Assembly (NCBI GenBank): GCA_949292245.1
Contig: CASEYV010000013.1
Location: 1 to 32,299 of the forward strand
DNA: 32,299 bases
Source: an uncultured bacterium
GTDB lineage: Bacteria > Bacillota_I > Bacilli_A > RF39 > UBA660
Direction: 5' to 3'
The notes under the pieces were generated by a model that was not told the DNA's origin, did not search any database, and saw only the letters and a list, made by a program, of their open reading frames with translations. A program made the position numbers and the translations under genes. Below, piece after piece: positions 1 through 32,299 of this stretch (position 1 is the stretch's first letter; the number at the start of each line of letters is the position of its first letter).

Positions 1-2
1 AG

Positions 3-173
3 AATACTAAATGTTATAAAAACACAAAAATTGAAACTCATAAAACATATAAAAATAAAGGGAAAGTTAGAGTTATGTCATTATTTCAAACTGGTTTAAA
101 TTTATTTAAATTAGCCATTAATTCTTTTAAATATATTAGAATACCTATGCGGTTTATTTTATATGACATATAA
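3..173 (+). CDS. C-terminal fragment of a possible transposase (5' end outside window)
   Basis: An open frame enters from the left edge and stops with TAA at 171-173, leaving 56 residues. The visible part is basic (TYKNKGKVRV), followed by a hydrophobic helix (MSLFQTGLNLF) and a terminal tail ending YDI. A basic stretch, a hydrophobic helix and a short aromatic tail recall the extreme C-terminus of some DDE transposases, but I cannot name the IS family and no catalytic residues are in the window. A terminator-like hairpin follows about 110 bases downstream. The neighbouring genes are damaged, which would suit an IS remnant. It could equally be the tail of another protein. Confidence 0.35.
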   Translation, partial: NTKCYKNTKIETHKTYKNKGKVRVMSLFQTGLNLFKLAINSFKYIRIPMRFILYDI

Positions 174-281
174 CTTTTATTAATCTCAATTACTGTTTCT
201 TCAAAACCTTTTTTTGCGTGTTATAAATTTTGTTTTAACGCTATTTTTTCTAATTAAGTGTATTTATAATATGCAAAAAGA

Positions 282-324
282 GGTTAAATAGTTCATCATT
301 GGACGAACTTTTAACCCATTTTTT
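282..324. terminator. Bidirectional terminator between the edge ORF and the surface-protein gene
   Basis: The arms GGTTAAATAGTTC (282-294) and GAACTTTTAACC (305-316) pair with one bulged base around a 10-base loop. A T6 run follows on the plus strand (319-324), and a CTCTTTTTG tract follows on the minus strand. It can end transcription from both sides. The stretch 174-363 otherwise shows nothing I can call. Confidence 0.6.
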
Positions 325-363
325 CCCTGGTTTCACCTATGTTTTTAAAAAACTGTCCGTTAA

Positions 364-2193
364 TCAGTTTATTCTAATCGGATCAGCGGACGAGCCGCTG
401 CCCGATACATATGTTGTGGAAGATCTTAGATAAAAGGACGGCCGGACCGCAAAGCGGTTAGAATCCACAAGCTGGCTGTTGACACCCGTATTGAAGGCAT
501 AAAAGGGAACACCCGAGTCGCGAGAAATTGTCCATTCGGATAGTCCTGCTAACCAATTTGAACTTGCTGCTGAACTATAATCATTCATATTTGTTGTCCA
601 ATAACTATTGCTTGCTGCATATCCATAATCACTTACATACATTAATCCTATTTTTGCACTATATGTTGTTCCACTACTTTCTGTTTGAATATCCTCCTAC
701 ATACCATGTGTGTGTTGCTATTTTATTGCTCCATGTTGCACCTAATCCACTTAAGTATGTTCCATTTAGTATTTCTGTATTCAATGTGCTACTACTCCAT
801 GTATTACTTTCATTTGAACTTGAACCACTCCAATAGTAATTTCCATAACTTGTTGATTTGATTAGTTTTACTTCTGAACCAAATACTCCGATTATTCTAT
901 ATAAGTTATCACTTGAACATGTGCTTGCTGTTGAACCAAAGCATACGTAATTATTTGGGTTTGCCCTTGCATATCTATATGAATTATCTGCTGCAGAGTT
1001 TGCTAGACTACTTGTGTGATAATATAATCCATTTCTTCCTTGAGAAGCATATTGATTTTTTATACATGTTGCTAAATTTGTCCCTGTTGTACATATATAT
1101 GTTAAACTTTCTGTTTTGACACTTGTTGTTTTTACGCTTGATGATACTCCATTGGTATCTGTTACATATACTTTTATTGTATATGTTGTTCCTTTACTTA
1201 ATCCTGTAAATGTTTTGGTATTACTTGTACTACTTGAGTATGCACCATTATTTATTGAATAATAATATGTTGCTACACTATTTGTTCCTCCACTGGCACT
1301 TACTCTTATACTTATTGCACTTGTTGTTTTATTTGTTACTGTTATATTATTAACAGTTGGATTGACATAGGAAGTAGTTGCTGCACTCTTACTATATTCA
1401 TTTGAACTATATCCTTCACTATCTTTTACATATACTTTAAAATTATATGTTGTTCCTAAACTTAATCCACTAAATGTATAACTATTACTTGTACTACTTA
1501 CATAACTACTTCCATTATCTTTTGAATAATAATATGTTGTTATATTACTTGTTCCTGCATATTACTTGTTGTTACATTGTTTACTGTTGGATTTACATAA
1601 CTATCTGTTATTACTTCTATACTTTCTTCATTTGTTTCATATCCTAATGTATCTTTGGCATATACCTTAAATGTATAAGTTGTTCCATAATTTAAATTAC
1701 TAAATGTATATGTGTTAGTACTACTTTCTTCATAACTATTTCCTCCATCGCTACTAAAGTAATATTTATCTACTGGATTTTCTCCAGCTTCAGTTGTTAC
1801 TGTTAAAGTTACACTATTGGTTGTTTTAGTATTTGTTACATTAGTTATCTTTGCTACATTATATTTATCAAAATATACATAACATTTATCTGATCCACTA
1901 CTTATTAATTTTACTATATTTGTTTCTCTATCATATACTAATTCTCCACCCCTTTCACAACCAGATAATTCATTATTAAAAGCATAACCATCCCCCGGCC
2001 ATGTATTTGATGTTGTTTTTTTATAAGTTCCATCATCTTGTTCTAACATTAATGTTAAAAACCCATTTGTATTTACATTTGGTTTTGTTTTATTACTTTC
2101 TTCTTCTTTTGTTTTTGGTATTAATAAATATACTCCTGTTACCAATATTATAAATGTACTAAATATTATTAAATTTCTTTTTTTATTTTTCAT
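364..2193 (-). pseudogene. Membrane-anchored FN3-repeat surface protein with C-terminal VRPSFYL domain, broken by two frame lesions
   Basis: The start is ATG 2193, preceded by an AGGTG ribosome site, rather than the longer TTG-type frame. The N-terminus is a Lys-rich tail plus one membrane helix (about residues 5-25), so the product is probably anchored outward. Three fibronectin-III-like repeats follow, sharing YYxS..GG/NGxSY, TYTFSxLxxGTTYxFKVY and a DSYVNPTVNN linker. A C-terminal domain ends in FAVRPSFYLRSS...DPIRIN, similar to DUF6273-type domains of gut Firmicutes. The frame breaks near 1556, where the second repeat has lost roughly 12-13 codons next to a duplicated ACAAGTAATAT. It breaks again near 682, where SNTESSG is expected but a dinucleotide is missing. 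Each frame reads cleanly into the next with no other stops, so this is one gene. The last 55 or so codons are far more GC-rich than the rest. Function is unknown; adhesion or surface display is inferred. Confidence 0.8.
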
Positions 2194-2218
2194 AATTACA
2201 CCTACTATCTTTAATTTG

Positions 2219-2247
2219 ATTATACAACAACAATGAGGGTAATGCAA
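2219..2247 (-). promoter_or_regulatory. SigA-type promoter of the surface-protein gene
   Basis: On the minus strand TTGCAT is followed by exactly 17 bases and a perfect TATAAT, about 25 bases before the start codon. An intact vegetative promoter in front of a disrupted gene suggests that the damage is recent, or is an assembly error. Confidence 0.65.
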
Positions 2248-2300
2248 GTATCTTATTTACATTTATTATATCTTGTAAAATTAATTTGAAAGGACAGAGT

Positions 2301-2518
2301 ATGATAAAAATAAACATAGTTGAGTTATTAAAAAAAGAAAATAAAACCAAGTATTGGTTATGTAATCAAATGAATATGACTAGTAGAAATTTAAATAGAA
2401 TTATAAATGGTAAAACAACAGCGCAACAGCGATATCATTTAAATATATTGAAGAATTTTGCAAATATTTAAATTGTACTCCTGGAGAATTAATAAGTATT
2501 GAAAAGGAAAACAAATAA
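2301..2518 (+). pseudogene. XRE/Cro-family HTH regulator, frameshifted
   Basis: The start is ATG 2301 behind AAAGGA. The TTG at 2286 overlaps the ribosome site and is rejected. The first 56 codons encode a Cro/CI-type HTH (KYWLCNQMNMTSRNLNRIINGKTT) and run into TAA at 2469-2471. One frame over, the sequence continues as EEFCKYLNCTPGELISIEKENK and stops at 2516-2518. This is the textbook C-terminal half of the HTH_26-type XRE domain. Restoring one base near 2450 would rejoin the halves into a protein of about 72 residues. It is divergent from the surface-protein gene and may once have regulated it; that link is inference. It ends against a strong shared terminator. Confidence 0.8.
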
Positions 2519-2540
2519 AAAGTGCCAACGCACTTTTTTT
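2517..2540. terminator. Bidirectional terminator between XRE gene and cotE
   Basis: A perfect 9-bp stem AAAAAGTGC (2517-2525) / GCACTTTTT (2530-2538) encloses a CAAC loop. T runs follow on both strands. It separates two convergent genes, and the cotE stop codon begins inside its T run. Confidence 0.85.
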
Positions 2541-3063
2541 AATTTTCAGAAGAATCTTCTAAATAATTATCATTAACTTCAATATCTTCATCATCTACTA
2601 TTTCATCATAATCATCATATTCATCTTCAACACTTACCCTAACTTTAGTATCCCCTACTATTTCGACTCCCAATTCTTTTTCAATATCAAGTAATACATT
2701 ACCATTATCAATTTTTACATCAGTAACAGTTGGTTGTTTTAAACATCTTACTATAATTTCACTAGCATCACTTAAATTATAATTTTCCTTTAGGGGAACT
2801 TTTAAAGTATCAGTATAATTAAAGTTTTGAGTAGTAACTGCAGTCTTCTTGTCGGCATCATAAGAATACCAAACATTAACATCAAAAGAACCATTTACTA
2901 CACAAACATCATTTGATTTAGAACCACTAAACTTATTATTTATAACCCAACATCCTAACACAGTATTAGGAGTTTCTTCTGGAGTTAAAGAAAAACTATT
3001 CGTACTAGTTTTTTTAGCTTTACCAATAACTGCTTTTGTTACTATTTCTTTAAAGCTAGACAT
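2539..3063 (-). CDS. cotE: Outer spore coat morphogenetic protein CotE
   Basis: CotE organises assembly of the outer spore coat around the forespore in the mother cell of Bacilli. The 174-residue product aligns along its full length with the Bacillus protein as I know it. It has the N-terminal EIVTKAVIGKAKK, then LGCWVINNKF, then GSFDVNVWYSY, the conserved EIIVRCLKQP, and EIVGDTKVRV before an Asp/Glu-rich tail (DEYDDYDEIVDDED). The acidic tail and length (about 180 in Bacillus) both fit. The start is ATG 3063, which sits 6 bases after AGGAAGGTG; an upstream GTG at 3072 lies inside the ribosome site. It is monocistronic and divergent from a deacetylase gene. The upstream sequence has a SigE/SigK-like promoter. 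This is one of the strongest signs that the organism sporulates. Confidence 0.93.
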   Translation of the reverse strand: MSSFKEIVTKAVIGKAKKTSTNSFSLTPEETPNTVLGCWVINNKFSGSKSNDVCVVNGSFDVNVWYSYDADKKTAVTTQNFNYTDTLKVPLKENYNLSDASEIIVRCLKQPTVTDVKIDNGNVLLDIEKELGVEIVGDTKVRVSVEDEYDDYDEIVDDEDIEVNDNYLEDSSEN

Positions 3064-3083
3064 GTAAATCACCTTCCTAATTA

Positions 3084-3111
3084 AATATATGCATTATCTA
3101 GACAAATGTAC
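3084..3111 (-). promoter_or_regulatory. Candidate SigE/SigK mother-cell promoter of cotE
   Basis: On the minus strand GTACATT is followed by 13 bases and CATATATT. That gives 7 of 8 matches to the SigE -10 CATACAHT and 5 of 7 to its -35. Read as SigK, it is AC, then 16 bases, then CATATATTT, one mismatch from CATANNNTA. The predicted start falls just before the AGGAAGGTG ribosome site, giving a very short leader. In B. subtilis, cotE is transcribed by both sigma factors. Confidence 0.5.
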
Positions 3112-3128
3112 ACTAGCACTGATATAAT
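3099..3128 (+). promoter_or_regulatory. SigA-type promoter of the polysaccharide deacetylase gene
   Basis: TAGACA is followed by 18 bases and a perfect TATAAT, 23 bases before the start. It overlaps the divergent cotE promoter candidate, so the two could interfere. Confidence 0.55.
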
Positions 3129-3151
3129 ATTTAATATAAAGGGTTGATAAA

Positions 3152-4378
3152 ATGCTTAAAAAATTACTTATTACTTTTATTACTTTAGGACTTATTATAA
3201 CAATTATTTTTATTCATTATAAAAATAAAGATATAACCCCAGCAATAAAATATCAATTAACTTTAAAAATAGATAATGATAATCTAGTAAAAGAATTTTT
3301 TAATAATGTAAAAGTTGAAGAAGACAAAAACAGAGCAATAAATAATTGGCAATTTGATTTAAACAATTTAGAAGAACTAAAAGAAAAAATAAATATAGAA
3401 ATTAATAATTATAATATAAATTATTTAAACAATTTTAATAACACTTATCTAGAGGCATTACTAGTAAATAATAGTAATAAAGAAAAAATAATTAATATTT
3501 TTAATAATAAAGAATTTATAAAAAATATTAACAATGAAATTAATAAAAGGAAAAAATACTTAAATTATTTAAATGATTTACTAGAAGATATTAATTATCT
3601 TTTAAATAATAAAAAAGATTATTATTTTAATGATAATTATTACATATGTAAAGATAATACAATGTTAAATTACTTAAATGAATTAAAAGAAAAATACAAC
3701 TTAAATATTTTAACTAAATTAGGTAATACTAACAATCAAAAAATACCTATTTTACTTTATCATGGTGTATTAGATAACACTTGGGGAGCAGCAACATTAT
3801 TTGTAAAACCTAGTGAATTTGCTAAACAAATGAATTATTTAAAAGAAAATGACTATACTCCAATATTTGTAAGTGAAATAGATTATGCATATGCTTTTTC
3901 CAAACCAATAATAATAACATTTGATGATGCTTATATAGATGTTTATAATAATGCATTTCCGATATTACAAAAAAATAATTTTAAAGCCAATATATTTGTT
4001 ATAACTGGATCAATTGGTAATAACTTATATATGAATGAAGAAATGATTAAAACAGTTGATGCATCAAATCTAATAGAAATTGGTTCACATACAATAAGCC
4101 ACTATAAACTAGCAGAAAAAGATGCCGAAACAATTGAAAAAGAATTAAAAGAAAGTAAAGAAGTATTAGAAAAAATACTTAATAAAGAAGTAAATACTAT
4201 TGCATATCCAAGTGGTTCATTTAATTCAACAGTTATTGAAATTGCAAAAAAATATTATAGTTATGGATTAAGTACATTAATAGGAAAAGAACAATCCAAT
4301 AATATTAATTATTATACATTAAAAAGACATTATATATATCGAGAATATAGTTTAAATGATTTTATTAAAATATTGTAA
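3152..4378 (+). CDS. Membrane-anchored polysaccharide deacetylase (NodB domain)
   Basis: The product is predicted to remove acetyl groups from cell-wall or exopolysaccharide sugars outside the cell. Residues 5-24 form a signal anchor. Residues 25 to about 195 are Asn/Lys-rich, mostly helical and unlike any family I recognise. From about 197 a NodB homology domain begins with PILLYHGV. Motif 1 is ITFDDA with Asp258 and Asp259, motif 2 is the metal-binding pair His313 and His317 in GSHTISH, and motif 3 is AYPSGSF. The usual TFDDG is TFDDA here, a mild deviation. Key metal and base residues are present, so it is probably active. The start follows AAAGGG. It is monocistronic between cotE and the HIT gene. 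The exact substrate (peptidoglycan MurNAc/GlcNAc or another glycan) cannot be read from the sequence. Confidence 0.85.
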   Translation: MLKKLLITFITLGLIITIIFIHYKNKDITPAIKYQLTLKIDNDNLVKEFFNNVKVEEDKNRAINNWQFDLNNLEELKEKINIEINNYNINYLNNFNNTYLEALLVNNSNKEKIINIFNNKEFIKNINNEINKRKKYLNYLNDLLEDINYLLNNKKDYYFNDNYYICKDNTMLNYLNELKEKYNLNILTKLGNTNNQKIPILLYHGVLDNTWGAATLFVKPSEFAKQMNYLKENDYTPIFVSEIDYAYAFSKPIIITFDDAYIDVYNNAFPILQKNNFKANIFVITGSIGNNLYMNEEMIKTVDASNLIEIGSHTISHYKLAEKDAETIEKELKESKEVLEKILNKEVNTIAYPSGSFNSTVIEIAKKYYSYGLSTLIGKEQSNNINYYTLKRHYIYREYSLNDFIKIL

Positions 4379-4383
4379 TTATA

Positions 4384-4412
4384 TTGGCTTTTATTAATTA
4401 TTTTGATATACT
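4384..4412 (+). promoter_or_regulatory. SigA-type promoter of the HIT-CapA pair
   Basis: TTGGCT is followed by 17 bases and TATACT, immediately after the deacetylase stop codon and 16 bases before the HIT start codon. Confidence 0.5.
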
Positions 4413-4427
4413 TTAATTGGTGATATT

Positions 4428-4802
4428 ATGAAAGATGATTGTTTATTTTGTAAAATAATAAAAAAAGAAGTACCTAGTTTTATATTGTATGAAGATGAAG
4501 ATTTAATAGTTATATTAGATGCTTATCCAGATGCTGATGGTCATACTCTAATAATACCTAAAAAACATTATAATGATATTTTAGAGTTAGATAATGATAC
4601 ATTAATTAAATTATTTGATAAAGCACGTGAATATACTACAAAATTAATGGACAAACTTGGTAAAGATGCAATTACATTTGTAATAAATTATGGAGAAGCC
4701 CAAGTAATAAAACATTTTCATTTACATTTAATACCAAATTATATTAAAAAAGAGCATAAATTAAGTAAAGAAGAAGTATATAAATTATTAACAGAGGAAT
4801 GA
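4428..4802 (+). CDS. HIT-family (histidine triad) nucleotide hydrolase, HinT-like
   Basis: HIT proteins hydrolyse nucleoside phosphoramidates and related AMP conjugates in the cytoplasm. The 124-residue product starts with the family's CLFCKI metal motif. It contains DAYPDADGHTLIIPKKH and the catalytic triad HFHLHLIP near residues 105-112. It is about 15 residues shorter than usual HinT-type proteins. The normal glycine/glutamine-rich loop before the triad is replaced by NYGEAQVIK. The ribosome site is GGTGAT. The next gene starts one base after this stop, so the two are almost certainly co-transcribed. Confidence 0.9.
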   Translation: MKDDCLFCKIIKKEVPSFILYEDEDLIVILDAYPDADGHTLIIPKKHYNDILELDNDTLIKLFDKAREYTTKLMDKLGKDAITFVINYGEAQVIKHFHLHLIPNYIKKEHKLSKEEVYKLLTEE

Positions 4803-4803
4803 A

Positions 4804-6033
4804 ATGACTAGAAGGAAAAAAAGGAAATTAAAAAAAAGTGTTTTTTTATCATTAACTTTAATTTTTTTAATAGGTATTGGTTTTGGAATATATCTTGGAA
4901 AAGACAAAGTAATAGATTTATTTAGTAGTAAAGAAGTTAACTTAAATAATAGTAATGTTAATGAAGAAGAAAAACCTAAAGAAGATGAAGTATACAAAGT
5001 AAGTATGCTTGCAACAGGTGATGGTTTAATTCATAACGCCGTTTATTATGCATATGAAGAAGGTTATAGAGGCAGTGGGATATACAATTTTGATGGAGCA
5101 CTAACATATATAAAAGATATAGTATCTAAATATGATATCGCTTATTATAATCAAGAAACACCATTTGCAGGGGGAACTCCTAGTGGTTATCCAAGATTTA
5201 GTACTCCTTCAGAGTTTGGTGATGCCATGATTAAAGCTGGATTTAATATGATTTCTCTTGCAACTAATCATACTTTAGATAAAGGAGAAAGTGGCGTACT
5301 TAATTTTTATAACTATTTTAAGGATAAAGACGATATTGTTTATAATGGTATAGCTGATAGTTTAGAATCCAGAAATAATTATATTATTGGAGAAAAAAAT
5401 AATATAACCTATTCAATGCTTTCATATACCACATCAACAAATGGTTTACCTGTACCTAGTGGTAAAGACTATTTAATAAATGTATATGATGAAGAACAAG
5501 TAAAAAAAGACATTGAAGCACTTCGTGATAAAGTAGATGTTTTAATAGTTGCAATGCATTGGGGAGTTGAATACGCAAGTAGTCCCAATGATAGTCAAAA
5601 AGAAATAGCTAATTATCTTGCTGATTTAGGAGTAGATATTGTAATAGGAACACATCCTCATGTATTACAACCAATAACTTGGATTGATGATACTTTAGTA
5701 ATATATTCATTAGGAAATTTTATTTCTAATCAGTATGGAACAGATGATTACAATAAACTAGTTGGATTTATGGCCACATGGGATATAACTAAAACAATTA
5801 CTCCGGATGGAGAAACTGATATTTCCATAGATAATTTAGGTGGTGAATTAATATTTACAAAATATACTGGTAATCCAATTACTACAGCAAATCATTCTGG
5901 ACATCAAGTAATACCATTTAGTATAATGACTGATGAAACATATTTAAAAGATTATAAAAGAATATACGAAAAATATAGTAAAATACTTAAAAATATGGGA
6001 ACAGAATTAAATATTGTTCCCCTACCAAATTAA
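4804..6033 (+). CDS. CapA-family (PGA_cap) metallophosphatase-fold membrane protein
   Basis: The product is related to CapA of poly-gamma-glutamate capsule systems, a calcineurin-like fold facing outward. The N-terminus is strongly basic (TRRKKRKLKK) with one membrane helix at about residues 12-31. After an acidic linker, the PGA_cap domain shows ATGDGLIH, NQETPFAGG, LATNHTLDKG, AMHWGVEY, GTHPHVLQP and YSLGNFISNQ in the expected order, so all metal-site segments are intact. No capB or capC partner is nearby, so capsule synthesis is doubtful; many orphan CapA-like proteins have unknown substrates. The ribosome site GAGGAATGA overlaps the HIT stop codon, showing translational coupling. It ends at a strong terminator. 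Confidence 0.85.
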   Translation: MTRRKKRKLKKSVFLSLTLIFLIGIGFGIYLGKDKVIDLFSSKEVNLNNSNVNEEEKPKEDEVYKVSMLATGDGLIHNAVYYAYEEGYRGSGIYNFDGALTYIKDIVSKYDIAYYNQETPFAGGTPSGYPRFSTPSEFGDAMIKAGFNMISLATNHTLDKGESGVLNFYNYFKDKDDIVYNGIADSLESRNNYIIGEKNNITYSMLSYTTSTNGLPVPSGKDYLINVYDEEQVKKDIEALRDKVDVLIVAMHWGVEYASSPNDSQKEIANYLADLGVDIVIGTHPHVLQPITWIDDTLVIYSLGNFISNQYGTDDYNKLVGFMATWDITKTITPDGETDISIDNLGGELIFTKYTGNPITTANHSGHQVIPFSIMTDETYLKDYKRIYEKYSKILKNMGTELNIVPLPN

Positions 6034-6035
6034 AG

Positions 6036-6066
6036 AAAGTTGTTACAAACAAGTAACAACTTTTTT
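6036..6066. terminator. Bidirectional terminator between CapA-like and serpin genes
   Basis: An 11-bp stem AAAGTTGTTAC (6036-6046) / GTAACAACTTT (6053-6063) has a 6-base loop. T runs follow on the plus strand and a shorter one on the minus strand. It separates two convergent genes. Confidence 0.85.
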
Positions 6067-7636
6067 ATTCTTCCGTTATTGATATATATTCATATGGTTC
6101 ATAAACTGTTCCCATAAACCATATTTCATTACTTTCTTTATCTCTTATTAAAAACATATAAGGCTTATCAAATGTTAAATCTATCTTTTCTACTGGAACA
6201 TCATAGATATAATCAAAACCACCTACTATATTTCCAGCACCGCCAATAAAAGTTGCTGAAGAAGCCTTAATACCTTCATTAGAAAATTCAATATTTGATT
6301 TATGTTTAGCATCGGTTATATAAGCATCACTACTAGTTAAATTAGATAAATCAGCTTTATTTTCGTCAAAAACATTAGTTATACCTAATTTTTGTAAATC
6401 TTGCATCAATTTTAATTCATATTCAAATTTAAACATTGGAATATATCCTGATATCTCAGTTATAACTCCTTCTTTAAAATTGTCAAATTCAATTGTCTTT
6501 AAATTATTTATCAAATAATTAATATCATTAATAGTTAAATCATTTATATAATTATCTAAACTTTCTTCTTTTGGCATTATTCCAATATATTGTAATGTTG
6601 TTCCATCATATTCTTTTAAATCTTTTGCAAAAACTTTTATATCTTCATCAATAAAAAATTCAAAATCCGTTGATGAACTTACATTTCCATAATGTCTATC
6701 TATAACATTGATATAATTATCTAAATATAAATCAAAATCATCAATTAATTCATTAGGATTTTCTGCTTTCCATTTTTCATATGCTTCACTTACAGTTTTT
6801 CTAATATTTTCTTCACCTAAAATATTAACTATATCATATTTATTTATTACAGCTCCAATTTTAACTGAATTTACTTTGCTACTATTATTAAAATCTAATT
6901 CAAAGTAATTTAATCTAGAAATTTCACTATCAATTTCATTTAAACATGGTATATAAAAATTATATTTTTCATGTTGATAATTTATTTCGTAATCACCATA
7001 TATTGGTTGTAATACATTATCCCATTCCATATCTATAGCTAAAGCATTAATTAAAGCAAAATCTATATCAGATAGATCATCAAATACATTATTTATTAAA
7101 TTAAATGTATTATTACTTATCCAATTATTTATATAATATGGACTACTAAAAGAATCATATATTACTTCTGCATTATATTTAGTCTTTAAATTATTTACAT
7201 ATGTTTCTTTAATATTATCTTTATAAGAATCTTTTACAAACAATGCATTTGCAAATGACATATTTTTACTATTTGTATATTTTTTAGTATTATAATCTCC
7301 TATAATACTTGTTATTTGTTTTTTAGTATCACCACTCGTTCCTTCATTTAACATTGCAAGTGCATATTTAATTGAAAGTGGGCTATATACTTTATTAGCA
7401 TGTTGATTTTCAAGTTGTAAGAAATATAAATCAAATGGTTCTAATCCATTACTACTTAGCCTATATTGCGATTTTGTTTCCACATTTTCTACTTCTTTTC
7501 CTACTTCATTATTATCTTTATTTTTATATACAACAAAATAATAAACGCCAGCTCCAATAGCAAGCAATAACAATATCGTTATTAAAATAATTAATACTTT
7601 TTTACCCTTTTTCTTATTATCTAATTCATTTTCCAT
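6065..7636 (-). CDS. Membrane-anchored serpin (serine-protease inhibitor family)
   Basis: Serpins trap proteases when the reactive-centre loop is cut. This 523-residue protein begins with a Lys-rich tail and one membrane helix (KVLIILITILLLLAIGAGVYYF), so it is displayed on the outer face. The fold is recognised by VYSPLSIKYALAMLNEGTSGDTKKQI near the start, FANALFVKDSYK, and the C-terminal FDKPYMFLIRDKESNEIWFMG. The hinge is NEGIKASSAT, where P14 is Ile rather than Thr or Ser. The segment from the hinge Gly to FDKP is 34 residues, against 22 in human alpha-1-antitrypsin. The middle also has insertions, so it is about 140 residues longer than a minimal serpin. The start is ATG 7636 with AAGGGA; the upstream TTG-type extension is rejected. 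Target protease is unknown; a host or community gut protease is a guess. Confidence 0.88.
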   Translation of the reverse strand: MENELDNKKKGKKVLIILITILLLLAIGAGVYYFVVYKNKDNNEVGKEVENVETKSQYRLSSNGLEPFDLYFLQLENQHANKVYSPLSIKYALAMLNEGTSGDTKKQITSIIGDYNTKKYTNSKNMSFANALFVKDSYKDNIKETYVNNLKTKYNAEVIYDSFSSPYYINNWISNNTFNLINNVFDDLSDIDFALINALAIDMEWDNVLQPIYGDYEINYQHEKYNFYIPCLNEIDSEISRLNYFELDFNNSSKVNSVKIGAVINKYDIVNILGEENIRKTVSEAYEKWKAENPNELIDDFDLYLDNYINVIDRHYGNVSSSTDFEFFIDEDIKVFAKDLKEYDGTTLQYIGIMPKEESLDNYINDLTINDINYLINNLKTIEFDNFKEGVITEISGYIPMFKFEYELKLMQDLQKLGITNVFDENKADLSNLTSSDAYITDAKHKSNIEFSNEGIKASSATFIGGAGNIVGGFDYIYDVPVEKIDLTFDKPYMFLIRDKESNEIWFMGTVYEPYEYISITEE

Positions 7637-7723
7637 CTTATCAATCCCTTCTTTATTATATAATAACACTTTTATTTATCTTATAAAATACTTTATTCAA
7701 ATTTTTACTCGTAACATGTAAAC

Positions 7724-7745
7724 AAAAAAAACAGTTATAAAACTG
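7724..7745 (-). terminator. Terminator of the ABC exporter operon
   Basis: CAGTT/AACTG pair around a four-base loop (7732-7745) and a T8 run follows on the minus strand, directly after the permease stop codon. Confidence 0.7.
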
Positions 7746-7747
7746 CT

Positions 7748-9034
7748 TTATTCATTTTTCTTAAAGGCATTAGCAAATTTTTTCCATACATTGCCACTAG
7801 AATAATTAAGTATACCTACTTTATAAACTTTTAAACCTAATTTTAATAATACATAAACAAAAACTATTAATACAATAACTGATATAAGCATATCCACTAT
7901 TGTAATTTGACCTAATATAAATAGAGTTGGACTTATAAATACTGATAAAAATGGCAAATAAGAAATAATTCTAATAAATATAGAGCCATCAAACATTGCA
8001 GCCATTATAGATAAGTAATAACCTGCCATAGAAATAAGCATAATTGGAGTTTGTAATTGATTAAAGTCTTCAATATTAACTGTCATTGAAGCAAGTATTC
8101 CCGCAACTAAAGAATATGCTACAAAAGAAATAATAATCATTAACAAAGTAATTGGAATAATTATATATAATTTATCTACAACACCAGAAGTTTTTAAAAC
8201 ATCCCATACTGAAGATAAATCTAGTAACTCTGATGCAGCACCAATATTATTACTTATACCAAAAGCAATTAAAACATACAATATTAATAATATACTTTGA
8301 ATTATAACAAAAACATTACTTGCAAGTATCTTTGATAATAAATGGGTTTTAGGTGAAACATTAGAAATAATTATTTCCATACTTCTAGTAGTTTTTTCTT
8401 CACAAATTTCTCCCCCAACCATTTGAACTAAAAATATTATTAACATAAAAAATGGTAAAATTAATGTTGGGAAAACACTACTCATAACTAAATTCATATT
8501 TTCGTCAGTAGAATTTTTTTCACTTAAAATAACTCGATCAACTGTAATATTTTTTGATAAGTTAGCTAAAATATTAGCATCAATATTAGTTTCAATCATA
8601 CCTACAGTTGTTTTTGTAGAATTTAGTGCTTGAAAAATAATTTGATAAGTTAAAGAATCAATTGCATTTTCACTAATTACTTCTGCTTTTAAATATTCTA
8701 CATCATCATAATTAAACACAATTAATAAATCATTATCTTCAATATTTTCTTCTAAAGTTTTTATATCTTCAGTACTTTTTGTTATACTAATTTTTTCATC
8801 TTCATTATAAGTACTCATATTATTAAAAAATATTTCAAAAGATTGACTAGTATTATCAACTACTATAATATTAGTATTTTTATCAAAATCTCCACCAAAA
8901 AATTCTATAATAGAAGATATATTAATTAAAACAATAATTACAATAGCTAAAATTAAATTAGTAACATAAAACCATTTTGATTTTATTTTTTTATTTAAAC
9001 TTAATTTAGTTAAATACAAAAACTTTTTATTCAT
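7748..9034 (-). CDS. ABC-2 type transporter permease (NatB-like)
   Basis: This is the membrane subunit of an ABC exporter resembling the NatAB sodium/drug-efflux group. One helix near the N-terminus (WFYVTNLILAIVIIVLI) is followed by a large extracytoplasmic domain of about 150 residues, then five or so helices from residue about 200 onward. The motif VGGEICEEKTTRSMEIIISNVSP is typical of the family's coupling segment. The start is ATG 9034 (MNKKFLYL), behind GGGTGG. It overlaps the end of the ATPase gene by a few bases, so the two are coupled. The substrate cannot be deduced. If the ATPase frameshift is real, this permease may have no working partner. Confidence 0.87.
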   Translation of the reverse strand: MNKKFLYLTKLSLNKKIKSKWFYVTNLILAIVIIVLINISSIIEFFGGDFDKNTNIIVVDNTSQSFEIFFNNMSTYNEDEKISITKSTEDIKTLEENIEDNDLLIVFNYDDVEYLKAEVISENAIDSLTYQIIFQALNSTKTTVGMIETNIDANILANLSKNITVDRVILSEKNSTDENMNLVMSSVFPTLILPFFMLIIFLVQMVGGEICEEKTTRSMEIIISNVSPKTHLLSKILASNVFVIIQSILLILYVLIAFGISNNIGAASELLDLSSVWDVLKTSGVVDKLYIIIPITLLMIIISFVAYSLVAGILASMTVNIEDFNQLQTPIMLISMAGYYLSIMAAMFDGSIFIRIISYLPFLSVFISPTLFILGQITIVDMLISVIVLIVFVYVLLKLGLKVYKVGILNYSSGNVWKKFANAFKKNE

Positions 9035-9909
9035 GAATACCACCCACGCTTTCAATAAATATTTCATTTAAACTAGGTTCTACAACATCATATTTAGTAA
9101 TATCTTTATCTTTTATTTTAGCAAATACTTTTTTAGCAACAGATATATCTGCAATTTTTACAACGTATTCCCCTTTTTCTTTACTAACACTTAATACACC
9201 TTCAATATTTTTAATTTCTTCTATATTGATATCACCTTTAATTAAAATATTTTTCTTAGCATAAGATTCTTTTATTTCTTGTAAATTTCCATTTAAAATT
9301 GGTTTACCTTTAACTAGAATAATTAATTTTTCACAAAAATCTTCGATATATTCCATTTGATGTGATGAAAATATAATTGAACAACCCTTATTTTTAAGTT
9401 CAATCACTGCATCTTTTAATAACTTAACATTAATAGGATCTAAACCAGTAAATGGTTCATCTAAAATAAGCAATTTAGGATTATGAATAACAGCAGAAAT
9501 AAACTGTACCTTTTGTTGATTACCTTTAGATAATTCTTTAATCTTACGATTTTTATAACCAGTTATTTCAAATTTTTCTAACCATTCATCTAATAATTTA
9601 TCTATTTGTTCTTTATTTAATCCTTTTAAAGTACCATAAAATTCTATTTGTTCTTTAACTGTAAGTTTTGTAAGTAAACTTCTTTCTTCAGTAACAAACC
9701 CTATTTGTATAATCAATTTTTTCACCATCCAAGAATACTTCTCCAGCATTTGGTTCAAGTAATCCCATAATAATTCTAAAAGTAGTAGTTTTACCTGCAC
9801 CATTTTCACCTAACAAGCCAAAAATTTCGCCATTAGCTACTGTAAAAGATAGATCATTAACTGCTAAATTATTACCATATTTTTTTACAATATTTTTTAC
9901 CTCTAACAT
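9027..9909 (-). pseudogene. ABC transporter ATPase (NatA-like), frameshifted after the Walker A region
   Basis: The start is ATG 9909 with AGGAGG 5 bases upstream. Codons 1-73 encode MLEVKNIVKKYG, Walker A GENGAGKTT and GEVFLDGEKIDY, then run into TGA at about 9690. In the +1 frame from about 9708 the protein continues as QIGFVTEERSLLTKLTVKEQ, then the signature LSKGNQQKV, Walker B LLILDEPFTGLDP and the H-loop SSHQ, and ends at 9027 with a C-terminal DUF4162-like domain. NatA-type ATPases have two to three more residues between GEKI and IGF, so a loss of 2 or 5 bases fits better than a gain of one. There is no slippery heptamer, so programmed frameshifting is unlikely. It either is a recent pseudogene or reflects an assembly error. 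Confidence 0.85.
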
Positions 9910-9929
9910 ATAATCCTCCTTGTGATATA

Positions 9930-9958
9930 AGCATAACAAAAATATAGTTTTATGGCAA
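9930..9958 (-). promoter_or_regulatory. SigA-type promoter of the ABC exporter operon
   Basis: On the minus strand TTGCCA is followed by 17 bases and TATGCT, about 20 bases upstream of the ATPase start codon. Confidence 0.5.
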
Positions 9959-9967
9959 TATATTTTC

Positions 9968-9991
9968 AAAAAAAAAGAGGGCTTCCTCTTT
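9968..9991 (-). terminator. Terminator of the YjcZ-like pair
   Basis: AAAGAGG (9974-9980) pairs with CCTCTTT (9985-9991) across a 4-base loop. A run of eight or more T follows on the minus strand, directly after the stop codon of the first mini-gene. Confidence 0.8.
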
Positions 9992-10114
9992 CTAATAAAA
10001 TGCTCCACCCCAGATTATGGCAAGTAATATAAATAGTATTAAAACTATAAAAGCATAACTAGCTGTAAAACCATTGCCATTACAAGAGTCAAAGTCTTTT
10101 TTACAACAACTCAT
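9992..10114 (-). CDS. YjcZ-family sporulation-associated mini-protein (40 aa)
   Basis: This 40-residue protein opens with a Cys/Gly/Asn-rich head (MSCCKKDFDSCNGNGF). It ends in one hydrophobic helix (AFIVLILFILLAIIW) and a short GGAFY tail. That Gly-rich head, single helix and short aromatic end is the layout of the YjcZ/YjcZ-like family, annotated in Bacilli as sporulation proteins. The start has AGGAGGTTAAA immediately upstream. It lies 27 bases downstream of a second family member and ends at its own terminator, so the two probably form one transcript with the SigK-like promoter at 10262-10288. The three Cys in the head are unusual for the family. Molecular function is not known. Confidence 0.8.
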   Translation of the reverse strand: MSCCKKDFDSCNGNGFTASYAFIVLILFILLAIIWGGAFY

Positions 10115-10141
10115 TTTAACCTCCTTATATTTTTAATCTAT

Positions 10142-10228
10142 TTAAATAAATGCTCCTACTATAATTATTAATAAAATAAATAATACTAAAATTATAGCAG
10201 CTCCAAGGCCATTTCCGCAATTGTTCAT
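10142..10228 (-). CDS. YjcZ-family sporulation-associated mini-protein (28 aa)
   Basis: This 28-residue protein has a short head MNNCGNGLG and a single hydrophobic helix AAIILVLFILLIIIVGAFI. It closely parallels its downstream neighbour, and the shared LVLFILLxxxxGAF pattern points to a tandem duplication. The ribosome site AAAGGAGGA is near perfect. Upstream is a SigK/SigE-type promoter, so expression in the mother cell is predicted. It is too short for ordinary gene calling. Confidence 0.8.
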   Translation of the reverse strand: MNNCGNGLGAAIILVLFILLIIIVGAFI

Positions 10229-10261
10229 AAACGATCCTCCTTTTATTTGTCTTTTCATTAG

Positions 10262-10288
10262 TATTGTATGGCTACCAATAAAAAATGT
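10262..10288 (-). promoter_or_regulatory. SigK-consensus (also SigE-like) promoter of the YjcZ-like pair
   Basis: On the minus strand AC (10288-10287), then exactly 16 bases, then CATACAATA (10270-10262). This matches SigK's AC-N16-CATANNNTA at every defined base. CATACAAT also matches the SigE -10 in full, with TCACATT 13 bases upstream as a 6 of 7 -35. The predicted start is about 27 bases before the first mini-gene, leaving room for its ribosome site. Confidence 0.75.
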
Positions 10289-10312
10289 GAGTGCTTTTTT
10301 ATAGGTATTATC

Positions 10313-10341
10313 TTGTATTTAACTAGTTTTCTTGCTATAAT
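10313..10341 (+). promoter_or_regulatory. SigA-type promoter of the PrsA-like gene
   Basis: TTGTAT is followed by 17 bases and a perfect TATAAT, 20 bases before the start codon and followed by the AAGGAGAG ribosome site. Confidence 0.65.
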
Positions 10342-10361
10342 AATTTAGGTAAGGAGAGATT

Positions 10362-11396
10362 ATGAAAAAAAAGATTATTGGATTATGTGCAATATTACTT
10401 GCAGTAAGTGGTTGTGGTAAAATACCAACACTAGAAAATGGTGATGAAGCGGTTGTTACTTTTAATGATGATCATAAAATCAGTGTCAATGAACTTTATG
10501 ATTTATTAAAAGAAACCTATGGATTAGACACTTTAATGACTTTAGCTGAAACCTATGTTTTAGAAACTGAATTTTCAGACTATAAAGATACAGCTAGAGA
10601 AACAGCTGATTCATATGTAGATTCTTATATCGAAAGTGCCGGAGGAGAAGATGAGTTCTTAAGTTATTTAAGACAAAAAGGTTATCAATCAATCGATGCT
10701 TATCGTGATTTAATGTATTTATCAGTTTTACAAAGCCATGCAATTGAAGAATATGCAAAATTACAAATAACTGATGAAGAAATTGAAGAATATTATAACA
10801 ACACAGCTATCGGAGATATGGAAATTAGTCATATTCTAATTACACCAGACGTTGATGATGATGCAACTGATGATGAAACAAAAGAAGCTGAAGAAGCAGC
10901 TAAAAAAACAATTGAAGAAATAATTGCAAAACTTAATGAAGCAAAGAAAAACGGTGATGACATCGAAGAAACTTTTGCAGAACTTGCTAAAGAATATTCT
11001 GAAGATGAATCAACCAAAGATGATGGTGGTACTATTGGTAAAATTAATTATGGATCATTTGATGATAAATATGATGAACTTATTAGTGCTGCTGTAGATT
11101 TAAAAGTTGGTAGTTACTCAACAAAAGTTATTACAACTGAAGCTGGATACCATGTTATTTTAAAAACTGCTCAAGATGATAAAAAGTCATTAGAAGATTT
11201 AAAAGATGATATAGTTAGTATTTTAGGTGAAGAATATACCGAAGAAAATTATACAAGCATAGCATTTAATGCTTTACAACATTACTGTAAAGAATATGGT
11301 ATGGACATAGTTGATGATGAACTTGCTAAACAATATTCAAATTATGTTCAAAGTGCTAAAGCTTCTATTCAACAAGCAGAAATCGATAATGAATAA
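10362..11396 (+). CDS. prsA: PrsA-like foldase lipoprotein (parvulin peptidyl-prolyl isomerase)
   Basis: The product is predicted to help secreted proteins fold at the outer face of the membrane. The signal peptide ends in the lipobox AVSGC, with Cys19 lipidated. An N-terminal SurA/PrsA-type helical domain covers about 25-145. The parvulin domain covers roughly 146-265, with ISHILI, FAELAKEYSEDESTKDDGGTIG and AGYHVILK. Within it an acidic, Glu/Lys-rich insertion (about 160-205) separates the first strand from the rest. A C-terminal helical region follows. At 344 residues it is slightly longer than Bacillus PrsA (292). It is monocistronic, with its own promoter and a palindromic terminator. 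The gene's GC content is a little higher than that of its neighbours. Confidence 0.9.
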   Translation: MKKKIIGLCAILLAVSGCGKIPTLENGDEAVVTFNDDHKISVNELYDLLKETYGLDTLMTLAETYVLETEFSDYKDTARETADSYVDSYIESAGGEDEFLSYLRQKGYQSIDAYRDLMYLSVLQSHAIEEYAKLQITDEEIEEYYNNTAIGDMEISHILITPDVDDDATDDETKEAEEAAKKTIEEIIAKLNEAKKNGDDIEETFAELAKEYSEDESTKDDGGTIGKINYGSFDDKYDELISAAVDLKVGSYSTKVITTEAGYHVILKTAQDDKKSLEDLKDDIVSILGEEYTEENYTSIAFNALQHYCKEYGMDIVDDELAKQYSNYVQSAKASIQQAEIDNE

Positions 11397-11421
11397 AAAA
11401 ATCCTTTAAAGGATTTTTTTT
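11395..11421. terminator. Bidirectional terminator between prsA and the pilin-like gene
   Basis: The palindrome ATCCTTTAAAGGAT (11401-11414) lies between an A run and a T8 run, so it works in both directions. The two flanking genes converge on it. Confidence 0.8.
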
Positions 11422-11428
11422 ACAATTA

Positions 11429-11878
11429 TTATTTACAACTAGTTGAATCATTAGGATTAAATATACACTCGGTACATTTTTTAAAATTTTCATTATCTTT
11501 AACTGAATCAATATTATATACCAAATCTAATAATAAATTTAATATTGTTGGAAGTAAAAATACAATTACAGCAGCAATAAATCTTCTAACCAAAGTTCCA
11601 CCTGCTTCTTTAATTGCCTTATCATCACTAGAAAGTACTGCTTTTCCAAAGTCTATTGAACCAAATATTATTAATAATAAAGGGATTACTAATTTAGCAA
11701 CATATATAACATAACCTAAAACTCGCAATACTTTTAAAACTTCAGATCTTTCACAAAAATTAAATTCTTGAATCTCATTTGCTGCAACTAATAGATTATC
11801 ACTAACATTTGCTAAAACATTAGGAATAAAACAAAACAATGCCAATATTGCAACAACAAATATATATTTCTTTTTCAC
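11429..11878 (-). CDS. TrbC/VirB2-like (T4SS pilin-type) small membrane protein, paralog A
   Basis: A 149-residue exported protein. The signal peptide is residues 1-23 (cut after VLA). Two membrane helices follow (about 55-75 and 90-117). The core LVIPLLLIIFGSIDFGKAVLSSDDKA and RRF.AAVIVFLLP matches the TrbC/VirB2 and T4SS_pilin families. A Cys pair region (KKCTECIF...SCK) closes the protein, and one Cys precedes helix 1 (FCER). It shares FCER, K-V-I-P-L, IDF-KA, SSD-KA, RF and C-x2-C with the paralog at 17445-18023. The GTG start lies 9 bases after AAAGGAG. It is 46 bases downstream of recX, so probably the last gene of the ackA operon. No conjugation genes are present, so a transfer role is not supported. 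Confidence 0.75.
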   Translation of the reverse strand: MKKKYIFVVAILALFCFIPNVLANVSDNLLVAANEIQEFNFCERSEVLKVLRVLGYVIYVAKLVIPLLLIIFGSIDFGKAVLSSDDKAIKEAGGTLVRRFIAAVIVFLLPTILNLLLDLVYNIDSVKDNENFKKCTECIFNPNDSTSCK

Positions 11879-11924
11879 AATAATTTACTCCTTTACCTTT
11901 TCAACTAAATTATACCAAAAATTA

Positions 11925-12677
11925 TTAATTTAGTAAATCATCAATATTACCTATATCAAATCCTTTTTGATATAAATAATATTTTAATTTGTTATTTAAT
12001 TCTTCTTCATTATATTTATCAATATATTTCTTTTTAAATTTATTAATTTCTTTATTTATAATATCAGTATTATTTAAAAATTCATAATTATCTAAAATAT
12101 CTTGATATAAATCCTTACTATATCCTAAATTTAATAAATCTTTTTCAATTTTTATTTTTAAAAACTTAGTAGACAAATTATGATTACTTTTTTCTTTCTT
12201 TGCAATTATTTTAGTAATTTTTTTTTGCCAATTTACATCATCAAATAAATATAAATATTTATCTAAATTTTTAAAACCTTTATTTTCTAAATCATATAAT
12301 ATCTTTTTTGGACCATAAAAAGTTAAATTAATTTGATCATTAATAAAACTTTTAATATATATTTCATCATTTAAATATTTTTGCTTTTCTAACATTTTTA
12401 TAACATCATCAACTATATTTTTATCATAATCTTTTAATTTCTTTTTTATTTCATTTTTAGTTCTTAACTTTACATTAATATAATTTAATGCTTTATAATA
12501 AGCATCTATTTTATTATTATAATTAATTATATCTTTCAGTTGTGAATCATCTATATTTTTATTTACTAACAAATTATAATTAATTATTGTATCATCATAA
12601 AAATTTAGTGAAGTATTATCACTAAATTTAACTTGATAAACATTTTTATTTTTCTTTATTAATTTTACTATTTCCAT
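11925..12677 (-). CDS. recX: Regulatory protein RecX
   Basis: RecX binds RecA filaments and limits their growth during recombination and SOS repair. The 250-residue product, close to the Bacillus length, has the repeated three-helix motifs of the family: ALNYINVKLRTKNEIKKKLKDYD with DVIKMLEKQKYLNDEIY, then FYGPKKILYDLENKGF, and YYLYQKGFDIGNIDDLL at the end. It is extremely rich in Lys, Asn and Ile, as expected for the base composition. ATG follows the nrnA stop codon directly (TAGATG), so it is translated with the genes upstream. No recA is in the window. Confidence 0.85.
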   Translation of the reverse strand: MEIVKLIKKNKNVYQVKFSDNTSLNFYDDTIINYNLLVNKNIDDSQLKDIINYNNKIDAYYKALNYINVKLRTKNEIKKKLKDYDKNIVDDVIKMLEKQKYLNDEIYIKSFINDQINLTFYGPKKILYDLENKGFKNLDKYLYLFDDVNWQKKITKIIAKKEKSNHNLSTKFLKIKIEKDLLNLGYSKDLYQDILDNYEFLNNTDIINKEINKFKKKYIDKYNEEELNNKLKYYLYQKGFDIGNIDDLLN

Positions 12678-13655
12678 CTAATTATTTTCTTCCGTTATGT
12701 AATTCTTACATGCTTCATCTAAATCTTTAGCAAGTTTTTCAATTACTTTATAATCTGTAGTTCTGCAACCAGAAGCAAATTTATGCCCTCCCCCATTATA
12801 TTTACTTGCAACTTCATTAATTACAGGCCCACAACTTCTAATATTTGCTTTATAAATATTATTTCTTTCATCATATACTACAAATAACCAACAAATAAGT
12901 TCTTTTATAAAATAAAAATCATTAACCTGATTAGAAACAATAGTTGGTTCTACTCCATATTTTTTCAAAACATCAGCATCAACAAAAATAAACCCAAATT
13001 TGTTTTCACTAACTTTTAAATTATTTATAATATATGCTCTAAATTTTTCTTCAACTAAACTTCTTTCATACAAATTATCATATAATGGAACAAAGTTTAT
13101 TTTACTAATATTTAATAAATCATATACAGTTTTAAAAGTATTTATAGTTGTATTTTGTAATAAAAATCTATCACTATCAAAAACCATTCCTATATATAAA
13201 TTTTCAGCAATTTTTTGATCCATCACTAATTTAGAATTCATAAGTAATTCAGCAATCATTTCACAAGTACTTGACTTTGTATCATCCGTCCAATCAACAT
13301 CACCAATTATATCTTCGGCAGGATGATGATCTATTTTTAAAATAGCCTTATATTCTAAATCTTCTACTCCATCCAATCTTGCAAAATTTGGCACATCCAA
13401 AACAATTAATAAAGCATTTTGTAAACTACTAAGTTCAACTTTATCTAAATTACCTAAATACTTAAATTTGTGAACACCGGCCCCAACTGCATAAACTTCT
13501 TTATTAGGAAAAGTTAATTTAATTGAATCTCTTAAAGCTATTTGACTAGCTATAGCATCGGGATCAGGTCCAATATGCCTTACTAATACAATTTCATCAT
13601 AATCTTTAATTATTTTAACAATTCTTTTGTATAATTCTTTAATTATACTCACCAC
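12678..13655 (-). CDS. nrnA: DHH/DHHA1-family phosphoesterase (NrnA-like oligoribonuclease / pAp phosphatase)
   Basis: NrnA-type enzymes degrade very short RNA oligomers and dephosphorylate pAp, and relatives cleave cyclic-dinucleotide products. Of 325 residues, the N-terminal DHH domain shows RHIGPDPDAIAS, IVLDVPN, the signature KIDHHPAED and YIGMVFDSDRF. The C-terminal DHHA1 domain holds IRSCG and GGGHKFASG. All metal-binding segments are present. The start is uncertain: the GTG at 13655 lies 4 bases from the ackA stop codon, and no better ATG gives the conserved N-terminus. It sits between ackA and recX in a tight operon. Confidence 0.88.
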   Translation of the reverse strand: MVSIIKELYKRIVKIIKDYDEIVLVRHIGPDPDAIASQIALRDSIKLTFPNKEVYAVGAGVHKFKYLGNLDKVELSSLQNALLIVLDVPNFARLDGVEDLEYKAILKIDHHPAEDIIGDVDWTDDTKSSTCEMIAELLMNSKLVMDQKIAENLYIGMVFDSDRFLLQNTTINTFKTVYDLLNISKINFVPLYDNLYERSLVEEKFRAYIINNLKVSENKFGFIFVDADVLKKYGVEPTIVSNQVNDFYFIKELICWLFVVYDERNNIYKANIRSCGPVINEVASKYNGGGHKFASGCRTTDYKVIEKLAKDLDEACKNYITEENN

Positions 13656-13658
13656 TTT

Positions 13659-14846
13659 CTAATTTTTATTTAATATAAAATTCATTGTATCAAGTGCTAT
13701 CATTAATTCTTCATCTGTTGGAATAACAAATACTGGAATTTTAGAATCATCAGTACTAATTTTTCTAAATTCTCCACGGAAATCATTTTTATCAACATCT
13801 AATTTAACACCTAAAGAAGCAATCTTATTCATTACTTTTTCACGCATCATAGGACTATTTTCACCTAAACCAGCAGTAAAGACAATAACATCTGCTCCAT
13901 TAAGTAAATTATTATACATAGCAATATAATTTGCTATTTTTTGTGAATAAATATCTTGAGCAAGAATAGCTCTTTTATTTCCTTGTAATACAGCTGCTTC
14001 AATATCTCTTGAATCACTACTAATACCACTAACTCCTAAAAAACCACTTCTTTTATTTAAATCATCAGTTAATTCCGTTAGGGATTCACCTGTTTTTTTA
14101 GACATATATTCTAAAATACTAGCATCGATATCACCAGAACGTGTACCCATCATAATTCCAGCAAGAGGAGTAAATCCCATAGAAGTATCAACAACTTTTC
14201 CACTATCTATTGCAGTAATACTTCCACCATTACCTATATGACATGATATAACTTTTAAATTATCATTATTAAGATGTTTTCTAATAGTCATATCAATAAA
14301 TCTATGACTTGTACCATGAAATCCATATTTTCTAACTTGATATTTTTCATACCATTCATATGGCACAGGATAAATATATTCTTTTTCTTTCATTGTTGTA
14401 TGAAAAGCTGTATCAAAAACACCTACTTGAATAGTATTTGGTAGCTTTTCCATAAAAGCCCTAACACCCATTATATTCGCAGGATTATGTAAAGGAGCAA
14501 GTTCATTATATTTAGCAACATGTTCTAAAATTTCTTCATTTAAAACAACTGATGCCGTAAATTCTTGACCACCATGAACTAAACGATGACCAACTCCTTC
14601 AATTTCATCTAATGATTTAATAATATTTAAATCAATTAATTCCGCAATTAATTTTTCAACTGCTACAGAATGATTTTCCAAAAGACATTCCTTTTTTATT
14701 TTTTCTCCTTGATATTTAATAGTATAACTACTATCATTTAAGCCTATTTTTTCAAATAAGCCACTTGCTATAACTTCTTCTTCTGGCATATTCAATAAAG
14801 TAAATTTTAATGAAGATGAACCAGCATTTACAGATAATATTTTCAT
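13659..14846 (-). CDS. ackA: Acetate kinase
   Basis: It interconverts acetyl phosphate plus ADP with acetate plus ATP, the energy-yielding last step of acetate fermentation. The 395-residue product is full length, from LSVNAGSSSLKFTL (signature 1) through GHRLVHGG, VFDTAFHTTM, RKYGFHGTSHRF (signature 2), HIGNGGSI and FTAGLGENS to PTDEELMIA. The start follows GAGGTG. A TATAAT immediately follows the terminator of the preceding gene. The nrnA and recX genes follow with almost no gap. No phosphotransacetylase gene is nearby. Confidence 0.97.
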   Translation of the reverse strand: MKILSVNAGSSSLKFTLLNMPEEEVIASGLFEKIGLNDSSYTIKYQGEKIKKECLLENHSVAVEKLIAELIDLNIIKSLDEIEGVGHRLVHGGQEFTASVVLNEEILEHVAKYNELAPLHNPANIMGVRAFMEKLPNTIQVGVFDTAFHTTMKEKEYIYPVPYEWYEKYQVRKYGFHGTSHRFIDMTIRKHLNNDNLKVISCHIGNGGSITAIDSGKVVDTSMGFTPLAGIMMGTRSGDIDASILEYMSKKTGESLTELTDDLNKRSGFLGVSGISSDSRDIEAAVLQGNKRAILAQDIYSQKIANYIAMYNNLLNGADVIVFTAGLGENSPMMREKVMNKIASLGVKLDVDKNDFRGEFRKISTDDSKIPVFVIPTDEELMIALDTMNFILNKN

Positions 14847-14866
14847 ATAATTTCACCTCAACTTCT

Positions 14867-14872
14867 ATTATA
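14867..14872 (-). promoter_or_regulatory. -10 element of the ackA operon, fused to the preceding terminator U-tract
   Basis: On the minus strand a T9 run from the terminator of the 66-aa gene reads straight into GTATAAT. The -35 at 17 bases would be TAGCAA, a weak match inside the hairpin. The same 16-base string, T9 then GTATAAT, recurs before nfo. Confidence 0.5.
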
Positions 14873-14873
14873 C

Positions 14874-14902
14874 AAAAAAAAAGATAACTTTGCTATCTTT
14901 TT
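14874..14902. terminator. Terminator of the ezrA-thiI operon, containing the stop codon of the 66-aa gene
   Basis: AAAAAGATA (14878-14886) pairs perfectly with TATCTTTTT (14894-14902) around a 7-base loop. A T9 run follows on the minus strand. The TAG of the small gene lies at the hairpin's edge. Confidence 0.8.
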
Positions 14903-15093
14903 CCCAAATATTCCTTATTTTTTACATCATTTTGATTAGTATGAGATGCTTTATACTCATAATCAACTACTCTTTTAGCATTACTATCTAAATTATAACC
15001 ATAAGGATTATTATATTCCATTATCATTTTTTCTAAATGATTATTACTAGTTATATCATATCCCTTATAATAATAATTATATCCATTAAACAT
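14893..15093 (-). CDS. Uncharacterised Tyr/Asn-rich 66-aa protein
   Basis: I do not recognise this gene. It has 66 residues with 11 Tyr and 11 Asn, clustered at the start (MFNGYNYYYKGYD) and middle (YNNPYGYNLD), and a basic tail (KNKEYLGKR). It has no signal peptide, membrane helix or Cys. Reasons to believe it is real: a GGTGAT ribosome site well placed before ATG 15093, its position 37 bases after thiI on the same strand, and a terminator that begins at its stop codon. Small Tyr-rich proteins are common in spore coats of Bacilli, so a coat protein is one possibility, but no promoter supports this here. Confidence 0.6.
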   Translation of the reverse strand: MFNGYNYYYKGYDITSNNHLEKMIMEYNNPYGYNLDSNAKRVVDYEYKASHTNQNDVKNKEYLGKR

Positions 15094-15130
15094 TTTATCA
15101 CCATTTATATTATGGCTAAATATTTAATTT

Positions 15131-16312
15131 TTATAAAATATCTTGATATTTTTCTTCTTTACCAATTTTAATAATATTTACATTTTTTATTGCTTCATTA
15201 ATTAAATCTTCATAAGGAATTAACTTTTCATATAACACACATTTTTCTAACTCAGGATTTATTACTGGATGTTCTGGAACAAAAACAGTACAACAATCTT
15301 CATAAGGTAATGTACTAATATCAAAAGTGCCTATTTTTTTAGCAATATCTATTATTTCTAATTTGTCAAAACAAGCAACAGGGCGAATAACAGGTATATC
15401 AACAACTTTATTAATTACAGACATACTTGTTAATGTTTGACTAGCAACTTGACCTATTGACTCACCATTTATTAATATTTTAAAATTACCTTTATTAGCA
15501 ATCTTTAAAGAAATACGATACATCATTCTTCGCATTATTGTTATTAAATATTCATAAGGAATATTTTTTAAAATTGCTTCTTGAATTTTAGTGAAGTTAA
15601 TAACATATAAATTCATATTTGGACTATAACTTGCTAAAACATTAGCTAATTTTTTCACCTTTTCTTTAGCAAAGTCACTAGTATGTGGTGGGGATTCAAA
15701 ATATATTGCAGAAATTTTTACTCCCCTTTTAATAGCAAGATAACCCGCGACTGGAGAATCTATTCCTCCACTTAACATAAGTAACCCTTTTCCTAAAGTA
15801 CCAACAGGATATCCTCCTAAACCCAAAATACCATTTAAATAATATAAAACAGCATCATTTCTAATTTCAATATAAATTTTTTCTTCTGGATTATTAACAT
15901 CTACTTTAATATTTTCTCTATTTTTTAATATATATCCTCCAACTTTAGCACTTATCTCCATACTATTTAAAGGATATTTTTTATTACCTCTTTTACAAAT
16001 TACTTTAAAAGTATTAAAATTTTCTTCTTTTATTAGTTCTAAAACATTATCACAAATTTTATCAAAATCCATTTCATTATCTATAAAACCAACTATTATT
16101 TCATGAATACCGAAAGTTTTTTTTAAAACACTTATTGTTTTATCAATATATTCATCATCAACATCAACAAACATTCTACCTCGATCATAATTAATAAAAT
16201 GTTTCCAAATTAATAAACTATCAATATTTTCTTTTAATATTTTTAAAAAATAATTTATATTATCTTTTTTAGTAGAAAGTTCACCATATTTTATAATTAT
16301 TGTTTTTTTCAT
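15131..16312 (-). CDS. thiI: tRNA 4-thiouridine synthetase ThiI
   Basis: It transfers sulfur to U8 of tRNA and, in many bacteria, also supplies sulfur for the thiamine thiazole. The 393-residue product has the N-terminal ferredoxin-like and THUMP domains (about 1-165; IIIKYGELSTKK, KRGNKKYPLNS). The PP-loop ATPase core follows, with LLMLSGGIDSPVAGYL and ESPPHTS. The catalytic Cys lies in YEDCCTVFVPEHP. There is no C-terminal rhodanese domain, as normal for Gram-positive ThiI. Its first 4 bases overlap the cysteine desulfurase gene, its likely sulfur donor. The same pairing occurs in B. subtilis. Confidence 0.95.
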   Translation of the reverse strand: MKKTIIIKYGELSTKKDNINYFLKILKENIDSLLIWKHFINYDRGRMFVDVDDEYIDKTISVLKKTFGIHEIIVGFIDNEMDFDKICDNVLELIKEENFNTFKVICKRGNKKYPLNSMEISAKVGGYILKNRENIKVDVNNPEEKIYIEIRNDAVLYYLNGILGLGGYPVGTLGKGLLMLSGGIDSPVAGYLAIKRGVKISAIYFESPPHTSDFAKEKVKKLANVLASYSPNMNLYVINFTKIQEAILKNIPYEYLITIMRRMMYRISLKIANKGNFKILINGESIGQVASQTLTSMSVINKVVDIPVIRPVACFDKLEIIDIAKKIGTFDISTLPYEDCCTVFVPEHPVINPELEKCVLYEKLIPYEDLINEAIKNVNIIKIGKEEKYQDIL

Positions 16313-17445
16313 ATACCCTCTTTTTTACTTTTTAAACTATCATAAACTTCCGCGAAGATTTTTATAAATTTATTTACTTCTTCAGTTGTAGTTACATATG
16401 ATAAACTTATTCTTAAAGTATGTTTAGCTCTTTTTAAATCATTATAAATAGCCATAACACTATGAGATACTTCACCACTAGCACAAGCAGTATTAGTACT
16501 TAAATATACTTCATATTTATCTAAAGCATGAAGCATTACTTCTGGCATAACGTCCATGATACTAATATTTAAAATTTGTGGTATAGAATATTTAGTTTTA
16601 TTAATCACTATATTTGGATACTTTTCTAATGCTGAAACTATTTTTTCATTTAATAAATTAACAAATCTTTCTCTTTTTTCTAAATCCGTTTGGGAAATTC
16701 TAATAGCCTTAGATAACGCTGCAATTAAAGGAAGTGGTGGTGTACCTGGATTAAGGCTATTACTTTTACCACTACCATATTTAATTGGGGTAATCCTAAC
16801 CATGCTACTTTTATACAAAAAACCAATTCCCTTAGGCCCAAAAATTTTATGTGCTGACATGCTTGCTAAATCAACATCATGTAAATTAACTGGAACTTTT
16901 CCTACTGCTTGAGTAATATCAGAATGAAAAATAGTTGCTACATTTTCTTTTTTTATAATTTGTCTAATTATTTTAAGAGGTTGTCTTAAACCCATTTCTG
17001 AATTTACAGCACAAATACTAACTAAAATTGTATCCTCTCTTATTTTCTTTTTTAAATCATCAAAATCAATTAATCCTTCAGCATCATTATTTACATAACT
17101 AATTTCAAAGCCAATACCTTTTAAATAATCACAAATAGCATAAATAGATGGGTGTTCTAACTTTGATACTATTATATGTTTCCCTTTTTTATGATGAGCC
17201 ATTGCAACACCAATTAATGCCATATTATTTGCTTCAGTTGCCCCAGAAGTATAAACTATTTCATTAGTATTTATATTAAAAATATCGGCGATCTGTTTAG
17301 TTGCACTTTCAAGTAAATTATTTGATTTTAACCCAAGAGCATGTAAAGAATTAGCATTACCTACAAATTCCTTTGTAACTTTTGAAATAGTATCAAATAC
17401 TTCATAAGATACTGGAGTTGTTGCACTATAATCTAAATATATCAT
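16309..17445 (-). CDS. Cysteine desulfurase (NifS/IscS family, ThiI partner)
   Basis: This PLP enzyme removes sulfur from cysteine and hands it over as a persulfide. It has 378 residues and is full length. MIYLDYSATTPVS opens the protein, TSGATEANNMAL binds the cofactor phosphate, HSDITQAVGK follows, and the PLP lysine is in MSAHKIFGPKG. The catalytic Cys lies in the loop STNTACASGEVSHS. It sits directly before thiI with a 4-base overlap, which marks it as the NifZ-type desulfurase that feeds 4-thiouridine synthesis. It overlaps the upstream pilin-like gene by one base (TAATG). Confidence 0.95.
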   Translation of the reverse strand: MIYLDYSATTPVSYEVFDTISKVTKEFVGNANSLHALGLKSNNLLESATKQIADIFNINTNEIVYTSGATEANNMALIGVAMAHHKKGKHIIVSKLEHPSIYAICDYLKGIGFEISYVNNDAEGLIDFDDLKKKIREDTILVSICAVNSEMGLRQPLKIIRQIIKKENVATIFHSDITQAVGKVPVNLHDVDLASMSAHKIFGPKGIGFLYKSSMVRITPIKYGSGKSNSLNPGTPPLPLIAALSKAIRISQTDLEKRERFVNLLNEKIVSALEKYPNIVINKTKYSIPQILNISIMDVMPEVMLHALDKYEVYLSTNTACASGEVSHSVMAIYNDLKRAKHTLRISLSYVTTTEEVNKFIKIFAEVYDSLKSKKEGI

Positions 17446-18023
17446 TATCTATCTACCTCAGCAGCTACAGCATTAACATAATCATCACATGTACTACTAT
17501 TTGCATCTAGTAAACACGTTTCACATGCAGTTATATTATTTAATGCATTCCCTGTAAAATCTTTAAGCAAACTAAATACTACATCAACTAAAAGTGGTAC
17601 AAAAAATATAACCACTCCAATTAAAAATCTTTTAGCTAAAGCTACTGCTGCCTTAGCAGTTGCCTTTTCATCAGAAGATACAGCGGCTTTTGCAAAATCA
17701 ATTATACCTAAAATAATAATTATTAACGGAATTACAATTTTTATAGCAACAATCCCATAACCAACAAATTGCCATATTGGAGCTGTTCTTTCACAAAACT
17801 TTAAAGTATCTGTCGCTGTTGCATTCGATGTATAAGTATTACCCAACCAATTTTTATTAGGATCACAATACTTTTTTATACAAGCTGCTGCTTTTTCTTC
17901 ATCTTCAAAAGTATCACAAGTAACACAAGTGTTATAATCGTAATCAGCTGCTAAAACAACTTTTGGAGTAAAAATACAAACTAAAAGTAAACAACAACTT
18001 ATAAATTTTAAATACTTTTTCAT
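17445..18023 (-). CDS. TrbC/VirB2-like (T4SS pilin-type) small membrane protein, paralog B
   Basis: A 192-residue exported protein with a signal peptide (1-25, ending VVLAA). A Cys-rich N-terminal region (NTCVTCDTFEDE...CIKKYCDP) follows, then FCER and two membrane helices (about 85-110 and 125-155). The core IKIVIPLIIIILGIIDFAKAAVSSDEKA and KRFLIG matches T4SS pilin-like families. The end has another Cys group (CETCLLDANSSTC). It is longer than paralog A at 11429-11878 because of the extra Cys domain. It lies between ezrA (10 bases upstream) and the desulfurase gene (1-base overlap), with AGGAGAG as ribosome site. Co-expression with a division gene, and the lack of any transfer genes, argue for a conserved cell-envelope role that is still undefined. 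Confidence 0.75.
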   Translation of the reverse strand: MKKYLKFISCCLLLVCIFTPKVVLAADYDYNTCVTCDTFEDEEKAAACIKKYCDPNKNWLGNTYTSNATATDTLKFCERTAPIWQFVGYGIVAIKIVIPLIIIILGIIDFAKAAVSSDEKATAKAAVALAKRFLIGVVIFFVPLLVDVVFSLLKDFTGNALNNITACETCLLDANSSTCDDYVNAVAAEVDR

Positions 18024-18032
18024 AATCTCTCC

Positions 18033-19748
18033 TTACTTATACTCTTCAAGTAATCTTTTATATATCCCCGGTTCAACAATGTTTATAGCATTAATAGCAT
18101 TTTCTAAACTATTTTTAAAATTCCCTTTTAAAAAATTATTTTCAGCCTTTATCAAATTAAAATCCACTTCTTTATTAGTAACACGATATCTATTACCATA
18201 AACAATAGCTACTTCAGCCATCTTAGCAGTTTTAACAGTTTCATTTATAGTATTATAAACTTTTAAAACTAAATCTCTAGCAGTATCTACTCTAACATTT
18301 AAAACTTTAATAGAAATAGGTCTTTTATCTAAAGCCTTAACTAATTCATTAATCGCCGCCATGGCTTCTGCCAATTCCACATAATAATTTTTAGGAACAC
18401 TTGGTAATTTAAATGATCTAACCTTTTCTTTAGCTTGATTTAAAATATTTTTAATTTCATCTAATTGTTCTCTAGCTCTAAGCTCATCTTCTTTTAAACT
18501 ACCTAAACTCTTTAATGCCATATTTAATTTTTCTTCTGTTTTAATTAATTTAGCATTAATAATTTCCATTTCTTTTGCTAATCTACTATATGCCATTATT
18601 TTACTTCGAGAAACATCTACTATTTTATCATAATTTGCTCGAATATTCATTATTTCATCTTTAATTTCAACAATTACTGCAACTTCATCATCATTTAAAT
18701 CATAACTATATTTTATATCATCTATTTTTTTATATAATTCATTATTAATTTTTTCTAATTTAGTAGCTTTAATTAATATACTTCTACTAAAATCTTCATA
18801 AATTCTTTTACTTACTTTTTCCTTATCAAAATCATTATATAAAGAATCAAAGTAATCATGCATAGTCTTAAGTTCAAATAAAGAATCTTCAATATTTAAT
18901 ACATTTAATCTTTGAAATATATCTTGAATTTTTTTATTAGCCTCATCAATATTATAATCGATATTTAAATATTCTAAATTATAACCTTCTTTAGTCATTT
19001 TATCAGCAATATTTTTTATATCATCTATTTTTTTAGGTATTAAATTCTTTCCTAAATTAACTATTGGTCTTGTTTCATCAATCACCACTTTTAAATTATC
19101 AATTATATCCGCAATTGCTTTAACAATTCTTCCCACTTCAGTATAAGCATTTTTTTCCATAGTAACTTCAAATGCTTGAAATAATTTATCAACATTTTCA
19201 AATTGCAATTCTAAAGGCACTTTTATAATACTATATTCTTCTTCATAATCTTTATATGTACTATAAATATCCCTATATGTTGCCTTTAATTTAGTAATAA
19301 CTTCCCTATTTCTCTCTTCACTTAAAGTTACATCTTTTATTTCATCTAATAAAAACTCTGCTTTAGTTTTTAAATTATTAAGTTCAAAATCAACTTTAAG
19401 CATTATATTTTTTAATTCTTTATAATCTTTATCTTCATATAATTCTTCTATTTCATTTATTTCATCAGTAATTTTAGGCAATTCTACATCTTTTATTTCA
19501 TTAAATCTTTTATACCAATCATCTAATTTAACTTTCATTTCATCATTATTAACTAATGCTTCAACTTTATTCAATTCCGAAAGCATACTTGCAGAAATAA
19601 TTAAATTCTTTTCTTTTTCTAATTCATCTATTTCTTTTTTTAATTTATTTTTATCTCTTTTACTTATCAATGCTAAAACAATTATTACAATAATAATAGT
19701 AAGTATATAATAAGCAACTGCAATTAGTAAAAAAGTTGTCCTTCCCAT
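18033..19748 (-). CDS. ezrA: Septation ring formation regulator EzrA
   Basis: EzrA is a membrane protein that restrains FtsZ ring assembly and links division to wall synthesis. The 571-residue product (562 in Bacillus) has one N-terminal membrane helix (about 5-27) with a short outside tail. Long spectrin-like coiled-coil repeats follow, dominated by Glu, Lys, Leu and Asp. The conserved end ENNFLKGNFKNSLENAINAINIVEPGIYKRLLEEYK matches the family's C-terminal patch. AAGGTG precedes the start. It leads an operon with the pilin-like gene, the desulfurase and thiI; in B. subtilis ezrA also lies close to nifZ and thiI. Confidence 0.93.
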   Translation of the reverse strand: MGRTTFLLIAVAYYILTIIIVIIVLALISKRDKNKLKKEIDELEKEKNLIISASMLSELNKVEALVNNDEMKVKLDDWYKRFNEIKDVELPKITDEINEIEELYEDKDYKELKNIMLKVDFELNNLKTKAEFLLDEIKDVTLSEERNREVITKLKATYRDIYSTYKDYEEEYSIIKVPLELQFENVDKLFQAFEVTMEKNAYTEVGRIVKAIADIIDNLKVVIDETRPIVNLGKNLIPKKIDDIKNIADKMTKEGYNLEYLNIDYNIDEANKKIQDIFQRLNVLNIEDSLFELKTMHDYFDSLYNDFDKEKVSKRIYEDFSRSILIKATKLEKINNELYKKIDDIKYSYDLNDDEVAVIVEIKDEIMNIRANYDKIVDVSRSKIMAYSRLAKEMEIINAKLIKTEEKLNMALKSLGSLKEDELRAREQLDEIKNILNQAKEKVRSFKLPSVPKNYYVELAEAMAAINELVKALDKRPISIKVLNVRVDTARDLVLKVYNTINETVKTAKMAEVAIVYGNRYRVTNKEVDFNLIKAENNFLKGNFKNSLENAINAINIVEPGIYKRLLEEYK

Positions 19749-19817
19749 ATCTATTCACCTTACTATAATTAGTTTATCACATATTTTTTATTTTTTAAAG
19801 GTTTTAATATTTTAAGT

Positions 19818-19845
19818 TAATATATTTTTATATTGGACATATAAT
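19818..19845 (+). promoter_or_regulatory. Candidate SigE promoter of spoIIIAH
   Basis: TAATATA (6 of 7 to KMATATT), then 13 bases, then CATATAAT (7 of 8 to CATACAHT). The predicted start lies just ahead of the GGAGGG ribosome site. The -10 and following bases (CATATAATTAATTAG) closely resemble those of cotE (CATATATTTAATTAG). Confidence 0.6.
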
Positions 19846-19869
19846 TAATTAGATTAAATGGAGGGTATT

Positions 19870-20355
19870 ATGGTAAATAAACAAAATTTATGGTTTGTAA
19901 CATTATTTTCATTAATTTTAGTATTAGGAATTTATTATGTAAGTATGTCAGATGAATCATTAACAGCTTTAAATGCCGAAAATGATGTATCAGAAGTTAT
20001 CAAAGTTGAAGAATCAGATGTAATTGTAGCACTACAAGTTGCTGATGATGAATCAGTATTAGAACAAATGACTGAATATCAAAACATTTTATTAGATGAA
20101 GCTGCTACATTAGAAGAAAAAAATGATGCTTATGAAGGATTACAAGCATTAAACAGCAAACAAAGTGAATGTCAAAAAATAGAAAAATTAATTACTGATG
20201 AATTCAAATATGATAATTTTGTTAAAATTGATGGTGATACCATTAATATTATAATTGCTAGTAGTGATCATAATAAAGAAATTGCCAATAAGATTATTAG
20301 AGCAGTACAAGAATTATATGATACTCAAAAATATATTACAGTTAAATTTGAATAA
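19870..20355 (+). CDS. spoIIIAH: Stage III sporulation protein SpoIIIAH
   Basis: SpoIIIAH sits in the mother-cell membrane and binds forespore SpoIIQ, forming the channel that joins the two cells after engulfment. The 161-residue product begins MVNKQNLWFVTLFSLILVLGIYYV, a signal anchor that matches the family. A short linker precedes a helical segment (YQNILLDEAATLEEKNDAYEGLQAL) and the ring-building fold (KIEKLITDEFKYDNFVKIDGDTINIIIAS...VKFE). It is about 55 residues shorter than in B. subtilis because the long Glu/Lys-rich linker is missing. ATG 19870 is preferred over ATG 19858 because GGAGGG lies between them. It stands apart from any spoIIIAA-AG operon. A hairpin terminator follows. Confidence 0.9.
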   Translation: MVNKQNLWFVTLFSLILVLGIYYVSMSDESLTALNAENDVSEVIKVEESDVIVALQVADDESVLEQMTEYQNILLDEAATLEEKNDAYEGLQALNSKQSECQKIEKLITDEFKYDNFVKIDGDTINIIIASSDHNKEIANKIIRAVQELYDTQKYITVKFE

Positions 20356-20371
20356 TTAGACTGTTATTGGT

Positions 20372-20398
20372 ACCAATTATAAAATACTTCATAAAATA
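20372..20398 (+). promoter_or_regulatory. SigK-consensus promoter of gerE, overlapping the spoIIIAH terminator
   Basis: AC (20372-20373), exactly 16 bases, then CATAAAATA (20390-20398) matches AC-N16-CATANNNTA at every defined base. The -10 lies in the left arm and loop of the hairpin at 20381-20412. The predicted start is near 20405, so gerE transcripts would carry only the right arm. In B. subtilis gerE is SigK-dependent. Confidence 0.7.
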
Positions 20399-20417
20399 CT
20401 ATGAAGTATTTTGTTTT
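20381..20417 (+). terminator. spoIIIAH terminator
   Basis: A perfect 13-bp stem AAAATACTTCATA (20381-20393) / TATGAAGTATTTT (20400-20412) has a 6-base loop and is followed by GTTTT. The stem is long but A/T-rich and the tail is short, so some read-through into gerE is possible. Confidence 0.7.
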
Positions 20418-20430
20418 AGGAAGGGATAAT

Positions 20431-20637
20431 ATGAATAAAAAAATATTAACTGAAAGAGAACAAGAAGTTTTTGAATTACTTGTAATTAATAAAACAACTA
20501 GTGAAATAGCCCAAAGTTTAGGAATTAGTGAAAAAACAGTTCGCAACCACATATCTAATGCTATTCAAAAATTAGGTGTTAAGGGTCGGGCCCAAGCAGT
20601 AGTAGAACTTATTAAACTAGGTGAAATTACAATTTAA
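20431..20637 (+). CDS. gerE: Sporulation transcription factor GerE (LuxR-type HTH)
   Basis: GerE is a small DNA-binding protein that, with SigK, switches coat and other late mother-cell genes on or off. The 68-residue product is little more than the HTH: LTEREQEVFELLVINKTTSEIAQSL, then GISEKTVRNHISNAIQKLGVKGRAQAVVELIKLGE. It is very close to the 74-residue Bacillus protein, including the recognition helix KTVRNHISNA and GVKGR. The start is ATG 20431 behind AGGAAGGG; the upstream ATG at 20401 lies in the hairpin and lacks a ribosome site. The SigK-type promoter, position between spoIIIAH and gerM, and sequence all agree. Confidence 0.95.
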   Translation: MNKKILTEREQEVFELLVINKTTSEIAQSLGISEKTVRNHISNAIQKLGVKGRAQAVVELIKLGEITI

Positions 20638-20638
20638 T

Positions 20639-20656
20639 AAAGACTTCGGTCTTTTT
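20639..20656 (+). terminator. Short UUCG-loop hairpin after gerE
   Basis: AAAGAC/GTCTTT closes a TTCG tetraloop, then five T and a C. It starts next to the gerE stop codon. The stem is only 6 bp, so it may be a leaky terminator that lets gerM be partly co-transcribed. Confidence 0.6.
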
Positions 20657-20693
20657 CTTCATTTTAATAATATAATTAAACAGGTGTTTAATT

Positions 20694-21599
20694 ATGTTAA
20701 AAAGATCATTATTTAGAAGAATTATGCTTGCAACATTAGCTTTATTTTTACTTTTAATTATTTATTTTTTCCCAACTTCTCCCCAAATATCTGAGTCACT
20801 TTCATATATTGAGAAAGAAGAAATGCCCATATTTTTAGTAGATAGCATGGAATATATTGCTAGAACAACTATTGTTAAAGAAAGTGATAATACAATTGAT
20901 TTAATAAAAGAAATCATTGATAGCTTAACAATAGATAGTAAAAAATCAAATTACATTCGTGAAGGTTTTAAAGCCATTATTCCTAAAGATTCAAAGATTT
21001 TAAATATTTCTTTAGAAAACAATATTTTAACACTTGATTTTAGTAAAGAATTATTAAATGTCGATGAAGAAAATTCTGAAAAAATGTTAGAAGCCATTAT
21101 TTATTCTCTAACCGAATTAGATGAGGTAAAAAAAATAAAAATATTAGTTGAAGGTAATACTCTAACTAATTTACCAAATTCCAATAAAAAATTACCAGAA
21201 TACTTGGATAAAAATTATGGTATTAACAAAATATATAATTTAGATTCTATAAAAGATACAAGTAAAACAACAATATATTATATAAGCAAATATAGTGATT
21301 ATTATTATTATGTACCAGTAACTAAAATAAGTAATGAAAATACTGAAAAAGCCGAAATTATTATTAATGAATTAAAAACCACCCCAATATATCATACTAA
21401 TTTAATAAGTTATCTTGCAGCTTCAACTAATTTAACTAATTATGAAATATTAGAAAATAGTATTACCCTATCTTTTGATAACCATTTGCTTGCTAATTTA
21501 GATGATGAAGACATTTTAGAAGAAGTAAAGTATGCAATATCCTTATCAATTCGTGATTCTTATGGCATAAATGAAGTAATATTTAACTTTCCCAGTTAA
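20694..21599 (+). CDS. gerM: Sporulation/germination protein GerM (two GerMN domains)
   Basis: GerM is needed for normal sporulation and germination; in B. subtilis it acts in the intermembrane space, helping to place the SpoIIIAH-SpoIIQ complex. The 301-residue product has an N-terminal membrane helix (MLATLALFLLLIIYFF) but no lipobox Cys, unlike Bacillus GerM, which is a lipoprotein. Two GerMN repeats follow. The first (about 50-155) has ILNISLENNILTLDFSKELLN and IIYSLTELDEVKKIKILVEG. The second (about 195-300) has YEILENSITLSFDNHLLA and YAISLSIRDSYGINEVIFNF. The start follows AGGTG. Its neighbours spoIIIAH and gerE are its functional partners. Confidence 0.9.
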   Translation: MLKRSLFRRIMLATLALFLLLIIYFFPTSPQISESLSYIEKEEMPIFLVDSMEYIARTTIVKESDNTIDLIKEIIDSLTIDSKKSNYIREGFKAIIPKDSKILNISLENNILTLDFSKELLNVDEENSEKMLEAIIYSLTELDEVKKIKILVEGNTLTNLPNSNKKLPEYLDKNYGINKIYNLDSIKDTSKTTIYYISKYSDYYYYVPVTKISNENTEKAEIIINELKTTPIYHTNLISYLAASTNLTNYEILENSITLSFDNHLLANLDDEDILEEVKYAISLSIRDSYGINEVIFNFPS

Positions 21600-21606
21600 A
21601 AAGGAC

Positions 21607-21635
21607 TTGAAAAAAGCAACAAATTATACTATAAT
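21607..21635 (+). promoter_or_regulatory. SigA-type promoter of the tRNA-Arg gene
   Basis: TTGAAA, 17 bases, perfect TATAAT, with the mature tRNA beginning 12 bases after the -10. A strong vegetative promoter, as expected for a tRNA gene. Confidence 0.75.
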
Positions 21636-21647
21636 TTAGTTGTTGAT

Positions 21648-21724
21648 GTCCTCGTAGCTCAGCTGGATAGAGCATACGCCTTCTAAGCGTACGGTCAAGC
21701 GTTCGAATCGCTTCGAGGACACCA
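21648..21724 (+). tRNA. tRNA-Arg (anticodon TCT), CCA encoded
   Basis: A full cloverleaf can be drawn. The acceptor stem GTCCTCG/CGAGGAC is perfect and the D stem is GCTC/GAGC. The anticodon stem TACGC/GCGTA encloses CTTCTAA (anticodon TCT), and the T stem AAGCG/CGCTT encloses TTCGAAT. CCA is encoded. It reads AGA/AGG, the Arg codons favoured in this AT-rich genome. Confidence 0.97.
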
Positions 21725-21743
21725 AATTATTATAAATATTAAA

Positions 21744-21769
21744 CACCTATAATATTAAGGTGCTTTTTT
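21744..21769 (+). terminator. Terminator after tRNA-Arg
   Basis: CACCT (21744-21748) pairs with AGGTG (21758-21762) across a 9-base loop, followed by C and six T. Confidence 0.65.
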
Positions 21770-21789
21770 AATAATTTTAATTATTTTAG

Positions 21790-21818
21790 TTGTAAAAATT
21801 AATCAATAATGATAAGAT
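21790..21818 (+). promoter_or_regulatory. SigA-type promoter of the DUF4282-like gene
   Basis: TTGTAA, 17 bases, TAAGAT, followed by the AAAGGAG ribosome site and ATG 21843. Confidence 0.5.
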
Positions 21819-21842
21819 TAATATAGAAAGGAGTACAGATAT

Positions 21843-22322
21843 ATGAATTATTACGACTATAACTACAATTACGGCCAAAGTGTAAATAATCTTGAGAGCA
21901 TTGCAATTTGGACAATAGTTTCTTTAATATTAGCAATTATTGGAGGAGTATTAGTTTATTTCTTATTTGTTAAAGGAAAAAATTTAAAATTATCTCCAAC
22001 ATTAAAAAAGATAAGAGATTTATTAGATTTTAAAGTAATGCTAATTGAACCAATTTTAAAAATAGTTTATTTAATTAGTACAATATTTGTAATTTTAGTT
22101 TCATTTAGTGCAATATCTCAAAATTTCTTATTATTCTTATTAATTTTAATATTAGGACCAGTATTTATAAGATTAATTTATGAAGCATCACTTATGCTTG
22201 TAATGATTTGGAAAAACACTAAGCAAATAAGTGAAAATACTACACCTAAAGCAAAAGAAGACAAAAAAGAAGTCGAAAAAAAAGAAACTGAAAAAAAGTC
22301 AACTAAAAAAGATGAAAATTAA
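21843..22322 (+). CDS. DUF4282-like membrane protein
   Basis: A 159-residue protein with a Tyr/Asn-rich head (MNYYDYNYNYG) and three predicted membrane helices (about 21-43, 70-92, 98-120). A charged tail of alternating Lys/Glu (KEDKKEVEKKETEKKSTKKDEN) closes it. The segment LLDFKVMLIEPILKIVYLIS ... ILGPVFIRLIYEASLMLVMIWKNTKQI has the spacing of DUF4282 proteins. Function is unknown for that family. It has its own promoter and a shared terminator, and there is no operon partner. Assignment to DUF4282 rests on pattern memory only. Confidence 0.7.
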   Translation: MNYYDYNYNYGQSVNNLESIAIWTIVSLILAIIGGVLVYFLFVKGKNLKLSPTLKKIRDLLDFKVMLIEPILKIVYLISTIFVILVSFSAISQNFLLFLLILILGPVFIRLIYEASLMLVMIWKNTKQISENTTPKAKEDKKEVEKKETEKKSTKKDEN

Positions 22323-22326
22323 AAAG

Positions 22327-22352
22327 ATCCTTATAAACTAAGGATTTTTTTT
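22327..22352. terminator. Bidirectional terminator between the DUF4282-like gene and efp
   Basis: ATCCTTA (22327-22333) pairs with TAAGGAT (22339-22345). A T8 run follows on the plus strand and CTTTTT on the minus strand. Confidence 0.8.
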
Positions 22353-22911
22353 ATGCTCTACTTGCGTATTTACCATCTTTAGTAGAAACTAATATTTTTT
22401 CGCCTTGATTAATAAATAAAGGCACTTTAACAACATAACCAGTTTCTATTTTAGCATCTTTTGTAGCATTAGTTGCAGTATTTCCTTTTACTGCAGGTTC
22501 AGTTTCAACAACTTCAAATTCTATTTTTTCTGGTAAAGTAATACCAATAATTTCCCCTTCATAAGAATCAATATCAATTTCTAAGCCTTCTTTAATAAAA
22601 TTAACACTATCTTTTAAAACTGAAGCAGGTATTTCAATTTGTTCATATGTAGTATTATTCATAAATACATAATTTTCTCCCATACTATATAAGTATTGAG
22701 CATGAACTTTTTCAATATGTGCTTTAGTTATTTTAATATTAGTATTAAAAGTATCTTCTGTAACAGCACCTGTTTTTAAATTTTTTCTTTTAATTCTTAC
22801 AAATGCTGGACCTTTACCGGGCTTTACATGTTGAAATTCAACAATAGTATATAAGTTACCATCCATAATAATGGTCATACCATTTTTTATATCATTAATA
22901 TTTATATCCAT
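22351..22911 (-). CDS. efp: Elongation factor P
   Basis: EF-P rescues ribosomes stalled at proline runs. The 186-residue product has the three beta-barrel domains of the family. The domain I loop HVKPGKGPAFVRIK carries the modifiable tip lysine, Lys33 here. The ending IETGYVVKVPLFINQGEKILVSTKDGKYASRA is the conserved domain III signature. No epmA/epmB-type or ymfI-type modification gene is in the window. It lies 18 bases after rpmG and probably shares its promoter. Confidence 0.97.
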   Translation of the reverse strand: MDININDIKNGMTIIMDGNLYTIVEFQHVKPGKGPAFVRIKRKNLKTGAVTEDTFNTNIKITKAHIEKVHAQYLYSMGENYVFMNNTTYEQIEIPASVLKDSVNFIKEGLEIDIDSYEGEIIGITLPEKIEFEVVETEPAVKGNTATNATKDAKIETGYVVKVPLFINQGEKILVSTKDGKYASRA

Positions 22912-22929
22912 AACTCACACTCTTTTCTC

Positions 22930-23094
22930 TTATTTCTTTTCTTTAGCCATAACAGTCTTACGACATTTTGGACAATATCTGTTAAGTTCTAAACGATCCG
23001 GAGTATTTTTTTTATTTTTACTAACAGGGCGTAATTCATATCCACAAACAGAACATCTCATAGTAACTTCACTACGATTTTCTTTTTTTGCCAT
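22930..23094 (-). CDS. rpmG: 50S ribosomal protein L33, zinc-ribbon form
   Basis: A 54-residue protein starting MAKKENRSEVTMRCSVCGYELRP. Two CxxC pairs (CSVC and CPKC) make it the zinc-binding C+ version of L33 rather than a zinc-free paralog. The start is ATG 23094 behind AAGGAGGG; the longer frame from 23115 reads through the ribosome site. It has its own SigA promoter and heads the rpmG-efp unit. Confidence 0.95.
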   Translation of the reverse strand: MAKKENRSEVTMRCSVCGYELRPVSKNKKNTPDRLELNRYCPKCRKTVMAKEKK

Positions 23095-23125
23095 AATTTC
23101 CCTCCTTACTGACAAGTTCTATATA

Positions 23126-23153
23126 ATTATATCAAAATTATAAGAATTTTCAA
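23126..23153 (-). promoter_or_regulatory. SigA-type promoter of rpmG-efp
   Basis: On the minus strand TTGAAA, 16 bases, perfect TATAAT, about 32 bases before the rpmG start codon. Confidence 0.65.
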
Positions 23154-23174
23154 CTAATTTATCATTTTTTCTTC

Positions 23175-23197
23175 AAAAAAGAAGCTTATTAAGCTTC
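23175..23197 (-). terminator. Terminator of the PBP operon
   Basis: GAAGCTT/AAGCTTC (23181-23197) around a 3-base loop, then T6 on the minus strand. The DUF2628-like gene's stop codon lies inside the hairpin. Confidence 0.8.
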
Positions 23198-24013
23198 ATT
23201 TATTTTAAGTGTATTAATTAATTCATTATAATAATTACTACATTTACCATTATCTTTAGTTATATAATAATTTAAAGTAAATAATTTATCTTTATAAATT
23301 AAAGCATAAATATATGAAGTTTGATTATCAATATAATACCATTTATGATTTTGTATTTCGATATCATTAATAATATTTGCTTTATAAACATTACTTAAAT
23401 AGTAACTTTCACTTTCATATTTATTATCCATAATTTGAACAATAAAATTGCATTCATTAAAATCATCTTTATATTCATATGATGCATAACTATCACTTAC
23501 ATAATTATTTTTATATCCATCTGGAACACTATATTCTATATTTATTACTTCTTCATCATTCGAACTATTATTCATTTCATTTATATATTCTTTAGCAGTA
23601 TCGTAACTAACATATCCATACAATACTAAATATATAATTAAGGCAATTACTAAACCTAATTTATTTACTCCACCTTTTTTCTTACATACTTCATGTATAT
23701 CTAAATTTTGTTCTTGAGCCTTTTTTAATTCTTTATTCATTTTATAAAAATATAAATCTTTAAATTTAAAAGCAACTATAAAAGATAACACAATTGATAA
23801 TATACTACTTAAAATAGATAGATTTAAAACATATTCAAATACAATTATAATTATAGCATTAATAATAAGATATAATATAGTATACAAATATAACTTTCGA
23901 TAAATAAAATATAATATAGAAAATAAAAACGTCGGCCATGAAAAAGTATTATTAATTATTTTTTCATAATTAGGTCCTATATATTCTTTAATATATTCAA
24001 TATTATTATCCAT
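23189..24013 (-). CDS. DUF2628-like membrane protein
   Basis: A 274-residue protein. The N-terminal part has FSWPTFLFSILYFIYRKLYLYTI, the hallmark of DUF2628 proteins, and three or so membrane helices up to residue 95. A cytoplasmic stretch follows, then another helix (LGLVIALIIYLVLYGYVSY), then an outward domain of about 125 residues rich in Tyr, Asn and Asp. That domain resembles no family I can name. It is 27 bases after the PBP gene, with GGTGAT as ribosome site, so the pair forms an operon and a wall-related role is possible but not shown. Confidence 0.7.
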   Translation of the reverse strand: MDNNIEYIKEYIGPNYEKIINNTFSWPTFLFSILYFIYRKLYLYTILYLIINAIIIIVFEYVLNLSILSSILSIVLSFIVAFKFKDLYFYKMNKELKKAQEQNLDIHEVCKKKGGVNKLGLVIALIIYLVLYGYVSYDTAKEYINEMNNSSNDEEVINIEYSVPDGYKNNYVSDSYASYEYKDDFNECNFIVQIMDNKYESESYYLSNVYKANIINDIEIQNHKWYYIDNQTSYIYALIYKDKLFTLNYYITKDNGKCSNYYNELINTLKINEA

Positions 24014-24040
24014 AACATCACCACTATTATGGTAACATAT

Positions 24041-25981
24041 TTAATAATTATCTGCAAGAAATGATGTAATATCTTTAGTAATTTTACTAGCACCATAATA
24101 CATAGTACTACTAGATCCATTATTATGTGATATATTCGGAGTAATTACAACTACACTATATTTTGGATCTTCCTCCGGAAAATAACCAGCAAAGGTAGAA
24201 GTAATTGTAGCAACATCTACTACTCCGTCATTATTAGAATCATAAAAAGTTTCACTAGTTCCTGTTTTCCCTACAGCAAGTAAATCATCACGTACATATA
24301 TTTTACCAGTACCCTTACTTAATACCAATTTTAAGCCTTCTCTAATTCTATCTAAATATTCTTCATCTAAATCGACATCATTTAATACATTTATTTCATT
24401 TTCTAAAATAACTTCATCACCATTTTTAATTTCTTTCATAATTGATAACTCTAACCTTGAACCGCTTGCCATACTATTAATATACTGTAAAACTTCTATT
24501 GGAGTATATGTGTCATATTGTCCAATTGCTAAATTTAAAAGTAAATCATCTGCAACTTTAGAACCTATAATTCCCGTTGTTTCACCTGGTAAATCAATAC
24601 CTGTTTTAACTCCCAAACCAAAACTTGCTAACATATCACGATATATTTTAAAATGTTCATTTGTAGCATTTAATTTCATATTTGGTTTATAGGTATTGCC
24701 AGTAATACCAATAGCTATTAAAAACTGAAAATAATTAGATGAATATGCTAAAGCATCTAAATCATTTATTCTTCCTAAATTTTTAAAGCTACATTTTTGA
24801 GGTGTCAAATAAAGTTTAATACAAGAATCATTTACATATTTTCCCATTTCAACTAAGCCATATTTATATCCTACAGCAATTGTTGCTCCTTTTACTGCTG
24901 AACCTATTGTAAAAGATTTATTAATAACATTTAGGCTTATATCACTCCACGAATCATCACTATTATGTCTTATCCCCGCCATCGCAATAATTTGTCCTGA
25001 TAATGGGTCACTTACTAAAGCATAGGAATCCTTATAATAAGTTGTATTTGGATATTTTTTACCTAATAATATTTTATCTTTTATAATTTCTTCAACTTTT
25101 AATTGAATATCTATATCTATAGATAATACTAAATCATAACCTTTCTTTTCTTCTTCCACTAAAGTTAGTGTATTATCACTATTAACTAAATATTTAGCTT
25201 TCTCTCCCTTTAAATATTCTTCATATTGTTTTTCTAAATAACTAATTCCTACTGTATCAGTAAGTTCATACCCATTACTTAAATAATTTTCTTTTTCTTC
25301 CTTTGGAATATCACCAACAGAACCAAGTATATTTTTTAAAGTATCACCATATAAATAAATACGTTCCCAAGATAGTTCCCCAGTTACTCCAGGAATACTT
25401 TCTTCAATAACTTTAGCATATTCTTCTTCACTAACATTTTTTAATATTTCTTTTTTACTATAAGCATACCCTTTATTCATTAAACTATATATCTTCGATG
25501 CTTTTCTAAAAATTTTATCTTCTTGATCTAATATTTCAGTAGATATTCTTTCATATTTTAAATTATCAATATCTTCTTGAGTAAGTTTTCTTTCATCAAA
25601 CAAGATATATTCTTCTTTGGTTATTAAATTACTACCATTATTATTTTCTTTTAACCACAACTTTTTTTGTTCATCAATACTACCATCTTCAACACTTAAA
25701 ATACTTGCCAATTTATAAGCAATCTCTATTTCTTTATTAGTAGTAATATTTTTTATATTATTATAATATATTGTTTTAACTCCAATATTATCAACTAAAA
25801 CTTTACCATTAGTATCAAGTATTCTTCCCCTTGGAGCACTTCCCCCACTTACATATATTATAGTTTTATTTTCTAATGCTCTTGTATAAAAATCTTTATT
25901 TGACCAAATAAAAATTAATTTAACAAATATTACTCCAAAAATAGCAATTAAAAATAAATATAAATATAAATTTTTCTTCAT
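24041..25981 (-). CDS. Class B penicillin-binding protein (PBP2/SpoVD-type transpeptidase)
   Basis: The product cross-links peptidoglycan outside the membrane. After one N-terminal helix (LYLYLFLIAIFGVIFVKLIF) comes the dimerisation domain, containing GSAPRGRILDTNGKVL and ESIPGVTGELSWERIY. The transpeptidase domain then has the active-site Ser361 in GSAVKGA (SxxK), YSSNYF (SxN) and Lys572 in GKTGTSET (KTG). All catalytic motifs are intact. No PASTA domains are present. ATG 25981 is chosen because the leader is then short and basic, but no clear ribosome site precedes it. A TTG at 26017 would add 12 residues. Only 53 bases separate it from the divergent DUF2624-like gene. Whether it serves elongation, division or the spore cortex cannot be told. 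Confidence 0.9.
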   Translation of the reverse strand: MKKNLYLYLFLIAIFGVIFVKLIFIWSNKDFYTRALENKTIIYVSGGSAPRGRILDTNGKVLVDNIGVKTIYYNNIKNITTNKEIEIAYKLASILSVEDGSIDEQKKLWLKENNNGSNLITKEEYILFDERKLTQEDIDNLKYERISTEILDQEDKIFRKASKIYSLMNKGYAYSKKEILKNVSEEEYAKVIEESIPGVTGELSWERIYLYGDTLKNILGSVGDIPKEEKENYLSNGYELTDTVGISYLEKQYEEYLKGEKAKYLVNSDNTLTLVEEEKKGYDLVLSIDIDIQLKVEEIIKDKILLGKKYPNTTYYKDSYALVSDPLSGQIIAMAGIRHNSDDSWSDISLNVINKSFTIGSAVKGATIAVGYKYGLVEMGKYVNDSCIKLYLTPQKCSFKNLGRINDLDALAYSSNYFQFLIAIGITGNTYKPNMKLNATNEHFKIYRDMLASFGLGVKTGIDLPGETTGIIGSKVADDLLLNLAIGQYDTYTPIEVLQYINSMASGSRLELSIMKEIKNGDEVILENEINVLNDVDLDEEYLDRIREGLKLVLSKGTGKIYVRDDLLAVGKTGTSETFYDSNNDGVVDVATITSTFAGYFPEEDPKYSVVVITPNISHNNGSSSTMYYGASKITKDITSFLADNY

Positions 25982-26034
25982 ATTTATAGTATTTCTTTTT
26001 TTTAGTAATTCATACAATATAATAGGTGTTTAAT

Positions 26035-26295
26035 ATGTATAATATAATTGAAAGATATATGTCAATGATGAGTATTGAAGATGTTGCTAATTTTGCCACG
26101 AAAAAAGGAGTAAATTTATCTAATCAAGAACTTGAATTTACTTACAATTTCATTAAGAAGAACTGGCAAGATTATTTTAGAAATCCTAAAGTTTTTGATA
26201 TAGATCGCTATAAAAATAATTATACTCCTGAAAACTTTACAAAAATAAAAAAAGTGTTTCAAGAATATTATCAAAAATTTAATCCATTTTTATAA
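26035..26295 (+). CDS. DUF2624-like (YqfT-type) small protein
   Basis: An 86-residue helical, charged protein: MYNIIERYMSMMSIEDVANFATKKGVNLSNQELEFTYNFIKK, then NWQDYFRNP and a Tyr/Lys-rich end. The Ser-x-Glu-Asp helix followed by a YxV/KGVxL turn and a second helix is the DUF2624 layout. In B. subtilis yqfT of this family lies beside yqfS (nfo), and here nfo is also the neighbour, though convergent. ATG 26035 follows AGGTG; the GTG at 26026 is within the ribosome site. Its last 25 bases overlap the end of nfo. Function is unknown. Confidence 0.7.
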   Translation: MYNIIERYMSMMSIEDVANFATKKGVNLSNQELEFTYNFIKKNWQDYFRNPKVFDIDRYKNNYTPENFTKIKKVFQEYYQKFNPFL

Positions 26296-27167
26296 TAATC
26301 TACTACACTTTTTTCTAAATTAGCATTAAACTTTTTACTTACAATCATATCTATTTCAAACTTATAAGGTGGATAATCATTTATATAAGGTGTTTCTAAT
26401 ATTTTAGGAACATCTTTTAATTTAGGATTATATATTACATTTATTAAATTATCAAAACCAATAGTTCCATATCCTATATTGGCATGTCTATCTTTATGAG
26501 CCCCTATTATATTTTTACTATCATTTATATGTATACATTTTATTTTATCAATACCTATTTCATTATCAAATTCTATTAAATAATCATCAAATTTTGCAAT
26601 ATCTACCCCAGAATCATTTAAATGACAAGTATCTAGACAAAAGCCAACCTTATCTTTTAAATTTATATTATTATATATTTCTTTTAATTCATATAAATTA
26701 ATACCACATTCACTACCTTTACCTGCCATAGTTTCAATTAAAATCATTGGTAAAGTATTCTCATCGATAATATAATTAATTGCTTCGCTAATATTAGCTA
26801 AAGCTTCCATTTTATCTAATTTTAATGCATTACCAGGATGAACAACTATATAATTTATTCCCATTTTAGTAATTCTACTTATTTCATTTTTTAAAAAAGT
26901 AATAGAAAAATTCCAAGACTCAACCTTTTCTTTATTTGCTAAATTAATTATATATGGAGCATGACAAATAACATTATTTATATCAATATTATTTTCTTGC
27001 ATAAAATCTTTTGCTTTATCTATTAAATCAGCATTAATATCAGCTCTTATTGTATTTTGAGGAGCCCCAGTATAAAACATAAATGTATTGGCACCATAAC
27101 TTGCTGCCATTTTAGCTGAACCAAGTAATTGATCTTTTCCAAAAGATACATGAGAACCTATAATCAT
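26271..27167 (-). CDS. nfo: Endonuclease IV (AP endonuclease Nfo)
   Basis: It cuts DNA 5' of abasic sites in base-excision repair and, in Bacillus, protects spores during outgrowth. The 298-residue product is full length: MIIGSHVSFG, GANTFMFYTGAPQNT, CHAPYIINLAN, VVHPGNAL, ILIETMAGKGSECG, GFCLDTCHLNDSG, IHINDSKNIIGAHKDRHANIGYGTIG and ILETPY supply the three-zinc site residues. The start is ATG 27167 behind GGTGGT. Its promoter is embedded in the prepilin terminator. The 3' end overlaps the convergent DUF2624-like gene. Confidence 0.96.
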   Translation of the reverse strand: MIIGSHVSFGKDQLLGSAKMAASYGANTFMFYTGAPQNTIRADINADLIDKAKDFMQENNIDINNVICHAPYIINLANKEKVESWNFSITFLKNEISRITKMGINYIVVHPGNALKLDKMEALANISEAINYIIDENTLPMILIETMAGKGSECGINLYELKEIYNNINLKDKVGFCLDTCHLNDSGVDIAKFDDYLIEFDNEIGIDKIKCIHINDSKNIIGAHKDRHANIGYGTIGFDNLINVIYNPKLKDVPKILETPYINDYPPYKFEIDMIVSKKFNANLEKSVVDYYKNGLNF

Positions 27168-27183
27168 TTTTACCACCAATATA

Positions 27184-27212
27184 ATTATACAAAAAAAAAC
27201 AGTTTTTGTAAA
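27184..27212 (-). promoter_or_regulatory. SigA-type promoter of nfo, nested in the prepilin terminator
   Basis: On the minus strand TTTACA (5 of 6), 17 bases, perfect TATAAT. The -35 lies in the loop and right arm of the prepilin terminator, and the T9 tract forms most of the spacer. Confidence 0.7.
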
Positions 27213-27216
27213 AACT
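27191..27216 (-). terminator. Prepilin gene terminator
   Basis: AGTTTT/AAAACT (27201-27216) around a 4-base loop, then G and nine T on the minus strand. It overlaps the nfo promoter. Confidence 0.7.
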
Positions 27217-27235
27217 ATTCTTTATCTTAATTAAA

Positions 27236-27790
27236 CTAAGATGTACATTTTGCTGGTAATGTATTATCTGTTTCTTTTGTCCAAGTACCTGCATTATAAT
27301 CTTCAACATGTTCAAGTGTAATATCTACATTTTCTTGAGCAGCACCAGTTCCAGAATAACCCTTACCATTTACCATCATTTTTTGTTCTTTACTTATCCA
27401 AATTTTGTAAAAATAACGATTTTCATTTTCTGTATCTTTGATTCCTTTTATAACATAAACATATCCATCATATTTTTTAGGATCCAAATCAGAATAACCT
27501 CCTGAAATTAAATCATCAATAGAGACACAAGCATCTCCTCCAGATGTAGAAGGTAAACCTTGATTACCTTCCCCTCCTATTAAATCAGCATTCATAAAAT
27601 ATGCTTGAGCAGCATCTATTGCTGAATTAGCTTCAATTGCAAACGAACTACGTCTTGCATTTTCCATTTGTGGTAATACTGCATTAACAGCTATTAATAT
27701 AATTATAGCAAGAACAACTATAACTGCTAATAATTCAATTAAAGTAAATCCTCTAAAAGCATTCAATTCTTTATTTGTTTTTATATTCAT
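27236..27790 (-). CDS. Type IV prepilin-like protein (N-methylation motif)
   Basis: A 184-residue protein with a short basic leader and the class III signal FRG|FTLIELLAVIVVLAIIILIAV. Cleavage after Gly14 by a prepilin peptidase is expected; Glu at +5 of the mature protein (FTLIE) is present. The body has the usual alpha-1 helix (ARRSSFAIEANSAIDAAQAYF) and a beta-rich globular part with two Cys (DACVS and the near-terminal AKCTS) that could form a disulfide. It could be a competence pseudopilin or a pilus subunit, but no assembly ATPase, platform protein or peptidase gene is nearby. It is monocistronic with its own promoter. Confidence 0.85.
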   Translation of the reverse strand: MNIKTNKELNAFRGFTLIELLAVIVVLAIIILIAVNAVLPQMENARRSSFAIEANSAIDAAQAYFMNADLIGGEGNQGLPSTSGGDACVSIDDLISGGYSDLDPKKYDGYVYVIKGIKDTENENRYFYKIWISKEQKMMVNGKGYSGTGAAQENVDITLEHVEDYNAGTWTKETDNTLPAKCTS

Positions 27791-27814
27791 TTCTTAAGCA
27801 CCTCTCTAGTTTTA

Positions 27815-27843
27815 ATAATACTATAATTTTTATTAATAGTCAA
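27815..27843 (-). promoter_or_regulatory. SigA-type promoter of the prepilin gene
   Basis: On the minus strand TTGACT (5 of 6), 17 bases, TATTAT (5 of 6), followed by GAGAGGTG and the start codon. Confidence 0.65.
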
Positions 27844-27862
27844 TAATTTTTATTTTAAATTT

Positions 27863-28084
27863 TTATTTTAAAACATCCAAAACAGAACTTATTAAATCCA
27901 TATTATCTACTACATTATTAATTTTATCAGTTACTCTTTCTTTATACTTAATTTTCATATCTTCAACAAATCTTTTATAATCAATTACTCCTCGATTTAA
28001 TTCTTTAAAATAATAAGAATTTTCTTTTAAATGATTATATTCCTTTAAGTTTTCCCTAAAAGGTATTTGTAAATAAACTTGCAT
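27863..28084 (-). CDS. ylbE: YlbE-like protein
   Basis: A 73-residue protein. FRENLKEYNHLKENSYYFKELNRGVIDYKRFVEDMKIKYKERVTDKINNVVDNMDLISSVLDVL follows the YlbE pattern as I know it: an N-terminal helix, a WY/YY-x3-L-x-R motif, and a KT..RV.K helix. It overlaps ylbD by one base (TAATG), the same order as in B. subtilis, where ylbD and ylbE are adjacent. Function is unknown; the link to ylbD suggests a spore role. Confidence 0.75.
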   Translation of the reverse strand: MQVYLQIPFRENLKEYNHLKENSYYFKELNRGVIDYKRFVEDMKIKYKERVTDKINNVVDNMDLISSVLDVLK

Positions 28085-28443
28085 TAATCCTCAAAAAATT
28101 TATTCAAAGGTCTTGGAGAAACTGGTCCTTTATTTAAATTATTAGTAATATTTTGAGGAGTTTTTTTAGTTAAGTCTTGAACAAAATCAATAGCTTTTTG
28201 AGCAGTATTTATATGACTTTTTATTGAATCCACATTAACATTTTTAACCATATTAGTTATTTTATTTATACTATCAACAGTTGATCGATCATTATTTAAA
28301 ATATATTTATTCCATACATTTTTATCTTCACCATAAATATCATATAATTCATAAAACTTTTGCCAAGTCATTTCACCACTTTGAACATAATGAATAAGCT
28401 CTGGTTTAGTTTTAATAAAATTTTTAAATTCTTCTTGTTTCAT
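28084..28443 (-). CDS. ylbD: YlbD-like putative spore coat protein
   Basis: A 119-residue protein starting MKQEEFKNFIKTKPELIHYVQSGEMTWQKFYELYDIYGEDKNVWNKYI. The F-x-x-F-I/V-KxxPxLI-x-x-V-x-x-G-x-x-TWQ-x-FYE motif is the YlbD signature; that family is annotated as putative coat protein. The C-terminal half is a Lys/Asn-rich helix and a Pro-rich tail. ATG 28443 has its ribosome site (GGGTGAT) inside the right arm of the parC terminator. Operon with ylbE. Confidence 0.8.
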   Translation of the reverse strand: MKQEEFKNFIKTKPELIHYVQSGEMTWQKFYELYDIYGEDKNVWNKYILNNDRSTVDSINKITNMVKNVNVDSIKSHINTAQKAIDFVQDLTKKTPQNITNNLNKGPVSPRPLNKFFED

Positions 28444-28485
28444 AAAAAATCACCCATTAAATTTTATGTATTTAATGAGTGATTT
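28444..28485 (-). terminator. parC terminator overlapping the ylbD ribosome site
   Basis: Two 15-base arms (28447-28461 and 28471-28485) pair at 14 positions around a 9-base loop. T6 follows on the minus strand and leads into the ylbD start codon. On read-through transcripts the ylbD ribosome site would be locked in the stem. Confidence 0.75.
28461..28468 (-). promoter_or_regulatory. Candidate SigE/SigK -10 of ylbD in the terminator loop
   Basis: On the minus strand CATAAAAT (7 of 8 to CATACAHT) lies in the loop of the parC terminator. The predicted start would fall just ahead of GGGTGAT, as for cotE. The -35 region (GATAAAT at 13 bases) is weak and there is no AC at 16 bases. Confidence 0.3.
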
Positions 28486-28488
28486 ATC

Positions 28489-30963
28489 CTAAATTTTAAA
28501 ATCTTCTACAAAATCAGAAAATGATAATTGTTCTTCTTCTTTTACTTGTACTTTCTTTTCTTCTTTAGTAATTAAATTAACATCAACAGGTTTTAATGCC
28601 CATAAATCTACTTCTTTTTTACTAATTATACTTCCTGTACTATTAATATCCATAATAGGTATTTCACTATTTTTTAATTCTGTTATATCATTATCAATTT
28701 TATATAAATTAATATCTTTACTATTAGTTAAATAAGCAAAATTTATTTTATAATCTTTTGTCTTTGCTTTTTTAAATAACATATTACCTTTCTTTGCCCT
28801 AGTTATTAAAGAAAGTTCATTTATCTTTATTCTTTTAGCAGTTTTATAATTAGTAAATATATTTAAATATTCATCTTCTTCTTTAATTGATGCTCCATAT
28901 ACAACATAATCATCTTTTAAATTAATACCTTTTACTCCACTTGCCTTTACTCCAACTAATGGAATTTCACTAGTTTTAAATCTTAAATAATAACCATTAC
29001 TAGTTACAAATAAAGTAGTCTCTTTAGAAGTAGTTACATTTATTAATTCATCATTTTCTTTTAATTTAATTGCCACCATAGGTTTTGAATATCTAGTTAC
29101 TTCAAAATCCTTTAAAGATACTTGTTTAGTTAAACCATTTTTAGTAAATAATACTAAATTCTTATTTTTATCTTTTAAAATCATACTAGCTACTATTTTT
29201 TCTTCTTCTTTTATAACTACAAAATTACTAATATGTTTTCCTAAATCTTTCCATTTACATTCAGTTATCTTATGAACAGGAATATATAAATAATTACCTA
29301 AATTAGTAAATAACAACAATGTATCTTGAGTAGTAACAAAATATTTATTTCTAACAAAATCACCTGGTTTTAAAGCCGTTTCTTCATCAGAAGAATTATG
29401 GCTTTTTAAACTAACCCTTTTTACATAGCCATCATTAGTTACAACAACTACTACTTTTTCATTAGGTATCATTTCTTTCATATCTACTTTAATTTCTGTT
29501 ATTTCATCTTTTATAATTGTCTTTCTTGGAATAGCATAATTTTTCTTAACATCTCTAAGTTCATTTTTCATAACATTTTTAAGTTTAATTTCATCATTTA
29601 ATATGCTTTCACATTCTGCAATTAATTTTTGATATTTAGTACATTCTTCTTCTAAAGTAACAATATCGGTATTAGTTAAACGATATAATTGTAATGTAAC
29701 TATTGCTTCAGCTTGTTCTAAAGTAAAATCAAACTTATTTACTAAATTATCTTTTGCATCACTCTTGTTTTTACTAGCCCTAATAACTTTTATTACATCA
29801 TCAAGTATAGATATGGCCTTAATTAAACCTAACATAATATGATAATTTTTTTGATAATACGCTAAATCAAATTCTGTTCTTTTAGTAATAACTTCTCTTT
29901 GATGTGCAATATAAGCATCTAATATTTCTAAGATTCCTAAAGTTTTAGGAGTTCTATTTACTATTGCAACCATATTATAACTATAAGATATTTGTAATTC
30001 TGTATTTTTTAATAAATACATTAAAACTAAATCTTTATTAGCCCCATTTTTTAAATCGATAACTATTCTTATTCCTTCTCTATCAGTTTCATCACGAACT
30101 TCTGCAATACCTTCAATTTTTTTATCAATTCTTATTCCTTCAATTTTTGATACTAAGTTTTGTTTATTAACATCAAAAGGTATTTCACTAATTATTATTT
30201 GTTCTTTTCCTTTTTCTTTTTTAAATTCGTATTTACTTTGAACAACAACTTTACCTTTACCGGTTTTAAGTGCTTCAATTATACCATCTTTTCCTTGAGC
30301 AACTCCTCCGGTAGGAAAGTCTGGTCCTTTAACTATATCTAAAATTGTATCTAAATGACAATTTGGTGAATCAATTCTTTTAATAGTGGCATCAATTATT
30401 TCTCCTAGGTTATGAGGAGGTATATTAGTTGCATATCCAGCAGAAATACCATTAGCACCATTTACTAATAAATTAGGAAACTTTGCAGGTAGTACCGTTG
30501 GCTCTAATAATCGGTCATCAAAATTTGGTGCCCATGCTACAGTGTTTTTATCTAAATCTTTTAATAATTCACCACTAATTTTAGCAAGTCTTGCTTCAGT
30601 ATAACGATATGCTGCTGGAGGATCACCATCAATTGAACCATTATTTCCATGAATATCTATTAATATATGATTTTGTTTCCACCATTGAGACATTCTTACC
30701 ATAGCATCATATACCGATGAATCACCATGTGGATGATATTTACCTAAAACATCACCAACAGTAGTAGCACATTTAAGATAACCTTTATCCCATGTATTGC
30801 CAGCTTTAAACATGGCATATAAAATTCTTCTTTGCACAGGTTTAAGTCCATCCCTAACATCAGGAATTGCTCTATCTTGAATTATTTCTTTAGCATATTT
30901 AGCAAATCTATCCCCCATTATTTCTTCTAATGAATAATTTTCTATCTTTTTAATTATTTCCAT
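28489..30963 (-). CDS. parC: DNA topoisomerase IV subunit A
   Basis: It cuts and rejoins DNA to unlink daughter chromosomes. The 824-residue product has the breakage-reunion domain with RAIPDVRDGLKPVQRRILYAM, the quinolone-determining region YHPHGDSSVYDAMVR (Ser82, Asp86) and the catalytic Tyr121 in AAYRYTEARL. FPNLLVNGANGISAGYATNIPPHN and a coiled-coil gate follow. The C-terminal pinwheel repeats from about residue 490 lack a GyrA box, supporting ParC over GyrA. Ser82 is the usual drug-sensitive residue. It starts 9 bases after parE. Confidence 0.93.
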   Translation of the reverse strand: MEIIKKIENYSLEEIMGDRFAKYAKEIIQDRAIPDVRDGLKPVQRRILYAMFKAGNTWDKGYLKCATTVGDVLGKYHPHGDSSVYDAMVRMSQWWKQNHILIDIHGNNGSIDGDPPAAYRYTEARLAKISGELLKDLDKNTVAWAPNFDDRLLEPTVLPAKFPNLLVNGANGISAGYATNIPPHNLGEIIDATIKRIDSPNCHLDTILDIVKGPDFPTGGVAQGKDGIIEALKTGKGKVVVQSKYEFKKEKGKEQIIISEIPFDVNKQNLVSKIEGIRIDKKIEGIAEVRDETDREGIRIVIDLKNGANKDLVLMYLLKNTELQISYSYNMVAIVNRTPKTLGILEILDAYIAHQREVITKRTEFDLAYYQKNYHIMLGLIKAISILDDVIKVIRASKNKSDAKDNLVNKFDFTLEQAEAIVTLQLYRLTNTDIVTLEEECTKYQKLIAECESILNDEIKLKNVMKNELRDVKKNYAIPRKTIIKDEITEIKVDMKEMIPNEKVVVVVTNDGYVKRVSLKSHNSSDEETALKPGDFVRNKYFVTTQDTLLLFTNLGNYLYIPVHKITECKWKDLGKHISNFVVIKEEEKIVASMILKDKNKNLVLFTKNGLTKQVSLKDFEVTRYSKPMVAIKLKENDELINVTTSKETTLFVTSNGYYLRFKTSEIPLVGVKASGVKGINLKDDYVVYGASIKEEDEYLNIFTNYKTAKRIKINELSLITRAKKGNMLFKKAKTKDYKINFAYLTNSKDINLYKIDNDITELKNSEIPIMDINSTGSIISKKEVDLWALKPVDVNLITKEEKKVQVKEEEQLSFSDFVEDFKI

Positions 30964-30972
30964 AATACACCC

Positions 30973-32299
30973 CTATACTGCTCTATAATTATCTTCCATT
31001 GTAAAAACAACATTTTCATTAATCCATTCTTTTCTTGGTTCTACTTTATCTCCCATTAATACATTGACTCTTTTTTCTGCTAAAGCCGCATCTGTAATAT
31101 TTACTCTAATTAAACTACGAGTATCAGGATTCATTGTAGTATCCCAAAGTTGATCTGGATTCATTTCTCCTAAGCCCTTATATCTTTGAATAGAATATTT
31201 TCCTGTATTTTCTTTCTTTACTTCTTCTAATTCTTCATCAGTATATACATAATATTTCTTCTTACCATAATCTAATTTATAAAGCGGTGGCATAGCAATA
31301 TAAAGTTTACCAGCTTCAATTAAAGGTCGCATATAACGATAAAAGAAAGTTAATAAAAGTATTTGAATATGTGCTCCATCGACATCAGCATCAGTCATTA
31401 TAATAACCTTATCATAATTTGCATCATTAACATCAAAATCTTGACCTACACCTGCCCCAATAGTATAGATTAATGTATTGATTTCTTCATTTTTCATAAG
31501 TTCTGCTAAATTAGTCTTTTCACTATTAATTACTTTTCCTCTTAAAGGCAAAATTGCTTGAAATTTTCTATCTCTTCCCCCTTTAGCAGAACCACCCGCA
31601 GAGTCACCTTCTACAATAAATAATTCATTTATTGTAGCATTTTTACTTCCTGCTGGAGCAAGCTTACCAGATAAATTTCTTTCTATTTTTTTAGATTTAC
31701 CATTTCTAGCTTCTTCTCTTGCTTTTCTTGCAGCTTCTCTAGCAATTTTACTTTTCATTGCTTTATCTAAAATATTTAAAGCCACTTCTTTATTTTCTTC
31801 TAAATAAAACTTAATTGCTTCATAAGTTATACTTTCTGTAACACTTCTAGCCTCAGGTGTACCTAATTTTCCCTTAGTTTGTCCTTCAAATTGCAATAAT
31901 TCTTCTGGTATTTTTAAACTTATAACAGCAGATAACCCTTCTCTTACATCAGCCCCATCTAAAGTGCCATCTTTACTTTTAAATAAATTATTATTTTTAG
32001 CATAATCATTAAATGCTTTTGTAATTCCGGTTTTAAATCCTACTTCGTGGGTACCACCATCAATTGTTTTAACATTATTAACAAATGATAAAATATTTTC
32101 ATTGTAAGTATCAGTATATTGCATAGCAATATTTACTTCAATTTTTTGTTTAACATTACTAAAATTTAATACTTTATGCAATGTATTTTTTCCTTCATTG
32201 ATATATTCAACAAAACTAATTAAACCATTATCATAATGAAACTTAGCTTCTTTTTTATCTTCTTCATCAATAACTTCAATGGTAAGGCCACTTAATAAA
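30973..32299 (-). CDS. parE: DNA topoisomerase IV subunit B, C-terminal part (5' end outside window)
   Basis: This is the ATPase partner of ParC. The frame is open to the right edge: 441 codons before the stop are visible, from the end of the GHKL domain onward. A TTG at 32181 is not the start, since the reading frame continues to the edge with conserved-looking sequence. The visible part has the transducer (HEVGFKTGITKAFNDYAKNN). The Toprim motifs are EGDSAGGSAKGGRDRKFQAILPLRGK, TIGAGVG and IIMTDADVDGAHIQILLLTFFYR, and the ending is SIQRYKGLGEMNPDQLWDTTM and EPRKEWINENVVF. Adjacency to parC favours ParE over GyrB. Confidence 0.95.
   Translation of the reverse strand, partial: LLSGLTIEVIDEEDKKEAKFHYDNGLISFVEYINEGKNTLHKVLNFSNVKQKIEVNIAMQYTDTYNENILSFVNNVKTIDGGTHEVGFKTGITKAFNDYAKNNNLFKSKDGTLDGADVREGLSAVISLKIPEELLQFEGQTKGKLGTPEARSVTESITYEAIKFYLEENKEVALNILDKAMKSKIAREAARKAREEARNGKSKKIERNLSGKLAPAGSKNATINELFIVEGDSAGGSAKGGRDRKFQAILPLRGKVINSEKTNLAELMKNEEINTLIYTIGAGVGQDFDVNDANYDKVIIMTDADVDGAHIQILLLTFFYRYMRPLIEAGKLYIAMPPLYKLDYGKKKYYVYTDEELEEVKKENTGKYSIQRYKGLGEMNPDQLWDTTMNPDTRSLIRVNITDAALAEKRVNVLMGDKVEPRKEWINENVVFTMEDNYRAV

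Follow-up and report, generated by a model that had tools for sequence, protein, structure and literature searches.

Organization of the spoIIIAH-gerE junction

In the window (the whole stretch of 32,299 nucleotides analysed here, with a G+C content of 24.9%), spoIIIAH and gerE are separated by 75 bases, and a gerM-like gene comes next after gerE. The features of the junction are as follows:

19838..19845, + strand: putative SigE-like -10 of spoIIIAH, CATATAAT, a CATATA-type motif
19870..20355, + strand: spoIIIAH (PF12685, 35.7 bits; cut-off 30.6)
20362..20375, + strand: outer left segment, predicted partner of the gerE RBS/start region in read-through RNA (minimum-free-energy fold and pairing test in the genus)
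20372..20373, + strand: AC of the SigK-type -35, supported by conservation of its spacing
20381..20393, + strand: left arm of the hairpin, AAAATACTTCATA, with 13 of 13 pairs formed; kept in the genus; its last 4 bases open the -10, and AAAATACTT lies in the arm outside AC and CATANNNTA
20390..20398, + strand: SigK-type -10, CATAAAATA, spanning left arm and loop
20394..20399, + strand: hairpin loop, AAATAC
20400..20412, + strand: right arm of the hairpin, TATGAAGTATTTT; TATG is invariant and TATGAAG near-invariant in the genus
about 20404-20406, in the right arm: predicted SigK start, placed by the typical spacing from a -10
20409..20417, + strand: T-rich tract, TTTTGTTTT, behind the stem core, with conserved right-side T's
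20418..20425, + strand: gerE RBS region, AGGAAGGG, after the right arm and GTTTT
20431..20637, + strand: gerE (PF00196, 71.2 bits), with its ATG at 20431

The letters used here for the SigK consensus are the generally known ones, and the junction shows what they call for: an AC-type -35, a CATANNNTA -10 and a spacer of 16-17 bases. The match, AC followed by N16 and CATAAAATA, overlaps a perfect 13-bp dyad with which it shares the letters CATA. These coordinates confirm the original prediction, which had placed the -10 on the left arm and loop of a 13-bp hairpin with AC exactly 16 bases upstream. A logo of the SigK promoter consensus has been published (PMC517825). Taken by itself the promoter match is not significant, as the window has two occurrences of AC-N16-CATANNNTA where 2.4 are expected. 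No other perfect dyad in the window is as long, and none of at least 13 bp appeared in 20 shuffles (0/20); the segment 20381-20418 folds with -12.5 kcal/mol (z -6.15; 0/200 shuffles).

Two of the features of an intrinsic terminator, a stable hairpin and a T-tract, are present, and the third, a G-C-rich stem, is not. A terminator scan requiring at least three G-C pairs did not call the hairpin, whose stem has two G-C pairs of 13. Because the stem is not G-C-rich, we refer to the hairpin as terminator-like. A sigma-A promoter at the same site was also considered and rejected, with weak matches only, about as frequent in shuffles of the region.

Further downstream, a 10-bp dyad (ATAATTAAAC/GTTTAATTAT, with AGGT between its arms; 20672-20695) encloses the RBS of the gerM-like gene and extends to its ATG.

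Sigma factors of the source genome

The source genome comprises 1.69 Mb in 108 contigs. Named relatives with a close GerE are metagenome genomes of uncultured Bacilli or Tenericutes. The source genome probably belongs to an RF39-type lineage, for which a capacity for spore formation has been predicted (PMC10868615). Sigma-70 region 2 has eight matches in the genome, four of which best match SigE, SigG, SigK and SigF (NCBIfam). None of the four candidates reaches its strict equivalog cut-off, as a distant lineage would lead one to expect, and their names denote the best match. The SigK protein scores above the SigK subfamily cut-off (301 vs. 252 bits), and SigK-like matches were found in 30/30 genomes of the genus.

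The genome also encodes large sigma-70-like proteins (about 780 amino acids) with long extra parts, on contigs C88 and C39 (L002, L003, L007, L118). One of these large proteins is divergent beside sigK, and frames of comparable size were seen close to sigK in several further genomes of the genus.

Conservation of the element within the genus

The genus sample consisted of 30 genomes, with gerE found in 27 and spoIIIAH in 29, and 28 copies of the element were compared (L009-L030, L032-L035, L037 and L122). CATANNNTA was present inside its dyad at 28 of the 29 spoIIIAH junctions, the exception being G021. In one genome (G020) the element is retained at a contig end; in another (G010) it follows spoIIIAH and gerE is found at one end of a different contig, an arrangement in which rearrangement and assembly fault are not distinguishable. 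The G021 genome (L121) has retained spoIIIAH and a SigK gene; gerE and the element are both absent from it.

All 28 same-genus copies carry CATANNNTA, with variation confined to NNN, and the distance from AC to the -10 is 16 bases (14 loci) or 17 bases (12 loci) in 26/26 loci measured. Only through this conservation does the promoter match become convincing. The exact core CTTCATANNNTANTATGAAG occurs as a single copy per genome in 26/30 genomes of the genus; L026 and L122 are core variants in which the stem is retained. The upstream flanks diverge freely among the loci, and a chance origin of the element was rejected on the ground of genus-wide conservation amid such flanks. Nearly all of the 26 same-genus loci have a CATATA-type SigE-like -10 upstream of spoIIIAH at a similar spacing.

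RNAalifold on a MAFFT alignment returned 8 pairs only, one of them compensated, since a core without variation carries no information and the outer part, with its bulges, is misaligned; it was replaced by an anchored pair count. As the inner seven stem pairs hardly vary, evidence of covariation is limited to the outer pairs. In the anchored count of the genus loci, pair 8 is mostly A-U and otherwise G-U, G-C or U-A, L122 has U-G at pair 6, and no A-C mismatch was seen at any stem pair of the genus copies. On the right side the T's persist where the left-side A's are lost, as would those of a T-tract. Covariation or G-U at the outer pairs, together with retention of the T-tract, makes both functions of the overlapping element look selected.

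The junction in other genera of the family

We searched 98 genomes of the family for spoIIIAH and examined 70 junctions with gerE from other genera. In nearly all family genomes examined gerE lies directly after spoIIIAH. A SigK-type -10 was found at 68 of the other-genus junctions, in most of them with AC 15-17 bases upstream. By our own criteria, a terminator-like hairpin covers the -10 at 23/26 junctions of the genus vs. 0/68 in the other genera, while a separate terminator between spoIIIAH and the promoter is seen at 15/68 junctions in other genera vs. 0/26 in the genus. A short CATA...TATG dyad or more is present at 34/68 other-genus junctions. In a tree of SpoIIIAH and GerE the genus forms one clade (99/99). 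By eye, AC-N16/17-CATANNNTA can also be read before gerE of Oceanobacillus, Virgibacillus and Paenibacillus, without the same hairpin.

From these comparisons, the SigK-type promoter is family-wide and apparently older than the hairpin, and the fusion of promoter and hairpin, apart from one look-alike, is specific to the genus and seems a local invention. In the genus the hairpin around the promoter occupies the place where other genera may have a separate terminator. The original prediction that stem and promoter are kept together, with compensatory changes, thus stands throughout the genus, where some compensation is seen, and does not extend to other genera (hairpin in 0/68). It had named relatives retaining one element without the other as evidence against itself, and such relatives were found: other genera have the promoter without the terminator hairpin.

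The look-alike was seen at L110, from a distant genus, where the -10 lies inside a 15-bp dyad (AAAATTCTCATAAAATAATATGAGAATTTT) before gerE. As its tree position is far from the genus, this dyad probably arose separately.

In one clade of the family (L053, L055, L059, L061, L071, L088 and L091), TTTAGGTGA or CTAGGTGA stands right behind the SigK-type -10; here RBS and promoter nearly touch, and the motif resembles a GerE box.

Pairing of the -35 region with the gerE RBS

In many genera, CTCACT is found near the -35 and AGTGAG at the RBS of gerE, a complementarity that the original prediction had omitted. We compared the pairing of each locus's own upstream segment with its own RBS against that with the RBSs of other loci (5000 permutations); as related sequences are not independent, neither these counts nor those against shuffles given below should be read as exact probabilities. 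In the other genera, the cognate duplex had -10.81 kcal/mol vs. -8.78 kcal/mol for permuted pairs (0/5000), and cognate pairing was still better at those loci that lack AGTGAG in the RBS (1/5000). For the genus, where the segment was restricted to what lies beyond the core stem, the values were -7.01 vs. -5.70 kcal/mol (0/5000; z -4.2).

Reversed segments gave z -0.3 in the genus (2033/5000) and -2.6 in the others. With the next gene as control we obtained z -1.9 in the genus and -1.2 in the others (640/5000), and with spoIIIAH z -2.6 and -0.9, respectively. All these controls are weaker than the cognate RBS pairing; those in the genus show a degree of cognate bias owing to relatedness (z of -1.9 and -2.6, vs. 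-4.2). Against shuffles of the upstream segment, p was at most 0.05 at 26/68 loci of other genera and 8/26 of the genus; for the next gene the corresponding numbers were 4/60 and 0/23. Duplex energies of sense vs. antisense did not discriminate between an RNA stem and a DNA dyad.

For the read-through RNA (20353-20445) the predicted structure is a single long stem with imperfections, which begins at 20362 and reaches the start codon (-21.3 kcal/mol, z -4.45). RNA beginning at 20404, the predicted SigK start, gives -1.5 kcal/mol with a nearly unstructured RBS; at the level of prediction this bears out the earlier claim that RNA from the gerE promoter, having lost the left arm, would not form the hairpin. 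The geometry predicted here is that of an RBS lock, with the left arm upstream of the start, the right arm at the RBS, and the gene's own transcript without the left arm. At the window locus and many genus loci the RBS pairing is weak. In partition-function calculations, RBS accessibility in read-through RNA compared with shuffled upstream sequence was 0.41 vs. 0.43 in the genus, which is not separable from shuffles, and 0.35 vs. 0.42 in the others. Because this measure does not set the genus apart from shuffles, the predicted lock would be moderate there and stronger in the rest of the family. The pairing between -35 region and RBS is more widespread than the hairpin fusion and, in most genera, better supported by the sequences.

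Proposed function and alternative explanations

Among the regulators of the mother-cell cascade GerE comes last, and its early appearance is undesirable. We consider it likely that the element insulates this late regulator gene from its early neighbour spoIIIAH. Polymerase coming from the SigE-type spoIIIAH promoter would transcribe both hairpin arms, and the hairpin with its T-tract would stop part or much of spoIIIAH transcription. Any RNA reading on could form a structure that reaches from its -35 region to the RBS of gerE, which would leave gerE poorly translated. SigK polymerase at AC-N16-CATAAAATA would start inside the right arm; since the start falls within that arm, the SigK-started RNA would lack the left arm and the hairpin, pass without termination there and keep its RBS open. 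The sequence-based support consists of the overlap itself, conservation of both elements, covariation or G-U at outer pairs, the lack of a second terminator in the genus and non-random RBS pairing. With two G-C pairs in the stem, termination may be weak.

Few G-C pairs, along with the family-wide RBS pairing, would suit a hairpin whose sole role is to lock the translation of read-through RNA, without termination, like that of B. subtilis sigG. We regard this as unlikely, as the T-tract is conserved independently of pairing and the genus has no second terminator, whereas several other genera have one. The dyad might instead be a DNA operator over the -10 and start, for GerE itself, SpoIIID or another regulator, with the RNA hairpin incidental: the core CTTCATA...TATGAAG is near-invariant beyond the needs of a terminator, and GerE is a LuxR-type DNA-binding protein. 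Unlike a regulon operator, though, the exact core has a single occurrence in each genome, at this junction only, and a general operator was rejected on this ground (the sole core match outside the genus, in G040, precedes an unrelated gene). Outer-stem changes include G-U and never A-C, the T-tract is retained past the pairing, and other genera have the same promoter without a long dyad, all of which makes an operator quite improbable. Finally, it is very improbable that the hairpin is just the spoIIIAH terminator or 3' end protector, with gerE expressed mainly by read-through or from another promoter and the SigK match fortuitous in AT-rich DNA: about 2.4 AC-N16-CATANNNTA per window are expected by chance and the G010 element stays behind spoIIIAH with gerE on another contig, but AC spacing and CATANNNTA are conserved in the genus and most of the family amid free flanks, and gerE of Oceanobacillus, Virgibacillus and Paenibacillus shares the arrangement without the same hairpin.

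Insulation of gerE by a dual element can be put into a wider frame, for and against which we see the chances as evenly balanced. One DNA segment would serve as a stage switch, as RNA terminating or locking early read-through and as DNA forming the late SigK promoter. This dual element would have arisen in one genus by growth of a terminator around a pre-existing promoter, with other genera having a separate terminator or none, and family-wide the -35 region would double as the RBS-covering strand. The hand-over from a SigE to a SigK stage proposed originally fits the source genome, which has sigE and sigK genes and a conserved SigE-like -10 before spoIIIAH; it is not general for the gene pair. 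Spore formers with gerE right behind a SigE-type gene need insulation, which at this junction seems to come from the promoter sequence itself. Separate terminator, RBS lock and fused element make the family a comparative series for how one regulatory element can gain two opposite jobs.

Comparison with known systems

In E. coli frd/ampC, the terminator of the upstream operon overlaps expression signals of the next gene, as at gerE. The ampC attenuator lies downstream of the ampC start and is hence part of ampC RNA; in the gerE element, by contrast, the stem contains the -10, and gerE RNA would be without the hairpin. For B. subtilis sigG, a hairpin of 20 or more pairs has been proposed to block translation of spoIIG read-through RNA, and it cannot form in RNA from the gene's own promoter (PMC5942855). 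The likeness lies in read-through RNA being blocked and own-promoter RNA being free of the hairpin, as predicted for gerE. That system concerns the forespore sigF/sigG step and another gene pair, whereas the gerE element belongs to the mother-cell SigE/SigK step; no terminator with a -10 in its stem is described there (PMC5942855), while the gerE -10 lies in a terminator-like stem.

In phage T4, the RBSs of gene e (lysozyme), soc, gene 49 and I-TevI are hidden in early long transcripts, and the late promoters sit where the 5' strand of the structure is encoded, so that late RNA lacks it (PMC3014915). Gene e resembles the gerE element, as predicted, in that late RNA is without the RBS-hiding strand; it differs in using a phage late sigma factor, with no role for termination and no bacterial development. 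A literature search, with most subscription papers outside its coverage, found no description of such an element at gerE. The logic is known from sigG and T4 gene e. The gerE case differs in having its -10 within a terminator-like stem, in belonging to the SigE/SigK step of the mother cell, and in that separate terminators and the fused element contrast within one family.
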